A stretch of 64,000 bases of DNA, taken from the NCBI GenBank assembly GCA_017621815.1, contig JAGASK010000013.1, positions 1 to 64,000 on the forward strand. Reading direction: 5' to 3'. The notes under the pieces are model-generated. The model was not told the DNA's origin. It ran no database searches and saw nothing but the letters and a program-made list of their open reading frames with translations. The translations under genes were made by a program, and so were the position numbers. This stretch comes from Lachnospiraceae bacterium (GTDB lineage Bacteria; Bacillota; Clostridia; Lachnospirales; Lachnospiraceae). Each line of letters starts with the position of its first letter. Position 1 is the first letter of the stretch. Of the stretch, positions 1 through 64,000 are shown one piece after another.

Positions 1-1
1 T

Positions 2-88
2 GTTATGATGCGCCAAAATGAGGAAGCAAATATATTTGACAGAGTATCCCAGATCTTTGGGATAGAGCAAACCGATGGTTTTGACTAA
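2..88 (+). CDS. 3' end of an unidentified gene entering from the left
   Basis: An open frame enters from the left edge and ends at TAA 86-88, giving a 28-residue tail that ends ...EQTDGFD. The piece is too short to assign a family. It may only be a chance open frame, but it is the only one at this edge that ends before the next gene. An inverted repeat, ACCGATGG (71-78) and CCATCGGT (101-108), spans its stop and might act in transcript ending, although no T-run follows. Confidence 0.3.
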   Translation, partial: VMMRQNEEANIFDRVSQIFGIEQTDGFD

Positions 89-227
89 AAACAGTCTATA
101 CCATCGGTTGGTTTGGTTCAAGCTCGCCTCTGAACAGTAACACATTATCACAAGTTAATAACAGGCTTTTTTTGTTGGGCTTGCCTGGGGAAAGTTTCTG
201 TGATAAAATACACCTATCTGAAAAGCA

Positions 228-293
228 TATTGGAAATTCTTTATATCAAACCGGCATTTCGCCGACAGGCACGCATCGCCTGTATTTCCAATA
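228..293 (+). other. Folded leader, possible three-way-junction RNA before the Rpn gene
   Basis: Three nested perfect helices can be drawn. P1 is TATTGGAAAT (228-237) with ATTTCCAATA (284-293). P2 is CGGC (252-255) with GCCG (261-264). P3 is ACAGGC (265-270) with GCCTGT (278-283). P2 and P3 are adjacent, and P3 abuts P1, as in a three-way junction. The element ends 32 bases before the downstream ATG and is followed by ATAATTTTTG, so it could also end an upstream transcript. No known RNA family was recognised. Confidence 0.45.
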
Positions 294-325
294 ATTTTTG
301 AAATAAATGCATAAGGAGGAGGTAC

Positions 326-1369
326 ATGGGAGAAAAGAATAACGTAATGTGTGAGTATCTGTCTAAGCCGGAGGTTTTTGCAGACTTTGTTAATGTGGGG
401 TATTTTCACGGAAAAAAAGAAATACTGCCGCAGCAGCTTTCCGGCAGCAGACAGGTATCTTATGCCGAAGCAGAGCAGAGAGCAGGAAGCAGAAGGAAAT
501 CTGGTAAAGGGGAAAGAAGCCGTGATGTGGTAAAGATTGACCATCGGGGAAGAAAATATGTGATTATAGGAATAGAAAATCAGCAGATGGTTCACTATGC
601 TATGCCTCTTCGTTGTATGGAATATGATGTAAGGGAATACAGAAATCAACTCAGTCTGCTGAAGGAGAAGAATTTAAGAGAAGATAAAGAAGCAAGAAAG
701 AATACGGAAAAGGGGAAAAAAGCAAAGCGAAGGCTGAGCCCTCAGGAATTTTTGTCGGGAATGAAAAAAGAAGATAAACTGAATCCCGTTGTAACAATTG
801 TGTTTTATCATGGAAAAAACGAATATGACGGTTGTATACGGCTTCATGATATGTTAGACTTAGAAGGAGAAAACAGTATTTTCAGACCCTATACAGCAGA
901 TTATAAAATGAATTTAATCACATTGGAAGATTTTGAAGAAGAAAAGTGCGAGAGCGGGCTCCGGGAGCTGATAGGTTTTCTTAAATGCAGACAGAGTAAA
1001 GAAAAAATGCAGGAATACTGTCTGAAGAACAAAGAGAGAATTCAAAATATGGATGAGGACACTTTTGATACAATCAGCGTTATGTTGGATAAGAGGGAGC
1101 TTTTGGAAGTAAAAGAAAGGTGCCGCAATGATGAAGGAGGTGCGATAAATATGTGTAAGGCAATGGAGGATTGGAGGAAAGAGCTTTTGAATGAAGGAAC
1201 CGCACGCGGAATCAGCCAGGGAATCAGTCAGGGAATCAGCCAGGGAATTGAAGCTTTTATTGCAGAGTTTCGCGAAGAGGGAAGGTCAGATAAACAGATA
1301 GCAGCAAAGCTGATAAAAAGGTTTTCTTTATCAGAAGCAGAAGCGGAAGGATACCTGAAAAAAGCATGA
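326..1369 (+). CDS. Rpn-family PD-(D/E)XK nuclease/putative transposase protein
   Basis: This 347-residue protein has the layout of Lachnospiraceae proteins annotated as Rpn family recombination-promoting nuclease or PD-(D/E)XK transposase-like. The likely nuclease core is at residues 70-95, with DVVKID followed by YVIIGIENQ, the D...hydrophobic-I-E-x-Q pattern of the fold. A later VVTIVFYHG segment is also typical. The C-terminus carries three GISQ repeats encoded by 12-bp tandem DNA repeats, then a charged helical tail. The start is set by AAGGAGG (313-319). The N-terminal part is Lys/Arg-rich and longer than I would expect before the nuclease motif. Relatives promote RecA-independent recombination in E. 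coli; whether this copy is active is unknown. It stands alone between a folded leader and an unrelated small gene. Confidence 0.8.
   Translation: MGEKNNVMCEYLSKPEVFADFVNVGYFHGKKEILPQQLSGSRQVSYAEAEQRAGSRRKSGKGERSRDVVKIDHRGRKYVIIGIENQQMVHYAMPLRCMEYDVREYRNQLSLLKEKNLREDKEARKNTEKGKKAKRRLSPQEFLSGMKKEDKLNPVVTIVFYHGKNEYDGCIRLHDMLDLEGENSIFRPYTADYKMNLITLEDFEEEKCESGLRELIGFLKCRQSKEKMQEYCLKNKERIQNMDEDTFDTISVMLDKRELLEVKERCRNDEGGAINMCKAMEDWRKELLNEGTARGISQGISQGISQGIEAFIAEFREEGRSDKQIAAKLIKRFSLSEAEAEGYLKKA
1208..1243 (+). repeat. Three 12-bp in-frame tandem repeats
   Basis: GGAATCAGCCAG occurs three times head to tail, with one C-to-T change in the middle unit, and a fourth partial unit (GGAATT) follows. Each unit encodes Gly-Ile-Ser-Gln in the tail of the Rpn-family protein. 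Such units can expand or contract by slippage without breaking the frame. Confidence 0.9.
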
Positions 1370-1514
1370 CAGAAATGAAATATTTGGTTACAAAAAGCTA
1401 AAGCTTATATGGAATGAAACCGATACACATTAATAAGCAGCTATGGAGAGCGTATTTTCAAAGGAGTGAAATCTGATGGAGGTACGCTTTTTTGTATTTG
1501 AAAGGAGAAAAGTA

Positions 1515-2213
1515 ATGGCAGTAAATGGGGTAGGAACAGGATATGCATATCAAAATGATACACACCGCAAAGCCAAAAAAGTGGCAGGAAATCATTTTTA
1601 TGAAGAAATTTCCGCTGCGGCAAAGCAGATGCAGGAGCCTGATAAGGAAAATAAACAATATCTGACAGGACAAAATTCCATGGAAATTATGGAGCGGTTT
1701 GAGCAGGCGTCAAAAACAGCAAAGAATAGAGATAAATCAGGAGATACTGAGAAAAAACAGAACGAGTCTTTATCAACAGAAAAAATGATGCAGATGATTA
1801 AGGAGAAAATGGAAGAACTGTATGAAAAAATTAAAAAGGGAGAAACGGAGCAAAGCTTTCAGATTGGAGCTTCTTCTTTTACTATAAAAGAATGGGAAAA
1901 GTTTATGGAAAAATTTGACGAGTCGGAAGAAGAAGTGGAAAAGCTCATTAAAGAAGCAAGAGACATGCAGTTGAAAGCTGCAGAGAAAAAAGAGGCGGCA
2001 GAAAAGGATAATGAAGAAGATGGCGTTACTACCGAAATCATAGTAAAACCGGACGGCTCAAAAGTACTTGTTATCACCATGAACTTTGCAGGGATAGAAA
2101 CTACCATGACTGTTCAGATTTCAGAACCCGATGAAATGCAGGATGAAGGGAATGGACAGGAGGCTGAAGGAGAAGCAGAGGATTTGGCGATAGGTGAAGA
2201 AGCAGAATCTTAA
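1515..2213 (+). CDS. Conserved-looking hypothetical protein, Glu/Lys-rich
   Basis: A 232-residue protein beginning MAVNGVGTGYAYQN. It has no signal peptide or membrane segment. The middle (about residues 90-165) is rich in E and K and probably a long helix or coiled coil. The C-terminal third has a beta-like stretch (IIVKPDGSKVLVITM) before an acidic tail. I place the start at ATG 1515 behind AAAGGAGA (1501-1508). An in-frame ATG at 1476 has its own AAAGGAG and would add 13 residues, so the choice is uncertain. It resembles uncharacterised Lachnospiraceae proteins of the DUF6033 type, but I cannot verify that. No function is proposed. Confidence 0.65.
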   Translation: MAVNGVGTGYAYQNDTHRKAKKVAGNHFYEEISAAAKQMQEPDKENKQYLTGQNSMEIMERFEQASKTAKNRDKSGDTEKKQNESLSTEKMMQMIKEKMEELYEKIKKGETEQSFQIGASSFTIKEWEKFMEKFDESEEEVEKLIKEARDMQLKAAEKKEAAEKDNEEDGVTTEIIVKPDGSKVLVITMNFAGIETTMTVQISEPDEMQDEGNGQEAEGEAEDLAIGEEAES

Positions 2214-2338
2214 ATTGTGCAATTTCTATTAAGACGCAGAGGTTTTCTTGTGCTATGCTATTATTATATTGGCAGTATAAAGCATACTGCTTCAAAAAAT
2301 GAACGCTAAATACAAGTAAATGAGAAGGAGAGTTTTTC

Positions 2339-2677
2339 ATGAATGACCGTTTTGTGGCAAAAGAAATAATATCATATATAGAAGAAAACCTGGATTCAGA
2401 TTTAACTCTTGATAAACTGGCAGAAAAATTTCATTACTCGAAGTTTTATATTGAGCGTATGTTTCAGAAATGTACCGGTTGTACTGTTTACAAATATATT
2501 CAGAAACAGAGACTTTCAGAGGCAGCTCGTAAGCTGCAGGAAACAGACAAAGCGATTGTGGAAATTGCTTATGAGGCACATTACAATTCTCAACAGGCAT
2601 TTACCCTGGCATTTCGTCAGCGGTATTTGTGCACACCTCAGGAATACAGGAAGAAGGAAGTGAGGATGGCTGCATGA
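2339..2677 (+). CDS. Solo AraC-type HTH DNA-binding protein
   Basis: A 112-residue protein that is almost entirely the double helix-turn-helix domain of AraC regulators. The first HTH is near residues 20-42 ([20 protein letters not shown]). The second is near residues 70-95 ([20 protein letters not shown]), followed by the usual F-x-x-x-x-x-x-TPQEYR ending. There is no sensor domain, as in short MarA/SoxS-like members. The RBS GAAGGAGAG sits just upstream. Its stop overlaps the start of the ClpP-like gene (ATGA at 2674-2677), so the two are probably translationally coupled. Its target is unknown. Confidence 0.85.
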
Positions 2678-3000
2678 GTACGATACCATATGTCATTGAA
2701 CAGACAAGTCGCGGTGAAAGAAGCTATGATATTTTCTCAAGGCTGTTATCGGACAGAATTATTCTTTTAGGTGAGGAAGTAAGCGATGCATCGGCAGGGG
2801 TGATTGTAGCGCAAATGCTGTTTTTGGAGGCGCAGGATCCGGAAAAGGACATTCAGCTCTACATTAACAGTCCCGGAGGTTCCATTACGGCGGGACTTGC
2901 CATTTATGATATTATGCAGTATAGAGATAATTATATGTCGGCGCAGGAAGCGCTTCAATATGGGATAATTGATAAGGTGATTCAAAACAGAAGTTTTTAA
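2674..3000 (+). CDS. ClpP paralogue with an in-frame internal deletion (no catalytic Ser/His)
   Basis: The 108-residue product starts [20 protein letters not shown] and follows ClpP closely through [18 protein letters not shown], then MQY at residue 83. It then jumps directly to [20 protein letters not shown], which is the ClpP C-terminal part. Intact ClpP is about 194 residues. The missing segment of roughly 85 residues holds the catalytic Ser (GMAASMG) and His (MIHQPLGG) and the handle region; only the region of the catalytic Asp remains. The frame is preserved across the junction. The start is fixed by the ATGA overlap with the AraC-type gene. It cannot be an active peptidase. It may be a decaying paralogue or a non-catalytic subunit. 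Confidence 0.8.
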
Positions 3001-3003
3001 GTT

Positions 3004-3049
3004 AAAGGCTGCCGTAGAGTTAGGAGTTTAACGGATACGGCAGCTTTTT
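3004..3049 (+). terminator. Intrinsic terminator after the ClpP-like gene
   Basis: GCTGCCGTA (3008-3016) pairs with TACGGCAGC (3036-3044), extended by an A/T-rich base of the stem and followed by TTTTTAT. Confidence 0.85.
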
Positions 3050-3149
3050 ATATAGGCAGTATGTACTTTTTTCCTGGTTATGCCAGGACGCAGATGCAAA
3101 GCAAAGCAGACGCAAAGCAAAGCTTGAATTATCTGTAATGTTATGCTAA

Positions 3150-3165
3150 ACTAACTGACGTTAGT
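3150..3165 (+). promoter_or_regulatory. Perfect dyad, candidate repressor operator before the ABC exporter
   Basis: ACTAAC-TGAC-GTTAGT is a perfect dyad with 6-bp arms, 41 bases before the start of the first ABC gene. The size and place fit a TetR- or MarR-type operator. No such regulator gene lies next to it. A pair of GCAAAGCAAAGC direct repeats (3096-3107 and 3112-3123) lies just upstream. Confidence 0.45.
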
Positions 3166-3205
3166 AATTAAAAATCACAGATGGATTTTGAGAGGGAAAG
3201 GATAA

Positions 3206-4942
3206 ATGATTAAGACAAGACTGGTTAACCTGTTATCTCATGCAAAAAAGTACATAGTTTATCAGGTAATCTGGCAGTGGCTGTCACTGATTTGCCAGGT
3301 TATCATGATTTATTCGGCTGCAAGGCTGATAGAAAAGCTTTTTTACGGAAAAGCGGACGTAAATGTATTCCTGCAGTGCTTTCTGACAGCTGCGGTCAGT
3401 ATGCTGGCACGCTTTTTCTTTGACAGGCGGGCTTCTTATGCTTCTTTTAAAGCAAGTGTGGATGTGAAGCGCATCCTTCGTGAAAAGATATATCAAAAGC
3501 TTCTGCGGTTAGGTGCTTCCTACCGTGAGCAGGTGGCAACTTCAGAGGTAGTTCAGATGTCTGCCGAGGGAGTGGAGCAGCTGGAAACTTATTTTGGAAG
3601 ATATCTGCCCCAGCTGTTTTACAGCATGCTGGCGCCCATTACTTTGTTTATCATTCTTTCTTTTGTAGATATTAAGGCAAGTCTGGTACTTCTTGTTTTT
3701 GTGCCCCTTATTCCGTTATCTATTGTGGCAGTGCAGAAGTTTGCAAAAAAACTTTTGAATAAATACTGGGGAATTTATACGGAGTTGGGAGACAGCTTCC
3801 TTGAAAATCTCCAGGGGCTTACTACTCTTAAAATTTATCAGACAGATGAAAAGAAAGCGGAGGAGATGGATGAGGAATCCCAGCGTTTCCGCAGAATCAC
3901 CATGAAGGTTCTTACCATGCAGCTGAATTCCACAAGTGTTATGGATATTATGGCTTACGGAGGCGCGGCTGTGGGCATGATTATAACAATCCGGGAATTT
4001 ATGGCGGGAAAGATTGAGCTTTCAGGAGCCATTATGATTATTCTGCTGGCTTCGGAGTTTTTTATACCTCTTCGGATTTTAGGTTCCTTTTTCCACATTG
4101 CAATGAACGGCATGGCGGCAAGCGACAAGATTTTTGCGCTTCTTGATTTACCGCAGCCGGCAGAAAAAAAATCTGTGATAACAGACGAAAAGGTGGATAT
4201 ATGCCTTGAAAATGTGCACTTTTCTTATGAGGCTGAAAGAGAAATCCTAAAGGGGATTTCCATGGAGTTTAAGGCGGGAAGCTTTACCTCCTTAGTCGGC
4301 GCTTCCGGCTGCGGCAAGAGTACAGTGGCAGGAATTCTGATGGGAAGAAATCAGGGGTATCAGGGAAAGGTTCTTATCTGCGGAAAAGAAGTTTCTGAAA
4401 TATCAGAAGAAAGCCTGATGAATCATATTACTTTAATCAGACATAACAGCTATTTGTTTAAAGGAACAGTGGAAGAAAATCTGCGGCTGGGAAAGCCGGA
4501 TGCGACAAAAGAAGAAATGGAAGAAGTTCTTTTAAAGGTAAACCTGCTTGCATTTTTGAACGGGCAGCAGGGACTGTCCACGCCCCTTCTGGAAAGAGGA
4601 AGTAATTTATCCGGCGGACAGTGTCAGCGGCTTGCGCTGGCAAGGGCGCTTCTTCATGACACTCCGGTTTATATTTTTGACGAAGCCACATCCAATATCG
4701 ATATGGAAAGTGAAGAAATGATTATGCAGGTCATTCACGAACTGGCCAGGACGAAAACAGTCATTTTAATATCTCACAGACTTGCCAATGTAGTGGCATC
4801 TGACGGTATTTATATGATGAAGGATGGATGTGTGATTCAGGCGGGAACCCATGAAGAACTGATGCAGCAGCACGGTGCATATAAAGAGCTGTATCAGCAG
4901 CAAAAAGAACTTGAGCAGTATGGAAAGGAGACAGCAAAATGA
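3206..4942 (+). CDS. ABC exporter half-transporter, permease plus ATPase (CydD-like)
   Basis: This 578-residue protein has an N-terminal six-helix membrane domain (about 1-310) and a C-terminal ATPase. Motifs are Walker A GASGCGKST, signature LSGGQCQRLALARALL, Walker B VYIFDEATSNID and switch His ISHRL. It overlaps the next ABC gene by 4 bp (ATGA), so the two should form a heterodimer. The arrangement resembles CydDC, which exports cysteine and glutathione in E. coli, and many Lachnospiraceae pairs of this kind are labelled amino-acid or multidrug ABC exporters. The substrate cannot be told from sequence. The start at 3206 follows GAGAGGGAAAGG. A dyad upstream suggests repressor control. Confidence 0.85.
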   Translation: MIKTRLVNLLSHAKKYIVYQVIWQWLSLICQVIMIYSAARLIEKLFYGKADVNVFLQCFLTAAVSMLARFFFDRRASYASFKASVDVKRILREKIYQKLLRLGASYREQVATSEVVQMSAEGVEQLETYFGRYLPQLFYSMLAPITLFIILSFVDIKASLVLLVFVPLIPLSIVAVQKFAKKLLNKYWGIYTELGDSFLENLQGLTTLKIYQTDEKKAEEMDEESQRFRRITMKVLTMQLNSTSVMDIMAYGGAAVGMIITIREFMAGKIELSGAIMIILLASEFFIPLRILGSFFHIAMNGMAASDKIFALLDLPQPAEKKSVITDEKVDICLENVHFSYEAEREILKGISMEFKAGSFTSLVGASGCGKSTVAGILMGRNQGYQGKVLICGKEVSEISEESLMNHITLIRHNSYLFKGTVEENLRLGKPDATKEEMEEVLLKVNLLAFLNGQQGLSTPLLERGSNLSGGQCQRLALARALLHDTPVYIFDEATSNIDMESEEMIMQVIHELARTKTVILISHRLANVVASDGIYMMKDGCVIQAGTHEELMQQHGAYKELYQQQKELEQYGKETAK

Positions 4943-6615
4943 GTCAGCAGAAAAAGACAAATCAGGGAAGAAGAAAAGGAATTCAGATTATGATGCAGCT
5001 CATCGGTCTGGTATATTCTCTTCTGCCCATTATGATGACGGCAATTTTTCTTGGAGTTTTGGGCTATTTATGCGCTATTTTTCTGACCATACTGGCAGGC
5101 TTTGAAATTATAAATGTTGTATTTGAAGGCACGGTGGTTTCCGGAATGCTTGTGCTCCTTGTGATTTTAGCGGTTCTTCGGGGCATTCTGCATTATGGAG
5201 AACAGTACTGCAATCATTTTATAGCCTTCAAGCTTCTGGCAATTATCCGCCATAAGGTCTTTGCAGCGCTGCGCAAATTATGTCCTGCAAAGCTGGAGGG
5301 CAGGGATAAGGGAAATCTGATTTCCATTATTACAACAGACATTGAACTGCTGGAGGTTTTTTATGCACACACCATTTCTCCTATTGCCATTGCGGTATTG
5401 ACTTCACTGATTATGGTTTGTTTTATCGGGTATCAGTCGGTTCCTGCGGGAATTCTGGCATTTGCAGGATATGTTATGGTAGGCTGCGTAATCCCGCTGG
5501 TGACCGGCAGGAAGGGAGCGGAGCAGGGAATGGAGTTTCGCGACTCTTTTGGAGATTTAAACAGTTTTGTTCTTGATTCACTCCGGGGGCTGGATGAAAC
5601 GATACAATACAGAAGCGGAGAAAAGCGCCTTTCCCAGATAAAAGGACGGTCAGACGATTTAGGTCAAATGCAGAAAGGATTGAACAGGCTGGAAGCGTCA
5701 CAAAAATCGGTGACCAATCTGACAATTCTGGTGTTTTCCTTCGGAATGCTGTTCTTAATGGCATATCAGTATCAGTCCGGAAAAGTGGATTTTAAAGAAA
5801 TGGTAATTGCAACCATTGCAATGATGGGGTCTTTTGGTCCGGTGGTTGCCTTATCAAATCTTTCCAATAATCTGACTCAGACCCTGGCAAGCGGGGAGCG
5901 GGTTTTATCCCTTCTGGAAGAAGATGCGCAGACAGAGGAAGTAACAGGGAAGGAACAGACGGTATTTTCCGGCGCCGATGCGGAACATGTGGATTTTTCC
6001 TATGAGGAAGAACAGATTCTGAAGGATTATTCCATTGAAATTCCCAGGGGGAAGGTGATAGGAATTCATGGAGCAAGCGGTTCGGGAAAATCAACGCTTC
6101 TTAAGCTTTTCATGCGGTTTTGGGATGCGGATAAAGGAAAAGTCAGCATCTCGGACAAAGATATCAGGGAGGTCAATACAGCGGATTTAAGAAATATGGA
6201 ATCCTATGTGACCCAGGAAACCTATTTATTCCATGATTCCATAGCAAATAATATTGCAGTGGGAAAACCGGATGCTGCAAGAGAAGAGATAATGGAGGCG
6301 GCGAAGAAAGCTTCCATACATGAATTTATCATGACTCTGCCAAATGGGTATGACACGAAGGTCGGGGAGCTTGGAGATACTTTGTCAGGCGGGGAAAAAC
6401 AGAGAATCGGAATTGCCAGGGCCTTTCTTCATGATGCACCTTTTCTTCTTTTGGATGAGCCCACCAGTAATCTGGATTCCTTAAATGAAGGAATTATATT
6501 GAAGTCCCTTAAGGAATCCTGCCATGAAAAAACGGTGGTGCTGGTTTCCCACAGAAGTTCTACCATGAATCTGGCGGAGGTTGTGTATGAGATGGACAAC
6601 GGAAGGGTGTCTTAA
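4939..6615 (+). CDS. ABC exporter half-transporter, partner subunit (CydC-like)
   Basis: A 558-residue permease-ATPase. The membrane domain spans about residues 15-320, the ATPase about 335-558. Motifs are Walker A GASGSGKST, signature LSGGEKQRIGIARAFL, Walker B FLLLDEPTSNLD and switch His VSHRS. Both subunits keep a catalytic Glu/Asp after Walker B, so neither site looks degenerate. It starts inside the last codons of the preceding gene (AAAGGAGACAGCAAAATGAG), which shows co-translation. Together the two form one exporter of unknown cargo. No further gene of the operon follows. Confidence 0.85.
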   Translation: MSQQKKTNQGRRKGIQIMMQLIGLVYSLLPIMMTAIFLGVLGYLCAIFLTILAGFEIINVVFEGTVVSGMLVLLVILAVLRGILHYGEQYCNHFIAFKLLAIIRHKVFAALRKLCPAKLEGRDKGNLISIITTDIELLEVFYAHTISPIAIAVLTSLIMVCFIGYQSVPAGILAFAGYVMVGCVIPLVTGRKGAEQGMEFRDSFGDLNSFVLDSLRGLDETIQYRSGEKRLSQIKGRSDDLGQMQKGLNRLEASQKSVTNLTILVFSFGMLFLMAYQYQSGKVDFKEMVIATIAMMGSFGPVVALSNLSNNLTQTLASGERVLSLLEEDAQTEEVTGKEQTVFSGADAEHVDFSYEEEQILKDYSIEIPRGKVIGIHGASGSGKSTLLKLFMRFWDADKGKVSISDKDIREVNTADLRNMESYVTQETYLFHDSIANNIAVGKPDAAREEIMEAAKKASIHEFIMTLPNGYDTKVGELGDTLSGGEKQRIGIARAFLHDAPFLLLDEPTSNLDSLNEGIILKSLKESCHEKTVVLVSHRSSTMNLAEVVYEMDNGRVS

Positions 6616-6627
6616 AGATTGATTTTT

Positions 6628-6745
6628 GGCGGGCAAAAGCTGGAAAATGCTGGCTTAAGGCATTCTGCATCTAAAATTGAATTGGTAAGTCTCTGTGTAA
6701 ACGAATCGTAGGTTGATTTATTGTTAAGTGTTCTGCATAAAGAAT
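6628..6745 (+). repeat. Possible degenerate relative of the 60.5-kb fold-back element
   Basis: After the ABC pair, GGCGGGCAAAAG (6628-6639), GGCATTCTGCA (6659-6669) and TTAAGTGTTCTGCATAAAG (6724-6742) occur in the same order as similar blocks in the left arm of the palindromic element at 60541-60836 (GGAGGGCAAAAG, GGCATTCAGCA, CTAAATGTTCTGTGTAAAG). The spacing differs. The match is by eye and may be partly chance. Confidence 0.3.
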
Positions 6746-6764
6746 AGAAAAAAGGAGCAGGACC

Positions 6765-6902
6765 ATGGATTCGAAAATATTTGGGCAGTTTATAGCGCAG
6801 TTAAGAAAAGATAAGAGTATGACACAGGCGGAGCTTGCGCAAATTATTGGTGTTACAGATAAAGCAATCAGTCGGTGGGAAAGGGGAGTTTTCTATAGTT
6901 AA
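6765..6902 (+). pseudogene. XRE/Cro-CI regulator, 5' fragment only
   Basis: The frame has a strong RBS (AAAAGGAGCAGG) and encodes 45 residues: MDSKIFGQFIAQLRKDKSMT, then the HTH QAELAQIIGVTDKAISRWER, then GVFYS and a stop. Intact relatives continue after WERG with a conserved GxPD segment and a long C-terminal domain. The homology ends at WERG, exactly where foreign-looking A/T-rich sequence begins. This looks like a gene cut by insertion or deletion at the left edge of the accessory patch. Confidence 0.75.
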
Positions 6903-6980
6903 AAATATTACACCAGATATAACAAGCCCACGCTTACACATTACTTGCTATAACCCAAAATGGTACTAATGAATACAACA

Positions 6981-7802
6981 TCATGTTTTATTTTTGTATA
7001 TATCCCTATATTGCGAAGGTGCCATTCCAATTTCTCTGCGGAATATTTTTCCGAAGTAGCTTGCCGTCTGAAAGCTGCACTTATCGGCAATCCCGGCAAT
7101 GGTTTCATCACTCTGTTGTAAAAAGTATTTAGCCCTGTCTAATCTGTAACTCATCAGATAGTTTACGGGAGATTTCTGCAAATAGGCATGGAAGCAGCGG
7201 GAGGCCTCGCTCTTGCTGATATTCGCAGCATCTGCGATTTCTTTAAGGGTGATTTGTTCGGAATAGTGCGTATGGATGAATTTCAGCATTTTCTGCGTTC
7301 TGATTTCTAACAAATGCCGGGTTTTGCCGTTTGGTACTCTCGGTATATTATTTTTGTTCGTGTATATAATCTGCCAGATTCTATTTAACAGGCACTGTAT
7401 TTCCATTTCAAAGCAGGAACTCTCAATATCCTTGTTTTCAAACGGCAGCATGGGAAATTCTCCATAAAAGTCAGAACATGGACTATATTTCTGCAACAAG
7501 GAAAACACCTTATCCAATAAACCAAGAATTTCTTTGTGCCAGGGGCAATTTTGATGCAAGATTAAATAAGGCAGTTCATTATCCGTCATGATGGGCTGAA
7601 CATAGGCACTATAAGCTCTGGTATCTGACGCAGTTATCAGCGTATGTGAAAATACGATATTAGGGCATTTACACTCACATTCTTCAATTTGCCGGAAAGA
7701 ATGCAGAACATTTGAATTGATAAAAGCACCATCGCTTTTCTTTACCCGTATCGGGGTGTTCCATAAATTGTTGTCCATAATTGGCAGCTCATTGTATTTC
7801 AT
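6981..7802 (-). CDS. AraC-family transcriptional regulator with N-terminal cupin-like domain
   Basis: A 273-residue protein. Residues 1-150 form a cupin-like sensor region (IRVKKSDGAFINSNVLHSFR start). Residues 170-270 are the AraC double HTH (ITLEKIADA-like ITLKEIADAANISKSEASRC, then ETIAGIADKCSFQTASYFGK and the FRREIGMAPSQYR ending). The start is supported by AGGAGAG seven bases before the ATG on the minus strand. It is transcribed away from the ArsR gene, in a divergent arrangement, and lies in the accessory patch. Its ligand is unknown; members of this architecture often sense sugars or oxidants. Confidence 0.85.
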   Translation of the reverse strand: MKYNELPIMDNNLWNTPIRVKKSDGAFINSNVLHSFRQIEECECKCPNIVFSHTLITASDTRAYSAYVQPIMTDNELPYLILHQNCPWHKEILGLLDKVFSLLQKYSPCSDFYGEFPMLPFENKDIESSCFEMEIQCLLNRIWQIIYTNKNNIPRVPNGKTRHLLEIRTQKMLKFIHTHYSEQITLKEIADAANISKSEASRCFHAYLQKSPVNYLMSYRLDRAKYFLQQSDETIAGIADKCSFQTASYFGKIFRREIGMAPSQYRDIYKNKT

Positions 7803-7881
7803 ATTGCTCTCCTGAAACTTGCAAAAGCATTATTGGGAATATTGTTCCGAAAAAATAAGTTCAAAAAAAACACAATTCATA

Positions 7882-7933
7882 TTGACTTTTTTCGATGTGA
7901 GCGCTATACTGTTCTTATAACAAATCGAAAAAA
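7882..7933 (+). promoter_or_regulatory. arsR promoter flanked by inverted repeats
   Basis: TTGACT (7882-7887), a 17-bp spacer and TATACT (7905-7910) form a near-consensus sigma-A promoter. TTTTTTCGAT (7887-7896) and ATCGAAAAAA (7924-7933) are a perfect 10-bp inverted repeat on either side of the -10 element. This is a plausible ArsR operator, giving autorepression. Confidence 0.7.
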
Positions 7934-7952
7934 ATGAATGTGAGGTGTGGAT

Positions 7953-8231
7953 ATGAGAAATCATGCAGCAGATGCAAAAGTCTTTAAGGCGCTTGATGAT
8001 GTAAACCGGCTTCAAATATTAGAAATGCTTCGGGAGAACGAAAAGTGCGCGTGTGTAATACTGGAGGACTTGCAAATCAGTCAGTCCACATTGTCCCATC
8101 ACATGAAGATTTTATGTGATTCTGGCATCGTCACTGGGCGTAAAGAGGGAAAATGGATGTATTACTCTATCAGCAAAGAGGGCAGTCAGAAAGCACGCAA
8201 ACTGCTGGAACTGCTGACAACAACGACATAG
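7953..8231 (+). CDS. arsR: ArsR-family metalloregulatory repressor
   Basis: A 92-residue winged-helix repressor. The recognition region is QISQSTLSHHMKIL. The metalloid-binding site is in KCACVILEDL, placing Cys32 and Cys34 where E. coli ArsR has its As(III)-binding cysteines; the third cysteine is not obvious. ATG 7953 is favoured, because GAGGTG ends five bases upstream; the frame opens at GTG 7947. It should sense As(III), Sb(III) or a related thiophilic ion and repress itself and the permease downstream. It is followed by a weak hairpin and a second candidate operator. Confidence 0.85.
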   Translation: MRNHAADAKVFKALDDVNRLQILEMLRENEKCACVILEDLQISQSTLSHHMKILCDSGIVTGRKEGKWMYYSISKEGSQKARKLLELLTTTT

Positions 8232-8251
8232 GTTATTCCCCTATGGGAGCA

Positions 8252-8276
8252 AAAGCCGCGCTTTTGGCGTGGCTTT
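8252..8276 (+). terminator. Weak hairpin terminator after arsR
   Basis: AAAGCCGCGC (8252-8261) pairs with GCGTGGCTTT (8267-8276), with one G-T pair and a TTTTG loop. The T-run is short, so termination may be partial and allow read-through to the permease. Confidence 0.5.
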
Positions 8277-8285
8277 CCATTAAAG

Positions 8286-8315
8286 GAACATATCGAAAAA
8301 AATCGAACTATGTTC
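8286..8315 (+). promoter_or_regulatory. Second candidate ArsR operator before the permease
   Basis: GAACATA (8286-8292) and TATGTTC (8309-8315) are perfect inverted repeats enclosing two ATCGA blocks separated by an A-run. The ATCGAAAAAA core also occurs in the arsR promoter repeat. This suggests that the same regulator acts at both places. Confidence 0.5.
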
Positions 8316-8353
8316 GTTGATTTAATATAGATAGCGCAATAGGAGGATATAAA

Positions 8354-8395
8354 ATGTGTGTATGTGGTCAACGGTTACGATGCCGCTCTGAATAG
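8354..8395 (+). CDS. Possible 13-residue Cys-containing leader peptide
   Basis: AGGAGG (8341-8346) precedes ATG 8354, which opens a frame of 13 codons, MCVCGQRLRCRSE, ending in TAG. Three of the 13 residues are Cys, including a CxC pair. It lies between the second candidate operator and the ArsP-like permease. It could be a translated leader, the remnant of a deleted gene, or a chance frame behind a good RBS. Confidence 0.3.
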   Translation: MCVCGQRLRCRSE

Positions 8396-8450
8396 CTGAT
8401 TGGTATTTTCTTCAAGTAAGTACATCAAAACAGAAAGGAAGTATCAATCT

Positions 8451-9374
8451 ATGTTTACAACTGAAACATTGATCCATGCAGGCAAAACATTTCTCATGTT
8501 ATTTGGCGAATTGTTCGCCTTGTTTATCGGCATTAGCTTTGTGGTTGCGCTGCTTCAAATTTATATTTCACAGGAACGGATAAAAAGGATTTTAACGACA
8601 CCCCGGAAAGGGCTTAATAGCATTCTCGGAGCTTTATTAGGCGCAGTAACTCCTTTTTGTTCCTGTTCCACAATCCCGGTGCTGGTGGGACTATTCAAAA
8701 GCGGTGCGCCGTTCAACGGTGCTATCTCCTTTTTGCTGACTTCGCCTATTCTAAATCCGGCAATCCTTACTTTGATGGTTGCGTTTTTTGGGATAAAGGC
8801 AACAGTGATTTATACAATGTTCACTTTTGCATTTGCGGTTGTCATGGGACTGATTTTGGACGCAGCAGGATTTCAGAAAGAAGTAAAAAATGTGAGGATA
8901 ACAGGAGGGCATCAGGATGGGGTGAGCTGGGAAACCCTAAACGGAATCTTTTGGCAAAAGCAGATGCAATCCTTCAAAATTGCTTTCCGCGACTCCGTTG
9001 GATTGTTTAAGGGCGTTGTTGGCTATTTACTTCTCGGAGCTGGTATCGGAGCGTTTATTTATGAGTTTATTCCCACTGATTTACTGGCTAATTTTGCGGG
9101 TGCGAATAATCTTTGGGCAGTTCCTCTTGCAGCAATTATCGGTATCCCGATGTATATCCGTACAGAAACGATGATACCGATTGCCAGTATCCTGATTTCC
9201 AAGGGCGTTGCCCCTGGTGTCATGATTGCACTCATTTTAGGCGGTGCAGGTGCAAGTATTCCCGAAGTATCGCTGCTGAACTCCATCTTCAGAAAAAAAA
9301 TGGTGATTGCTTTCGTGCTTTGTATTTTCGTTGTTGCAACCATTACAGGTTATGTTTTCAATTTTGTTCTCTAA
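8451..9374 (+). CDS. ArsP-like permease (DUF318 family), thiol-reactive metal/metalloid efflux
   Basis: A 307-residue integral membrane protein with about eight hydrophobic segments. The signature TPFCSCSTIPVLVGLFKSGA in the first half, and the repeat-like segment EVSLLNSIFRKKMVIAFV near the end, place it in the ArsP/DUF318 permease family. Known members export trivalent organoarsenicals (ArsP) or Cu/Zn (SO_0444). The CSCS motif is the expected thiol site. ATG 8451 follows AAAGGAA; the frame runs upstream without a good RBS. Neighbours are ArsR and a Cys-rich small protein, which supports a role in efflux of a soft metal or methylarsenite. No arsC or arsM is nearby. Confidence 0.85.
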   Translation: MFTTETLIHAGKTFLMLFGELFALFIGISFVVALLQIYISQERIKRILTTPRKGLNSILGALLGAVTPFCSCSTIPVLVGLFKSGAPFNGAISFLLTSPILNPAILTLMVAFFGIKATVIYTMFTFAFAVVMGLILDAAGFQKEVKNVRITGGHQDGVSWETLNGIFWQKQMQSFKIAFRDSVGLFKGVVGYLLLGAGIGAFIYEFIPTDLLANFAGANNLWAVPLAAIIGIPMYIRTETMIPIASILISKGVAPGVMIALILGGAGASIPEVSLLNSIFRKKMVIAFVLCIFVVATITGYVFNFVL

Positions 9375-9386
9375 GGAGGTATTTTT

Positions 9387-9584
9387 ATGACTAAGAAAAA
9401 AGGAATTTTAGGAAAGCTGTTTGGCGGTTCGTCCAGCGGTTGTAGCTGCGGCATGGAGATTGCAGAGGAAAAACCGCAGAAAAAAGGGTGCTGTAATATG
9501 CAGATTGTTGAAGAAGCGGAGCCAGAACAATGCTGCTGTTGTGGCGATGAGGATAGTGTTGACAAGAAGAATGAAAGCAGATAA
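9387..9584 (+). CDS. Small Cys-rich putative metal-binding protein
   Basis: A 65-residue protein with a perfect TAAGGAGG RBS, 12 bases after the permease stop. It starts MTKKKGILGKLFGGSSSG and carries cysteines in CSCG, KKGCCNMQ and EQCCCCGDED, eight in all, separated by acidic linkers. The N-terminal KxxLxKLFG patch is amphipathic and may touch the membrane. A job binding soft metals and passing them to the permease is an inference from cysteine content and position. No named family was recognised. Confidence 0.75.
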   Translation: MTKKKGILGKLFGGSSSGCSCGMEIAEEKPQKKGCCNMQIVEEAEPEQCCCCGDEDSVDKKNESR

Positions 9585-9928
9585 CTCTTTGCAAAGAGAC
9601 AATAGCAAAAACAGTTGAGCCAGTCAGCGGTCAAGGTGAACTTCGCTGTCACGGTGAACTTCGCCTGCCGTTGACAACCCGCCTGGTTTTAGAGGTAGGC
9701 AGCCAAGGGGCAAAAGCCTAAAGTGCTATCGTTAAATTTTTGCCTTCCTACTCACGAAAAAGGTACAATCTTGACTCGAAAAACGATAACCGCACCTATG
9801 AGAGTATATCCCCTGATACAGAAAACGTCCTAACCATGGGCGTTTCCGTATACACAAAAAACAATAGCTCTGATTTTGAAATTATATCAATTTGATTACG
9901 TAATATAGTATGAGAGGATGTGATTGCA
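9585..9928 (+). other. Non-coding spacer with direct and inverted repeats, right part of the accessory patch
   Basis: No gene is visible. The stretch has a 12-bp direct repeat GGTGAACTTCGC (9635-9646 and 9653-9664). It also has an inverted pair TATCGTT (9727-9733) and AACGATA (9782-9788). A possible imperfect hairpin lies around 9820-9855 (GAAAACG, GCGTTTC). It lies between the Cys-rich gene and the MATE fragment and may be the scar or end of a mobile element. I cannot name the element. Confidence 0.4.
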
Positions 9929-10146
9929 ATGGGGGTACGGATTTTGAGATACCAGTGTATTTCCGCCCCCTTTTTGGGATACTATACGATAGTAGGAATG
10001 CTGCTGCAGAATATTGGAAAATTTTTTCAGGCTACATTGGTGACAGTGGCCAGACAGGGAATCTTTTTTATACCGCTTTTGTTTGTGCATTCCTTTTAAC
10101 TCTTCCGTTGGGAATCAGGGCTCTTCGCACGCTTCGGCAATCGTAA
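9929..10146 (+). pseudogene. MATE efflux transporter, C-terminal remnant with a frameshift
   Basis: From 9929 the frame reads RILRYQCISAPFLGYYTIVG, then MLLQNIGKFFQATLVTVARQ, then GIFFIPLL. This is the conserved late region of MATE transporters (RxQCIS...QxxGKxxxA...RQGxFFIPL). It then meets a stop. The family C-terminus resumes in another frame as FLLTLPLGIRALRTLRQS, ending at 10146. A segment between the two parts is missing. Some 370 N-terminal residues are absent, replaced by the accessory patch. Together with the XRE fragment at 6765 it brackets that patch. Confidence 0.75.
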
Positions 10147-10164
10147 AATATTCATAAATTTATA

Positions 10165-10193
10165 TTGTCAAAAAAATATCAATGTGGTATGAT
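10165..10193 (+). promoter_or_regulatory. Promoter of the ECF S component-coaX-coaBC group
   Basis: TTGTCA (10165-10170), 17-bp spacer, TATGAT (10188-10193), 50 bases before the start codon. A long frame reading through this region from 10165 is discarded for that reason. Confidence 0.65.
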
Positions 10194-10242
10194 TACACCG
10201 TATTGTATCTCATATGAGAATAATAACAGGAGGAAACGTACC

Positions 10243-11067
10243 ATGAAAAATGAAAAAACTTATGAACTTGTGCTGACGGCACTGTTCACCGCCATTATTA
10301 TCATAATGGCATTCACACCGCTGGGATATATTCCGCTTGTGGTTATCAACGCAACAGTCATTCATATCCCGGTTATCCTGGGAGCACTATTTTTAGGACC
10401 GAAAAAAGGTGCATTTTTAGGATTCGTATTTGGTTTAACAAGCTTTATTAACAACACTTTCAAGGCAGCCACTGCATCGGCTTTTGTATTTTCACCGGTT
10501 TTGGCAGCTGATGTGATTGGCATTTCAGGTGTATTTAAAAGTTTGTACATCTGCTTTGTGCCGAGAATTTTAGTGGGAATTATTCCCTATTTTGTATACA
10601 TCCTGATTCGTCATTTATTAAAAAGCGAACAGAAAGTATGGCGTGTTGTAATTAATGCGGTTGTATCTGTTATCTTATGTATTTCCGTAAGGGCATTTAT
10701 AAGCAATTTAATAGAGGGCAGTGCGGCAGAAGTAATCGGAACCGTGGCTGGTCTTGCTGTAGGCATTGTGCTGTTTGTGCTTCTGACAGCAGTGATACGG
10801 AAAAAAGCTTCCGCAACTGTTGCACTTGCTTATGCGGGAATGACCGGCGCTTTTACCAATACCCTGTTTGTTATGAGCGGTATCTTTATTTTGTATAAGG
10901 ATGCTTATGCGCAGGCTCTTGGTATTGCAGGAGATGCGGTTATTGATGTTATTATGGGTGTTGTCAGCTTCAACGGTATTGTAGAAGCTACAGTTGCAGC
11001 GATTCTGGTAGCAGGTGTGGGGCTGGCGCTTTCACAGGTAAAGCCTATTAAGGGGCTGAAAGATTAA
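10243..11067 (+). CDS. ECF transporter S component, probable pantothenate transporter
   Basis: A 274-residue membrane protein with an N-terminal vitamin S-component domain (LVLTALFTAIIIIMAFTPLG, then PVILGALFLGPKKGAFLGFV). A further set of helices extends it beyond the usual 180-200 residues. S components bind the vitamin and dock on shared EcfA/A'/T modules, which are not in this window. Immediately downstream are coaX and coaBC, which use pantothenate and phosphopantothenate, so PanT-type pantothenate uptake is the best guess from context. The start is ATG 10243 behind AGGAGGAAACG. The spacing to coaX (27 bases) fits one operon. Confidence 0.8.
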   Translation: MKNEKTYELVLTALFTAIIIIMAFTPLGYIPLVVINATVIHIPVILGALFLGPKKGAFLGFVFGLTSFINNTFKAATASAFVFSPVLAADVIGISGVFKSLYICFVPRILVGIIPYFVYILIRHLLKSEQKVWRVVINAVVSVILCISVRAFISNLIEGSAAEVIGTVAGLAVGIVLFVLLTAVIRKKASATVALAYAGMTGAFTNTLFVMSGIFILYKDAYAQALGIAGDAVIDVIMGVVSFNGIVEATVAAILVAGVGLALSQVKPIKGLKD

Positions 11068-11094
11068 CAATTATAGAAATAAAGGAAGAAAACA

Positions 11095-11871
11095 ATGATT
11101 TTAGCAGTAGATATCGGAAATACAAATATAGTAATCGGGTGCATTGAAGAGGAAAAAATCTTTTTTGTGGAAAGAGTCTCTACCAATATATCCAAAACAG
11201 AGCTGGAGTATGTTGTGGAGTTTAAGACGCTTCTTGACTTATATAAGATTAAAGTGGAGGAAATTACGGGATGTATTATTGCTTCGGTGGTGCCGCCGCT
11301 TAATAATATTGTGAGGTCTTCCATGGAAAAGCTTCTGCATATTTCTCCGCTGTTAGTCGGACCGGGAGTGAAGACAGGGCTGAATATTCTTATGGATAAT
11401 CCCGGACAGGTAGGTTCGGATTTGATTGTCAATGCAGTGGCAGCACTGAAGTACTATGGCGCGCCTATTATTATAATCGATATGGGAACGGCAACTACCA
11501 TCAGTGTGGTAGATGAGAAGAAAAACTATATCGGAGGCATGATTATGCCCGGTGTGAAAGTATCTCTGGAATCGTTGGTAAACCGGACTTCCCAGCTTCC
11601 CAGAATCAGTGTGGAGGCGCCGAAGAAGATAATCGGCAAAAATACAATAGACTGCATGAAGAGCGGTATTGTCATAGCACAGGCCGCCTGTATGGACGGT
11701 ATGATTGAACGAATCTGGGAAGAACTGGGCGCTCAGGCACAGGTAGTTGCAACGGGAGGCCTTTCAGGCTGTATTATCCCGTACTGCAAGAAAAAGATTA
11801 TTTATGACAATGAGCTGACCTTAAAGGGGTTGGATATTATTTACCGGAAAAATATGGAGCCTGCAGATTAG
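11095..11871 (+). CDS. coaX: Type III pantothenate kinase
   Basis: A 258-residue cytosolic enzyme that phosphorylates pantothenate, the first step of CoA synthesis. Motifs are the phosphate loop DIGNTNI near the N-terminus, GSDLIVNAVAA (a variant of the G-x-D-R-x-x-N-A motif that holds the catalytic Asp), and IIIDMGTATTISVVD with the following GGMIMPG. The length matches the family. It follows the predicted pantothenate transporter and precedes coaBC, giving a compact route from uptake to 4'-phosphopantetheine. Type III kinases are typically not feedback-inhibited by CoA. Confidence 0.95.
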   Translation: MILAVDIGNTNIVIGCIEEEKIFFVERVSTNISKTELEYVVEFKTLLDLYKIKVEEITGCIIASVVPPLNNIVRSSMEKLLHISPLLVGPGVKTGLNILMDNPGQVGSDLIVNAVAALKYYGAPIIIIDMGTATTISVVDEKKNYIGGMIMPGVKVSLESLVNRTSQLPRISVEAPKKIIGKNTIDCMKSGIVIAQAACMDGMIERIWEELGAQAQVVATGGLSGCIIPYCKKKIIYDNELTLKGLDIIYRKNMEPAD

Positions 11872-11898
11872 AGGAAATCAGGCAGAAAGGATAAAGGG

Positions 11899-13098
11899 AT
11901 GCTGAAAGATAAACATATTGTACTTGGAGTGACAGGAAGTATTGCAGCCTATAAAATTGCATCACTTGCCAGTATGTTAAAAAAGCAGGAAGCTGATGTT
12001 ACTGTGATTATGACACAGAATGCCACAAATTTCATTAATCCCATCACCTTTGAAACGCTGACAGGGAATAAATGTCTGACAGATACTTTTGACAGAAATT
12101 TTAAATACAGTGTGGAGCATGTGTCACTGGCAAAGCAGACTGATGTGTTTATGATTGCGCCTGCCTCTGCAAATGTGATAGCCAAAGCGGCTCACGGAAT
12201 AGCGGACGATATGCTGACAACTACTTTGCTTGCCTGTGAATGTCCGAAGATTATCGCGCCTGACATGAATACCCGGATGTATCAAAATCCGATTGTACAG
12301 GACAATATGAAGATATTGGAAAGTTACGGCATGGAGGTGATTACTCCTGCAACCGGATATCTGGCCTGCGGCGATACGGGAGAAGGCAAAATGCCGGAAC
12401 CGGAGCTTTTGCTGGAATATATTATAAAAGCGCTTAAGCCCAAGGACATGAGCGGAATTAAAGTGCTGGTAACTGCAGGACCTACAAGGGAAAAAATAGA
12501 TCCGGTGCGTTATATCAGCAATCATTCCACCGGAAAAATGGGCTATGCCATTGCGCGAGCTGCCATGATGCGGGGTGCTGAGGTAACGCTGGTAACCGGA
12601 AAGACGGATATCGAGCCGCCTGTGGGCGTGAATACCGTTGATGTTGTATCTGCCGGGGATATGGCGCAGGCAGTGAAAAGCCGTGCCGATGAGCAGGATA
12701 TTATTATTAAAGCGGCTGCTGTGGCAGATTACCGTCCTAAACATGCTGCCGATGAAAAGGTGAAGAAAAAAGACGGTGATATGAACATAGAGCTGGAGCG
12801 GACGGAAGATATTCTGGGCTTTCTGGGTGCTCATAAAAAAGAAGGACAGTTCCTGTGCGGATTCTCCATGGAAACGGAACATATGATAGAAAATTCCAGG
12901 GGAAAGCTGGAGAAAAAGAATCTGGATTTAATTGTAGCAAACAATTTGAAGCAGCAGGGTGCCGGTTTCGGCACAGATACCAATATAGTAACTTTACTTT
13001 CAAAAGAAGATACAATACAGCTTCCAATCATGAGTAAAGAGGAAGTGGCGGATAAATTGCTTGACTACATTTTAGAACACAGGAGCAGTAATTCATAA
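11899..13098 (+). CDS. coaBC: Phosphopantothenoylcysteine decarboxylase/phosphopantothenate-cysteine ligase
   Basis: A bifunctional 399-residue enzyme. The N-terminal CoaC flavoprotein domain (1-180) has GVTGSIAAYK, the EHVSLAKQTDVFMIAPASAN region with the catalytic His, PDMNTRMYQNP, and the ACGDTGEGKMPEP Cys loop. The C-terminal CoaB domain (190-395) has VTAGPTREKIDPVRYISNHS followed by TGKMG, and the KAAAVADYRP motif. It converts 4'-phosphopantothenate to 4'-phosphopantetheine with cysteine and CTP. It is the last gene of the pantothenate/CoA group; a strong terminator follows. Confidence 0.95.
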   Translation: MLKDKHIVLGVTGSIAAYKIASLASMLKKQEADVTVIMTQNATNFINPITFETLTGNKCLTDTFDRNFKYSVEHVSLAKQTDVFMIAPASANVIAKAAHGIADDMLTTTLLACECPKIIAPDMNTRMYQNPIVQDNMKILESYGMEVITPATGYLACGDTGEGKMPEPELLLEYIIKALKPKDMSGIKVLVTAGPTREKIDPVRYISNHSTGKMGYAIARAAMMRGAEVTLVTGKTDIEPPVGVNTVDVVSAGDMAQAVKSRADEQDIIIKAAAVADYRPKHAADEKVKKKDGDMNIELERTEDILGFLGAHKKEGQFLCGFSMETEHMIENSRGKLEKKNLDLIVANNLKQQGAGFGTDTNIVTLLSKEDTIQLPIMSKEEVADKLLDYILEHRSSNS

Positions 13099-13174
13099 AT
13101 GCATCAATATATATAACAGCAGAAGTCTGCTGAGAATATTTGCAGAGTTTACGAAAAAGAAAAATCGGAGTATA

Positions 13175-13208
13175 ATGCAGGTTAGCAAAAACTAACCTGC
13201 ATTTTTTG
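13175..13208 (+). terminator. Intrinsic terminator after coaBC
   Basis: ATGCAGGTTAG (13175-13185) and CTAACCTGCAT (13192-13202) form a perfect 11-bp stem with a CAAAAA loop, followed by TTTTT. Confidence 0.9.
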
Positions 13209-13267
13209 CCTGTGCAGCTGCCGGCGAAGAATGGATTTATGTGCAGAAGCTCCGGTGAAAATAAATA

Positions 13268-13296
13268 ATGACATTAACCTGCCGTTAGAATATAAT
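13268..13296 (+). promoter_or_regulatory. Promoter of the DUF5722 gene
   Basis: ATGACA (13268-13273), 17-bp spacer, TATAAT (13291-13296), 61 bases before the chosen start codon. Confidence 0.5.
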
Positions 13297-13357
13297 TGAA
13301 AAGGAAGAATTTTGTCAATTTATGAAAGAAATAATAAATAAACGGCAGGGGGAAGCT

Positions 13358-15013
13358 ATGAAAAGCATTAAGAAAATAATGATAATGATTATGGTTACAG
13401 CGTTGACCGCAGGATTTGGAGCAGCAGGCGGCGGACTTGCGGGGGATAGTCCCCGGCAGGTTCAGGCGGCAGGCCGCCCTGTTTCCATAAAGTCCTGCCA
13501 GATTTCGGGAGCAGAGGTAGTCTGTCAGATTAGTGCCTCTCAGGTTCCTGCAAGCGATGACGGTAAATTCTATGTTTATGCGGATGAAGTTTATGAGGAC
13601 GGCCCCACAGGAAGTGTTGTTGCTAGGGCTGATGCGGGAACCTCAGTTTCGGTAAGCTTTCCGCTGGATTATAATACTGCGCAGTCCAATCTGAGCCGCA
13701 AATTTTTAATTGCGGTGAAACAGAACGGACAGATGGTGCAGGTAAGCGATGAACATTATATTACCAATCCTGAGGCTCTTGCAGGCTTTACCGCGGCCAG
13801 GAAAGACGGCGGAATAAAAGGAATTCTGCCGGATGTTACCAGGGTTTCCAATGGGGAACTGCAGGACCTCGGAGTTTCCCAGGTGGTTTACAATATGTAT
13901 CTTGACGATATCTGCTCGGATGCTTCGGTTTCCGGTGCCGTTCCTTTTGAATACAACGGCAGGACTTATTATTTTGACGGGAACATGCTGGCAAAGTACG
14001 ATTCCACCTTAAGAAGCTTTAATCAGTTCGGAATGCAGATTACCATGGTGCTTTTAAACGGCGGGAAAAGTCCGTATTCACAGGATTTAGTCCATCCTCT
14101 GGCAAGGGATGGAGCCGAATGTCCGGGGTATGCGCTGAATGTGGCGGAAGCCTCCGGTACGGAGCATTTAAAGGCCATCGGTGCGTTTTTAGGGCAGCGC
14201 TATTCAGGGCATTTTGACTGCGGGCAGGTTGATAACTGGATTCTGGGAAATGAAGTGAATGCCCGTACTTCATGGTGGTATACAAGTTCTTCCTCCCTGG
14301 ATTTGAATGCGAATATTTATGTTAAGGCATTCCGCATTATTTATAATGAAATGAAGAGCATGAATGCTAATGTGAGGATTTATAATTCCATTGACCAGGA
14401 ATGGAACCGGAAATCCAATCCAGGAAGCTTTTTAGCGAAGGATTATCTGGATTGCTTTAATTATTACATTAACAGGGAAGGAAATATTGATTGGGGGCTT
14501 TCCTATCATCCCTATAACTCTCCCCTGTATGACCCTTATGCCTGGAATGGGCCGGAAGTATGGGTAAAAGACAGCATTGCCACGCCTTATATCACAATGC
14601 AGAATATTGATATATTAATTGATTATATGCATCAGAAGCAGTTTTTAAATCCTGAGGGACAGGTGAGAAGTATTTCCCTTGCGGAAATCGGCTATACATC
14701 TGCTTTCGGCAGTGAGGCCCAGGAGGCGTCCATTGCCTATGGCTACCTGAAAGCGGCTTCCCTTCCTGACGTGGATGCATTTATTTTGTTCCGGCAGACA
14801 GATGAAGCCCATGAAATGGAAAGCCATCTGGCTCTTGGACTGTATGATTTAAACGGAAATAAAAAGCCTGCCTATGACATATATAAGAATCTGGGCACGG
14901 CAAATGAAGCAGCTGCAAAAGCCAGGGCATCGGAAATTATCGGCATGGATATTGACGAAATGATTAGTCAGAACATTATGTGGACGAGAAGCGGAACAGG
15001 AGTAGTGCAGTAA
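13358..15013 (+). CDS. Secreted DUF5722 protein, glycoside-hydrolase-like TIM barrel
   Basis: A 551-residue exported protein. The signal peptide is MKSIKKIMIMIMVTALTAGF with a likely cut after VQAA. A beta-rich N-terminal part (about 35-140) is followed by a TIM-barrel-like domain (150-530). Two motifs look like a retaining clan GH-A active site: WILGNEVNAR (about residues 292-301) with an Asn-Glu acid/base, and SLAEIGYTS (about 440-448) with a candidate nucleophile Glu. ATG 13358 is preferred because it opens the signal peptide; ATG 13322 is an alternative. The layout fits the uncharacterised DUF5722 family. A polysaccharide substrate is likely, but nothing nearby identifies it. Confidence 0.75.
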   Translation: MKSIKKIMIMIMVTALTAGFGAAGGGLAGDSPRQVQAAGRPVSIKSCQISGAEVVCQISASQVPASDDGKFYVYADEVYEDGPTGSVVARADAGTSVSVSFPLDYNTAQSNLSRKFLIAVKQNGQMVQVSDEHYITNPEALAGFTAARKDGGIKGILPDVTRVSNGELQDLGVSQVVYNMYLDDICSDASVSGAVPFEYNGRTYYFDGNMLAKYDSTLRSFNQFGMQITMVLLNGGKSPYSQDLVHPLARDGAECPGYALNVAEASGTEHLKAIGAFLGQRYSGHFDCGQVDNWILGNEVNARTSWWYTSSSSLDLNANIYVKAFRIIYNEMKSMNANVRIYNSIDQEWNRKSNPGSFLAKDYLDCFNYYINREGNIDWGLSYHPYNSPLYDPYAWNGPEVWVKDSIATPYITMQNIDILIDYMHQKQFLNPEGQVRSISLAEIGYTSAFGSEAQEASIAYGYLKAASLPDVDAFILFRQTDEAHEMESHLALGLYDLNGNKKPAYDIYKNLGTANEAAAKARASEIIGMDIDEMISQNIMWTRSGTGVVQ

Positions 15014-15063
15014 TGGAGGAAAAAGCTGACATGGATATATGATTATTTCAGAGGAAGAATGAT

Positions 15064-15114
15064 GAGGGGGTCGCAAAATCATCAAATTAGATGATTGAGC
15101 GATGCCCTCTTTTT
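15064..15114 (+). terminator. Terminator after the DUF5722 gene
   Basis: Three stacked helices: GAGGG (15064-15068) with CCCTC (15105-15109), TCGC (15071-15074) with GCGA (15099-15102), and AATCATC (15077-15083) with GATGATT (15090-15096), followed by TTTTT. Confidence 0.8.
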
Positions 15115-15258
15115 GCGCATAACACATATTTCCGTTATATTATTTCGTTAAATGATGGAACACCGGATTGATTTCATAGAGTAAAATATGATATAATCAG
15201 TTTTATATTGGGGCAATTTCAAGCTTCCTATTTTACATAATTTCGGAGGTGCCGGCAA

Positions 15259-17799
15259 ATGAAAAATAAAACTATAAGGTTTTTGGTTACCAGCCTTATC
15301 AGTATATGTGTTATTTGTGTTTTGATATTTGCTTTTCTGGCAAGCTATATGAATAAAAAGAATGCGGAAACTATTGGGGAAATTGGTACGATTTATATGT
15401 CCGGAATGAATGATCGGATTGCCATGCATTTTGAATCAACAATGGATATTCGTTTAAATCGTCTGGAAGACATTTCCCGAAGTATTCCGCCTGAAAACGC
15501 GGCTGATTATGATACACTCTCCGGTTCTCTGGCGTACAGCGCTGAAGCGCGGAATTTTGGGTATCTGGCTTTTTGTTCAGGCAAGGGAAGTCTTGAAATG
15601 CTTTTGGGTGAGCAGGTGGAACTGGTTGCCCCGGTTACTTTTTCCTCATATCTGAAAAACGGTGAAAAAAGGGTGGCATTGGGTACCACAAAAGATGGAG
15701 AGGATATTATAATTTTTGGAATTCCGGCAGAATATTCCATGAAAAACGGTGAGAAAAGCATAGCGTTGGTAGCGGGTCTTCCTGTAGAATACATCAAGAA
15801 GCTTCTTGCGTTAGACGGAGAGAATTCGGTGGTTTATTCCCATGTTATCCTCCGTGACGGAAGTTTTGTCATCAGAAGCGGTGATGCGGTAAGGGATAAT
15901 TATTTTGACAGGATAAAAGAAGTCTTTAATGAAAACAAAGGAAAGAATGCAGAAACTTATATAAAGGAACTGGGGCAGGCGATGGATGCGGAAGTGGATT
16001 ATTCCACTGTATTGTATATAGGTGAAGAGAGAAGGCATTTGTACAGCACGGACCTGCCTTATTGTGACTGGTTCCTGGTAACGATTATGCCTTACGGGGT
16101 TTTGGATGAAGCAGTCAGCGGCCTGAGCGGACAGTGGATATATATGCTTCTTATAAGCTGCGGTATTATTCTGGCGGCGCTTCTTATTATTTTTGCCCAA
16201 TATTTCAATATGTCGAAACGACAGTTGGATGAGCTGGAAAAGGCAAGGCAGGAGGCTGTGCTTGCAACCAAGGCCAAGAGCGAGTTTTTGTCAAATATGA
16301 GCCACGATATCCGTACGCCGATGAATGCCATTGTGGGAATGACAGCAATTGCCACCGCTAATATTGATGATAAACAGCAGGTGCAGAACTGTCTGAAAAA
16401 AATTACTTTATCCAGCAAGCATTTGCTGGGACTTATTAATGATGTTCTTGATATGTCAAAAATTGAAAGCGGAAAGCTGACTTTGAACATGGAGCAGATT
16501 TCGCTTCGTGAGATTATGGACAGTATTGTGAATATTGTGCAGCCTCAGATAAAAGCCAAGAAACAGCAATTTGATGTTTTTATACATAATATCAGTACGG
16601 AAGATGTTTATTGTGACAGTGTGCGGCTGAATCAGGTACTGCTTAATTTCTTATCCAATGCCATAAAGTTTACACAGGAGGGCGGTTCCATATATGTGTC
16701 TTTATATGAGGAAGAATCTCCTGTGGGTGACAATTATGTCAGGGTTCACGTAATTGTGAAGGATACCGGCATGGGAATGTCTGCGGATTTTAAAGGTAAA
16801 ATTTTTGATTCCTTTGCGCGGGAGGACAGGCTGCGCATACATAAGACAGAAGGATCCGGGCTTGGAATGGCAATTACAAAATATATTGTGGATGCCATGC
16901 ACGGAACTATTGAGGTGGAGAGTGAACCGGGCAAGGGCTCTGAATTCCATGTAGTGCTGGATTTGGAAAAAGCACAGGTAAGGGAAGAAGAGATGATTCT
17001 TCCGGATTGGAATATGCTCGTTGTGGATGATGATGAGCAGTTATGCAGAAGCGCTGTAAGTTCTCTCAATGATATCGGTATTAAGGCAGAGTGGACGCTG
17101 GATGGAGAGAGCGCCCTGACGATGGTTTATGACAGGCATATTCAAAACCGTGATTATCATATTATTCTTCTGGACTGGAAGCTTCCGGGAATGGATGGAA
17201 TTGAAACGGCTCGAAAAATCCGGGAGCAGCTGGGGGAAGATATTCCCATACTGCTTATTTCAGCCTATGACTGGAGTGAAATTGAAAAGGAGGCAAGGGA
17301 AGCCGGAATTACCGGATTTATATCAAAACCGTTGTTTAAGTCAACCTTGTTCTATGGATTGAAACAGTTTATTGATACTGCGGAAGATAATCAGGAAGCA
17401 CAGTCCGAGCGGGGTATGGATTTTTCGGGAAAGCGTATTTTACTGGCGGAAGATAATGATTTGAACTGGGAAATAGCAGAAGCGTTACTTTCTGATTTGG
17501 GACTGGAGCTTGAGCATGCGGAAAACGGACAGATTTGTGTGGATATGTTTAAAAATTCCCCGATAGATTATTATGATGCGATATTAATGGATATTCGAAT
17601 GCCGGTGATGTCAGGCTATGAAGCCACCGAGGCAATCAGGGAGCTGAATCGCCAGGATGCGGATATTCCGATTATTGCAATGACTGCGGATGCTTTTGCG
17701 GAAGATATAAAGAAATGTCTTGGCTGCGGTATGAATGCACATGTTGCGAAACCTATTGATATCCGTGAATTGACAAAACTGTTTTCAAAATATATATAA
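15259..17799 (+). CDS. Membrane hybrid sensor histidine kinase with two receiver domains
   Basis: An 846-residue kinase. TM1 spans about residues 7-30 and TM2 about 294-315, with an extracellular sensor region of roughly 260 residues (Cache-like in size). The phosphoacceptor is His349 in SNMSHDIRTPMNAIVGM. The ATPase domain has N-box VLLNFLSNAIKF and G boxes DTGMGM and GSGLGMAI. Receiver 1 (about 588-710) has phospho-Asp639 in LLDWKLPGMDG. Receiver 2 (about 725-846) has phospho-Asp778 in LMDIRMPVMSG. It heads a three-gene set with an HPt protein and an HD-GYP response regulator, a complete His-Asp-His-Asp relay. The stimulus is unknown. Confidence 0.92.
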   Translation: MKNKTIRFLVTSLISICVICVLIFAFLASYMNKKNAETIGEIGTIYMSGMNDRIAMHFESTMDIRLNRLEDISRSIPPENAADYDTLSGSLAYSAEARNFGYLAFCSGKGSLEMLLGEQVELVAPVTFSSYLKNGEKRVALGTTKDGEDIIIFGIPAEYSMKNGEKSIALVAGLPVEYIKKLLALDGENSVVYSHVILRDGSFVIRSGDAVRDNYFDRIKEVFNENKGKNAETYIKELGQAMDAEVDYSTVLYIGEERRHLYSTDLPYCDWFLVTIMPYGVLDEAVSGLSGQWIYMLLISCGIILAALLIIFAQYFNMSKRQLDELEKARQEAVLATKAKSEFLSNMSHDIRTPMNAIVGMTAIATANIDDKQQVQNCLKKITLSSKHLLGLINDVLDMSKIESGKLTLNMEQISLREIMDSIVNIVQPQIKAKKQQFDVFIHNISTEDVYCDSVRLNQVLLNFLSNAIKFTQEGGSIYVSLYEEESPVGDNYVRVHVIVKDTGMGMSADFKGKIFDSFAREDRLRIHKTEGSGLGMAITKYIVDAMHGTIEVESEPGKGSEFHVVLDLEKAQVREEEMILPDWNMLVVDDDEQLCRSAVSSLNDIGIKAEWTLDGESALTMVYDRHIQNRDYHIILLDWKLPGMDGIETARKIREQLGEDIPILLISAYDWSEIEKEAREAGITGFISKPLFKSTLFYGLKQFIDTAEDNQEAQSERGMDFSGKRILLAEDNDLNWEIAEALLSDLGLELEHAENGQICVDMFKNSPIDYYDAILMDIRMPVMSGYEATEAIRELNRQDADIPIIAMTADAFAEDIKKCLGCGMNAHVAKPIDIRELTKLFSKYI

Positions 17800-17822
17800 A
17801 AAATTATAAAGGAGAATGTGAC

Positions 17823-18173
17823 ATGAGTTTATTGGAGGAACTGATAGAGTCAGGTGTTAATGTTGATGAAGCATTGGAAAGATTTATGAACAATGCAGCT
17901 TTGTACGAAAGGATGCTGGGAAAGCTTGTAGATGCAGTAAACAGTACGGAGGTAATGCCTGCCTTTGAAGCACAGGATTATGAGACGGCACTTACCAATG
18001 CCCATACATTAAAGGGAGTAATGGGAAATTTGTCAATCACTCCGCTGTATAGTGCGTATACGGATATTGTAAGGCTGCTTAGGGAAGACAAACCGGAACA
18101 GGCCCGTAAAGTTCTTGAGGAAGTTCTTCCTGTACAGGAAAAAATAATTGCCTGTATAGAAAGATATAAGTAA
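17823..18173 (+). CDS. Stand-alone HPt phosphotransfer protein
   Basis: A 116-residue all-helical protein with the HPt motif AHTLKGVMGNL, placing the phospho-accepting His at residue 61. It lies 23 bases after the hybrid kinase and just before the HD-GYP response regulator. It should carry phosphate from the kinase's receiver domains to the regulator. Length and motif agree with single-domain HPt proteins such as YPD1. It has a good RBS (AAAGGAGAATGTG). Confidence 0.88.
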   Translation: MSLLEELIESGVNVDEALERFMNNAALYERMLGKLVDAVNSTEVMPAFEAQDYETALTNAHTLKGVMGNLSITPLYSAYTDIVRLLREDKPEQARKVLEEVLPVQEKIIACIERYK

Positions 18174-18206
18174 GCAGTATGCATGCAGAGGCATGCGGAG
18201 GTCGGT

Positions 18207-19262
18207 GTGAAAAATACAATTCTTATTGTTGATGATATGGAAATCAACAGAGTGATATTAGCTGAAGGCTTTAAGGGTGGATATGAAATATTGGAAGCTT
18301 CAAACGGACGGCAGGCCATAGAGATAATAAACAGTAATGAAAATATAGCTGCTGTGCTTTTGGATATGATTATGCCGGAAATGAACGGTATGGATGTTCT
18401 GAGGGAAATGAATAAAAGCGGTAAGATTTTTCATATTCCTGTTTTCATTGTTACTGCTTCAGACAGCGAAAAATTGCTGATGGATGCATATGATTTGGGT
18501 GCAGTGGATATTGTAGCAAAGCCTTTTATGATGAACTTCCTTAAGTGCAGAGTTGATAATATTATTGAATTATACAGGCACAGAAATGATTTGGAGGATA
18601 TCGTCAATGAGCAGGTTGAACGTTTGAACAGCCTGAACCAGTCTATGGTGGAGACCCTTGCAACCCTGATTGAATTCCGGGATTGTGAATCAGGGGAACA
18701 TGTTAAGCGGATTTGCGGGCTGACGGAAATCCTTATGACAGCAGTGAGCGATATGTATTCGGAGTATCATCTTGCGAAAACTGAAATTGATAAAATTGTG
18801 ACATCATCAGTTTTGCATGATGTGGGAAAAATATCCATTTCAGACGGAATATTGAATAAACCAGGAAAGCTTACCAGGGAAGAATTTGAAATCATGAAGC
18901 AGCATACCGTTAAGGGGTGTGAGATTCTTAAGAAGATACCGGATATTATGGATAAGGATATTTATAATTACAGCTATGATATCTGCAGACATCACCATGA
19001 GAGGTGGGACGGAAGGGGATATCCGGATGGACTTAAAGGTGATGAAATTTCTATCTGGGCGCAGGTAGTGTCTGTAGCGGATGTTTATGACGCACTTACT
19101 TCCCAAAGGGTATATAAAGCAGCTTATGACCATAATACAGCTGTTAATATGATATATAACGGCGAGTGCGGAGTCTTTAATCCCAAGGTATTAACAGCAT
19201 TTGATAAGTCTATGGATAAAATTAAACATAAAAATGCAATGCTGCAGCGGTTGAGCTGTTAA
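18207..19262 (+). CDS. Response regulator with HD-GYP c-di-GMP phosphodiesterase domain
   Basis: A 351-residue RpfG-like protein. The receiver domain (1-120) has IVDDMEINR, phospho-Asp53 in LLDMIMPEMNG, and the switch residues T and K (FIVTAS, VAKPF). A short linker coil leads to the HD-GYP domain (about 145-345), with the HD pair in SSVLHDVGKI and the loop HHERWDGRGYPDGLKGDEI. HD-GYP enzymes hydrolyse c-di-GMP to pGpG and GMP. I choose GTG 18207, with GGAGG five bases upstream, over the frame's first ATG at 18183. It is the probable output of the adjacent phosphorelay. A GGDEF protein at 52404 could supply the opposing activity. Confidence 0.9.
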   Translation: MKNTILIVDDMEINRVILAEGFKGGYEILEASNGRQAIEIINSNENIAAVLLDMIMPEMNGMDVLREMNKSGKIFHIPVFIVTASDSEKLLMDAYDLGAVDIVAKPFMMNFLKCRVDNIIELYRHRNDLEDIVNEQVERLNSLNQSMVETLATLIEFRDCESGEHVKRICGLTEILMTAVSDMYSEYHLAKTEIDKIVTSSVLHDVGKISISDGILNKPGKLTREEFEIMKQHTVKGCEILKKIPDIMDKDIYNYSYDICRHHHERWDGRGYPDGLKGDEISIWAQVVSVADVYDALTSQRVYKAAYDHNTAVNMIYNGECGVFNPKVLTAFDKSMDKIKHKNAMLQRLSC

Positions 19263-19351
19263 AAATAAATATGAAAAAGAAGAATGGTTATTGAGAAAAA
19301 AGTATCAATAAAAAAGTTGCGGTTTTATTTGTGTTATGTTATTATAACTAC

Positions 19352-19369
19352 AGTTAGATATAGCTAACT
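19352..19369 (+). promoter_or_regulatory. Dyad resembling a DtxR/MntR-type metal box
   Basis: AGTTAG-ATATAG-CTAACT is a dyad with perfect 6-bp arms. The TTAG...CTAA arrangement is like DtxR/IdeR boxes, though the centre differs. It lies 52 bases before a terminator with no gene between them, so it may control a small RNA or be the leftover of a lost gene. Confidence 0.4.
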
Positions 19370-19420
19370 AATAATTCATGTGAAGCAGTACCATACACTA
19401 TAATCTTAATCCCTAAAGAG

Positions 19421-19458
19421 CAGGCTAAATGAACGACCACATCATTTAGTCTGTTTTT
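19421..19458 (+). terminator. Terminator between the HD-GYP gene and csoR
   Basis: CAGGCTAAATGA (19421-19432) pairs with TCATTTAGTCTG (19442-19453), with one G-T pair, and is followed by TTTTT. Confidence 0.8.
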
Positions 19459-19503
19459 GCGTCCAAAAGACAACGACGCCTGCGAAGCGGATGCCGTTTG
19501 GTA

Positions 19504-19533
19504 TTGACAATATACCCCACGGGGGTATATAAT
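19504..19533 (+). promoter_or_regulatory. csoR-copA promoter with CsoR operator in the spacer
   Basis: TTGACA (19504-19509), 18-bp spacer, TATAAT (19528-19533). The pseudo-palindrome TATACCCCACGGGGGTATA (19511-19529) fills the spacer. It matches the known CsoR box style (TACCCC-GGGGTA). Apo-CsoR bound here would block RNA polymerase, and Cu(I) would release it. Confidence 0.88.
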
Positions 19534-19549
19534 AGTCTCGAAACAATAG

Positions 19550-19570
19550 AAAGCACGTTTTGTGAACTTT
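19550..19570 (+). repeat. 21-bp interspersed hairpin-like repeat, copy A
   Basis: AAAGCACGTTTTG followed by TGAACTTT, in the csoR leader. It shares the 21-bp pattern with copies at 43358 and 52344, and the flanks (AATAG before, TTATTGC after) also match copy B. The AAAG/CTTT ends pair, but the inner arm is imperfect here. Confidence 0.6.
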
Positions 19571-19620
19571 TTATTGCCATAAGTAAAATCAGCTGCTAAG
19601 GCAGCGGAATGTGAGGAAGC

Positions 19621-19926
19621 ATGAGCGGAGAAAGAGAATGCAGCTGCCATAAAACAAAGGAGCGTTCCGAGAAGGAATATAAGGATTTAATTCACCGTCT
19701 GAACCGTATTGAAGGTCAGATACGGGGAATAAAGGGCATGGTGGAAAAGGATGCTTACTGTACGGATATCCTGACTCAGGTGGCAGCGGTAAATGCAGCC
19801 CTTAACAGTTTTAATAAAGTTTTGCTGGCAAACCACATTAAAACCTGCGTAACGAGGGATATTAAGGAAGGGAAGGAAGAAACAGTGGATGAGCTGCTTT
19901 CTACCCTGCAGAAGCTTATGCGGTAA
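19621..19926 (+). CDS. csoR: Copper-sensing transcriptional repressor CsoR
   Basis: A 101-residue helical repressor. The Cu(I) ligands of the family are present as Cys47 (DAYCTDIL), His72 and Cys76 (LLANHIKTC). The DNA-binding helix region HRLNRIEGQIRGIKGMV is typical. An N-terminal CSCH adds two more thiols of unknown use. It is transcribed with copA 30 bases downstream and has its own operator in the promoter, so autoregulation by copper is expected. Confidence 0.93.
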   Translation: MSGERECSCHKTKERSEKEYKDLIHRLNRIEGQIRGIKGMVEKDAYCTDILTQVAAVNAALNSFNKVLLANHIKTCVTRDIKEGKEETVDELLSTLQKLMR

Positions 19927-19956
19927 GGTTATACATTTATTAAAAAGGAGGCAGCA

Positions 19957-22500
19957 ATGAAGCAATATACAGTAACAGGCATGAGCTGCGCCGCCTGCAG
20001 CGCCAGAGTGGAAAAGGCAGTGTCCAGGGTGGAAGGTGTTTCTTCCTGCTCGGTCAGCCTTTTAACCAACTCTATGGGCGTGGAGGGGACGGCAGCGCCT
20101 GCGGATATCATAAAAGCAGTGGAAGAAGCGGGGTATGGCGCCTCGCTGAAAGGAGCAGGTAAAGAGGACAGAAAATCAGCAGGGCTGGCGGAGCAGGAGG
20201 ATATGCTGAAGGACAGGGAGACACCGCTGCTGAAAAAGCGGCTTTGGTGGTCAGTGGGCTTTCTGCTTATATTGATGTACTTTTCCATGGGACACATGAT
20301 GTGGAACTGGCCTTTGCCGGGCTTTCTTGAAGGCAACCATGTGGCAATGGGGCTGATTCAGCTGCTTTTGACAATTATCATTATGGTGATTAATCAGAAA
20401 TTTTTTATCAGCGGTTTTAAGAGTCTGTGGCACAGAGCCCCCAATATGGATACACTGGTGGCATTGGGAGCAAGTGCGGCCTTTGTTTACAGCACCTATG
20501 CGTTGTTTGCCATGACTGATGCCCAGGTAAAGGGTGATATGGAAGCAGTCATGTCCTACATGCATGAGTTTTATTTTGAGTCGGCGGCCATGATTCTGAC
20601 CCTGATTACCGTTGGCAAAATGCTGGAGGCCCATTCCAAGGGAAAGACTACGGATGCCTTAAAAAGCCTGATGAAGCTGGCGCCTAAGACGGCAACAGTG
20701 CTCAGAGACGGCAGTGAGACGGAAGTATCCATTGAAGAAGTGAATAAAGGAGATATTTTTGTGGTGCGGCCCGGCGAAAACATACCCGTGGACGGTATTG
20801 TATTGGAGGGCAGCAGTGCGGTGAATGAAGCGGCGCTTACAGGGGAAAGCATTCCTGTGGATAAAGCTGCAGGCGATAATGTATCAGCGGCTACTTTAAA
20901 TCAGTCGGGATTTTTAAAATGCGAAGCAGTAAGAGTGGGAGAGGATACCACTTTGTCTCAGATTATTCAGATGGTCAGCGATGCAGCAGCCACCAAGGCG
21001 CCTATTGCCAAGGTTGCCGACAGAGTATCGGGAGTGTTTGTACCTGCGGTCATTACTATTGCAGTCATTACCATACTGGTATGGCTTCTTGCAGGAGAAA
21101 GTATTGGCTTTGCCCTGGCAAGGGGAATTTCCGTGCTGGTTATCAGCTGTCCCTGTGCTCTTGGACTTGCAACACCGGTGGCGATTATGGTGGGAAACGG
21201 CATGGGTGCCAGAAACGGCATTATGTTCAAGACCGCGGTTTCCCTGGAAGAAGCGGGGAAGATGAACATTGTTGCGCTGGATAAAACCGGTACCATTACC
21301 AGCGGGGAGCCAAAGGTGACGGATGTGATTGCCGTGGATGGAGTATCAAAAGAGAATTTGATTTTCTATGCCAATGCGCTGGAAATGCGAAGCGAACACC
21401 CTCTTGCAAGAGCCGTTATAGAATATGCCGGAGAGTGTGGAGTAAGGACAGCGGAAACCGGGGACTTTCAGGCGCTTCCCGGAAACGGTCTTCAGGCGGT
21501 TTTGCAGGGAGAGACCCTGACAGGCGGAAATTACAAATTTATCAGTAACAGGGTACAGGTTCCGGAGGAAATGAAAGCGCAGTCAGAAAAGCTTTCCGAA
21601 GAAGGAAAAACCCCTCTTTTCTTTGCCAGGGGAAAAAAACTTCTGGGAATTATTGCTGTGGCGGATGTGATTAAGGAAGACAGCCCGCAGGCGGTAAAGG
21701 AACTGCAGAATATGGGCATCCGGGTGGTAATGCTGACAGGAGACAATGAAAGGACGGCAAAGGCAATAGGCAGACAGGCCGGCGTGGATGAGGTCATTGC
21801 AGGAGTGCTTCCTGACGGTAAGGAAAGTGTTATCCGCTCCTTGAAAGAGCAGGGAAAGGTAGCTATGGTGGGTGACGGAATCAACGATGCTCCGGCTCTT
21901 ACAAGGGCGGATATCGGCATTGCAATAGGGGCAGGAACGGATATTGCCATTGATGCGGCGGATGTGGTGTTGATGAAGAGCAGACTGAAGGATGTGCCGG
22001 CAGCTATACGTTTAAGCCGTGCAACCCTGCGTAATATTCATGAAAACCTGTTTTGGGCATTCTTTTATAATATAATAGGAATTCCTTTGGCGGCAGGCGT
22101 ATGGATTCCCCTTTTCCACTGGGAATTAAATCCCATGTTCGGAGCAGCAGCCATGAGTTTATCAAGCTTCTGTGTTGTTACTAATGCACTGCGTCTGAAT
22201 TTATTTAAGATGTATGATGCGGGCAGGGATAAGAAAACAGCAAATAAAAATTTAAAGAAAAAATCAAATAAGAAAGAAGAGGTAAAGAAAATGGAAAAAA
22301 CAATGAAAATTGAAGGTATGATGTGTGAGCATTGTGAGGCAAGAGTAAAGAAATGTCTGGAGGCTCTTTCTCAGGTGGACAGTGCCCGGGTAAGCCATAA
22401 GGAAGGAACGGCAGTGGTATCCCTGAATGCGGATATTGACAACGAAGTTTTGAAAAAGACAGTGGAAGACCAGGATTACAAGGTTGTGGATATTCAGTAA
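19957..22500 (+). CDS. copA: Cu(I)-exporting P1B-type ATPase with N- and C-terminal HMA domains
   Basis: An 847-residue ATPase. The N-terminal HMA domain has MSCAACSARV. Eight membrane helices include the CPC ion site in SCPCALGLATP. The phosphorylated Asp is residue 442 in DKTGTITSG. HPLARAV marks the nucleotide domain and GDGINDAPAL the hinge. After the last helices a Lys-rich linker leads to a second HMA domain (residues 779-847) with GMMCEHCEARV. The C-terminal HMA starts at an in-frame ATG (22291) with AAGAGGT seven bases upstream, so a free CopZ-like chaperone might also be made. It pumps Cu(I) out of the cytosol and is co-expressed with csoR. Confidence 0.93.
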   Translation: MKQYTVTGMSCAACSARVEKAVSRVEGVSSCSVSLLTNSMGVEGTAAPADIIKAVEEAGYGASLKGAGKEDRKSAGLAEQEDMLKDRETPLLKKRLWWSVGFLLILMYFSMGHMMWNWPLPGFLEGNHVAMGLIQLLLTIIIMVINQKFFISGFKSLWHRAPNMDTLVALGASAAFVYSTYALFAMTDAQVKGDMEAVMSYMHEFYFESAAMILTLITVGKMLEAHSKGKTTDALKSLMKLAPKTATVLRDGSETEVSIEEVNKGDIFVVRPGENIPVDGIVLEGSSAVNEAALTGESIPVDKAAGDNVSAATLNQSGFLKCEAVRVGEDTTLSQIIQMVSDAAATKAPIAKVADRVSGVFVPAVITIAVITILVWLLAGESIGFALARGISVLVISCPCALGLATPVAIMVGNGMGARNGIMFKTAVSLEEAGKMNIVALDKTGTITSGEPKVTDVIAVDGVSKENLIFYANALEMRSEHPLARAVIEYAGECGVRTAETGDFQALPGNGLQAVLQGETLTGGNYKFISNRVQVPEEMKAQSEKLSEEGKTPLFFARGKKLLGIIAVADVIKEDSPQAVKELQNMGIRVVMLTGDNERTAKAIGRQAGVDEVIAGVLPDGKESVIRSLKEQGKVAMVGDGINDAPALTRADIGIAIGAGTDIAIDAADVVLMKSRLKDVPAAIRLSRATLRNIHENLFWAFFYNIIGIPLAAGVWIPLFHWELNPMFGAAAMSLSSFCVVTNALRLNLFKMYDAGRDKKTANKNLKKKSNKKEEVKKMEKTMKIEGMMCEHCEARVKKCLEALSQVDSARVSHKEGTAVVSLNADIDNEVLKKTVEDQDYKVVDIQ

Positions 22501-22547
22501 CTAAAGCTATCCGGCCATGCTGCTTTGTAATATTAAAATTTAATATC

Positions 22548-22578
22548 AGCGCCCCGCCGCAGCAGGCGGGGCTTTCTT
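22548..22578 (+). terminator. Terminator after copA
   Basis: GCCCCGCC (22551-22558) and GGCGGGGC (22565-22572) form a GC-rich stem with loop GCAGCA, followed by TTTCTTCT. Confidence 0.88.
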
Positions 22579-22660
22579 CTGCAATAACAGCTGCCGGAAC
22601 TGTTTTTTTCATTAGATTCGTTTCAACGTTTCATCACGTTTCTTTAAGCTTTGTATCCAC

Positions 22661-22697
22661 AATATTTGATAATAGTACAAATATTTGATAATAGTAC
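22661..22697 (+). repeat. 18-bp direct repeat pair abutting the Zn/Cd operon promoter
   Basis: AATATTTGATAATAGTAC occurs at 22661-22678 and again at 22680-22697, separated by one base. The second copy touches the -35 box at 22698. This placement would suit an activator or a second regulator, or may be a simple duplication. Confidence 0.85.
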
Positions 22698-22756
22698 TTG
22701 ACATATGGAATACCGGTGTTATAATTTAATCAAACATATGAATAAATGTTCATATG
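22698..22756 (+). promoter_or_regulatory. Zn/Cd operon promoter and SmtB/CadC-type operator
   Basis: TTGACA (22698-22703), 16-bp spacer, TATAAT (22720-22725). Ten bases after the -10 box is CATATGAA-N6-TTCATATG (22735-22756), a perfect 8-bp dyad of the ArsR/SmtB family type. The CadC-like gene at 24957 is the likely binder. Confidence 0.85.
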
Positions 22757-22783
22757 AAAGAAAAATAAAGTGAGGGCAAGGAT

Positions 22784-23002
22784 ATGAAAAAAACATACAA
22801 AATTGATGTGGACTGTGCAAATTGTGCCAATAAAATGGAGGAAGCAGCTAAGAAAACCCCGGGCGTAAAAGATGCAACCGTTAATTTCATGGCGCTGAAG
22901 ATGATTGTGGAATTTGAAGATGGCAGGGAGCCGGGAGCCGTTATGCAGGAGGTTTTGAAGAACTGTAAAAAGGTGGAGGACGACTGCGAAATCTTCTTAT
23001 AA
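22784..23002 (+). CDS. Stand-alone heavy-metal-associated (HMA) domain protein
   Basis: A 72-residue ferredoxin-like HMA domain with the metal motif CANC at residues 11-14 (DVDCANCANKM). It lies 14 bases before a P-type ATPase that lacks its own N-terminal HMA domain, so it looks like that domain encoded separately. It ends in an acidic and Cys-containing tail (VEDDCEIFL). It probably delivers Zn(II), Cd(II) or a similar ion to the pump. It is the first gene behind the metal-controlled promoter. Confidence 0.88.
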   Translation: MKKTYKIDVDCANCANKMEEAAKKTPGVKDATVNFMALKMIVEFEDGREPGAVMQEVLKNCKKVEDDCEIFL

Positions 23003-23016
23003 ACAGGAGAACGATT

Positions 23017-24885
23017 ATGAATAAAAAGCAGAAGAAAATGTTAATCCGCATTATAGCGGCGGCAGTTCTTATGATTCTTTTTTCACTGCTTCCTTTAGGC
23101 GGATATGTTAAATTTGGATTATTTATGATTCCTTATCTGGTTATCGGATATGATATTCTGAAAAAAGCAGTTAAGGGTATTTTGAATAAACAGGTATTTG
23201 ATGAGAATTTTCTCATGGCAGTAGCTACCATTGGCGCTATTATCTTTGGGGATTATAAGGAAGGCGTGGCGGTTATGCTGTTTTACCAGATTGGGGAGCT
23301 GTTCCAGAGCTATGCGGTAGGTAAGAGCCGCAGGAATATCAGTGATTTGATGGATATCCGCCCCGATTATGCCAATATTGAAAAGGACGGAAAGCTTGAG
23401 AAAGTGGATCCTGACGAAGTGGAAGTGGGAAGCATTATTGTGGTGCAGCCCGGAGAAAAAATTCCCATTGACGGCAGGATTACGGAAGGTAATACTACCC
23501 TGAACACCAGCGCCCTTACAGGAGAAAGTCTTCCCAGGGAGGCAAAGGAAGGGGACGAAGTCATCAGCGGCTGTATCAATATGACCGGTGTGCTGAAAAT
23601 TCAGACTTCCAGAGAATTCGGGGAATCCACGGTTTCCAAAATACTGGAGCTTGTGGAAAACTCAAGTTCCAGAAAATCCCGCTCAGAAAATTTCATTTCC
23701 AGATTTGCAAGAATTTATACACCGGCTGTTTGTTATGGAGCAGTAGCCCTGGCAGTGCTGCCACCGCTTTTCAGGATGTTGTTTATGGGGCTTTCGCCCG
23801 AATGGGGAGACTGGATATACAGGGCTCTTACCTTTCTTGTTATCAGCTGTCCCTGCGCTCTTGTTATCAGCATTCCTTTAAGCTTCTTCGCGGGAATCGG
23901 CGGAGCCAGCAAGGAAGGCGTGCTGGTGAAAGGCTCCAATTATCTGGAGACCCTTTCTCAGACGAAATATGTGGTGTTTGATAAAACAGGAACCATGACC
24001 CGGGGAGTATTTGAAGTAAACGGTGTTCATCACAATGTAATGCCGGAGGAAAAGCTGCTTGAATATGCCGCTTATGCAGAAAGCTTTTCTTCTCATCCCA
24101 TCAGCAGGAGTATTCAGAAGGCATATGGGAAGGAAATTGATAAAAGCAGGGTAACAGACGTACAGGAAATCAGCGGCAACGGAGTTACGGCTTTGGTGGA
24201 CGGCACACAGGTTGCTGCCGGCAACGGAAAGCTGATGAAACATCTTGGCATTGAATATCAGGAATGCCATCAGGTGGGTACCGTGGTGCATCTTGCGGTG
24301 GACGGAGCTTATGCAGGTCATATTTTAATCTCAGACTTATTAAAGCCCGGAGCAAAGGATGCGATTCATGAATTAAAGAAGGCAGGAGTAACCAGGACGG
24401 TTATGCTGACCGGGGATGTGAAGGCAGTTGCGGAGCAGGTGGCAGAGGAATTGGGTATCAATGAGGTATACAGTGAACTGCTCCCTGCCGATAAGGTTTC
24501 CAAAGTGGAAGAACTGCTGCAGAAAAAGGGCGATAAAGATAAGCTTGCCTTTGTAGGCGACGGAATCAATGACGCGCCTGTTCTGTCAAGGGCGGATATC
24601 GGCATTGCCATGGGAGCTTTAGGCTCTGATGCGGCTATTGAAGCTGCGGATATCGTGCTGATGGATGATGACCCCCGTAAAATTGCCAAGGCAATTAAGA
24701 TTTCACGGAAATGTATCCGCATTGTATATGAGAATATTTATTTTGCAATCGGCGTTAAGATACTTTGCCTGATTCTCGGGGCCCTTGGTATCGCCAATAT
24801 GTGGCTGGCAATTTTTGCCGATGTGGGAGTTATGGTAATTGCGGTATTAAATGCAATCAGGGCATTGTTTGTGAAAAAGCTGTAA
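23017..24885 (+). CDS. Zn/Cd/Pb-type P1B ATPase without HMA domain
   Basis: A 622-residue heavy-metal P-type ATPase of the CadA/ZntA branch. The membrane metal site is SCPCALVISIPLSFFAGIGG. The phospho-Asp is residue 322 in DKTGTMTRG. SSHPISRSI gives the HP motif, and GDGINDAPVLSRADIGIAMG the hinge. SIPL after CPC, rather than ATP as in CopA, argues for Zn(II)/Cd(II). The N-terminus starts directly with membrane helices; the HMA domain is the separate preceding gene. Downstream is a CadC-like repressor. It should export divalent metals from the cytosol. Confidence 0.92.
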   Translation: MNKKQKKMLIRIIAAAVLMILFSLLPLGGYVKFGLFMIPYLVIGYDILKKAVKGILNKQVFDENFLMAVATIGAIIFGDYKEGVAVMLFYQIGELFQSYAVGKSRRNISDLMDIRPDYANIEKDGKLEKVDPDEVEVGSIIVVQPGEKIPIDGRITEGNTTLNTSALTGESLPREAKEGDEVISGCINMTGVLKIQTSREFGESTVSKILELVENSSSRKSRSENFISRFARIYTPAVCYGAVALAVLPPLFRMLFMGLSPEWGDWIYRALTFLVISCPCALVISIPLSFFAGIGGASKEGVLVKGSNYLETLSQTKYVVFDKTGTMTRGVFEVNGVHHNVMPEEKLLEYAAYAESFSSHPISRSIQKAYGKEIDKSRVTDVQEISGNGVTALVDGTQVAAGNGKLMKHLGIEYQECHQVGTVVHLAVDGAYAGHILISDLLKPGAKDAIHELKKAGVTRTVMLTGDVKAVAEQVAEELGINEVYSELLPADKVSKVEELLQKKGDKDKLAFVGDGINDAPVLSRADIGIAMGALGSDAAIEAADIVLMDDDPRKIAKAIKISRKCIRIVYENIYFAIGVKILCLILGALGIANMWLAIFADVGVMVIAVLNAIRALFVKKL

Positions 24886-24956
24886 AAACCGGCAGCCCGG
24901 ACTTGCAAACCGGCACCATGCTGATATAAAATGAAAAGAAGAAAGCAGGTGGTGAA

Positions 24957-25313
24957 ATGGCAGAATTTGAATGTTGTGAAACGACAGAGGTTCATGAGGA
25001 ATTACTGAAAATAGTAAATGAGACCATGCCGGAGGAAACGGAGCTGTATGATTTGGCAGAGCTTTTCAAGGTATTCGGAGATTCTACCCGTATCAGGATT
25101 TTGTTTGTGCTCTTTGAAGCGGAGGTTTGTGTGTGCGATTTGGCTCAGGCGCTGAATATGACCCAGTCGGCAATTTCACATCAGCTCAGGATTTTGAAGC
25201 AGAATAAGCTTGTTAAGAGCAGACGGGAAGGTAAATCCATTTTCTATTCCCTTGCGGATGAACATGTGCGTACCATCATCGACCAGGGCAGGGAGCATAT
25301 AGAAGAGGATTGA
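24957..25313 (+). CDS. CadC/SmtB-like ArsR-family metal repressor
   Basis: A 118-residue winged-helix repressor. It keeps both known metal sites. The alpha-3 site is AEVCVCDLA with Cys58 and Cys60, with N-terminal Cys6 and Cys7 nearby, as in CadC. The alpha-5 site is DEHVRTIIDQGREHIEE with the D-x-H and H-x-x-E ligands of SmtB/CzrA. The recognition helix is TQSAISHQLRIL. It ends the HMA-ATPase operon and probably binds the dyad at 22735-22756, with Cd/Pb/Zn as inducers. Confidence 0.9.
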   Translation: MAEFECCETTEVHEELLKIVNETMPEETELYDLAELFKVFGDSTRIRILFVLFEAEVCVCDLAQALNMTQSAISHQLRILKQNKLVKSRREGKSIFYSLADEHVRTIIDQGREHIEED

Positions 25314-25336
25314 AAAAACTGAAAAAGAGTATCATT

Positions 25337-25411
25337 AAGATTTGGCGCTAAGCTTTGGTGCCAAATCTTTTTTTCTATTTCTTGAAAACATAATAAGGTG
25401 TTCTGTATAAT
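25337..25411 (+). promoter_or_regulatory. mtlA hairpin-promoter module (copy 1)
   Basis: AAGATTTGGC (25337-25346) and GCCAAATCTT (25360-25369) are a perfect 10-bp inverted repeat with a 13-base centre, followed by a T-run. TTGAAA (25382-25387) starts 13 bases after the right arm ends, then an 18-bp spacer and TATAAT (25406-25411). The repeat can be the terminator of the CadC-like gene. Because the same geometry recurs before mtlF, it is also a good candidate for the MtlR activator site. Confidence 0.7.
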
Positions 25412-25481
25412 AAACTTGAAAGAAAAATGACTGGCCGGTCGTATTTACAGATTAAAGTATAATGTAAAGAGGTGTGGTATA

Positions 25482-26906
25482 ATGAAAGAAAAGGTACAGA
25501 CATTCGGACGTTTCTTAAGCGGAATGGTAATGCCGAATATTGGAGCGTTTATCGCATGGGGACTGCTTACGGCGTTTTTTATTGATACTGGATGGTGCCC
25601 CAATGAAAAGTTAGCCGGATTTGTAACTCCTATGTCCCAGCTCATGCTGCCTTTGCTGATTGCTTATACGGGCGGAGAAGTTGTTGCAGGCAAGAGGGGC
25701 GGAGTTATCGGTGTGATTGCAACTATGGGCGTTATTGTAGGTTCCGATATTCCCATGTTTATCGGGGCAATGATAGTGGGGCCTTTGGCGGCATGGATTA
25801 TAAAGAAATTTGATAAGCTGGTGAGCGGACATATTAAGCCGGGATTTGAAATGCTTGTCAACAATTTTTCACTGGGAATTCTCGGTGCGGTTTTAGCCAT
25901 TATTGCCATGGTGGGAATTACGCCCCTTGTCAGCGGGCTTAACAATATATTCAGTACAGGAGTGGGATTTCTGGTGGAACATGGATTACTGCCTGTTACC
26001 AGTATTCTGATTGAGCCTGCTAAGGTATTATTCCTGAATAATGCAATTAACCATGGTATTTTATCTCCTATGGGAATTCAGCAGGTGGAAGAAACAGGAA
26101 AATCCATATTCTTCCTGTTGGAAGCAAATCCGGGACCGGGACTTGGCATTCTGCTGGCTTACTGCTTTATGGGAAAAGGAAGTGCCAAAAGCTCAGCGCC
26201 GGGTGCGGTAATTATTCATTTTTTAGGCGGTATTCATGAGATTTATTTCCCGTACATATTGATGAATCCTCTGCTCATTATTGCGGCAATCGCTTCAGGG
26301 GCAAGCGGAATTCTGATATTCAGCCTGTTTGATGTGGGACTGACTTCAACTGCTTCACCGGGAAGCATTATAGCGATTCTTATGATGGCAGAGAGACATT
26401 CTTATTTGGGACTTTGTCTTGGCGTTCTGGTATCGGCAACGGTTGCATTCCTTATTTCTGTTCCCATACTTAAATTTATGGGAAAAGATACTTCCCTGGA
26501 AGATGCTCAGAAGAAAAAGGATGATATGAAGCGTCAGGCAAAAGGGCTGCAGACAGCGGCTTGTGACAATGCAGAAGAAAGTGCGGGGAAGGAAGACAGG
26601 CAAAATCAGCAGGCAGGAGTGATACGGAAGATTGCATTTGCATGTGATGCAGGCATGGGTTCCAGTGCAATGGGCGCTTCGGTTTTAAAGAAAAAGCTGG
26701 CAGCCGCAAAGCTGGAGGGCGTAGAAGTAATCCACACTCCGGTATCCTCTATTCCCGCAGATGTACAGATTGTTGTAACCCACAGGGAGCTTGGAGAGCG
26801 TGCAGCCCACAGCAATCCTTCTGCGGAATTGATTCTGATTACCAATTTCCTGGCAGCGCCGGAATATGATGAACTTATTGCGGATATTCAAAAGAGAAAT
26901 CAGTAA
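25482..26906 (+). CDS. mtlA: PTS mannitol-family transporter, EIICB
   Basis: A 474-residue PTS permease. The IIC membrane domain (1-340) opens with KVQTFGRFLSGMVMPNIGAF and carries NNAINHGILSP and GGIHEIYFPYILMNP, signatures of mannitol-type EIIC. After a Lys/Ala/Gln-rich linker the IIB domain starts near 380, with the phospho-Cys in FACDAGMGSSAMG. The IIA domain is absent here and is the separate mtlF gene. It imports and phosphorylates a hexitol, most likely D-mannitol. The RBS GAGGTG precedes the ATG. Confidence 0.92.
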   Translation: MKEKVQTFGRFLSGMVMPNIGAFIAWGLLTAFFIDTGWCPNEKLAGFVTPMSQLMLPLLIAYTGGEVVAGKRGGVIGVIATMGVIVGSDIPMFIGAMIVGPLAAWIIKKFDKLVSGHIKPGFEMLVNNFSLGILGAVLAIIAMVGITPLVSGLNNIFSTGVGFLVEHGLLPVTSILIEPAKVLFLNNAINHGILSPMGIQQVEETGKSIFFLLEANPGPGLGILLAYCFMGKGSAKSSAPGAVIIHFLGGIHEIYFPYILMNPLLIIAAIASGASGILIFSLFDVGLTSTASPGSIIAILMMAERHSYLGLCLGVLVSATVAFLISVPILKFMGKDTSLEDAQKKKDDMKRQAKGLQTAACDNAEESAGKEDRQNQQAGVIRKIAFACDAGMGSSAMGASVLKKKLAAAKLEGVEVIHTPVSSIPADVQIVVTHRELGERAAHSNPSAELILITNFLAAPEYDELIADIQKRNQ

Positions 26907-26929
26907 AATAGAAAATGGCAGGGATGTAT

Positions 26930-29026
26930 ATGGAATTTACATCACGATTAAAACAAATTTTAAGCATTCTCCTTAAGGAGCAGGAGGCAATGCCTGTTAA
27001 GATTCTGGCAGACAGGATGGGCATCAGCAAGCGGACAGTGCAAAGAGAGCTGGAAGCCATAAATTATGCGCTTAAAGATTATGAAGTCAGCTTTATGTCC
27101 AAAACAGGAGTAGGAGTCTGGCTGGAAGGAAGCTCCGGGGAAAAGGAAAGGCTGCTTACGGATATCAGCTCAGGTGATAATTATGATGTTACCAACAGAG
27201 AAGAGCGCCGAAAGCGCCTTATCCTTGAAATCCTTAAGGAGAAAGGGCTGAAAAAACTGTTTTATTACAGCAGTCAGTTTGGAGTCAGTGAAGCCACCAT
27301 CAGCAGCGATTTGGACGCTGCCGGTGAGTGGCTTAGCCGCTTTGGTCTTTTGGTAATAAGACGTCCCGGAAGCGGTATTACCATAGAAGGAAGTGAAGAA
27401 AATTACCGTAGGGCAATCCGGGCTTTCATCAATGAAAATATGGATACAAGGGTAGTGCGGGAAGCATATGAGAATGTGGATAAAACCTCGTCTTCCTATG
27501 AAAGCCTGAAAAGGAGCAGTATCGGACAGCTTCTTGATGATGATATTATGATGCGGACCAGGGACTGCATCATGGGGATGGAGAATGCCAGGGTTTTGAC
27601 GTTGACTGAGAACTCCTATGTGGGACTTATCATACATATTTCCATAGCCATTAACCGCATTCTGAAAAATGAAGTGATAGAACCCGAAAGAGGATGGCTT
27701 GAAGGCGCTGATGAGGATGAAGATTACAGGCTGGCAAAGGATATTGTAAAGGAATTGGAGGAAGAATTTGAAATCCATATTCCTGAGGTGGAGATTTCAT
27801 ATATCTGCCTGCATATCAAGGGTGCAAAGCATGAAAAAATCCGGGTTGAAGATAAAAATATAATAGATATTGAAAACAAAGAAATCAAACAGCTTGTAAA
27901 TGAGATGATAGATACCTTTGATGCAGATAAGGCTTATCTGATAAAACAGGATGATGAGTTTATACAGGGACTCCTTGCCCATCTTCAGCCAACGCTGATC
28001 CGCCTTCAGTATGGCATGCAGATTCAAAATCCTGTTCTTGAGGATATCAGAAGTCATTATCCGGAAATTTATGCCCGGTGTGAAAAAGTGGCAGAGGTGC
28101 TTCAAAGGTACACAGGAAAGAGGGTTCCCGAGGAGGAGACAGGTTATCTTACGGTGCATTTCGGTGCGGCGCTGGTGCGTTTGGAGGAGAGAAAAGAAAA
28201 GATTCGGAAGGTATCTATAGGAGTTGTGTGTTCCAGCGGAATCGGCATTTCCAGACTGATGTCTTCCAAGCTTCTGAAGGTCTTCAGGGACAGGGTGTCG
28301 GTTACTGCTTATGGAAAGAATGATATTACGCCCTTTGTTGCCAGTAAGGTGGATTTTTTTGTTTCCAGCATCCCCATGGAACAAATGGAAACGCCGGTTC
28401 TTTTTGTAAATCCACTGTTAAATGCGGAAGATATGCAGAAAATACAGCAGATGGTTTATAAATATGAAAGAATTCCCTTAAAGCAGAAGGAAGAGGATGT
28501 TTTTTCCAGGCAGCTGGAGGAAATTAATCTGGTGGCAGCCCAGATTAGGACCGTAATTAAATATCTTGATTTTTTCAAGGTGGACAATCGGATAACTTTT
28601 GAAGAACTGCTGATTGCAGTGGGAGAGAGAATGTCACCTTATTCCGACAGAAGGGATTTGATTCGTGAAGATATACTCCGCAGGGAACAGATTGCCACCC
28701 AGGTCTTCGCAGAGCTTGGCTTTGCCCTGCTGCATGCCTGTACAAAAGGAGTGGTCCGCCCGGAATTTGCGGTCTGTATGACAAGGGATCTGGATGCCTA
28801 CAGGGATCCGTATTTTAAGGGAATTAAATTTGTATTTATTATGCTGGTGCCGGAGGATGAAAACCTTAAGGTTAACAGGGATATTATGGGATATATCAGC
28901 AGTATGCTGATTGAGGATTATGAATTTCTGGATATTGCCGCAAGGGGAAATCAGGAAGAAATCCGCTCGGCAGTTTCACGGAATTTAAAGAAATATTTTA
29001 ATAAATATCTTTCGGAATTGTCTTAA
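26930..29026 (+). CDS. mtlR: MtlR-type PRD-containing transcriptional activator
   Basis: About 698 residues. Two N-terminal HTH regions (residues 1-120, with MGISKRTVQRELEAINY and FGVSEATISSDLDAAGEWL) precede two PTS regulation domains (about 180-400). A IIB-Gat-like domain follows with IGVVCSSGIGISRLMSSKLL, then a C-terminal IIA-like domain (about 545-695) with LLHACTKG. These are the domains of MtlR, whose activity is set by phosphorylation from EI/HPr and EII proteins. ATG 26930 (AGGG six bases before) is favoured; ATG 26915 in the same frame lacks an RBS. The gene sits between mtlA and mtlF and probably controls both promoter modules. Confidence 0.88.
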   Translation: MEFTSRLKQILSILLKEQEAMPVKILADRMGISKRTVQRELEAINYALKDYEVSFMSKTGVGVWLEGSSGEKERLLTDISSGDNYDVTNREERRKRLILEILKEKGLKKLFYYSSQFGVSEATISSDLDAAGEWLSRFGLLVIRRPGSGITIEGSEENYRRAIRAFINENMDTRVVREAYENVDKTSSSYESLKRSSIGQLLDDDIMMRTRDCIMGMENARVLTLTENSYVGLIIHISIAINRILKNEVIEPERGWLEGADEDEDYRLAKDIVKELEEEFEIHIPEVEISYICLHIKGAKHEKIRVEDKNIIDIENKEIKQLVNEMIDTFDADKAYLIKQDDEFIQGLLAHLQPTLIRLQYGMQIQNPVLEDIRSHYPEIYARCEKVAEVLQRYTGKRVPEEETGYLTVHFGAALVRLEERKEKIRKVSIGVVCSSGIGISRLMSSKLLKVFRDRVSVTAYGKNDITPFVASKVDFFVSSIPMEQMETPVLFVNPLLNAEDMQKIQQMVYKYERIPLKQKEEDVFSRQLEEINLVAAQIRTVIKYLDFFKVDNRITFEELLIAVGERMSPYSDRRDLIREDILRREQIATQVFAELGFALLHACTKGVVRPEFAVCMTRDLDAYRDPYFKGIKFVFIMLVPEDENLKVNRDIMGYISSMLIEDYEFLDIAARGNQEEIRSAVSRNLKKYFNKYLSELS

Positions 29027-29033
29027 TAAGATT

Positions 29034-29108
29034 AGGATTTGGCACTATTTGATGGCGCCAAATCCTTTTTTCTTTTCGTTGAAAACAACTATGGGGACAC
29101 TCTATAAT
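29034..29108 (+). promoter_or_regulatory. mtlF hairpin-promoter module (copy 2)
   Basis: AGGATTTGGC (29034-29043) and GCCAAATCCT (29057-29066), with a 13-base centre, are followed by a T-run. TTGAAA (29079-29084), an 18-bp spacer and TATAAT (29103-29108) come next. Arm length, centre, distance to -35 and spacer equal those of the module before mtlA. Confidence 0.7.
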
Positions 29109-29163
29109 ATAATCAGAAAGAAACTTAAGGATACATAAATAAACACAAAACAGGAGGTCAACA

Positions 29164-29610
29164 ATGTTTTTTAAGCCTAAGAAAAAAGAATTATTATATG
29201 AAGAAAATGTACGTGTTAACTGTAAGGCCGAGTCCAAGGAGCAGGTAATCCGCACGGTGGGACAGATGCTGGTGGATTCCGGTTATGTGGATCAGCCTTA
29301 TGTGGAGGCCATGCTGGAAAGAGAAAAATCATTTTCCACCTTTATGGGCAATGGTCTTGCCCTTCCCCATGGCGTGGAATCCGCCAAAAAGGATATTAAA
29401 GCTTCCGGCATTGCGGTTATGACTTTTCCGGAAGGAATTGACTGGGACGGAGAAACAGTTAAGGTTGTGATTGGAATTGCCGGTGTAGGCGAGGAGCATC
29501 TTCAGATTTTATCTGTAGTAGCGGATAAGATGTTGGATGATGAGACAGCAGATAAAATTGCTAACGGAGACGCTAAGACAGTTTACCGGATTTTATCGGG
29601 GAGGAATTAG
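29164..29610 (+). CDS. mtlF: PTS mannitol EIIA component
   Basis: A 148-residue cytosolic EIIA of the mannitol/fructose class. The phospho-His is His69 in GNGLALPHGVE. It takes phosphate from HPr and gives it to the IIB Cys of MtlA. A perfect RBS CAGGAGG precedes it. The 1-phosphofructokinase gene starts directly after its stop, so both are surely co-translated. It heads the second transcription unit of the hexitol island. Confidence 0.92.
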   Translation: MFFKPKKKELLYEENVRVNCKAESKEQVIRTVGQMLVDSGYVDQPYVEAMLEREKSFSTFMGNGLALPHGVESAKKDIKASGIAVMTFPEGIDWDGETVKVVIGIAGVGEEHLQILSVVADKMLDDETADKIANGDAKTVYRILSGRN

Positions 29611-29611
29611 C

Positions 29612-30547
29612 ATGATTGTAACTGTAACAATGAATCCGGCTATCGACAAGACCGTTGAAATTGACAGGCTGCTTCCCGGAGGTCTTAACCGAATCAGAAA
29701 GGTGGAGTATGATGCCGGAGGAAAAGGAATTAACGTATCAAAAACCATCAGGGAATTAGGCGGCGAGAGTATTGCCACAGGCTTCCTTGGCGGCAATGCG
29801 GGAAAAACCATAGAGGCTGTTCTTACGGAAAAGGGAATTCAGCACGACTTTATCTGGGTAGAAGGAGAGACAAGAACCAATACCAAGGTTTTTGAGGAAA
29901 GCGGGGCGGTTACCGAATTAAATGAGCCGGGACCTCAAATCAGTGAAAGCCAAATGGAGCAGCTGATTGAAAAACTCATGGGTTATGCAAAGGAAGGAAC
30001 CTTGTTTATTTTATCGGGAAGCATTCCAAGCGGCGTGGATAGACATATTTATGCCCGGATTATTCGTCTTTTGCATGAAAAGGGAGCAGAGGTCCTGCTG
30101 GATGCTGACGGTGAACTTTTCAGGAATGCCCTTTCGGAGGAACCGGATATTATTAAGCCCAATCGTGTGGAACTGGAAGAATACGCAGGGTATGATTACA
30201 GGGCTTCCAAAGAAGAACTTTTAAATCTGGCAAGAGACTTAAAGGAAAAGGGAATTAAGACAATAGCTGTTTCCATGGGAAAAAGCGGCGCTATGTTTGT
30301 GCATGGCGGTTATGAAGCAATTTGTCCGTCCCTTTCTGTAAAAGCACATTCCACAGTAGGCGCAGGCGATGCTATGGTGGCAGCCCTGGCATATGCATGG
30401 AATGAAAAGCTTACAGATGATGAAACCATTCGTCTTTGTATGGCGACATCGGCAGGAGCGGTTACCACTATAGGAACAAAACCGCCCACGAGAGAACTGG
30501 TAGACGAACTGATGCAGCAGGTAATAATAGAAAAAATAGGAGAGTGA
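29612..30547 (+). CDS. fruK: 1-phosphofructokinase (PfkB family)
   Basis: A 311-residue PfkB-family kinase starting IVTVTMNPAIDKTVEID, the usual opening of 1-phosphofructokinase and tagatose-6-phosphate kinase. It has the glycine-rich GGKGINVSKTIRELGG, TRTNTKVFE, and the catalytic GAGDAMVAALAYAW. ATG 29612 follows GGGGAGGAATTAGC; the frame extends upstream into mtlF without a good start. It converts fructose-1-phosphate to fructose-1,6-bisphosphate. Its presence in a mannitol PTS operon is unusual, because the classical route makes fructose-6-phosphate. Tagatose-6-phosphate kinase activity cannot be ruled out. Confidence 0.88.
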   Translation: MIVTVTMNPAIDKTVEIDRLLPGGLNRIRKVEYDAGGKGINVSKTIRELGGESIATGFLGGNAGKTIEAVLTEKGIQHDFIWVEGETRTNTKVFEESGAVTELNEPGPQISESQMEQLIEKLMGYAKEGTLFILSGSIPSGVDRHIYARIIRLLHEKGAEVLLDADGELFRNALSEEPDIIKPNRVELEEYAGYDYRASKEELLNLARDLKEKGIKTIAVSMGKSGAMFVHGGYEAICPSLSVKAHSTVGAGDAMVAALAYAWNEKLTDDETIRLCMATSAGAVTTIGTKPPTRELVDELMQQVIIEKIGE

Positions 30548-30551
30548 AGCT

Positions 30552-31817
30552 ATGAAGACAAAAGCTGTCAGAATGTATGGAACAAGGGATTTGCGTTTGG
30601 AGGAATTTGAACTTCCTGAAATCAAAGAGGATGAGATTTTAGTAAAGGTGATAAGTGACAGTATCTGTATGTCTACCTATAAGCTGGTAGAACAGGGGAA
30701 AAAGCACAAAAGAGCTCCCCAGAATATAGATACCAATCCTGTCATTATCGGTCATGAATTTGCCGGAGTAATTGTGAAGGTCGGGGCAAAGTGGCAGGAT
30801 CAGTTTAAGCCGGGTATGCGCTTTGCGCAGCAGCCTGCGCTGAATTATAAGGGGAGCCTTGCTTCTCCCGGCTATTCCTATGAATACTTCGGCGGAGCGT
30901 GCACTTACTGCGTGATTCCTCATGAAGTAATGGAGCTCGGCTGTCTGATGCCCTATGAAGGAGACAGTTTCTTTGAGGCTTCCTTAGGAGAGCCTATGAG
31001 CTGTATCATTGGCGGATATCACGGAAATTATCATACAAATAAGAGAAATCATGATTTGACAGGAGGAACCAGGGAAGGCGGCGATATTATTATTCTCGGC
31101 GGCTGCGGTCCTATGGGACTTGGCGCTGTCAGCTATGGAATCCAGTTTGAGAATAAGCCGAAAAGAATTGTGGTAACGGATATTGATGATGCTAAAATAG
31201 AGCGTGCAAGAGAAGTGATCCCTGAGTCCTTTGCAGAGAAAAACGGCGTGGAGCTTTTATATGTGAATACGGCAAAGATGGCGGATCCGGTAAAGGAATT
31301 AAAGGATATTACAGGCGGAAAGGGTTATGACGATGTTTTTGTTTACGTGCCCAACCGCAAGGTTGCGGAAATGGGAGATGAGCTGCTTGCCTTTGACGGC
31401 TGCATGAACTTCTTTGCAGGACCTACCGACAATCAGTTTAAAGCGGAAATTAATCTTTATAACGTGCATTATACCAGCGCACATATTGTGGGAACTACCG
31501 GCGGAAACAATGATGATTTAATCGAGGCTAATACCCTGGCTGCCCAGGGCAGAATTGAGCCTGCCGTTATGGTTACTCATGTAGGAGGAATTGACAGCAT
31601 TGTGGATGCAACCTTAAATCTGCCTAAGATTCCCGGAGGCAAGAAACTGACCTATACACAGTTTGACATGCCCCTTACGGCGATTGAGGATTTCGGCAAG
31701 CTGGGAGAGACAGACCCCTTATTCAAAAAGCTGGATGAAGCATGCAAAAGGAACAGGGGACTTTGGAACAAAGAGGCGGAAGACATTTTATTTGAACATT
31801 TCGGAGTGGAAATCTAA
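30552..31817 (+). CDS. Zn-dependent hexitol-phosphate dehydrogenase, L-sorbose-1-phosphate reductase-like
   Basis: A 421-residue medium-chain dehydrogenase. Catalytic zinc ligands are likely Cys39 (DSICMSTYK) and His68-Glu69 (GHEFAG), with a later Glu in LGEPMSCI. The four-Cys structural zinc loop is missing, as in SorE-type enzymes. The NAD(P) fold has GGCGPMGLGAV. Overall it resembles L-sorbose-1-phosphate reductase, which acts on the carbon next to the phosphate-bearing carbon. Between fruK and ptsH, and with no MtlD in the island, it is the best candidate for oxidising the incoming hexitol phosphate. Oxidation of mannitol-1-phosphate at C2 would give fructose-1-phosphate. Confidence 0.82.
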   Translation: MKTKAVRMYGTRDLRLEEFELPEIKEDEILVKVISDSICMSTYKLVEQGKKHKRAPQNIDTNPVIIGHEFAGVIVKVGAKWQDQFKPGMRFAQQPALNYKGSLASPGYSYEYFGGACTYCVIPHEVMELGCLMPYEGDSFFEASLGEPMSCIIGGYHGNYHTNKRNHDLTGGTREGGDIIILGGCGPMGLGAVSYGIQFENKPKRIVVTDIDDAKIERAREVIPESFAEKNGVELLYVNTAKMADPVKELKDITGGKGYDDVFVYVPNRKVAEMGDELLAFDGCMNFFAGPTDNQFKAEINLYNVHYTSAHIVGTTGGNNDDLIEANTLAAQGRIEPAVMVTHVGGIDSIVDATLNLPKIPGGKKLTYTQFDMPLTAIEDFGKLGETDPLFKKLDEACKRNRGLWNKEAEDILFEHFGVEI

Positions 31818-31837
31818 AAGAAGCGGAGGAAAAACAT

Positions 31838-32101
31838 ATGGTATCAGCAAAGGTTACAGTAAAAAATCCGTCGGGGCTTCATGCAAGACCGGCATCTATT
31901 CTGGCACGTGCAGCAGGACAGTGCAAATCGGATGTAATAATTATTTATGGAGAAAGAAAAATTCAGGCAAAGAGTATACTGAATATTATGTCAGCAGCCA
32001 TCAAATCAGGTTCGGAAATTGAAATTCAGTGCAGCGGGGAAACAGAAGCTGAGGATGTTCAGACGCTGGTTCAGTTAATTGAGAGCGGACTTGGGGAATA
32101 A
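31838..32101 (+). CDS. ptsH: Phosphocarrier protein HPr
   Basis: An 87-residue HPr with the active His15 in PSGLHARPAS and Ser46 in IQAKSILNIM, the HPr-kinase site of Firmicutes. It is the general PTS phosphocarrier, here encoded within the hexitol island, 20 bases after the dehydrogenase. Ser46 makes a role in CcpA-dependent catabolite control possible. Whether it is the only HPr of the cell cannot be seen. Confidence 0.93.
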   Translation: MVSAKVTVKNPSGLHARPASILARAAGQCKSDVIIIYGERKIQAKSILNIMSAAIKSGSEIEIQCSGETEAEDVQTLVQLIESGLGE

Positions 32102-32109
32102 ATCTGCAT

Positions 32110-32132
32110 CTGCGGGCTTTTAAAGCCCGCAG
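32110..32132 (+). promoter_or_regulatory. Intercistronic hairpin between ptsH and ptsI
   Basis: CTGCGGGC (32110-32117) and GCCCGCAG (32125-32132) form a perfect stem around TTTTAAA. There is no T-run after it, so it is probably an mRNA-processing or stability element and not a terminator. Confidence 0.6.
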
Positions 32133-32156
32133 GCGGATAGAAAGGCAGGTTTAGGT

Positions 32157-33755
32157 ATGAAGGAAATACATGTTGCAAAAACAGCTTCCAGGGGGATTGC
32201 GGTGGCCAGGGTTTTGAAATATCAGGAGCCGGATTTTACTCCTGACGGCAGCAGTATTACGCAGGAACAGGCGGCTTTGGAAAAAGAAAAATTCGCCGGT
32301 GCCAGGGAAGCGGTAAAAAAAGCCCTTGGCGTTCTTGCACAGGAAAATGAAATATTTGCTGCTCATCTGGAAATTGTGGATGACTTCACACTTCAGGAGG
32401 GCGTGGAAAGCAAAATTGAAGGAGAGCACAAGAATGCCCAGGCGGCGCTTAAGGAAACCATTGAAGAACTGAAAGCAATATTTGATATGATGGATGATGA
32501 ATATATGCGTGAGAGGGCAGCTGATATCCAGGATATCGGAAAGCGTCTGATGGCGGAGCTTAAGGGAATTTCCCTTCCTGATATCGGCAGTCTTTCAAGC
32601 GAGGCTGTAATAGCTGCCAGAGATTTATACCCTTCCGATACGGTGCGGATCAATCCGGAATTTGTAAAGGGTATTATTACAGAGGAGGGCGGCGTTACCA
32701 GCCATGTGTCCATTATTGCAAAAAGCATGAATATTCCTACCCTGGTAGGCGTGGGACCTTTACTTGAGAGTCTTTCAGGAGATGAACTTATCTGTATGGA
32801 TGCCGAAAAGGGAATTATCGTGATTGATGCGGATGAAGAGACACTTGCAGATTATAAGGTGCGTAAAGAAGACTATGAAAAGGAGCGTGTAAGGCTGCAA
32901 AGTCTCAGGAATACGCCTGCAGTAACAAAGGACGGAAAGAAAATCAGTTTATGTGCCAATGTAGGAAATCTGGAGGATATAGAGAAAGCCCTTGAGATGA
33001 ATATTGACGGCATAGGATTGTTCCGCAGCGAATTTCTTTATATGGAAAATACTCATTTTCCCACAGAGGAAGAGCAGTTTGCGGTTTACAGCAAAGCGGC
33101 GGCGCTGTGTCCTCAGGAACTGACGATACGGACTCTTGATATCGGAGGGGATAAGGAGCTGTCTTACTTTGAATTTGAGAAAGAGGAAAATCCCTTTCTC
33201 GGCTGGCGTGCCATCCGTATTTCCCTGGATATGAAGGATATGTTCAAGCAGCAGCTCCGGGCGATTCTGCGTGCCAGCGTCTTCGGACATGTGAGAATCA
33301 TGTTCCCCATGATAATTTCACTGGAAGAACTTAAAATGGCAAAGGACATTACAGAGGAATGCAAAGCAGAGCTTAAGGCAGAAGGAAAAGCCTATGATGA
33401 AGATATAGAGCTCGGCATGATGATAGAAACGCCTGCCAGCGTACTTCTTGCTGATGAATTTGCCAGGGAAGCGGACTTTTTCAGTATCGGTACCAATGAT
33501 TTGACCCAGTATCTTCTGGCAATAGACAGGGGAAATAAAAAGCTGGCGGATAAATATGATTATTTTCATCCCGCAGTTTTAAAGGCAATTTCCCATGTAA
33601 TAGAGGCAGGACATAAGGAAGGAATCAAGGTGGGAATGTGCGGAGAAATGGCAGGAGATTCCCGTGCCACCGTGAAGCTTCTTTCCATGGGGCTGGATGA
33701 ATTCAGCATGTCAGCAGGAAGCGTTGACTATGTGAGAGAAAAAATTATTGAATAA
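32157..33755 (+). CDS. ptsI: PTS enzyme I (phosphoenolpyruvate-protein phosphotransferase)
   Basis: A 532-residue EI, slightly shorter than the usual 570. The phospho-His is in GGVTSHVSIIAKSMNIP near residue 183. PEP-binding motifs include RTLDIGGDKEL, GLFRSEFLYM and the catalytic Cys in GMCGEMAGD near residue 495. It transfers phosphate from PEP to HPr. It ends the island, so transporter, regulator, both general PTS proteins and the catabolic enzymes are all together. Confidence 0.93.
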   Translation: MKEIHVAKTASRGIAVARVLKYQEPDFTPDGSSITQEQAALEKEKFAGAREAVKKALGVLAQENEIFAAHLEIVDDFTLQEGVESKIEGEHKNAQAALKETIEELKAIFDMMDDEYMRERAADIQDIGKRLMAELKGISLPDIGSLSSEAVIAARDLYPSDTVRINPEFVKGIITEEGGVTSHVSIIAKSMNIPTLVGVGPLLESLSGDELICMDAEKGIIVIDADEETLADYKVRKEDYEKERVRLQSLRNTPAVTKDGKKISLCANVGNLEDIEKALEMNIDGIGLFRSEFLYMENTHFPTEEEQFAVYSKAAALCPQELTIRTLDIGGDKELSYFEFEKEENPFLGWRAIRISLDMKDMFKQQLRAILRASVFGHVRIMFPMIISLEELKMAKDITEECKAELKAEGKAYDEDIELGMMIETPASVLLADEFAREADFFSIGTNDLTQYLLAIDRGNKKLADKYDYFHPAVLKAISHVIEAGHKEGIKVGMCGEMAGDSRATVKLLSMGLDEFSMSAGSVDYVREKIIE

Positions 33756-33796
33756 CAGATAGAAGTATGATATACTTCTGAAAATTGAATATGAAG

Positions 33797-33972
33797 CAGT
33801 CAGGTGTCAGAACAATGACGGATTATTGTCATTGGTTCTGGTGAAAAGGGAAACAGGTGAGAATCCTGTACGAACTCGTCACCGTAATCAGGGAGCAGGA
33901 GCCGATATATCACTGGGAAACTGGGAAGATGGCCGATGTGATGATCTTTAAGCCGGGAGACCTGCCTGACTG
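33797..33972 (+). promoter_or_regulatory. Cobalamin riboswitch
   Basis: P1 pairs CAGTCAGG (33797-33804) with CCTGACTG (33965-33972). Conserved core elements are AAAGGGAAACAGGTGAGAAT, then CCTGT and the CGTCACCGTAATC stretch. The B12 box variant AGCCGGGAGACCTGCC is at 33951-33966. A terminator follows at 34026. Adenosylcobalamin binding should reduce expression of the exported CbiK, surface protein and ABC importer genes downstream. Confidence 0.93.
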
Positions 33973-34025
33973 TTGTACGGAAACGATTGTTTCAAGCCAC
34001 GAGTAACTGGTTGTACGTTAAAATA

Positions 34026-34065
34026 TGCAGAAGATGAGTTTATAGCTTCATTCTGCAGTTTTTTT
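34026..34065 (+). terminator. Expression-platform terminator of the cobalamin riboswitch
   Basis: TGCAGAA (34026-34032) pairs with TTCTGCA (34051-34057), followed by G and a run of seven T. It lies 54 bases after the B12 box region and about 150 bases before the first gene, as expected for transcriptional control. Confidence 0.75.
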
Positions 34066-34213
34066 GTTGTGTACAACTCCTTTGCCTGTCCGGAAAAGGG
34101 GTTTTTCTATTATTTATTTGTATGGCAAGACCGGCAGAAGGGGCAGTCTGTTTCCTGCATTCATGTTGAATGAAACTACATAGTGACGGCAGAAGCTGTC
34201 AAAAGGAGGAAGT

Positions 34214-35092
34214 ATGAAGAAGAAATTAGTATCATTACTTGCAGCAGCACTTATGGCAACCCTTTGCCTTGGGGGATGCGGCAGCAAGGGAGCAGATCAG
34301 AAGACTGCAATTCTGGTGGTAAGCTTTGGAACAAGCTATAATGACAGCAGGGATATTACCATCGGAGCCATTGAAAACGCTATTGCAAAGGCATTTCCTG
34401 ATTATGAAGTGCGCAGGGCTTTTACCAGCCAGATTATCATTGATAAGCTGAAGGAGCGCGACGGCCTTGCCATTGACAATGTGGAAGAAGCTCTGGACAG
34501 AGCCGCTGCAGACGGCATTACAACCCTTGTCGTCCAGCCTACCCATTTGATGGACGGATATGAGTATACGGACTTGAAGAATGCCCTGGCAGATTATGAA
34601 GATAAGTTTGATAAAATTGCTTTAGGTGAGCCTCTGCTTTCCAGCGATGAGGATTTTGATGCTGTAATTAAGGCAATTACCGAAAAGACAGCATCCTATG
34701 ATGACGGAGAAACTGCAATCTGCTTTATGGGACACGGTACGGAAGCTGATTCCAATGCCGTATATGCCAAAATGCAGGAAAAGCTTACTGCAGCAGGGTA
34801 TGAAAACTATTATATCGGTACGGTGGAAGCCGAGCCCTCTCTGGATGATGTGCTTGCGGCAATTAACGGAAAAGGAACTTATACAAAGGTAGTACTGGAG
34901 CCTTTAATGGTTGTAGCAGGAGATCATGCCAATAACGATATGGCAGGTGATGAAGAGGATTCCTGGAAAACTGTTATTGAAGGGGAAGGTTATGAGGTAG
35001 AATGTCTTCTGGAAGGACTTGGACAGATTACAGCCATTCAGGACATCTATGCAGCGCATACACAGGCAGCAGTTGACAGCCTTGCAAAATAA
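34214..35092 (+). CDS. cbiK: Exported lipoprotein of the CbiK sirohydrochlorin cobaltochelatase family
   Basis: A 292-residue protein with a lipoprotein signal (LCLGGC, lipid-modified Cys22). The rest is a CbiK-type class II chelatase: AILVVSFGTSYNDSR at the start of the first half, and metal/catalytic His174 (FMGHGTEADS) and His238 (VVAGDHANNDM). Cytosolic CbiK inserts cobalt into sirohydrochlorin. This one is predicted to sit on the outer face of the membrane, like the periplasmic CbiK reported in Desulfovibrio. It is the first gene after the B12 riboswitch, followed by a surface protein and a BtuFCD-type importer. A role in handling external tetrapyrroles or cobalt is inferred, not shown. 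Confidence 0.85.
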   Translation: MKKKLVSLLAAALMATLCLGGCGSKGADQKTAILVVSFGTSYNDSRDITIGAIENAIAKAFPDYEVRRAFTSQIIIDKLKERDGLAIDNVEEALDRAAADGITTLVVQPTHLMDGYEYTDLKNALADYEDKFDKIALGEPLLSSDEDFDAVIKAITEKTASYDDGETAICFMGHGTEADSNAVYAKMQEKLTAAGYENYYIGTVEAEPSLDDVLAAINGKGTYTKVVLEPLMVVAGDHANNDMAGDEEDSWKTVIEGEGYEVECLLEGLGQITAIQDIYAAHTQAAVDSLAK

Positions 35093-35122
35093 GATAAAAA
35101 TTTAAGATTCGGAGAATAGAAA

Positions 35123-36118
35123 GTGAAAAGAATAAGAAACCTTTGGATAGTTCTTTTTGCTGCGATGATAATGATTACCGGTGTGCCAGGCACACCGGTA
35201 ATATGTCATGGTCAGGAGGAGACAGATAAATCAGATTTAATTGCAGGTGATGAAGAAAGAGCCCCTGCCGTGTCCGTAGGGGAAGAGGGAATGGTTCCGG
35301 TTTATGCGGATGACATTAAGGACGGCACCTATGATGTGGAGGTGGAATCCAGTTCATCCATGTTCCGGATTGTAAAGGCGCAGCTGACAGTTGATAAAGG
35401 CAATATGACAGCGGTGATTACTTTAGGCGGAAAAGGATATCTGAAGCTCTTTATGGGAACGGGAGAGCAGGCGGTAGAAGCGGATGAGTCGGATTATGCA
35501 GACTTTGTTGAGGATGCAGAAGGGGCTTATACTTATACCATACAGGTAGAAGCGCTGAACAGGGAGCTGGAATGCACGGGTTTCAGCAAAAAAAAGGAGA
35601 AATGGTATGACCATCAGATTTTATTTGATGCGTCAACGCTGCCGGCTGAGGCTCTTTATGTGCAGCTGTCGCCTGTTGTTTTGGATAAGGCAGATGGAGA
35701 TTATACCATGGAGGTTAGTCTTGCAGGCGGGACAGGAAAAGCATCGGTAAAATCTCCGGCTTTTGTCACAATAACCGATAAACAGGGAACAGCCGTTATT
35801 GAGTGGAGCAGTCCCAATTACGATTATATGATAGTGAACGGTGTGAAATATCTTCCGGTAAATACAGAAGGAAATTCTGTGTTTGAAATTCCGGTCTGGG
35901 TATTGGATGAAGAAATGGAAGTGCTTGCCGATACCACCGCCATGAGTACGCCCCATGAAATCGCATATACCCTTACCTTTCATTCGGCTACCCTTAAGCG
36001 GTCAAAAAACGGCATATTGACTGCTGTGCTTATTATCTGTGCGGCTGCAGCAGTATGTATTATAGGGATTGGCTTATTTTTCAGGATGCGCAGGAAAAGA
36101 AGGAATGCAGGTGAATAA
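35123..36118 (+). CDS. Membrane-anchored surface protein with two NEAT/Shp-like beta repeats
   Basis: A 331-residue protein with an N-terminal signal (VPGTPVICHGQ end), an acidic stretch, two related beta-sandwich repeats and a C-terminal membrane helix (VLIICAAAAVCIIGIGLFF) followed by an Arg/Lys tail. Repeat 1 (about 62-170) has DGTYDVEVESSSSMFRIV and GYLKLFMGTGEQA. Repeat 2 (about 190-295) has DGDYTMEVSLAGGTGKASV and YDYMIVNGVKYLPV. The pattern resembles heme-binding NEAT/Shp-type surface domains found near iron and corrinoid importers, but I cannot confirm the ligand. Under the B12 riboswitch it may capture a corrinoid or another tetrapyrrole. A 29-bp perfect palindrome lies in its signal-peptide coding region. 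Confidence 0.75.
   Translation: MKRIRNLWIVLFAAMIMITGVPGTPVICHGQEETDKSDLIAGDEERAPAVSVGEEGMVPVYADDIKDGTYDVEVESSSSMFRIVKAQLTVDKGNMTAVITLGGKGYLKLFMGTGEQAVEADESDYADFVEDAEGAYTYTIQVEALNRELECTGFSKKKEKWYDHQILFDASTLPAEALYVQLSPVVLDKADGDYTMEVSLAGGTGKASVKSPAFVTITDKQGTAVIEWSSPNYDYMIVNGVKYLPVNTEGNSVFEIPVWVLDEEMEVLADTTAMSTPHEIAYTLTFHSATLKRSKNGILTAVLIICAAAAVCIIGIGLFFRMRRKRRNAGE
35174..35202 (+). repeat. 29-bp perfect palindrome inside a coding region
   Basis: ATTACCGGTGTGCC (35174-35187), one central A, then GGCACACCGGTAAT (35189-35202). The arms are perfectly complementary over 14 bp. It lies about 17 codons into the surface-protein gene and would form a very stable mRNA hairpin. Confidence 0.95.
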
Positions 36119-37319
36119 AGAAAGATACGGGAATAAAGGAAGCTACAAGAACAAAAGAAGAAACGGAATTTTGGCGGGTGTCATTTTGCTGATATGCCTG
36201 ATGATGTTTTCCGGATGCGGGAGTCTTAAGGAAGACGGGGGAAAAGATGAAAATATCAGTCCTTATTTAACCTATGAAAGCAGCATGGAACTGACTTATG
36301 CGGAAGATTTTGCCGTGGATTATTACAGCGGCGGCTATAAGCTGATTACTGTTGCTGACGGCAGCAGATACCTTGTGGTGCCGGAAAACGGGGAAGTGCC
36401 GGGAGAGCTTGCGGAGGATATTGTGATTTTGAAACAGCCCCTTAACAATATTTATCTTGTTGCCTCCGCTGTTATGGATATGTTCCGGGAACTGGACGCC
36501 CTTGACAGTATCCGTTTTTCCGGGCAGAAGGCGGAGGGCTGGTATATTGAAGAAGCAGGGAAGGCTATGGAGGAAGGCAGGATTTTATATGCGGGAAAAT
36601 ATAATATGCCTGACTATGAATTGATTTTATCACAGGGCTGTTCTCTTGCCGTGGAAAATACCATGATTTCCCATTCCCCTGAGGTGGAAGAGAAGCTGAA
36701 GGAGTTCGGAATTCCCGTAATGGTGGATTATTCCAGCTATGAAAAGCATCCTCTCGGAAGGGTGGAATGGGTGAAGCTGTATGGCGCATTGCTCAATAAA
36801 GAAGAAGCAGCGCAGGAAGCCTTTCAGGCGCAGACGGATATTCTGAAGCGCGTCACAGGGGAAACAGAAGAGGAAGGCTCAGGTGCCGGTAAGACAGTGG
36901 CATTTTTTTATATCACTACAAACGGAGCTGTGAATGTGAGAAAATCTTCCGACTATATACCTAAAATGATTGACCTTGCAGGCGGCAGCTATATTTTTGA
37001 CAGTCTGGGAGAGGAAACAGGCAGTAAATCCTCCATGAATATGCAGATGGAGGAATTTTATAAGGAAGCCAGGAATGCAGATTATCTGATTTATAACAGC
37101 ACCATAGACGGAGAAATAAAAACTGTGGAGGAACTGCTGCAGAAAAGCAGTATGCTGAAGGATTTTAAGGCTGTGGAAGAAGGAAACGTTTATTGTACTA
37201 CCAGTGATTTATATCAGCAGTCCATGTCAATCGGCGTGTTTATTGAAGATATTCATAAAATGCTGTGGGCGGAAAAGGACGGACAGGCAAAAATGCAGTA
37301 TCTTTATCAGCTTGAGTAA
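36111..37319 (+). CDS. ABC transporter substrate-binding lipoprotein (BtuF/FepB type)
   Basis: About 402 residues. A charged start leads to the membrane segment GILAGVILLICLMMFSGC with a lipobox Cys. Two lobes of a class III binding protein follow, linked by a long helix; typical pieces are YELILSQGCSLAVENTM, PVMVDYSSYEKHPLGRVEWV and a late KAVEEGNVYCTTSDLYQQ. I choose GTG 36111, six bases after AAGGA and overlapping the previous gene by 8 bp. Members bind vitamin B12, siderophores or heme. With the riboswitch upstream, a corrinoid is the most likely cargo. Confidence 0.85.
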   Translation: MNKERYGNKGSYKNKRRNGILAGVILLICLMMFSGCGSLKEDGGKDENISPYLTYESSMELTYAEDFAVDYYSGGYKLITVADGSRYLVVPENGEVPGELAEDIVILKQPLNNIYLVASAVMDMFRELDALDSIRFSGQKAEGWYIEEAGKAMEEGRILYAGKYNMPDYELILSQGCSLAVENTMISHSPEVEEKLKEFGIPVMVDYSSYEKHPLGRVEWVKLYGALLNKEEAAQEAFQAQTDILKRVTGETEEEGSGAGKTVAFFYITTNGAVNVRKSSDYIPKMIDLAGGSYIFDSLGEETGSKSSMNMQMEEFYKEARNADYLIYNSTIDGEIKTVEELLQKSSMLKDFKAVEEGNVYCTTSDLYQQSMSIGVFIEDIHKMLWAEKDGQAKMQYLYQLE

Positions 37320-37332
37320 GGGAGGAAGCAAA

Positions 37333-38358
37333 GTGAAGCAGAGGGATAGAAAAAAAACAAGATATATACTGTCCCTGGGACTGCTGCTGACAGGCAGTCT
37401 CATTTTCTTTTTATGCAACGTGGGAATCGGCAGCGTTTCCATCTCCTTCAGGGAGCTTGCAGGCTGCTTTACAGGTGCGGAAACTGACAGCACCGTAAGA
37501 AATATTGTGATGGATTTAAGAATGCCAAGGGCTCTGGCTGCAATGATATTGGGAGGCGCCCTGGCGCTTTCGGGATATTTGCTGCAGACTTTTTTCCATA
37601 ACCCCATAGCGGGACCTTTTGTCCTTGGCATTTCTTCGGGAGCCAAGCTGGTGGTTGCCCTTGTTATGGTGTTTTTGCTGGGAAGGGCTGTGAAAATCAG
37701 CTCCTTTGCACTGATTCTGGCAGCTTTTGCAGGAGCCATGCTTTCCATGGGATTTGTATTGCTGTTGTCAGGAAAGGTCAACAATATGTCCATGCTGATT
37801 ATCAGCGGAGTCATGATTGGCTACATTTGTTCCGCAGTCACGGATTTTGTAGTGACCTTTGCAGATGATGCAGATATTGTGAATCTGCATAACTGGTCGA
37901 AAGGCAGTTTTTCGGGAATATCCTGGAGCAATGTCAGGGTAATGGCAGCAGTGGTATTTGTAACTTTTGTTGTTATTTTTTTTCTGTCAAAGCCAATCAG
38001 CGCTTATGAGCTTGGGGAAGCTTATGCCGGAAATCTGGGAGTCAATGTGCGTCTTTTAAGGGGGCTTCTGGTAGTATTGTCAAGTATTTTGTCCGCATGT
38101 ATTGTAGCCTTTGCAGGACCTGTTTCCTTCGTGGGCGTGGCGGTTCCTCATCTGGTAAAAAGCCTGTTTGGAACGGCAAAGCCTGTCTTAATGATTCCCG
38201 CCTGCTTTTTGGGCGGCGGCGCATTCTGTCTTTTCTGTGATTTAATTGCAAGAACCATGTTTGCGCCTACAGAGCTTTCCATCAGCACGGTGACAGCCGT
38301 ATTCGGGGCTCCGGTGGTTTTGTGGGTGATGGCAGGCCGCAGGAAGGAAAGGGCATAG
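37333..38358 (+). CDS. ABC importer permease, FecCD/BtuC family
   Basis: A 341-residue permease with about ten helices and FecCD family motifs: LRMPRALAAMILGGALALSG, FFHNPIAGPFVLGISSGAKL, FAGPVSFVGVAVPHLVK and the later PTELSISTVTAVFGAPVVLW. GTG 37333 follows GGGAGGAAGCAAA; the ORF extends upstream into the binding-protein gene without a better start. It forms the membrane channel of the importer with the binding protein before it and the ATPase after it. Confidence 0.9.
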   Translation: MKQRDRKKTRYILSLGLLLTGSLIFFLCNVGIGSVSISFRELAGCFTGAETDSTVRNIVMDLRMPRALAAMILGGALALSGYLLQTFFHNPIAGPFVLGISSGAKLVVALVMVFLLGRAVKISSFALILAAFAGAMLSMGFVLLLSGKVNNMSMLIISGVMIGYICSAVTDFVVTFADDADIVNLHNWSKGSFSGISWSNVRVMAAVVFVTFVVIFFLSKPISAYELGEAYAGNLGVNVRLLRGLLVVLSSILSACIVAFAGPVSFVGVAVPHLVKSLFGTAKPVLMIPACFLGGGAFCLFCDLIARTMFAPTELSISTVTAVFGAPVVLWVMAGRRKERA

Positions 38359-38417
38359 ACGTGAAAAGAGCGTGGCGGCGGAGAGAGGAAGTATGATGCA
38401 GGAAGGAAAGGGCATAG
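38339..38417 (+). repeat. Short segmental duplication at the permease stop codon
   Basis: GCAGGAAGGAAAGGGCATAG occurs at 38339-38358, covering the permease's last codons and stop, and again at 38398-38417. GGCGGAGA follows both at similar places. The duplication spaces the permease and ATPase genes further apart than the rest of the operon. Confidence 0.9.
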
Positions 38418-38438
38418 CGGCGGAGAATGGAGATTGAA

Positions 38439-39227
38439 ATGGAAAAGGTATATTTTTCAGCACAGAAAATGTGCGTAGGCTATGAAGGAAAGCCGCTGAT
38501 TAAAGAAATCAATATTGACATAAAAAGGGGAGAAATCCTGACACTTATCGGACCTAACGGAGCAGGAAAATCCACAATTTTAAAGAGTATTGCAAGGCAG
38601 CTTTCTCTGATTGGCGGCGCCGTTTATCTTGACGGAAAGAATACTGCCCTGATGGGCCGTGATGAGCTGGCAAAGAAAATGTCGGTGGTGTTTACGGACA
38701 AAATCAAAACGGAAATGATGACCTGTGAGGATGTGGTGGCTACGGGGCGTTACCCCTATACCGGGAAATTCGGGATTTTGTCGAAAGATGACTTTGGCGT
38801 GGTAGAGGAAGCTATGGAGCTTGTTCATGTAACGGAAATCAAAAATCAGGACTTTACGAAAATCAGTGACGGGCAGAAGCAGCGGGTGATGCTGGCAAGG
38901 GCTATCTGTCAGGAGCCGGAAATTATTCTGTTGGATGAGCCCACTTCATTTCTTGATGTGAAATATAAGCTGGAGTTTTTGTCGGTTCTGATGGAAATGA
39001 GAAAAAGGATGGGACTGACCGTAATCATGTCTTTGCATGAACTGGAGCTGGCAGCCAGGGTATCGGATAAAGTTATGTGTGTAAAAGGAGAATACATTGA
39101 TAAATGCGGACCGCCTGAGGAAATCTTTCAGGAAGATTATCTTATCAGGCTGTTTGATATTTCCCCCCGCCTTTGGCAGGAAGAAATGTGCAGGTCGGTG
39201 ATTTCTTCTGTCTGCAGGAAGTACTGA
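38439..39227 (+). CDS. ABC importer ATPase, FecE/BtuD family
   Basis: A 262-residue ATPase. Motifs are Walker A GPNGAGKST, Q-loop region VVFTDKIKTEMMTCEDVV, signature ISDGQKQRVMLARAI (LSGGQ changed to ISDGQ, common in the FecE branch), Walker B IILLDEPTSFLDV, and switch His MSLHELELA. ATG 38439 has GGAGA five bases upstream; ATG 38427 in frame is an alternative. It powers the importer under the cobalamin riboswitch. It converges with the LysR gene, 4 bases apart. Confidence 0.9.
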   Translation: MEKVYFSAQKMCVGYEGKPLIKEINIDIKRGEILTLIGPNGAGKSTILKSIARQLSLIGGAVYLDGKNTALMGRDELAKKMSVVFTDKIKTEMMTCEDVVATGRYPYTGKFGILSKDDFGVVEEAMELVHVTEIKNQDFTKISDGQKQRVMLARAICQEPEIILLDEPTSFLDVKYKLEFLSVLMEMRKRMGLTVIMSLHELELAARVSDKVMCVKGEYIDKCGPPEEIFQEDYLIRLFDISPRLWQEEMCRSVISSVCRKY

Positions 39228-39231
39228 AATA

Positions 39232-40116
39232 TCATATCGGCAGCAGCAGTTTTTTCAATTCTCCTGCAGCAACGCTCAAAGGATGATTTTCGTTTTCTAC
39301 AAAAAGAATTTGACGGCATGGAAGCTCTTCTGATAATGGTATCCGGCAGATTTCATTTTTCAGAAGGGCTTCCTTTGCATATACTTCAGGAATGAAACCA
39401 ATGCCTAAATCATTTTTTATAATAGGAAGGATTTGGTCCGTGGTAGCAACTTCCAGCTCAGGATTGAAGGTCAGGTTATTTTTATGATAAATGCTTTCGT
39501 AAAACTGATAAGTCATGGTGTTTCTGCCATGGCACACAAAGGGATATTCCGCAAGCTCCCTTAGGGAAACAGGGGCATCTGACAGAAAGGAATAGGAGGG
39601 ACCTGCAATTAAAATGTCCTTAAAATTCATGACAGGAAAGGAATTCAGGGGTTTTTCTATTCGTGCGGGCGTTGCAACAACAGCAAAATCCACAAGTCCG
39701 TTTTTGACAGACTCTATGGCTTCACTGATTAAGTGGTTGGGAATCCGGATATGTATCCTGGGATAAATTTTCTTAAAATGATTTAATACCGGTAAAAGCA
39801 GGCGGAGAGCGGTCTCGCTGGCACCAATGGTAACAGTTCCTTCCTGCAGTCCGGTGGAGCGCAGAAGTTCATTTTCCGCTGTCTGAATTTGTTCCACCGC
39901 AATTTTTAAGTGGGAATAGAGCCGTTCACCTTCGGGGGTAAGGGCTACACCCCGGCTTAAGCGCGTAATAAGTCCGCAGCCCAGTTCATGTTCTAAAAGC
40001 TTAACTGTCCGGGAAACATTGGGCTGGTTGTTCTGCAAAGCCTTTGCTGCTTTTGTAAGGTTTTTGTATTTTGCCACATAATAAAATATTTTGTAATACT
40101 CATAGTTTATATTCAT
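39232..40116 (-). CDS. LysR-family transcriptional regulator
   Basis: A 294-residue LysR regulator. The N-terminal HTH is YYVAKYKNLTKAAKALQNNQ followed by PNVSRTVKLLE. The linker helix and the substrate domain (about 90-290, starting TVTIGASETALRLLLPVL) follow. It is divergent from a MATE transporter across about 150 bases of A/T-rich DNA, the typical arrangement of a LysR regulator and its target. The inducer is unknown. Confidence 0.9.
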   Translation of the reverse strand: MNINYEYYKIFYYVAKYKNLTKAAKALQNNQPNVSRTVKLLEHELGCGLITRLSRGVALTPEGERLYSHLKIAVEQIQTAENELLRSTGLQEGTVTIGASETALRLLLPVLNHFKKIYPRIHIRIPNHLISEAIESVKNGLVDFAVVATPARIEKPLNSFPVMNFKDILIAGPSYSFLSDAPVSLRELAEYPFVCHGRNTMTYQFYESIYHKNNLTFNPELEVATTDQILPIIKNDLGIGFIPEVYAKEALLKNEICRIPLSEELPCRQILFVENENHPLSVAAGELKKLLLPI

Positions 40117-40276
40117 AATTTGCTCCGTAATTTCTATTGTTATGAATAAAATAGTTTAAATGATATATAAAAAATATATATCTATGATATTATATATGTA
40201 TTTTACATATTGCTACGGTGAAAGTATAATACCAAAGGATAAAAAAAGCAATGGAAACAGGAAGGATATGATTATT

Positions 40277-41638
40277 ATGAATAAGGATCTTACAGTAGGA
40301 AAGCCGGGAACGGTGCTGTGGAAATTTTGCCTGCCTTTGTTCGGCAGTATTATTTTTCAGCAGCTTTATAATATTGCGGACAGCCTTGTGGCAGGAAAGT
40401 TCGTAGGAGAAAATGCGCTGGCAGCAGTGGGAAACAGTTACGAAATAACCCTCATATTTATTGCCTTTGCCTTTGGCTGCAATATCGGATGCTCAGTGAT
40501 AGTGTCGCAGCTTTTCGGTGCAAAAAATTATAAGGATATGAAGACAGCTGTTTACACAACTTTGATTTCCAGCGCTGTTTTATGTGCTGTTTTGATGCTG
40601 GCGGGAATTATAGGCTGCAGAGGTTTATTGAATTTAATACATACGCCGGAAGAAATTTTTGCGGATTCCAGGCTGTATCTTGACATTTATATATGGGGGC
40701 TTCCGTTTTTGTTCTTTTATAATATTGCAACAGGTATTTTTTCAGCTCTTGGGGATTCCAAAACGCCTTTTGTTTTTCTGGCAATTTCATCAACCTCCAA
40801 CATTCTTATGGACATTTTGTTTGTAGCTGCTTTTCATATGGGAGTGGCAGGCGTTGCCTGGGCAACCTTCATCTGTCAGGGTGTGAGCTGTGTACTTTCC
40901 ATTGTAGTTGTGTTTAAGCGGCTTGCGGGAATGCATATCGAGGGAAAAACAGTATGGTATTCCTTTGATATTTTTAAGAAAATTGCCGTTATTGCCATTC
41001 CAAGTATTCTGCAGCAAAGCTTTATTTCCGTGGGAAATATTATTATTCAAAGCGTTATCAACAGTTTCGGAGCAGGGGTAATAGCAGGTTATGCCGCTGC
41101 AGTGAAGCTGAACAATCTTGTCATTACCTCCTTTACGACCCTGGGAAATGGTATTTCCAATTTTACAGCCCAGAATATGGGAGCAGGAATCCTGGCGAGA
41201 GTCAGGGAAGGCTTTAAAGTGGGAGTCAGGATGGTATGGATGATTTGTGTACCCATTGTAATCCTTTATCTGGCAGCAGGAAAAGTCCTGGTGAATTTCT
41301 TTATGAACGAGCCGTCTGCAGTTGCCACAAGTACCGGAGTGCAGTTCCTGTATATTGTAACGCCGTTTTACTTTGTGATATCCCTGAAGCTTGTTGCCGA
41401 TGGAATCTTAAGAGGTGCGGGCCTGATGAAGCAATTTATGATTGGAACTTTTACGGACCTGATTTTGAGGGTGGTGCTGGCTGAGATACTTGCAAGACAG
41501 GTGGGCGCTGTGGGAATCTGGTGTGCATGGCCCATTGGCTGGAGCACTGCCATGATATTGTCGGTTTTGTTTTACAGGAACGGACCGTGGAAAAAGAAAA
41601 AGCAGGTAAATGCTGCCGCCCGGTTTCGTGACAGGTAA
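40277..41638 (+). CDS. MATE family efflux transporter
   Basis: About 453 residues, twelve membrane helices in two halves. Typical MATE pieces are FQQLYNIADSLVAGKFVG, AVGNSYEITLIFIAFAFGCN, and in the second half GNIIIQSVINSFGAGVIAGY and AQNMGAG. The probable start is ATG 40277 behind GGAAGGA, or ATG 40268; the frame continues upstream to 40160 without an RBS. It probably exports cationic or aromatic compounds by Na+ or H+ antiport. It is likely controlled by the divergent LysR gene. Confidence 0.88.
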   Translation: MNKDLTVGKPGTVLWKFCLPLFGSIIFQQLYNIADSLVAGKFVGENALAAVGNSYEITLIFIAFAFGCNIGCSVIVSQLFGAKNYKDMKTAVYTTLISSAVLCAVLMLAGIIGCRGLLNLIHTPEEIFADSRLYLDIYIWGLPFLFFYNIATGIFSALGDSKTPFVFLAISSTSNILMDILFVAAFHMGVAGVAWATFICQGVSCVLSIVVVFKRLAGMHIEGKTVWYSFDIFKKIAVIAIPSILQQSFISVGNIIIQSVINSFGAGVIAGYAAAVKLNNLVITSFTTLGNGISNFTAQNMGAGILARVREGFKVGVRMVWMICVPIVILYLAAGKVLVNFFMNEPSAVATSTGVQFLYIVTPFYFVISLKLVADGILRGAGLMKQFMIGTFTDLILRVVLAEILARQVGAVGIWCAWPIGWSTAMILSVLFYRNGPWKKKKQVNAAARFRDR

Positions 41639-41743
41639 AAAAGAATAGAAATTTACTAAAAATCAGAGGATTGATTATAGAAGAATTTTTCCGTAAATGA
41701 TATAATTTTCTCATAAACTATTTTTGAATAAGGAGAAAAAGCT

Positions 41744-42880
41744 ATGGAAAGAAGAAAGATGGAGAATCTCGGAATTGAAACATCACTTCTTGGTTTTGGA
41801 TGTATGCGTTTTCCCAAAACGGAAGATGGCAGTATTAATGAGCCCGAAGCCGAAAGAATGATAGATAAAGCTATTGCAGAGGGCGTTAATTACATAGATA
41901 CGGCGTATCCGTATCATGAAGGAAACAGCGAAATTGTCGTCGGGAAAATATTGAAAAAGTATGACAGAAGTTCTTTTTATCTGGCAACCAAGCTGCCTGT
42001 ATGGCTGGTAAATACGGTTGAAGATGTGGATAAATATTTTAACGAACAGCTTGCCAAATTACAGACTGATTATATCGATTTTTATCTGCTGCATGCCATG
42101 AATAAGGAACGCTGGGATAAGATGCTGGAAATCGGATGTGTGAAACGTCTGGAAGAGCTGAAAGCGGAAGGAAAGATTAAGTATCTCGGATTTTCCTTCC
42201 ATGACAGCTATGAAGTATTTGAAGAAATGATAAATTACAGGGATTGGGACTTCTGCCAGATTCAGTTAAATTATATAGATGCCCAGGAGCAGGCAGGCCT
42301 TAAAGGCTATCAGCTTACTGAAAGCAAAAAAGTTCCCCTTATTATTATGGAGCCGGTAAAGGGCGGTTCACTGGCAGCTTTCTCTGATGATATTACAGCT
42401 AAATTAAAGGCGCTGGATGAAAATGCTTCTCCTGCATCCTTTGCTTTAAGGTGGGTAGGAAGCCTTCCCAATGTAAAAGTGATTTTAAGCGGTATGTCCA
42501 CTATGGAGCAGGTGGAAGATAATCTGCATACCTTCGCACAGTTTAAGCCCTTAAGCGAAGAAGAAAAGGCGGTCATTGATGATATCACTGCAATACTGAA
42601 AGGGCGCGTGCAGAATGGCTGTACGGGCTGCCGTTACTGTATGCCCTGTCCTGCAGGAGTGGATATTCCGGGATGCTTCAACGTATGGAACAATTACCAT
42701 GTTTACCAGAATTATAATATCGTAAAGTGGAAATGGGAGGAAGAACTGGGAGAAGCACATCAGGCAAAAAACTGTATTAAGTGCGGCAAATGTGAAAAAT
42801 CCTGTCCTCAGAAGCTTTCTATCCGCCGGGATTTGGAAAAAGTACAGGCCGATTTGGATAAAAAGGAAATGGTTTTGTAA
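41744..42880 (+). CDS. Aldo-keto reductase with C-terminal 4Fe-4S domain
   Basis: A 378-residue protein. The N-terminal AKR barrel (1-275) has the catalytic D-Y pair in NYIDTAYPYHEGNSE, the LQTDYIDFYLLHAM segment and FALRWVGSLPNVKVILSGMS. The C-terminal 90 residues carry cysteine clusters CTGCRYCMPCPAGVDIP and CIKCGKCEKSCP, a ferredoxin-like domain. Such fused reductases are common in Clostridia and probably couple carbonyl reduction to ferredoxin. The RBS is AAGGAG. A VOC-family gene follows 20 bases later, suggesting a shared role in detoxifying reactive aldehydes. Confidence 0.92.
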   Translation: MERRKMENLGIETSLLGFGCMRFPKTEDGSINEPEAERMIDKAIAEGVNYIDTAYPYHEGNSEIVVGKILKKYDRSSFYLATKLPVWLVNTVEDVDKYFNEQLAKLQTDYIDFYLLHAMNKERWDKMLEIGCVKRLEELKAEGKIKYLGFSFHDSYEVFEEMINYRDWDFCQIQLNYIDAQEQAGLKGYQLTESKKVPLIIMEPVKGGSLAAFSDDITAKLKALDENASPASFALRWVGSLPNVKVILSGMSTMEQVEDNLHTFAQFKPLSEEEKAVIDDITAILKGRVQNGCTGCRYCMPCPAGVDIPGCFNVWNNYHVYQNYNIVKWKWEEELGEAHQAKNCIKCGKCEKSCPQKLSIRRDLEKVQADLDKKEMVL

Positions 42881-42900
42881 GACAGAAAGAGGTTTACAGC

Positions 42901-43272
42901 ATGAAATTTAAAATGGTGCATGAAAATTATAATGTGTATGATTTGCAAAAATCATTGGATTTTTATGAAAAGGCTTTGGGACTTACCGAAAAAAGAAGAA
43001 AGGAAGCTTCGGACGGTTCCTTTATCATTGTTTATGTGGCAAATGAGGAAAGTGATTTTGAACTGGAGCTGACCTGGCTGCGGGATATGGACAGGCCCTA
43101 TAACCTGGGAGACTGTGAATTCCATCTGGCTTTTCATGCGGATGATTATGAGGCTGCTCATAAGCTGCATGAGGAAATGGGCTGCATCTGTTATGAAAAT
43201 CCTGAGATGGGAATTTATTTCATTGCAGACCCGGACGGATACTGGCTGGAAATAATACCGGCAGGAAAATAA
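42901..43272 (+). CDS. VOC-family protein, glyoxalase I-like
   Basis: A 123-residue vicinal-oxygen-chelate protein with two beta-alpha-beta-beta-beta repeats. Candidate metal ligands are His7 (KMVHENYNV), Glu in FELELTW, His in FHLAFHADD, and Glu in GYWLEIIP, which is the H/E/H/E set of lactoylglutathione lyase. It is co-transcribed with the aldo-keto reductase. Methylglyoxal detoxification is likely, but the thiol cofactor in these bacteria is not certain. Confidence 0.85.
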   Translation: MKFKMVHENYNVYDLQKSLDFYEKALGLTEKRRKEASDGSFIIVYVANEESDFELELTWLRDMDRPYNLGDCEFHLAFHADDYEAAHKLHEEMGCICYENPEMGIYFIADPDGYWLEIIPAGK

Positions 43273-43290
43273 TACCGGAAAAACGGGTAC

Positions 43291-43346
43291 AGAGCCAAAG
43301 TCAAAGCGGAGAAAGCAGATATACCGCAATGACTTTGGCTCTTGTT
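43291..43346 (+). terminator. Terminator after the VOC gene
   Basis: AGAGCCAAAGTCA (43291-43303) pairs perfectly with TGACTTTGGCTCT (43330-43342). Inside, GCGG (43307-43310) pairs with CCGC (43324-43327). The T-run is short (TGTTC). Confidence 0.7.
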
Positions 43347-43357
43347 CATGATAATAG

Positions 43358-43378
43358 AAAGTTCGCTTTGCGAACTTT
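43358..43378 (+). repeat. 21-bp interspersed hairpin-like repeat, copy B
   Basis: AAAGTTCGC (43358-43366), loop TTT, GCGAACTTT (43370-43378), then TATTGC. This copy is a perfect hairpin and could end transcription. It matches copies A (19550) and C (52344). From here to 43586 I see no gene, only a short TCCG/CGGA hairpin near 43493-43506. Confidence 0.7.
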
Positions 43379-43586
43379 TATTGCTATAAATAAGAAAAGC
43401 ATGGATTTTTACCCACACTTCATTATACATCATACCACATTTTAAAAATAAAGTCTAGTAATTTTTTCTTTTTCCAGTAATAATGATATTAGTCCGCGCA
43501 AGACGGATTTGTGGCTGTAAGAAAGTCAAAAACTACACGGCTGGCACGACCACTTGGTTCGCTGCCCGCAGAAATAAGGAGAGGGG

Positions 43587-46500
43587 ATGCAGATGAAACA
43601 GGAAACAGAAAGAGAAATTACGGGAATATCCAGACAGGCAGAAGAGAGAAATTTAAGGGAAACTCTGAAAGCAGTAAATGCCAATGTGGACAGCTACAGC
43701 AGGGAGTGCGCCAAAATGAAAGCCGATATCGATGAAATGCTGGAGCATTATCATGACAATGATGTGGAGGTTCTCACTATTTTAAACAATACCATTACCC
43801 TGCATGAGCATATGAAGCGTGCCCTTGAAAGAAATGAAAAGGCAAGGAATAAGCCCTATTTTGGAAGAATTGTATACAGCGATGAGACCTATAATAAGGA
43901 AGAATCCATTTATATCGGAAAGGGCGGCATAGCGAAGGATGCCACTCACTTTTTGGTGGTGGACTGGCGGGCGCCGGTTGCAAATGCGTATTATGAAAAC
44001 GGCCTGGGAAAATGCAGTTATCCGGTACCGGGCGGCAAGCGGATTAAAATTAATCTGAAGCTGAAGAGAACTTATGAGATTGAAGAGGGCAGGCTCCTTG
44101 ATTTTTTTGATACAGAGGTTGTGGCAAATGATGATTTGCTGACAAAATATCTGGCAAAAAACAAGCAGGCAGTGCTGGGAGAAATCATTGCCACTATTCA
44201 GAAGGAGCAGAATGAAATTATCAGGAAATCACCTTACCACAATGTGATTGTGCAGGGGGTTGCCGGTTCAGGAAAAACAACCGTTGCCATGCACCGGATT
44301 TCTTATATTCTTTATAATTATCAGGAGCGTTTCAGGCCGGAGGATTTTTATATTGTGGGAAGCAACCGTATTCTGCTCAATTATATTACGGGTGTACTGC
44401 CGGATTTGGACGTTTACGGTATCAGACAGATGACCATGGAACAGCTTTTTGTGCGGCTCCTGTATGAGGATTGGGACGAAAAGAAATACCGGATTTTAAG
44501 CGGCAGTGATATGAATGCAAAGGATGCCGTGAAAGGAACACTGCAATGGTTCCGGGATTTGGAGGAATACTGCCGGAAGCTGGAATGGGAGATGATACCG
44601 AGAAAATCCATATACCTGAATCCCAGGCAGTTTGTAGAAGGAGTAAGGAACGGAAAAACGGGAGTTTATGACGAGACGGAAGGAATGGTAAATCCAAAAG
44701 ATTTAATCCTTCTGGTATCTTCTGAAACTATAGAACGTTATATCCGGCAAAATCCTGCCGTTTCCATTCAAAGTAAAATCGATATGCTGAACGAAAGGCT
44801 CTTAATTAAGATAAAAGATGAATTTCTGGGAAAAGGAGTTACCTATACAGAAAGTGAGAGACGGGCCATTCTTAAGGCTTACAGGGGAAGATACGGAGGA
44901 AAGAGCTTTAAACAGACTATTTTTGATTTATATCAGGCGTTCCTTATGAAGCAGCTTAAAAAAGGACATGATGTGGAGATACATACCACAGAGTTTGATG
45001 TTTATGATTTGGCGGCGCTTGCTTATCTTTATAAAAGGGTAAAGGAGACGGAGGTAATCAGTGAAGCTCATCATGTGGTTATCGATGAGGCACAGGATTT
45101 CGGAATGATGGCATACAGTGTCCTGAAATTCTGCATTAAGGATTGTACTTATACGGTTATGGGAGATGTTTCCCAGAATATTCATTTCGGATATGGGTTA
45201 ATTGACTGGGAGGAACTGAAAGACCTGCTTCTTGCAAATGAAATGGACAGCTTTGGTGTGTTGAAGAAAAGCTACCGTAATACGGTGGAAATTTCGGAAT
45301 TTGCCACCAATATTCTTCATCATGGGAATTTTGCTGTTTATCCTGTAGAGCCGATTATCCGCCATGGAAATCCGGTGCAGCTGTCAGAAGTTTCAGGCAG
45401 TGCATTGATACAAAAGGCAGCAGAAGTCTGCAAAGGCTGGCAGAAAAAAGGACTTGATACAATAGCAGTGGTCTGCCGGAATGGGAAAAGTGCAGAAAAA
45501 GCAGCAAAGGAGCTGGGAAAGTACGCTGATGTAATGGAAAGTGATTTGGAAAGAGCGGTATTCGGCAGCGGAATTATGGTGCTTCCGGTGGAATATACAA
45601 AGGGGCTGGAATTTGATGCCGTGTTGATTCTTGACCCGGACAGACAGGATTATCCTGTGGATGACGGACATGCCAGGCTTTTGTATGTAGCGGCAACCAG
45701 AGCGCTGCATGAGCTGTGCGTTCTGCATGCCGGAAATCTGACAGGGCTTATTGCGGATCCGATTCCGGAAAGGACAGTTCAAAGACCAAAGGTGGAAGAA
45801 AAGACTTCTCAGTTGTTCCGTTCCCCGCAGAAAAAGATTTCCATTGTGCTGGAGCGGACAGGAGAAACAGGAAATAAACCCACAGCCCGGAGCAAAGAAT
45901 CTGAAGGGAAACCCGCAGTTCCGTATCAGGCAGCAGAAAAAAATTCATTTACTTCAGTACCGGTTAAAAATGCCGCCAGAAAGCCGGCATCAGGCACAGG
46001 CAGCAGACAGGCCGGGGAAATGCTGCAGGAAATTTCATTTGGAGATATGCCTGCCACGGAAATTTTACGCCCGGCAGGACACTCCAGAATTGACCTTGCG
46101 GTGAAATGGGTGATGAAACAGCCGGACGGGCTGTATATACAAAGTCGCTACGGAGTGCTGCGTTTAAGTCCCGTGGGCAGCGGAATTATCCGGATTACTT
46201 TTGCAAAGGGACAGCAGATTGAGGCGGGGATAAACGCAAAGATTGCCGTTGACCGGACGGATAAGGCATGGATGTACAGGGAAGCGGGAGCAGTAGTGGA
46301 ACTTATGACAGATGAGCTTTGCCTGCAGGTGGATAAGCTGACAGGCTCTATCCGTTATTTGACAAGAGATAAAAAGCTGCTGCTTTCGGAAAGGCGTAAG
46401 GAAAGCCGCCAGATGGAAACAGGAGCAGACGGAAAAAATAAGTCATGGCTCTTTTTGGAATGGCAGAAGGGCGAAAATCTGTATGGAATGGGCGCAGGGG

Positions 46501-46760
46501 ATAAAAGCGGTCTGAAACTGCGGGGCAGTGCAAGATATATTTCTCATGGAAAAGGTGCAGATGCTTTGCCGTTTCTTCTTTCTGATAAGGGCTATGGCAT
46601 TTTAGTATCTTCGCAGGGTCCTGTATTATGCTGTGATGTTTCTGCCTATGGCTCATATCTTTATGAGGAAGGTGAAGTGCAGATGGATTATTATTTTATT
46701 ACAGGAAAGCAGCAGAATACTATCTTAAATGCGTATGCTTATCTGTGCGGAAAGCTGTAA
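43587..46760 (+). CDS. HelD-like UvrD-family helicase fused to a GH31 N-terminal-type beta domain
   Basis: A 1057-residue protein. Residues 1-60 form a coiled coil as in HelD. The superfamily 1 motor follows: Walker A GVAGSGKTTVAMHRI near 228, Walker B VIDEAQDFGMM near 498, and LLYVAATRAL near 700. This is the layout of HelD, which removes stalled RNA polymerase. After a low-complexity linker (about 725-830) comes a beta-rich domain (835-1057) with LYIQSRYGVLRLSPVG, ENLYGMGAGDKSGLKLRG, LPFLLSDKGYGILVSSQG and MDYYFITGK. This series is typical of the N-terminal sandwich of GH31 glycosidases, and the protein stops where the catalytic barrel would begin. The RBS AAGGAG supports the start. The fusion's purpose is unknown. 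Confidence 0.82.
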   Translation: MQMKQETEREITGISRQAEERNLRETLKAVNANVDSYSRECAKMKADIDEMLEHYHDNDVEVLTILNNTITLHEHMKRALERNEKARNKPYFGRIVYSDETYNKEESIYIGKGGIAKDATHFLVVDWRAPVANAYYENGLGKCSYPVPGGKRIKINLKLKRTYEIEEGRLLDFFDTEVVANDDLLTKYLAKNKQAVLGEIIATIQKEQNEIIRKSPYHNVIVQGVAGSGKTTVAMHRISYILYNYQERFRPEDFYIVGSNRILLNYITGVLPDLDVYGIRQMTMEQLFVRLLYEDWDEKKYRILSGSDMNAKDAVKGTLQWFRDLEEYCRKLEWEMIPRKSIYLNPRQFVEGVRNGKTGVYDETEGMVNPKDLILLVSSETIERYIRQNPAVSIQSKIDMLNERLLIKIKDEFLGKGVTYTESERRAILKAYRGRYGGKSFKQTIFDLYQAFLMKQLKKGHDVEIHTTEFDVYDLAALAYLYKRVKETEVISEAHHVVIDEAQDFGMMAYSVLKFCIKDCTYTVMGDVSQNIHFGYGLIDWEELKDLLLANEMDSFGVLKKSYRNTVEISEFATNILHHGNFAVYPVEPIIRHGNPVQLSEVSGSALIQKAAEVCKGWQKKGLDTIAVVCRNGKSAEKAAKELGKYADVMESDLERAVFGSGIMVLPVEYTKGLEFDAVLILDPDRQDYPVDDGHARLLYVAATRALHELCVLHAGNLTGLIADPIPERTVQRPKVEEKTSQLFRSPQKKISIVLERTGETGNKPTARSKESEGKPAVPYQAAEKNSFTSVPVKNAARKPASGTGSRQAGEMLQEISFGDMPATEILRPAGHSRIDLAVKWVMKQPDGLYIQSRYGVLRLSPVGSGIIRITFAKGQQIEAGINAKIAVDRTDKAWMYREAGAVVELMTDELCLQVDKLTGSIRYLTRDKKLLLSERRKESRQMETGADGKNKSWLFLEWQKGENLYGMGAGDKSGLKLRGSARYISHGKGADALPFLLSDKGYGILVSSQGPVLCCDVSAYGSYLYEEGEVQMDYYFITGKQQNTILNAYAYLCGKL

Positions 46761-46797
46761 GGAATGCAACAGGAGGAATAGTACTTAAAATACTTCT

Positions 46798-46836
46798 AAA
46801 ATACTACTTTTCAGACGGAAAGTAGTATTTTCTTTT
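46798..46836 (+). terminator. Terminator after the helicase fusion gene
   Basis: AAAATACTACTTT (46798-46810) and AAAGTAGTATTTT (46819-46831) form a perfect 13-bp stem, followed by CTTTTTG. Confidence 0.9.
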
Positions 46837-46912
46837 TGATTTTTTACGGCTAAAATGAAACTGTAATAAAAAAGCAGCTGCAGCAGGAATGAAATAAAAA
46901 GGAGGATTTGTT

Positions 46913-47383
46913 ATGTATTTTCTGTCTATTATCAGTGTAATTATTGCAACCGGAATTATCTGCCTTACATCCATGGGAGTAGGGGGAAACTATATTGTAT
47001 GGAGGATATTTGATGTACCGACGATAATAATGTTTTTATTATTGTTTATTCCTCTTTTGGCATCCAGCGGACTTTGGAAGGATTTTAATAATGCATTCCG
47101 GATTGGCATAGGAAAAAAGAAGACTGAAAACCTGCTGGAATTAAAGCGGGCAGGGGAAGCTGTGGGATTAAGCATTAAAATAACAGGGGCAGCAGCTATG
47201 TTTATTGTGGCAATACAGTTTATTCAGATATTGTATAATCTTGAAGCTCCTTACCTGTTGGGACCCAGCTTTGTGGTGCTGACACTGGCGGTGCTATACG
47301 GTATGGGTCTGATAATGATTTTACTTCCCCTGAAATCTATTTTAAATGTGAAGATTCAGGAGTACATCAGTGGGCAGGAATAG
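46913..47383 (+). CDS. Small membrane protein, MotA/TolQ-like in part
   Basis: A 156-residue protein with four predicted membrane helices (about 3-20, 33-50, 85-107, 118-140). The segment FDVPTIIMFLLLFIPLLASS, followed by a charged loop with NNAFRIGIGKKKTENLLELK, resembles the start of MotA/ExbB-type stator proteins. The family match is weak. It has a clear RBS (AAAGGAGG) and is followed after 17 bases by a membrane-bound LuxR-type regulator, with which it probably works. Confidence 0.6.
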   Translation: MYFLSIISVIIATGIICLTSMGVGGNYIVWRIFDVPTIIMFLLLFIPLLASSGLWKDFNNAFRIGIGKKKTENLLELKRAGEAVGLSIKITGAAAMFIVAIQFIQILYNLEAPYLLGPSFVVLTLAVLYGMGLIMILLPLKSILNVKIQEYISGQE

Positions 47384-47400
47384 CCGTGTGGGAGAAATCG

Positions 47401-48036
47401 ATGAAAAGGCTTGCGTTAGTTATTGGTTATCTGGTTTTGATGTGCATAGTGCTTGGAACGGACAGTCTGCAGCTTTTCAGCCCCGGATTAATCGGAATGT
47501 TTTTGCTTGGAAATATTATTCTGATGCTGCCGTATTGTAAAAAAGGTATAAAGCTGATACAGCTAAAGGAAATTTTCGGACAAAATGCCATGATGGCAGG
47601 CTATCTGGAGGCTTTTATGCTGGTATTTGTGAGACTGCAGAGGAATGAATTGATACAAAGGAGAATTATAAGCGATTTGGCTCTGGACTTAAGACCTGTG
47701 TTTTATGGATTTGTCTGTTATATGATTTGCCGGAAAGGCGCAGAAAAGGGCAGAGAAGAGGGGGCAGGAGAAAAAAATGATACATATGGGGAAAGTGGGC
47801 AGAATATAGCAAAGCAGCATTACGAAGAAAAACTGTCTGATGAGCAGAAGGCAGCATCAGTTCCTGATTTGTCTGTCCTTACCAAACGTGAAAGGCAGAT
47901 AGCGGAACTGATAAAGCGGGGGCTTACCAACAGAGAAATCGGTGAGGAACTTTTTATCTCGGAAACTACGGTTAAAAAGCATGTTTCCAACATATTTGAA
48001 AAGCTGGGAATCGGAAGCCGCAGGGATTTAAAATAG
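47401..48036 (+). CDS. Membrane-anchored LuxR-type HTH regulator
   Basis: About 211 residues. The N-terminal third has two or three hydrophobic helices (ALVIGYLVLMCIVLG, LIGMFLLGNIILMLPY and, less clearly, one before YMICRKGAEKG). A polar linker leads to a LuxR/GerE HTH at the C-terminus: LTKRERQIAELIKRGLTNRE and then ISETTVKKHVSNIFEKLGI. It lacks a receiver domain, so the signal may come through the membrane, perhaps from the MotA-like partner just upstream. ATG 47401 has GGGAG six bases before it; GTG 47386 is an alternative start. Confidence 0.78.
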   Translation: MKRLALVIGYLVLMCIVLGTDSLQLFSPGLIGMFLLGNIILMLPYCKKGIKLIQLKEIFGQNAMMAGYLEAFMLVFVRLQRNELIQRRIISDLALDLRPVFYGFVCYMICRKGAEKGREEGAGEKNDTYGESGQNIAKQHYEEKLSDEQKAASVPDLSVLTKRERQIAELIKRGLTNREIGEELFISETTVKKHVSNIFEKLGIGSRRDLK

Positions 48037-48076
48037 CTTGTCAGCATGTTATACTTGTTTGAAAAGGAGTATAAAA

Positions 48077-48955
48077 ATGGAACAAGCAGTACTGGAAAAA
48101 TATCAGAAAAATGAAGAAGAAGCAGAAATTTCCTTTCTGGAGGACGGAAGGAAAATTACCAATATCGGGAATAAAGCCTTTCTCAGCTGTAAATCGGTAA
48201 AAAAACTGATTCTTGCAGATTCGGTAAAAAAGGTTGGGGACTGGGCTTTTGCTCATATGCAGAATCTGGAAATACTGGTGCTGCCCTGTCATGAGATTGT
48301 TTTTGGAAAAAAGGTCTTTCTGGATTGCGAAAAACTGCAGCAGATTCAGGTAAGGGGAGATGAAAGCGGGAACCCGGGTATGCCCTGGTTCCTTGCGGCT
48401 GCGGTCCGCATATTGAAAAATGAAGGCTTATGCAGGCCGGGGGAAGCAGGAAGCGCCGCAATGCACAGAGAATGGATAAAGGAGTATGACAAGGCTCTTA
48501 TGTATTTTCTCGGTGAAAATGATGAAGAAGGTTTTGAGCCTGTTTTTATCGGATGGTTCCATGTGGAGGATACCGATGAACAGATTCCCCGGTATGTAAA
48601 GAAGAGAAGACAGGAGAAAGCGGAGCTGGTTTTCTTAAGGCTTCTTTATCCTGATTATCTGGAGGAAGCATTAAAGGAAAAGCTGTACTTATATTTAAGG
48701 GAGCATATGACAGAAGAGAGTAAAAGCAGTGAAGATATGTCTGTTCTTTCTATAATATGTGATTCCGGTTTGGAGTATGGAAAAGATATCAGATATATGA
48801 AAATTCTTGAAAAAGCAGGATGCCTTACTATGGAAACTACTGCATTGTTATTGGAAAAAATGCAGGATGCCCCGCCTGAAATCACCGCTTTTTTACTCAG
48901 AAAGGAAGGGGAGTTCAGGCAGGGTGCAGATTATTTTTCGGAATTTGAATTATAA
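48077..48955 (+). CDS. Leucine-rich-repeat (BspA-like) domain protein, cytosolic
   Basis: A 292-residue protein without a signal peptide. Residues 20-95 contain BspA-type leucine-rich repeats (ITNIGNKAFLSCKSVKKLIL, VKKVGDWAFAHMQNLEILVL and a third turn VFGKKVFLDCEKLQQI). The remainder is helical and charged and of unknown fold. ATG 48077 follows AAAAGGAG; the ORF opens earlier at 48038 without RBS. LRR modules bind proteins. The partner is unknown. It ends 38 bases before the convergent sufB gene. Confidence 0.75.
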   Translation: MEQAVLEKYQKNEEEAEISFLEDGRKITNIGNKAFLSCKSVKKLILADSVKKVGDWAFAHMQNLEILVLPCHEIVFGKKVFLDCEKLQQIQVRGDESGNPGMPWFLAAAVRILKNEGLCRPGEAGSAAMHREWIKEYDKALMYFLGENDEEGFEPVFIGWFHVEDTDEQIPRYVKKRRQEKAELVFLRLLYPDYLEEALKEKLYLYLREHMTEESKSSEDMSVLSIICDSGLEYGKDIRYMKILEKAGCLTMETTALLLEKMQDAPPEITAFLLRKEGEFRQGADYFSEFEL

Positions 48956-48993
48956 GGCTGCATGCCGGGGCATTCTGCAGAAGGGAAAGAAGG

Positions 48994-49911
48994 TTATTTC
49001 AGGAACCCTTCTATAATTTTCTGTTCGGCTTCTTCTTCCGTAAGGCCCAGTGTGCAGAGCTTTGTAATTTGTTCCCCTGCAATTTTTCCGATGGCAGCTT
49101 CATGAATCAGCGAAGCGTCAATGTGTCCTGCATATAATTCAGGAGCGGCATTTACAATGCCCTCTCCTACAAGAATGGCATCACATTCGGAGTGGCCGGA
49201 GCAGGGGCAGTTTCCTTTAATGACAGAGTGGTAATTCTGATAAGAATTGCCCTTGGCTACAGAACGTGAAACAAGATCCACACCGGAGCCTTCTCCGTCA
49301 AGGGAAACGGTAAAATCGGACTTTGCAGTTTCGTCGCCGTCCGTTAAAAGACGTTCCCGGATAATCAGTTTTGCACCCTTTGCAAGTGCGGCGGTGGTAG
49401 TACGGTTGGTATTGGTAACGCCGCCAATCTGCATGGTATCCATTTCCATGTAGGAGTCTTCATCCATGGTAATATCGGTAACAGGGTCAATATTTCTTGC
49501 GCCTGTTCCGTTTCCTGTACCGATATGCTTTTCTTTATAGACAACCCTTGCATTTTTTCCGATGATAAAACGGTGAATTCCGTTATGGCGGGCTTCTTCT
49601 TCTCCGTCGGAGTGCACGCCGCAGCCGGCGATGATGATGACATCTGCGCCGTCCTCAACGGTGAAGTCATTATAGACCAAATCGCTGACGCCGCTGTGGG
49701 TCACACAGGCGGGAATATAAACGGTTTCCTGCTGTGCCTTTGCACTGATGCGGATAATAATTCCGGGTTTATCATATTTGGGTTCTATTTTAATGCTTTC
49801 GGAAGACTGCCTCCCGGCGCAGCCCCCGTCTTCGCGGATGTTGTAGGCGCCTTTAAATCCATTCTTCCAGTCTGAAATTTTGGAGAGTAAGGTATCTGTA
49901 ACAGAATTCAT
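48994..49911 (-). CDS. sufB: SufB/SufD-type Fe-S cluster assembly scaffold
   Basis: A 305-residue beta-helix protein of the SufB/SufD family: VYIPACVTHSGVSDLVYNDF, GKNARVVYKEKHIGTG, the repetitive RTTTAALAKGAKLIIRERLL and the C-terminal ELYAGHIDASLIHEAAIGKI followed by AGEQITKL. It is smaller than E. coli SufB (about 495 residues), as in the minimal two-gene SmsCB-type systems of anaerobes. It lies 1 base after sufC on the minus strand. With the ATPase it should form the scaffold that builds Fe-S clusters. No sufS or sufU is adjacent. Confidence 0.85.
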   Translation of the reverse strand: MNSVTDTLLSKISDWKNGFKGAYNIREDGGCAGRQSSESIKIEPKYDKPGIIIRISAKAQQETVYIPACVTHSGVSDLVYNDFTVEDGADVIIIAGCGVHSDGEEEARHNGIHRFIIGKNARVVYKEKHIGTGNGTGARNIDPVTDITMDEDSYMEMDTMQIGGVTNTNRTTTAALAKGAKLIIRERLLTDGDETAKSDFTVSLDGEGSGVDLVSRSVAKGNSYQNYHSVIKGNCPCSGHSECDAILVGEGIVNAAPELYAGHIDASLIHEAAIGKIAGEQITKLCTLGLTEEEAEQKIIEGFLK

Positions 49912-49912
49912 A

Positions 49913-50647
49913 TCAGCACTCCTCCTTTCTTAAATCGCCTTTAGGACAGAAGGCACATCTTTCTTCCGCAAGAAGTCCCGGAAGAACTTCATCGCATTTT
50001 CCGAAAGAGCGCACCCTGCCGTCGGCAACAACGGCAATATAATCGGCAATTTCCATGATTCGTTCCTGATGGGAAATAATCACTAATGTGCGTTCGTTAT
50101 CTGTTTTCAAAGCCTCAAAGGCATTGATCAGATTTGAAAAACTCCATAAATCAATGCCTGCTTCCGGTTCGTCAAATACAAGAACCTGGGCATTTTTACG
50201 GTTTAAAACGGTGGCAATTTCAATTCTCTTGCTTTCCCCTCCTGAAAGGCTTGCATCCACATTTCTGTCAATGTATTCCTGTGCGCATAAGCCCACAGTG
50301 CTCAGCATGGAGCAGAGCTTATCCTCTGTTAAAGCTGTTTCAGCAGATAATTCAAGCAAATCCCTGACTGTTAATCCTTTAAAACGAACGGGCTGCTGAA
50401 AGGCATATGCGATTCCGTTTCTGGCCCGTGCGGTAATAGAAAGACCGGTAATGTCCTCATTGTTAAAAATAATCTGTCCTGAGCTTGGGGTATAAAGACC
50501 TGCGATGATTTTGGCAAGAGAGGTCTTGCCGCCGCCGTTAGGTCCTGTGATAACTGTAAGCTTTCCTTTGGGAACGGTTAAATTAATTCCCTTTAATATC
50601 TCCTCGTCCTCAGGAGTTTTCCAATGTATATCTTTAAGTTCAAGCAT
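49913..50647 (-). CDS. sufC: SufC-type Fe-S assembly ATPase
   Basis: A 244-residue ABC-type ATPase without membrane partner. Motifs are Walker A GPNGGGKTSL, the SufC-style signature LSGGESKRIEIATVLNR, Walker B VLVFDEPEAGIDLWSF, and switch His IISHQERI. The C-terminus adds CAFCPKGDLRKEEC with three Cys, which may bind metal. It is the first gene of the sufCB pair. The RBS GGAAAGGAG lies before the ATG on the minus strand. An inverted repeat flanks its promoter. Confidence 0.9.
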   Translation of the reverse strand: MLELKDIHWKTPEDEEILKGINLTVPKGKLTVITGPNGGGKTSLAKIIAGLYTPSSGQIIFNNEDITGLSITARARNGIAYAFQQPVRFKGLTVRDLLELSAETALTEDKLCSMLSTVGLCAQEYIDRNVDASLSGGESKRIEIATVLNRKNAQVLVFDEPEAGIDLWSFSNLINAFEALKTDNERTLVIISHQERIMEIADYIAVVADGRVRSFGKCDEVLPGLLAEERCAFCPKGDLRKEEC

Positions 50648-50680
50648 ATTGCGCTCCTTTCCTACGTATTGTCTTGTTTC

Positions 50681-50725
50681 GTATCTACTATTTTACTTCA
50701 CTTTCAAAAATTTACAAGTAGATAC
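50681..50725 (-). promoter_or_regulatory. sufCB promoter bracketed by inverted repeats
   Basis: On the minus strand TTGTAA (50717-50712), 16-bp spacer, TAAAAT (50695-50690). GTATCTACT (50681-50689) and AGTAGATAC (50717-50725) are perfect 9-bp inverted repeats, one at the -35 and one just after the -10. A repressor bridging both would shut the promoter. An Rrf2/IscR-type Fe-S sensor is one possibility. Confidence 0.55.
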
Positions 50726-50739
50726 TGCAAAGCTTTGTA

Positions 50740-50768
50740 TTGACAAACAGAGAAAGAGCGATTAGAAT
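50740..50768 (+). promoter_or_regulatory. Promoter of the MATE leader transcript
   Basis: TTGACA (50740-50745), 17-bp spacer, TAGAAT (50763-50768). It lies divergent to the sufC promoter and about 150 bases before the MATE gene, leaving room for a structured leader. Confidence 0.75.
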
Positions 50769-50802
50769 ATGCCTTACTTGCTCTTGAAAAACACAATATT
50801 TT

Positions 50803-50892
50803 CGTCATCGGAGGACTTTTGACCGCAGTCAATAAGTCGAAAGAAAGATGTCGGGTGCGCCCGGTTATGTAAATAACCAGGGCTTTTTTTTT
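50803..50892 (+). promoter_or_regulatory. Structured leader with terminator, candidate guanidine-IV (mepA) riboswitch
   Basis: A lower stem pairs CGTCATC (50803-50809) with GATGTCG (50847-50853), one mismatch. Inside is GACTTTTGAC (50814-50823), loop CGCA, GTCAA-T-AAGTC (50828-50838). Then CGGG-TGCG-CCCG (50852-50863) competes with a terminator: GCCCGGTTAT (50859-50868) pairing with ATAACC-A-GGGC (50873-50883), followed by nine T. The next gene is a MATE transporter. The guanidine-IV class is known from Clostridia before mepA-type MATE genes; the identification rests on this context and architecture, not on a checked consensus. Confidence 0.6.
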
Positions 50893-50919
50893 ATAAAAAT
50901 ATTTTTGGAGGAATGAAAC

Positions 50920-52251
50920 ATGCGAATACAGTTATCTGACCACTTTACTTACAAAAGGCTGCTGCAATTTGTGATATCACCTGTTTTGATGATGATATGC
51001 ACTTCACTGTACAGCATTGTGGATGGTTTTTTTGTATCCAATTATGTTGGGAAAACACCTTTTGCGGCAGTCAACCTTGTTATGCCTGTCTGTATGGCAT
51101 TGGGAACTATAGGGACCATGATAGGCACAGGAGGAAGCGCCGTCGTTTCACAGGCATTGGGAGAAGGAAAGAAGGAACAGGCAAATCAGTATTTTTCCAT
51201 GCTTGTTTATTGTGCGGTTATCTTAAGCCTTCTGATATCTGCCGCAGGCTTTATTTTTGCCCGGCCTATTTCCGTTTTGCTGGGAGCTGAAGGAGAGCTT
51301 CTTAATAACTGCATCATTTACAGCAGGATATTATTTATTGCCCTTACTGCCTTTGTGCTGCAGAATATCTTTCAGAGCTTTTTTGTTACCGCAGAAAAAC
51401 CCTCATTGAGCCTTAAAATTTCTGTGGCTGCAGGACTGACCAATATGGTGCTGGATTTTCTTTTTATTGTTATTTTTAAGTGGGGAATTTCAGGAGCGGC
51501 TATAGCAACGGGAATCGGACAGCTGGTTGGCGGCTTTGTGCCGGTGATTTATTTCGCACGGAAAAATGACAGCCTGCTGAGACTTGTGAAAACAGGCTTT
51601 AGCGGAAGAATTCTGCTTAAGACTTTTGGAAACGGCTCTTCCGAGATGGTGACGAATCTTTCCACCTCACTTGTGAATATTCTATATAATTTTCAGCTGA
51701 TGAAGCTGGCTGGAGAAAACGGTGTTGCTGCTTACGGAATTATTATGTATGTTAATTTTGTTTTTATGGCCATTTTCTTTGGATATGCCATCGGCTGTGC
51801 TCCGGTCATCGGATATCATTATGGTGCGGGCAACCGTGACGAGTTGAAAAATCTGTTTAAAAAGAGTGTTATCTTAATGGGCGGATCAGGAGTAGTTCTT
51901 ATGCTTCTGGCTGAAGTACTTACCGTTCCGCTTGTGACAATTTTTGCCAGCTATGATGCGGGGTTATTTGCCATGACCTGTCACGGATTCCGTCTGTATT
52001 CCATAGCCTTTGCCTTTATGGGAATTAATGTTTTTGGCTCTTCTTTCTTTACGGCGCTTGGGGACGGTGCGGTGTCCGCAGCCATTTCTTTCCTGAGGAC
52101 GCTGGTATTCCAGATTGCGGTTGTTCTTACTTTACCGGTTTTTCTGGGAATTGACGGAATTTGGCTTTCGATTGTATTTGCGGAGCTGCTTGCCCTTGTT
52201 GTTACCATAATCTTTTTTGCCGGCAAGAAGAATAAGTATCATTACGCATAG
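50920..52251 (+). CDS. MepA-like MATE family efflux transporter
   Basis: A 443-residue protein with twelve helices. It starts RIQLSDHFTYKRLLQFVISP and has MepA-type pieces SLYSIVDGFFVSNYVGKTPF, GTGGSAVVSQALGEGKK, and in the second half YHYGAGNRDELKNLFKKS. MATE carriers of this branch export cationic drugs. If the leader is a guanidine-IV riboswitch, guanidinium would be a natural signal or substrate. The RBS is TTGGAGGAA. Its divergent neighbour is sufC. It is distinct from the MATE protein at 40277. Confidence 0.88.
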   Translation: MRIQLSDHFTYKRLLQFVISPVLMMICTSLYSIVDGFFVSNYVGKTPFAAVNLVMPVCMALGTIGTMIGTGGSAVVSQALGEGKKEQANQYFSMLVYCAVILSLLISAAGFIFARPISVLLGAEGELLNNCIIYSRILFIALTAFVLQNIFQSFFVTAEKPSLSLKISVAAGLTNMVLDFLFIVIFKWGISGAAIATGIGQLVGGFVPVIYFARKNDSLLRLVKTGFSGRILLKTFGNGSSEMVTNLSTSLVNILYNFQLMKLAGENGVAAYGIIMYVNFVFMAIFFGYAIGCAPVIGYHYGAGNRDELKNLFKKSVILMGGSGVVLMLLAEVLTVPLVTIFASYDAGLFAMTCHGFRLYSIAFAFMGINVFGSSFFTALGDGAVSAAISFLRTLVFQIAVVLTLPVFLGIDGIWLSIVFAELLALVVTIIFFAGKKNKYHYA

Positions 52252-52343
52252 AACATTTCCGCAGAAACTGAATATGGGAAAAAGTGGTAAAAAGAATGAT
52301 AATATTTGATTTATCGGGCAGAATTTGGTATGATATGATAATA

Positions 52344-52364
52344 AAAGCACGTTTTGCGAACTTT
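52344..52364 (+). repeat. 21-bp interspersed hairpin-like repeat, copy C
   Basis: AAAGCACGTTTTG followed by CGAACTTT, 40 bases before the diguanylate cyclase gene. It differs from copy A by one base over the 21-bp core. A matching ATAATA lies before it. Confidence 0.6.
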
Positions 52365-52403
52365 CTATGATTTTGACTGCTGATAAATCAGGAGGATATA
52401 AAT

Positions 52404-53648
52404 ATGTACCAATGCTCAGCTCATTTTTACCTCTTCGACCATAAGAATCAATTACAGAAGATTATAAAGGAAATGCCGCCGCTGCCCCATTTTTCCCATG
52501 TTTTTGCGGAAAGTGACAGTCTGGATGCAGAATTGATTAAAGATGCTGATGTGATTATTGCGGATTTACAGGATATGGATATTACAGACAGCCTGAAGCT
52601 TTTGTCTTCTCACAGGAAAGAGGATGCAGAAGTGATTATATGTGTGGATAAGCAGCAGACGGATATACTTATGGAAAATGATTTGTCCGGCATTACGGAT
52701 ATCTGGAATTTACCTCTTTCGGAAGAAGAAATCAGATTCCGGTTTTTAAGGTGGCAGCAGAAGTATAAAATGAGCAAGGATTTCTGGCAGACAAGAAATT
52801 ATCTGGACACTACGATCAGCAGTGTTCCTGACCTTGTCTGGTACAAGGATAAGGAAGGCGCCCATATAAAGGTAAATGAAAGCTTTTGCAAGGCAGTTAA
52901 TAAAACCATGGAGCAGATTGAGGGGCGGGGACATTATTATATATGGGATATTGAGCCGGATGAATATGCCAAGGGTGAATATATCTGCATGGAGTCGGAA
53001 TACGAGGTTATGGAAAAAAGAGAAACCTGTGTGTTTGATGAAACTGTGAAAATCGGGGACAGCTTAAGGCAGCTCAAAACTTACAAGTCACCTCTTTTTG
53101 ACCTGGACGGAAGCGTTATGGGAACTGTGGGCATTGCAAGCGACGTAACTCAGGAACAGATTTACCGGCAGATGATTATCAATAATGCCAATACGGATTT
53201 TCTTACGGGACTGTATAACAGAAGATATATGTACCAGTATATTGAACAGGAAGGGGAGAAGCCGCTTACGGTTTATTACCTTGATATTGATAATTTTAAG
53301 AGTGTCAATGATAAGTATGGTCATCAGGAAGGTGACAGGGCTCTGGTTCTTACCTCCGATGTATTGAAGAAATGTATGCCGGATGCCATGATTGCCAGAA
53401 TCGGCGGTGATGAATTTCTGATAATCCAGCTGGGAAGCTTCACAGAGGAAGATGCAGAAAAGACCAGAAAATGGCTGCAGGGGAGACTTGAAGAAGCGTA
53501 TGCGCAGTATAACAGCCTGCAGGCTCTTTCAGCCAGTATCGGTACATCGCATTCGGGTGAAGGCAAAGCGGTACTGGATTTACTGATTGGAGAAGCAGAT
53601 GCTTTCATGTACCGTGAGAAGAATCAGAAGAAGCAATTAAAGAAATAA
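52404..53648 (+). CDS. Diguanylate cyclase with receiver-like and PAS domains
   Basis: A 414-residue cytosolic protein. Residues 1-120 look like a degenerate receiver domain (ADVIIADLQDMD in place of a clear phospho-Asp site). Residues 128-255 form a PAS domain (TTISSVPDLVWYKDKEGAHI ... VMGTVGIASDVT). Residues 260-410 form a GGDEF domain with NTDFLTGLYNRRYM, YYLDIDNFKSVND, and the active site RIGGDEF. The inhibitory RxxD site upstream of GGDEF is replaced by MPDA, so product inhibition is probably absent. It should make c-di-GMP; the HD-GYP protein at 18207 would degrade it. Confidence 0.9.
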   Translation: MYQCSAHFYLFDHKNQLQKIIKEMPPLPHFSHVFAESDSLDAELIKDADVIIADLQDMDITDSLKLLSSHRKEDAEVIICVDKQQTDILMENDLSGITDIWNLPLSEEEIRFRFLRWQQKYKMSKDFWQTRNYLDTTISSVPDLVWYKDKEGAHIKVNESFCKAVNKTMEQIEGRGHYYIWDIEPDEYAKGEYICMESEYEVMEKRETCVFDETVKIGDSLRQLKTYKSPLFDLDGSVMGTVGIASDVTQEQIYRQMIINNANTDFLTGLYNRRYMYQYIEQEGEKPLTVYYLDIDNFKSVNDKYGHQEGDRALVLTSDVLKKCMPDAMIARIGGDEFLIIQLGSFTEEDAEKTRKWLQGRLEEAYAQYNSLQALSASIGTSHSGEGKAVLDLLIGEADAFMYREKNQKKQLKK

Positions 53649-53663
53649 ATCAGCGTGATATAA

Positions 53664-53703
53664 AAACCTGTCTGTTTCCCTTTTAGCGGCTGCGGACAGG
53701 TTT
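53664..53703 (+). terminator. Terminator after the diguanylate cyclase
   Basis: AAACCTGTC (53664-53672) pairs with GACAGGTTT (53695-53703), followed by ACTCTTTTC. The T-run is interrupted, so strength is uncertain. Confidence 0.6.
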
Positions 53704-53810
53704 ACTCTTTTCTTATGGACGCAGATGTGTTTTAATGAGACAGGGGGAATAAAAGAAAATTTAACAGATAAAGGAAGCGTTTGTTACAGCTTTGCTTTAA
53801 AGGTGGTAAA

Positions 53811-54512
53811 ATGGAAGGCATTTTATACGGAGTGGGAATAGGACCGGGAGACCCGGAACTTTTGACATTAAAGGCAGTAAGGATTATAAAGGAAAGTGAT
53901 ATTATTGCGGTTCCGGCGAAGGAGGCAGCATCCTGCACTGCTTATCAGATTGCTTTGAAAGCCGTGCCGCAGATGGCAGATAAACCGGTTTTAACGCTGC
54001 CGGTTCCCATGACTACAGATAAGGAAAAGCTTGATGCAAGCTATGAGGAAGGTTCATTAAAGCTGCAAAAGGCTCTTGAAAAAGGAAAAAAGGTTGCCCT
54101 TCTGAATCTGGGCGACCCTACCATATACGGTACCTGCATGAAATTTTATGAAAGAATTGTAAAAGCAGGTGGGAATGCCGAAATAGTAAACGGAGTTCCG
54201 TCCTTTTGTGCCGTGGCAGGCGCTCTTGGAATTGCCCTTTCGGCAGAAAAAGAAAAGATTCATATTCTTCCGGGATATTACTGTCTGTCTGATGTGGAAG
54301 CTTATGGGGATACCAGAATTCTGATGAAATCCGGCGGGAGAGTGGATGAGGTAAAGACGCAGCTTGTTAAGCTGGAAGAGGCAGGAAAGATAAAAGCCTG
54401 TGCTGTTACGGACTGCGGCATGGAAAGCCAGGAAATCTGCAGGGACATCAGGAAGCTGGATGAAAAAGCGGGGTACTTTACGACAATAGTTATTAAAGAG
54501 CAGGGTAAATAA
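53811..54512 (+). CDS. cbiL: Precorrin-2/cobalt-factor II C20-methyltransferase
   Basis: A 233-residue SAM-dependent methyltransferase. It opens with ILYGVGIGPGDPELLTLKAV, the SAM-binding loop of the cobalamin methylase family, and has LNLGDPTIYGTCMKFYERI and NGVPSFCAVAGALGIALSAE. It methylates C20 of cobalt-factor II in the anaerobic pathway. ATG 53811 follows AAAGGTGG; an upstream in-frame start at 53781 lacks an RBS. It is the first gene of the biosynthetic cluster. No cobalamin riboswitch is visible directly before it. Confidence 0.92.
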   Translation: MEGILYGVGIGPGDPELLTLKAVRIIKESDIIAVPAKEAASCTAYQIALKAVPQMADKPVLTLPVPMTTDKEKLDASYEEGSLKLQKALEKGKKVALLNLGDPTIYGTCMKFYERIVKAGGNAEIVNGVPSFCAVAGALGIALSAEKEKIHILPGYYCLSDVEAYGDTRILMKSGGRVDEVKTQLVKLEEAGKIKACAVTDCGMESQEICRDIRKLDEKAGYFTTIVIKEQGK

Positions 54513-55685
54513 ATGGAACAGTATGTGACCAGGAATCAGAAACAGCTCCGGTGCGGAATTACTACGGGCACCTGTGGGGCGGCAGCGGCGGATGCGGCGG
54601 CAGCCCTTCTTTTGACGGGTATTTTCAAAGAAAATGTGATTCTTCATACCCCTAAAGGAATTACGGTTTCCGTTCCGGTAGTTTTATCCGGCAGGACGGA
54701 AAAACGGGTGGAATTTATGGTGGTAAAGGACAGCGGGGATGACCCTGATGTGACCAATCATACCAAGGTTTACACGGCGGTGGAAAAACTTCCGGAGGAT
54801 GCCGTCCTGCCGGAAACCGTCTTTTGTGATGAGGCATATCCGAATCTTTACCTGGACGCAGGAGAGGGAATCGGGCGGGTGACCCGTGAAGGACTGGAGC
54901 AGAAAATAGGACAGGCCGCCATTAATCAGGTTCCGAGAGCCATGATTTTTAAAGCTGTAGAAGAAATCCGGCGTCTTTCGGAGTACAAAGGCAGGCTGAT
55001 GATTACGGTGCGGATTCCGGAAGGAAAAGACCTGGCAGCCAAAACCTTTAATCCCAGGCTTGGAATCGTGGGAGGAATTTCGGTGCTTGGCACCAGCGGC
55101 ATTTTGGAGCCTATGAGTGAAAAGGCCATTGTGGATACCATAGAAACGGAAATCAGGCAGCTCAGCGCACAGGGAATAAAAAATATTCTGGTAACTCCGG
55201 GAAATTATGGGCAGGGATATGCGGCGGAATATCTTCATCTGAAACTTGCGGACAGCATTAAGTGCAGCAATTACATCGGAGAAACTCTTGATTTGGCGGT
55301 TTCCTACGGTATGGAAAGGTTCCTTTTGGTGGGCGACCTTGGAAAGCTTGTAAAACTGGCTGCGGGCATTATGAATACCCATTCCAGAGTGGCAGACGCA
55401 CGATGTGAAATTCTGGCGGTGCATACGGTGCTTAGCGGCGGCAGCAGGGAAATGGCAGAGCGGATTATGAATTGTATTAACACGGAAGAAATTCTTAAAT
55501 TATTAGAGCAGTGGCAGCTTAAGGAAGCGGTAATGGAAAGCCTGTGCCGGAAAATACAGGAGCACGTATCAGGAAGGGCAGGAGAAAAGCTTAAGACGGG
55601 GGTTATCCTGTTTTCCGGACGTTTTGGATTTCTCGGGCAGACAAAGGAAGCGGGAGAACTGTTGAAAATTTACAGGCAGCTGTGA
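54513..55685 (+). CDS. cbiD: Cobalt-precorrin-5B C1-methyltransferase
   Basis: A 390-residue enzyme with the CbiD opening LRCGITTGTCGAAAADAAAA and DSGDDPDVTNHTKVYTAVEK. GIGRVTREGL and NPRLGIVGGISVLGTSGILE follow. It methylates C1 in the anaerobic route and is a marker of that pathway. The start codon directly follows the cbiL stop, with its RBS inside cbiL, so the two are tightly coupled. Confidence 0.93.
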   Translation: MEQYVTRNQKQLRCGITTGTCGAAAADAAAALLLTGIFKENVILHTPKGITVSVPVVLSGRTEKRVEFMVVKDSGDDPDVTNHTKVYTAVEKLPEDAVLPETVFCDEAYPNLYLDAGEGIGRVTREGLEQKIGQAAINQVPRAMIFKAVEEIRRLSEYKGRLMITVRIPEGKDLAAKTFNPRLGIVGGISVLGTSGILEPMSEKAIVDTIETEIRQLSAQGIKNILVTPGNYGQGYAAEYLHLKLADSIKCSNYIGETLDLAVSYGMERFLLVGDLGKLVKLAAGIMNTHSRVADARCEILAVHTVLSGGSREMAERIMNCINTEEILKLLEQWQLKEAVMESLCRKIQEHVSGRAGEKLKTGVILFSGRFGFLGQTKEAGELLKIYRQL

Positions 55686-55711
55686 CCTTCGTGGCAGCAG
55701 AAAGGAAAAGA

Positions 55712-56473
55712 ATGGTACATTTTGTAGGGGCAGGTCCCGGAGCAACTGATTTAATTACCATAAGAGGATTGAAGCTGATTCAAAATGCGGATATTATTAT
55801 TTATGCGGGTTCTTTAGTGAATCCTGAACTTCTTAAGGAAGCAGGGCCGGAATGCCGGATTTATAACAGCGCCCATATGACCCTTAAGGAAGTAATAGAG
55901 GTTATGGAAGATGGGGAAAAAGCTTTCCTTACAACCGTCCGTCTTCATACCGGAGATCCTTCTTTGTATGGGGCAATCAGGGAACAGATGGATGAACTGA
56001 AAAAAAGAAATATCTCCTTTGACATCTGTCCGGGGGTCAGTTCTTTTTCGGGAGCAGCGGCAGCGCTTCAGGCAGAGTATACGCTGCCCGGAGTTTCCCA
56101 GAGTGTAATTATTTCAAGGGCAAAGGGCAGGACGGAAGTGCCGGAAAAGGAAGAACTGAAAGCGCTGGCAGCCCATCAGGCTACCATGGTGTTGTTTTTA
56201 TCATCTGCACTGGTACAGGATGTGAAGCAGGAGCTTTTGGAGGGCGGATATGCGCCTGATACACCTGCGGCGGTAGTTTATAAAGCCACCTGGCCGGAAG
56301 AAAAGGTGCTCAGAACCACACTTGATAAGCTCCCGGAAGAAATGGCAGCAGCAGGAATCCGTAAAACGGCTCTTATTGTTGTGGGAGGGGTGCTTGGGGA
56401 AAGCTATGAGAAATCCAGGCTTTATGATGCATCTTTTACCACGGAGTTCAGAAAAGGGAAAAGTGAGCCATGA
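55712..56473 (+). CDS. cbiF: Cobalt-precorrin-4 C11-methyltransferase
   Basis: A 253-residue methylase: MVHFVGAGPGATDLITIRGL, YAGSLVNPELL, TVRLHTGDPSLYGAIREQMD and CPGVSSFSGAAAALQAEYTL are CbiF/CobM signatures. ATG 55712 has AAAGGA five bases upstream; GTG 55682, overlapping cbiD's stop, is an alternative. It overlaps cbiG by 4 bp (ATGA). Confidence 0.93.
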   Translation: MVHFVGAGPGATDLITIRGLKLIQNADIIIYAGSLVNPELLKEAGPECRIYNSAHMTLKEVIEVMEDGEKAFLTTVRLHTGDPSLYGAIREQMDELKKRNISFDICPGVSSFSGAAAALQAEYTLPGVSQSVIISRAKGRTEVPEKEELKALAAHQATMVLFLSSALVQDVKQELLEGGYAPDTPAAVVYKATWPEEKVLRTTLDKLPEEMAAAGIRKTALIVVGGVLGESYEKSRLYDASFTTEFRKGKSEP

Positions 56474-57657
56474 CGATTGTAATGTTTGCCTGCAGCATAA
56501 GAGCCTGTGAGCTGATGCAGGAACTGAAACAAAAAATAGAAAATGAAAATCCCGAAACTGCCGTTATCTGCAAGGTGAAGTGCTCCGCCCTGAAAGAGCA
56601 GTCGGAAGAAAAAAGCCTTGGGGAGCTTACAGGAGAATGGTTTGCAAAGGCGGATGCGCTGTTGTTCATCTGCGCTGCGGGAATAGCGGTGCGCAGCATT
56701 GCTCCTGTTTTACATCATAAGTCTGTGGATCCGGCAGTGCTGGTTATGGATGAAACGGCAAAATTCTGCATTTCACTGCTGTCGGGACACGCAGGAGGGG
56801 CCAATGAGCTGGCAGAAAGAATTGCAGTACTTTTTAAGGAAAAAGGAACCCTTCCTGTAATCACTACGGCTACAGACAGGGAAGGAAAGTTTGCAGTGGA
56901 TGATTTTGCCAGAAGGAACCGCCTGTTCTTAACGGACTGGCAGCTGGCAAAGGAAATTTCCGCAGGGATTCTTCAGGGAGAAAAAACCGGTATTTTATCG
57001 GAAGCTGTTATAGAAGGAAACTGCCCGGAGGGGCTTAAAATAGTCGGTTCCGGGGTATTTTCGGAGGAAGAAGAGAAAGAAAAAGACTGTCTGAAACAAA
57101 AATTCCGGACAGGTATTCTGATTTCAGGGAAAGAAAGGAAAAAACAGCCTTTTGGAAAAACATTGCAGCTTATTCCCCCTGTTTTTTATGTGGGAATCGG
57201 CTGTAAAAAGAATACCTCTGTGAAAAAAATAGAAGAGGCTGTTGAAAGCTGTTTTCAGGAAGAGGGGCTTTTGTTAAAGGGAATTTGCTGTATCGCCAGC
57301 ATTGATTTAAAAAAGCAGGAGAAAGGAATCCTGGATTATTGCAAAAAGAGGGAACTTCCTTTTATCACCTATTCTGCCCGGGAGCTTATGGAGACGGAAG
57401 GAGATTTTACAGCCTCCGGCTTTGTGAAGCAGGTGACGGGAGCAGATAACGTCTGTGAAAGAAGCGCAGTGCTTGCAGCCAGGCTGCAGGGAAAAAAGAA
57501 AGCGGCGGGACAGGAAAAAGGCGCAGCGGGACAGGTGTGTGTGCCGGGATTTAAGGAAGACACTGAAGGAGAAGCAGTCAGGCTGCTTGTAAGGAAAAAA
57601 AGCTATGACGGTGTTACCATAGCCGTGGCAGAAAAAACAGGGAGGCTTAAATTTTGA
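56470..57657 (+). CDS. cbiG: Cobalt-precorrin-5A hydrolase
   Basis: A 395-residue CbiG. The N-terminal domain has ADALLFICAAGIAVRSIAPV and CISLLSGHAGGANELAERIA, the core of the family. A variable middle leads to a C-terminal CbiG domain starting FYVGIGCKKNTSVKKIEEAV. The last 60 residues include a Lys/Gly/Gln-rich insertion (GKKKAAGQEKGAAGQ). It opens the delta-lactone ring and releases acetaldehyde. It overlaps both neighbours by 4 bp. Confidence 0.92.
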   Translation: MTIVMFACSIRACELMQELKQKIENENPETAVICKVKCSALKEQSEEKSLGELTGEWFAKADALLFICAAGIAVRSIAPVLHHKSVDPAVLVMDETAKFCISLLSGHAGGANELAERIAVLFKEKGTLPVITTATDREGKFAVDDFARRNRLFLTDWQLAKEISAGILQGEKTGILSEAVIEGNCPEGLKIVGSGVFSEEEEKEKDCLKQKFRTGILISGKERKKQPFGKTLQLIPPVFYVGIGCKKNTSVKKIEEAVESCFQEEGLLLKGICCIASIDLKKQEKGILDYCKKRELPFITYSARELMETEGDFTASGFVKQVTGADNVCERSAVLAARLQGKKKAAGQEKGAAGQVCVPGFKEDTEGEAVRLLVRKKSYDGVTIAVAEKTGRLKF

Positions 57658-58394
57658 AAAAGCTTTTTGTAGTGGGAATCGGTCCCGGAGATGAAAACAA
57701 GATGACAGGAGAAGCAAAGGAAGTGCTTGCCCGGTGTCAGGTAATTGCGGGCTATCAGGTGTATGTGGATTTAATTAAGGATAGGTTTCCCCAAAAGGAG
57801 TATATCGTAACGGGAATGAGGCAGGAACGGGAAAGGTGCCTTCTTGCCCTGCGCTCAGCCGATGCAGGTAAGCATACTGCGGTGGTATGCAGCGGTGATG
57901 CCGGCGTGTACGGCATGGCAGGAATATTGCTGGAAATGGGGATTCAATTTCCGGAAGTGGAGATACAGATAGTGGCAGGAGTCAGCGCAGTGCTTTCGGG
58001 AAGCGCACTTTTAGGCGCAGCTGTGGGACATGATTTTGCAGTCATCAGCTTAAGTGATTTGCTGACGCCCTGGGAAACCATTGAAAAGCGGCTTTTGGGG
58101 GCGGCAATGGCGGATTTTGTCATCTGCCTTTATAATCCTGCCAGCAGGAAAAGAAAGGATTATCTTATGCGTGCCTGCGACCTCATTCTGCGTTATCAGA
58201 AGCCGGAAACAGTCTGCGGCTATGTCAGAAATATCGGCAGGGAAGGCGAAGAGTGCCATGTTCTTTCCCTTAAGGAGCTGCGCGATTTTCAGGCAGATAT
58301 GTTCACTACGGTGTTTGTGGGAAATTCCATGACAAGAAGAATCGGAGATAAAATGGTAACGCCCCGGGGTTATGAATTAGGGGAAAAGAAATAA
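57654..58394 (+). CDS. cbiH: Cobalt-factor III/precorrin-3B C17-methyltransferase
   Basis: A 246-residue methylase beginning KKLFVVGIGPGDENKMTGEA, with VVCSGDAGVYGMAGILLEMG, GHDFAVISLSDLLTPWETIE and FVICLYNPASRKR, all typical of CbiH/CobJ. The start is TTG 57654, overlapping the cbiG stop, with GGAGG eight bases upstream. It performs ring contraction with C17 methylation. Confidence 0.92.
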   Translation: MKKLFVVGIGPGDENKMTGEAKEVLARCQVIAGYQVYVDLIKDRFPQKEYIVTGMRQERERCLLALRSADAGKHTAVVCSGDAGVYGMAGILLEMGIQFPEVEIQIVAGVSAVLSGSALLGAAVGHDFAVISLSDLLTPWETIEKRLLGAAMADFVICLYNPASRKRKDYLMRACDLILRYQKPETVCGYVRNIGREGEECHVLSLKELRDFQADMFTTVFVGNSMTRRIGDKMVTPRGYELGEKK

Positions 58395-58438
58395 CATAAA
58401 TTGTTGACGGCATAAAGGGTTTGTATAGGGAGACTTTA

Positions 58439-60535
58439 ATGAGAATCGTAATTTTCGGCGGAACAGCGGAAGGAAGGCTTTTGGCGGAAAGCTTCCGGGG
58501 AACGGAACTGGAACTTCATATTTGTGTGGCAACAGAGTATGGCGCATCCCTGCTTCCAAAGAGGGAAAACATCGTTGTGCATATGGGACGTATGCAGGAA
58601 GAGGAAATGGAAGACTTTTTAGCTGAGATTTCCCCTTCCTATTGTCTTGACGCCACCCATCCTTATGCTGCCAGAGTAACGGAAAATATTCGGAGAGCCT
58701 GTGAAATACAGAAAATTCCATATATCAGAATTTACCGTAAGGAGGAAGACACTTCGGAGTTTGCCTCTGTGCGTAAGGAAGAAGGAACTTCAGAATTTGC
58801 TTCTGTACGGAATGTGGAAGAAGCTGCAGGCTTTTTGCAGGATACCACAGGCAATATTCTGATCACTACAGGCAGTAAAGAGCTTGAGAAATACAAAGTG
58901 ATTCCGGAATACACCAGGCGGTGCTTTGCCAGAGTGCTGCCGACGGTATCTGTCCTTGAAAAATGTGCGGAACTTGGTTTTGAGGGCAGAAATCTGATAG
59001 CCATGCAGGGTCCGTTTAATGAGGAAATGAATTATGCCCTGATGAAGCAATGTGATATTAAATGGATAGTGACTAAGAATTCGGGAAAAGAAGGAGGCTA
59101 TCAGGAAAAGTGTGAGGCGGCTCTTCGTGCAGGTGTGAATATTCTTGTGGTGGAAAGACCAAAGGAGTGTCTTGCAGGCGGGAAGGATACCGGTGAACCG
59201 GGAACGGACGAAGAAACTGCCGAAAAAACAGCCGCACAGGAAAAGGTAATGAATCTGCCCCGGGCAATTTCCTTTTTGAAGCAGTTCCTTCCGGCATCTG
59301 AGGCAGAAAAAAGAAAGGTGTATCTTATCGGCATGGGTCCCGGAAATCCGGAGCTTTTGACGGAGGAAGCCCGGAAATGCATTCAAAAAAGTCAGGTGCT
59401 GATAGGTGCACAGCGAATGCTGGATATCAGCAGGGCAGCTGTAAAGGAAGCAGGAGAAAAGCCTGTTTTTAAAAGCTATTTAAAAGAAGAAATTGCAGAC
59501 TTTTTAAGGGAACATACTGAATATCTTCAGGCAGCAGTCCTTTATTCCGGCGATGTGGGATTTTATTCCGGAGCAAGGGGAATGAAGGAGCTCTTAACTG
59601 ATTTTCAGGTACAGGAGGTTTCCGGCATTTGTTCCCCCGTTTATTTCTTAAACAAGCTGGGAATACCCTGGGATGAAACACTGCTTGCAAGCTGTCATGG
59701 AAAACAAATCAATCTGATACCTCTTATTAAAACACATAAAAGGGTCTGTGTTCTTTTGGGAGAAAGGGACAGGATTGCCAGGGTCAGCCGCAGCCTTCTT
59801 GCATTTCATATGGATAAGGTGAAAATTACGGTAGGAGAGAGGTTATCCTATCCGGAGGAAAGGATAATTTCCGGCACCGCTGCAGATATGGTATCCGGAG
59901 AGTTTGACAGTCTTTCGGTTGCTTTATTTGAGAACGATGCGGCAGAGAATGGCAGAATCGCGGCAGGAATCAGGGATGAAGCTTTTATCAGGGGAAAAGT
60001 GCCTATGACCAAGGAAGAAATCAGAACGCTTTCCCTGTCTAAGCTGGGGCTTTGGGAAAATGCGGTATTATATGATATCGGAGCAGGTACGGGCTCTGTT
60101 TCCATAGAAGCTTCCCTGTGGTGCCCTTCAGGACAGGTCTATGCCATAGAAAAAAAGCCTGAGGCAGCAGCGCTGATAAAGGAAAATAAAATCCGCTTTC
60201 AGGCGGAAAATCTGGAAATTATAGAAGGTACGGCGCCTGAATGCCTGAAGGAGCTGAAGGAGCCTGACTGTGTGTTTATCGGGGGAAGCAGCGGAAGGCT
60301 GATTCCCATTATCAGAGAAGTGAGAAAGAAAAATCCTTCTGCCCGGTTTGTGGTGAACGCCGTTACACTGGAGACCATGTCGGAAATAAGCCGGATAAAG
60401 GAGGAATTTCCGGAATACCGGGAAATGGAAGTAATACAGGTGAATGTGGCAAGAAGCAGAAGCCTTGTGGGATATCAGTTGATGAATGCGGAAAATCCTG
60501 TGATGATTGCTTCTTTCGGCCCTGTTTCGGGATAG
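58439..60535 (+). CDS. cbiJET: Triple fusion: precorrin-6A reductase CbiJ + C5/C15 methyltransferases CbiE and CbiT
   Basis: A 698-residue protein. Residues 1-285 are CbiJ/CobK: IVIFGGTAEGRLLAE, CLDATHPYAARVTENI, ITTGSKELEKY and NLIAMQGPFNEEMNYALM. Residues 292-500 are CbiE: VYLIGMGPGNPELLTEEARK and VLYSGDVGFYSGARG. Residues 520-698 are CbiT: MTKEEIRTLSLSKLGL, then YDIGAGTGSVSIEASLW and VFIGGSSGRL. Each is usually a separate gene or a CbiET pair. One chain can thus reduce precorrin-6A, methylate C5 and C15 and decarboxylate. ATG 58439 has AGGGAG six bases before it. A 36-bp tandem duplication lies in the CbiJ part. CbiC (the next step) is not in this window. Confidence 0.92.
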   Translation: MRIVIFGGTAEGRLLAESFRGTELELHICVATEYGASLLPKRENIVVHMGRMQEEEMEDFLAEISPSYCLDATHPYAARVTENIRRACEIQKIPYIRIYRKEEDTSEFASVRKEEGTSEFASVRNVEEAAGFLQDTTGNILITTGSKELEKYKVIPEYTRRCFARVLPTVSVLEKCAELGFEGRNLIAMQGPFNEEMNYALMKQCDIKWIVTKNSGKEGGYQEKCEAALRAGVNILVVERPKECLAGGKDTGEPGTDEETAEKTAAQEKVMNLPRAISFLKQFLPASEAEKRKVYLIGMGPGNPELLTEEARKCIQKSQVLIGAQRMLDISRAAVKEAGEKPVFKSYLKEEIADFLREHTEYLQAAVLYSGDVGFYSGARGMKELLTDFQVQEVSGICSPVYFLNKLGIPWDETLLASCHGKQINLIPLIKTHKRVCVLLGERDRIARVSRSLLAFHMDKVKITVGERLSYPEERIISGTAADMVSGEFDSLSVALFENDAAENGRIAAGIRDEAFIRGKVPMTKEEIRTLSLSKLGLWENAVLYDIGAGTGSVSIEASLWCPSGQVYAIEKKPEAAALIKENKIRFQAENLEIIEGTAPECLKELKEPDCVFIGGSSGRLIPIIREVRKKNPSARFVVNAVTLETMSEISRIKEEFPEYREMEVIQVNVARSRSLVGYQLMNAENPVMIASFGPVSG
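58739..58810 (+). repeat. 36-bp in-frame tandem duplication in the CbiJ domain
   Basis: Two units (58739-58774 and 58775-58810) encode KEEDTSEFASVR and KEEGTSEFASVR. They differ at several mostly synonymous positions, so the duplication is not recent. It lies in a surface loop region after IPYIRIYR. Confidence 0.9.
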
Positions 60536-60540
60536 GAGCC

Positions 60541-60836
60541 GGAGGGCAAAAGGCATTATTTAAAGTTGTGTCCGGCATTCAGCACAAAACTTTTGCCCTT
60601 ACTCCAAATTGCGGATATAACATTTTCTAAATGTTCTGTGTAAAGGCTTGAAAACGGACGCAACCGGCCGAAATTCGCCATCCATGGCTCACTTTCGGCC
60701 TTTCATCGGCGTCCTGCCGCTGAATTGCTGGCAGGATACAGAACATTAAGAAAATATAATATCCTTCATTAGTCGCAACTGCAAAAAGTTTTGTGCAGGA
60801 TGCCGGTAACTACTTTAGATAAAACTTTTGCCCCCC
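60541..60836 (+). repeat. Roughly 300-bp fold-back (long imperfect palindrome) element in the cob cluster
   Basis: The left arm from 60541 matches the reverse complement of the right arm from 60836. Outer ends GGAGGGCAAAAG and CTTTTGCCCCCC are paired. CCGGCATTCAGCACAAAACT (60572-60591) matches AGTTTTGTGCAGGATGCCGG (60787-60806). GGATATAACATTTTC and AATGTTCTGT (60613-60640) match ACAGAACATT and GAAAATATAATATCC (60738-60763). The centre is a hairpin, GGCCGAAA (60666-60673) with TTTCGGCC (60693-60700). No ORF or B12 box is inside. It resembles a MITE-like element or a very large RNA hairpin; no target-site duplication was found. Confidence 0.75.
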
Positions 60837-60908
60837 GAATCAGGAGAGGTGATTGTGAAGCGGTGAGTTTGAAATCTTTAGAAAGATAAGAAAGGAATGG
60901 TTATAGGA

Positions 60909-63302
60909 ATGAGCAAAGCCATGCCGAGAATTTTATTTGCGGCTCCCAAAAGCGGCAGCGGAAAAACGATGATTACCTGCGCAGTGATAGAGCTGTGCAA
61001 AAGGAGAAACTTAAAAACAGCTTCTTTTAAATGCGGGCCGGATTATATAGACCCCATGTTCCACAGAAAGGTGCTGGGCATCCCTTCCGGCAATCTTGAT
61101 ACCTTTTTTACCGATGAGAAGACTACAAGATATCTTCTTTCAAAAAAGGCAAGGCAGGCGGATATTACCATACTGGAAGGGGTTATGGGCTATTATGATG
61201 GTCTTTCCGGAACCAGTGAAAGGGCAAGTACCTATGAAGTGGCATGGGTTACAAAAACTCCGGTAATTCTTGTTGTGGACGGGAAAGGCGCCAGTGTTTC
61301 CCTGGCAGCGGTCATTAAGGGTATCATGGAATACCGGAAGGACAGCGGCATTAAGGGAATTTTGCTTAACCGTGTTTCCGCAGGCTTTTATGACAGGCTG
61401 AAGACTCTTATTGAAAAGGAATGCCGGGTGCCTGTGCTTGGATTTATGCCGGAACTTAAGGATTTGACGGTGCCATCAAGGCATCTTGGACTGATTGCTC
61501 CTGAAGAGATGGAAGCATTTCATGAGTGGATTCAGAAAACAGCGGATACGCTTGAAAAAACAATAGATTTTAAGCAGCTTTTTGCCATAGCGGAAGGGGC
61601 GGAAGAATTAGAGGAGGAAGAGCCTTCCATAAAGAAGCTTACCGGAAAGGTGAGAATAGGAATTGCAAGAGATGAAGCCTTTTCTTTTTATTATTCCGAA
61701 AATCTGCAGCTGCTTGAAAAAATGGGTGGGGAAATCGTTACTTTTTCGCCTATCCATGATAAGCAGCTGCCGGAAGGGCTGGACGGACTGATTTTAGGCG
61801 GCGGATATCCGGAAATTTATGCAAAAGAACTGGAAGAGGCAGGGGAAATGCGCAGTGCCGTAAAAGAAGCCTGCCTTGCCGGAATGCCTGTCCTTGCCGA
61901 ATGCGGCGGATTCATGTACCTGCAGAAGGAACTTCAGATGTCGGATGGCAGTGTTCATGAAATGGCGGGGGTTTTAAACGGCGGGATTTTTCCTACCGGG
62001 AAGCTGTGCAGATTCGGATATATAGAAGCTTCCGCTCTTACTCCGGGTATATTGGGAGAGGCGGGAAGCAGTATAAAAGGGCATGAATTTCATTATTTTG
62101 ACTGCTCCATAAACGGAGCTGCTTTCAGTGCCCAAAAGCCCCTTGCAGGTTCTTCTTATCCCTGTATGGTGCATACCGCCTCCATGGCAGCAGGCTTTCC
62201 TCATTTTTACTATTACAGCAATCCGGATATGCTGTATCATTATCTGGAAAGCTGCCGGAGCTTTCGGGCAGGGAGGCTTGCCAAAAAGCACTGGGATGAT
62301 ATAGCAAAACCCATTGACAGTCTGGGACTTTTGGAGGATATGACAGTAAAACTCTGCCGCATCAAGGGCGAAGAAACGCCTTATGATTTATCTAAAAAAG
62401 CCCTGCTTGTTCTTTGCGCTGACCATGGTGTAGTGAAGGAGGGAGTTACCCAGACAGACAGCTCCGTGACGAAAATTGTCAGCGAGAATTTTGCAAAAGG
62501 AATGTCTTCCGTGAATTATATGGCAAAAACTGTGGGAGTAGATGTTTATACGGTCGATATGGGAATAAACGGACCCTGTTATCCTGATAAGGAATTGAAA
62601 ACAGGAGCCGTTATAGACAGAAAAGTTGCAAAGGGCAGCAGCAATCTTGCCGAAGGACCCGCTATGACCCCCACGCAATGCAGAGCGGCTGTTGAAACGG
62701 GAATAGAGCTGGTCGGCGAATTAAAGAAGATGGGTTATACCATAGTGGCAACGGGAGAAATGGGAATCGGAAATACTACTCCTACCAGCGCCCTTGCAGC
62801 AGTATTTTTAAACCTGCAGCCGGAAGCGGTTACAGGTAAGGGAGCCGGGCTTTCTAAAGAAGGAATCAGCAGAAAATGTCAGGTGGTTTTAAGGGCAGTA
62901 AACAGGGTAAAGGAAAAAGGGCTGACAGACCCTATGGATATTCTTGCAGAAGTGGGAGGCCTTGAAATTGCTGCCATGGCAGGAGTTTTTCAGGGCGGAA
63001 TCAAGTACAGGATGCCCATAGTCATCGATGGCGCAATTTCCTGCGTGGCAGCACTTGCAGCCTTTAAAATAGACTGCCGTGCGGCGGATTTTATGCTGGC
63101 TTCCCATCAGTCCGAAGAGGTGACGGGAAAACTTGCCCTGAAAGCCCTTTCGCTGAAAGCCCCTGTTCATGCCGGAATGTGCCTGGGGGAAGGCAGCGGG
63201 GCAGTGGCCTTATTTCCCCTTCTTACTATGGGGATGGAGGTCTATAAGAATATGGGAAGCTTTTCGGAATATCAGATTGAAGCTTATACCAGATTTTGCT
63301 AG
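60909..63302 (+). CDS. cbiA-cobT: Fusion of cobyrinate a,c-diamide synthase (CbiA) and CobT phosphoribosyltransferase
   Basis: About 797 residues. Residues 1-450 are CbiA: ILFAAPKSGSGKTMITCAVI (P-loop), FKCGPDYIDPMFH, LEGVMGYYDG, and a glutamine amidotransferase half with LILGGGYPEIYAKEL and LAECGGFMYL (catalytic Cys). Residues 455-797 are CobT: DHGVVKEGVTQTDSSVT, VDMGINGPCYPDKEL, TGEMGIGNTTPTSALAAV and LGEGSGAVALFPLL with the catalytic Glu. CbiA amidates the corrin a and c side chains; CobT activates the lower-ligand base. The start is uncertain between ATG 60897 (RBS abutting) and ATG 60909. Confidence 0.9.
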   Translation: MSKAMPRILFAAPKSGSGKTMITCAVIELCKRRNLKTASFKCGPDYIDPMFHRKVLGIPSGNLDTFFTDEKTTRYLLSKKARQADITILEGVMGYYDGLSGTSERASTYEVAWVTKTPVILVVDGKGASVSLAAVIKGIMEYRKDSGIKGILLNRVSAGFYDRLKTLIEKECRVPVLGFMPELKDLTVPSRHLGLIAPEEMEAFHEWIQKTADTLEKTIDFKQLFAIAEGAEELEEEEPSIKKLTGKVRIGIARDEAFSFYYSENLQLLEKMGGEIVTFSPIHDKQLPEGLDGLILGGGYPEIYAKELEEAGEMRSAVKEACLAGMPVLAECGGFMYLQKELQMSDGSVHEMAGVLNGGIFPTGKLCRFGYIEASALTPGILGEAGSSIKGHEFHYFDCSINGAAFSAQKPLAGSSYPCMVHTASMAAGFPHFYYYSNPDMLYHYLESCRSFRAGRLAKKHWDDIAKPIDSLGLLEDMTVKLCRIKGEETPYDLSKKALLVLCADHGVVKEGVTQTDSSVTKIVSENFAKGMSSVNYMAKTVGVDVYTVDMGINGPCYPDKELKTGAVIDRKVAKGSSNLAEGPAMTPTQCRAAVETGIELVGELKKMGYTIVATGEMGIGNTTPTSALAAVFLNLQPEAVTGKGAGLSKEGISRKCQVVLRAVNRVKEKGLTDPMDILAEVGGLEIAAMAGVFQGGIKYRMPIVIDGAISCVAALAAFKIDCRAADFMLASHQSEEVTGKLALKALSLKAPVHAGMCLGEGSGAVALFPLLTMGMEVYKNMGSFSEYQIEAYTRFC

Positions 63303-63329
63303 ACTGGAACAGGAAAGGGAGACAATGCT

Positions 63330-63872
63330 ATGCTTGATTTGGTGACGGGAGGAAGCGGCAGCGGCAAATCGGAATATGCGGAAATGCTTGCAGTGGAGGC
63401 TCATGGAAAAAGCCCGAAGGGAAAGCTTTATTATATTGCCACCATGTATCCTTATGATGAGGAATGTATAAAGCGGATTGAAAAGCACAGAAATATGAGA
63501 AGTCAAAAGGGATTTACCACCATAGAATGCTATACTCATCTGGAGCAGGTACAGGTGACCGGGGAGGATGTGGTTTTGCTGGAATGTATGTCAAATCTTC
63601 TTGCCAATGAAATGTACCGGGAAGAGGGACGGATAAAGCCGGGAACGGAAACAGATGGTGTGGATGCCATTTTAGGGCCTTTATTTGTACTGGCAGATAA
63701 GGCAGCTCACGCAGTGGTGGTTTCCAACGAGGTTTTTTCTGATGGAGTGGAATATGAGGAGGAAACAAAGCAGTATGTAAGGCTGCTTGGTGAAATAAAC
63801 AGAAAAATCGGTAAAAAGGCGGATAAGGTAACTGAAGTTGTCTGCGGAATTCCGGTTTTTGTGAAAACCTGA
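63330..63872 (+). CDS. cobU: Adenosylcobinamide kinase/adenosylcobinamide-phosphate guanylyltransferase
   Basis: A 180-residue bifunctional enzyme with the P-loop GGSGSGKSEYAE, IATMYPYDEECIKRIEKHR (the guanylylated His region), LLECMSNLLANEMY and VVVSNEVFSDGV. It phosphorylates adenosylcobinamide and transfers GMP to it, making AdoCbi-GDP, the co-substrate of CobS. The RBS is AAAGGGAGAC. It lies 27 bases after the CbiA-CobT fusion. Confidence 0.93.
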   Translation: MLDLVTGGSGSGKSEYAEMLAVEAHGKSPKGKLYYIATMYPYDEECIKRIEKHRNMRSQKGFTTIECYTHLEQVQVTGEDVVLLECMSNLLANEMYREEGRIKPGTETDGVDAILGPLFVLADKAAHAVVVSNEVFSDGVEYEEETKQYVRLLGEINRKIGKKADKVTEVVCGIPVFVKT

Positions 63873-63968
63873 AAGTAAGCTTCCGGGTACGCATTGCTGC
63901 CTGCAGGACAGGCCTTGCCGCCGCAGGGCGGATGCTGCCTGTGTGCAGAGAGGAAAGGATGAAAAATT

Positions 63969-64000
63969 GTGTTAAATTCTTTGGTGATTGCTTTTGCCAT
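63969..64000 (+). CDS. cobS: 5' end of cobalamin synthase (AdoCbi-GDP ribazoletransferase)
   Basis: The last bases read GTG TTA AAT TCT TTG GTG ATT GCT TTT GCC AT, giving MLNSLVIAFA. CobS proteins commonly begin MLNS-x-x-IAF-S/A-M. AAAGGA lies nine bases before the GTG. The gene runs off the window. Position after cobU fits the usual cobU-cobS order. ATG 63959 opens another frame and is not preferred. Confidence 0.6.
   Translation, partial: MLNSLVIAFA

Follow-up and report, generated by a model that had tools for sequence, protein, structure and literature searches.

A fold-back element in a Lachnospiraceae cobalamin operon has an RF01731 core and appears to be a resident copy of a dispersed palindromic repeat

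The window analyzed here is the whole 64,000-nucleotide stretch of DNA from a Lachnospiraceae bacterium (assembly GCA_017621815.1, contig JAGASK010000013.1, positions 1 to 64,000 of the forward strand). In this window, two fused genes of a cobalamin (B12) operon are separated by a gap of 361 bp that holds a fold-back element. The features of the locus are as follows.

58421..60535, + strand: upstream gene, a CbiJ-CbiE-CbiT fusion (domain search)
60540..60837, no strand assigned: whole fold-back element, arms and core (folding, inverted repeats)
60540..60602, no strand assigned: outer arm, left on the + strand (inverted repeats, arm comparison)
60784..60837, no strand assigned: outer arm, right on the + strand, complementary to the left arm (inverted repeats)
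60606..60771, minus strand: RF01731 TwoAYGGAY core, matched at 116 bits from model position 1 to 168 of 168
60702..60724, minus strand: core hairpin 1, loop AGGAC closed by GGC/GCC, with the GGA at 60714-60712
60677..60688, minus strand: tip of core hairpin 2, loop AUGGAU (ANGGAN) closed by GCC/GGC
60897..63302, + strand: downstream gene, a CbiA (cobyrinic acid a,c-diamide synthase)-CobT fusion (domain search)

The original prediction, made from the sequence alone, held that the gap between cbiJET and cbiA-cobT is nearly filled by one imperfect palindrome of about 300 bp, with paired outer ends, paired inner blocks and a central GGCCGAAA hairpin, and that it contains no B12 box. Its coordinates were correct to within a few bases. 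When folded as RNA, positions 60530-60850 gave -132.1 kcal/mol (z -9.85) and none of 100 dinucleotide shuffles was as good; the same was true of 100 shuffles for the DNA folding (-75.5, z -8.67). The best of 796 sliding 321-nt segments, taken in 80-nt steps through the whole 64 kb, reached -118.1. Three inverted repeats were detected: 60540-60552 with 60825-60837 (13 nt, 92% complementary), 60544-60594 with 60784-60834 (51 nt, 78%), and 60586-60639 with 60738-60791 (54 nt, 74%). The central hairpin lies at 60666-60700. No Rfam cobalamin riboswitch was found between the two genes; the only one in the window (RF00174, 33785-33983 on the + strand, 100.7 bits) lies about 27 kb upstream of the fold-back.

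What the original prediction overlooked is that the core of the palindrome is a known Rfam family, RF01731, lying antisense to the B12 operon. The Rfam covariance-model search matched it over the full length of the model at 116 bits, against a gathering cut-off of 43, and we regard this identity as nearly certain. The AYGGAY loop is present as such in hairpin 2, and hairpin 1 has a shorter loop in which the GGA is kept. According to the portions of the literature consulted here, RF01731 was first described from the human gut, gammaproteobacteria, and Clostridiales as probably an RNA and probably not cis-regulatory (PMC2864571); in December 2014 CsrA binding was predicted from its loop motifs and its poorly conserved external stem was remarked upon (PMC4333381), and Rfam places it in the Csr-Rsm binding clan, CL00106 (PMC5753348). 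The fold-back resembles the Rfam family in that its core is a full-length member, but Rfam models the core only, and the private, co-changing outer arms, the dispersal to 78 copies, the empty sites, and the doublets described below do not figure in the excerpts consulted. Within one paper library, the excerpts naming TwoAYGGAY or RF01731 mention neither dispersal nor private arms nor a co-occurrence with CsrA. Excerpts of the literature on MITEs in Lachnospiraceae and on long inverted repeats in clostridia likewise contained nothing about RF01731.

To what extent is the element repeated? The window's own genome has a single RF01731 copy, and the arms of the fold-back had no meaningful second match anywhere in it. 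Among relatives the core is widespread, being carried by 17 of 37 genomes of the genus (16 over the cut-off) at very uneven copy number, and by 65 of 397 sampled genomes of the family, the window's own genome being included in both counts. Note that the family survey scored at most six candidates per genome under stricter filters, so that its copy numbers are lower bounds and it may have overlooked some carriers. With fuller scoring we counted at least 78 copies in genome G035 (150 of 178 candidates scored), at least 49 in G009, at least 45 in G020 (150 of 151 scored), and at least 39 in G011; G005 holds at least 34. G035, G009, G020, and G011 are metagenome assemblies, in which palindromes, and above all inversions, can be misassembled. 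Most of the 80 stretches listed, out of 119 found by a pattern scan of named genomes, were in Lachnospiraceae metagenome assemblies; the isolate Eubacterium sp. AF22-9 was among the matches listed, and those in unrelated phyla were taken as chance. Plasmid and phage collections searched with one genus copy gave no match. The 80 copies compared with their neighboring ORFs lay in unrelated intergenic sites with no orientation bias. The multiple copies anticipated for the fold-back were thus found in its relatives but not in its own genome, and the RF01731 palindrome is very probably a dispersed, mobile-type repeat.

The surroundings of the fold-back also differ from those in relatives. Whereas the window has a gap of 361 bp, the corresponding junction ranged from an overlap to 50 bp at all 14 relatives' loci read (13 genomes; 18 loci were found), these values varying with the start codon chosen (26 bp in the nearest relative, G022). 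With so tight a junction in these relatives, the hairpin is no conserved part of the operon. The window copy would then be sitting in what is a tight cbiET-cbiA junction elsewhere. The relatives share only 46-66% protein identity at this junction, and therefore it is not a nucleotide-level footprint. Five further sites are known in both states.

Site 118402: occupied in G009; empty in G011
Site 72045: occupied in G011; empty in G009, G020, and G035
Site 18467: occupied in G011; empty in G009, G020, G007, and G035
Site 56622: occupied in G020; empty in G007 and G035
Site 81134: occupied in G011; absent from G009

The differences between empty and occupied sites that had been proposed as a check therefore exist, at the window junction and at these five sites. 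The footprints are not clean, since about 55-100 bp adjoining the element are also absent from the empty version at 18467 and 56622, and filler sequence is found in the flanks at other sites. At site 11042, G009 lacks the element and may hold a scar, and deletion scars occur inside the arms at two further sites in G011. No target-site duplication was visible by eye at 72045, 18467, or 56622, each of which has at least two empty relatives. Site 118402 has an ambiguous 6-bp repeat, GACGTC, which is itself palindromic and thus indistinguishable from an inverted copy. We rejected the idea that the arms are inverted host flank made at insertion, because the empty sites read mostly have no arm sequence and because the arms of the window copy have no meaningful second match in its own genome. 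The exceptions are 118402, which fits a 7-8 bp inverted copy, and 11042, which fits either an inverted copy or a deletion scar.

The outer arms were studied in 113 copies fetched from 10 genomes, mainly the highest-scoring copies and close pairs. The two arms of a copy matched each other (score of at least 10) in 111 of the 113, with a median of 76 bp and a range of 25-193; both copies without matching arms came from G400. When arms were cross-paired as a control (n = 300, from 80 copies), the mean score was 1.5 and the maximum, between related copies, was 38. In a separate set of 52 copies, mostly the best per genome and from 45 genomes, the arms were shorter: 20 scored at least 20 (none of 500 controls did), the median was 15.5, whereas the controls averaged 1.3 and peaked at 18, and seven copies had no match at that register. 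The isolate AF22-9 and the two-contig genome G339 likewise have copies with well-paired arms. The one-contig genome G416 has four copies, one scoring 25 and three weakly at 8-11, two of the latter sharing arm sequence. The arms of the window copy are less perfect than those in the high-copy genomes, and since they are only about 78% complementary, this copy may be an old one, a decayed relic.

Comparison of copies revealed that the arms are largely private to their site and diverge fast. Copies within one genome whose cores are 90-95% identical (n = 15 pairs) had inner and outer arm identities of 0.74 and 0.63, where random is 0.48, versus 0.91 and 0.80 for pairs between genomes with cores at least 95% identical (n = 9, largely orthologues). 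The arms nevertheless change together. At nine orthologous sites of G009 and G011, 81 of 620 arm pairs had changed, 53 on both sides and 28 on one side; 48 of the 53 double changes were still Watson-Crick, and 7.2 doubles would be expected if the changes were independent. The three sites compared with G035 showed the same pattern (51 arm pairs changed on both sides, 18 on one). Among 17 orthologous copies (12 between G009 and G011, five with G035), a count by hand from the strands of flank and element gave three in-place inversions, provided that the assemblies are sound: 28491/348173, 51714/80282, and 62220/185886. At 40883/23923 and 51714/80282 the cores are just 77-78% identical despite orthologous outer arms, which suggests core exchange.

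The published excerpts on template switching between inverted repeats give two marks of the process, homogenized arms and an inverted spacer (PMC8604942; see also PMC8794818). The fold-back family resembles the hairpins maintained in this way (quasipalindrome correction) in its compensatory multi-base changes on both arms and in spacer inversion, and differs from them, as those sources present them, in that the element occurs in many copies, whose arms span 25 to 193 bp. By this analogy, it is likely that the arms are kept paired by template switching.

Is the pairing kept as DNA or as RNA? Selection for RNA pairing alone would be expected to leave more G.U than A.C. The arms showed no wobble bias, their mismatches being 102 of the sense type and 98 of the antisense type among 6026 positions (80 copies), and since the two types are equal, arm pairing is probably kept at the DNA level. 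In the core, 30 G.U and 35 A.C were counted among 3646 cells of the 86 top-ranking genus rows (model R1), a ratio that overstates the absence of wobble bias: two copies are in the set twice, and 19 of the 35 A.C cells fall in one column, without which the ratio is 30:16. A tRNA stem control (36 of 39 tRNAs, mostly from G000 and G011 loci) gave 34 G.U versus 7 A.C of 432, in an imperfect register that leaves 39 of the 432 cells outside the Watson-Crick, G.U, and A.C classes. Among the 43 best-per-genome matches, picked by a covariance-model score that favors G.U, there were 28 G.U versus 7 A.C of 1791 paired cells. For the core, pairing at both the DNA and the RNA level is possible.

Close neighbors among the copies follow a strict orientation. 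Overall, 29 neighbors within 1.5 kb of each other were head-to-head, none tail-to-tail, and one same-strand. In G009, G011, G020, and G035, among the 150 of 211 matches listed, the numbers were 21, 0, and 1; the orientation of neighbors more than 3 kb apart was mixed among the matches listed in these genomes. All eight close pairs among 196 further listed copies from 53 genomes were head-to-head, as were four more (loci L062, L085, L090, and L124). The doublet spacers, compared by eye, seem unrelated. The single same-strand close pair is one of the in-place inversions, and frequent inversion in place sits uneasily with a strict head-to-head rule. The main RF01731 subfamily is joined in head-to-head pairs by a second, divergent one, which scores about 50-70 bits with model R1 (L127 and L160-L165 in G035 and G020).

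In these respects the copies recall REPINs, which are described in the excerpt cited as inverted doublets (PMC3116915): both are intergenic palindromes in inverted doublets of fixed orientation. The RF01731 unit differs in its size of about 300 bp, rather than the 20-40 bp or so given for REPs in the cited portion of PMC3733652, and in its private arms, and in the genus it shows no Y1/RAYT dependence. We rejected a Y1/RAYT link because Y1_Tnp (PF01797), the sole transposase family tested, was not found in 8 of the 17 genus carriers, the window's genome included. With MITEs the palindrome shares its shortness, lack of coding sequence, inverted repeats, variable copy number, and empty sites, but it has no clear target-site duplication and its arms differ between copies. 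Most copies have private ends; an arm-end motif, TGTCATTT, lies in both arms 77-83 bp from the core in a minority of 12 of 113 copies (10 independent sites), compared with 0 of 113 in the control. The suggestion of a MITE-like mobile element is thus largely borne out by multicopy dispersal, empty sites, and this motif of a minority of copies, but the element is single-copy in the window's own genome, and a clear target-site duplication and a transposase partner were not found at the sites and for the family examined.

The most constant feature of the core hairpins is the GGA in both loops. Of the 111 copies aligned, which come from ten genomes plus the window, 103 have it in loop 1 and 106 in loop 2; it is also present in 36 and 40, respectively, of the 43 best-per-genome matches. 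The CsrA SELEX consensus is RUACARGGAUGU, with an ANGGAN hexaloop, in the part of PMC7652899 consulted, and the typical loops ACAGGACGU, ACAUGGAUGU, and CCAUGGAUGG match it, or nearly so. We consider it more likely than not that the RF01731 core binds CsrA. We then compared the distribution of the element with that of CsrA (PF02599), which was found in 62 of 65 carriers versus 148 of 332 non-carriers in the family sample (146 counting only matches over the cut-off; odds ratio 26, Fisher p 4e-16, kinship being ignored). CsrA without the element is common, while the element without CsrA is rare. The three carriers of the family sample with no CsrA match are G204, G354, and G393; within the genus, G005 and G035, whose assemblies are 89% and 86% complete, have none either. 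The genus alone showed no association (15 of 17 carriers versus 18 of 20 non-carriers), and a reading of CsrA as irrelevant, drawn from those data, was overturned by the family-wide search. In the window's genome, CsrA was matched twice, each time at 63.6 bits and in a longer frame (G000:C17:213159-213308 and 219681-219830); in most congeners the frame measures about 72 residues and the match scores about 86-92 bits.

The sponge RNAs CsrB, CsrC, and RsmX-Z resemble the RF01731 copies in having hairpins with GGA in ANGGAN-type loops, but the RF01731 unit has two sites only, many dispersed copies, and no promoter or terminator signature. Neither promoters nor terminators were enriched around the 111-113 copies, and a dedicated sRNA gene with its own promoter and terminator was rejected since there was no enrichment 5' of the copies. 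Strong promoter-like scores on the same strand were commoner 3' than 5' of the copies (17 of 111 versus 6 of 111). In the window itself there was no promoter or terminator enrichment and no convincing promoter reading into the core (one match, 1.2 expected).

One explanation for the fold-back is local: a cis-acting hairpin selected here to uncouple or attenuate cbiA-cobT. Its position would fit, directly between operon genes that abut or overlap in relatives, but RF01731 lies in unrelated intergenic sites of many genomes with no orientation bias to ORFs, and the element is missing from all 14 cob junctions read in relatives; we consider this explanation very improbable. Relative to the B12 operon, the CsrA-type loops lie antisense. 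Since the operon transcript bears their complement, any effect on the B12 genes would have to come from the hairpin itself, by stalling or RNase processing, or from an antisense transcript.

The family could instead be an ordinary structured CsrA-sponge sRNA of the CsrB/RsmZ type that has spread by duplication only, the DNA palindrome being a by-product of selection for RNA pairing. The ANGGAN-type loops, the co-occurrence with CsrA in the family, the excess of G.U in the best-per-genome matches, and, in the cited excerpts, the Csr-Rsm clan placement and the published prediction (PMC4333381) all speak for it. Dozens of copies per genome with private arms, however, are unlike an sRNA, the arms have no wobble bias, the core G.U of the genus rows (30 of 3646) is far below that of the tRNA stems, and there is no promoter or terminator signature, which together make this reading unlikely. 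Alternatively, the fold-back may be a plain selfish DNA element of the MITE or REPIN type, whose GGA loops are read as DNA by the mobilizing enzyme, so that the CsrA link is a phylogenetic coincidence (for example, through motility genes). This agrees with the dispersal and empty sites, the TGTCATTT motif, the strand-symmetric arms, and the doublets that recall REPINs as excerpted above; the strong CsrA co-occurrence speaks against it, as do the absence of a target-site duplication at the sites read and of a transposase partner in the Y1_Tnp search, and we hold it, too, to be improbable.

We lean toward an explanation in which the fold-back is one copy, resident in this operon, of a palindromic repeat dispersed through intergenic sites of Lachnospiraceae-type gut bacteria, with an RF01731 core carrying putative CsrA sites, REPIN/MITE-like spread, and template switching. 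We hypothesize that the element spreads non-autonomously, probably via a hairpin DNA form and using some enzyme. In a resident copy, template switching during replication would write one arm onto the other, so that the palindrome could heal itself while its sequence drifts and the core could flip. A minus-strand transcript would show two ANGGAN-type hairpins and bind a CsrA dimer, and for this reason the family would persist almost only where CsrA exists. That RF01731, filed as a small structured RNA, is a new type of mobile palindrome, with a two-site CsrA decoy, hosts that almost all bear CsrA, spread to dozens of intergenic sites as singlets and strictly head-to-head doublets, no target duplication, and private arms kept paired by template switching, is a tentative and still doubtful proposal; if true, the family would act as a parasite of the genome, or as a dispersed regulator, tied to an RNA-binding protein of its host.

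The orphan family RF01731 gains an identity from these results as a dispersed element with empty sites, and the genome-scale link to CsrA makes a ten-year-old prediction directly testable. The family is also a natural multicopy system in which to watch template switching repair palindromes, and it carries a warning: the Watson-Crick covariation by which RNA structures are ordinarily proven can originate in DNA.

Two minor observations concern the neighborhood of the copies. One gene lies between the members of a wide head-to-head pair in G009 and G011 (L077 2199-3026, L097 2272-3108), and its translation suggests a trypsin-like protease beside rpsT; a transposase between wide doublets was rejected on this account. 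A second multicopy repeat, with GCTACGTTA / TAACGTAG, lies in the left flank of L111 (G011:C4, near 131663) and has at least 15 matches listed in G009, and motifs like it adjoin several RF01731 copies.
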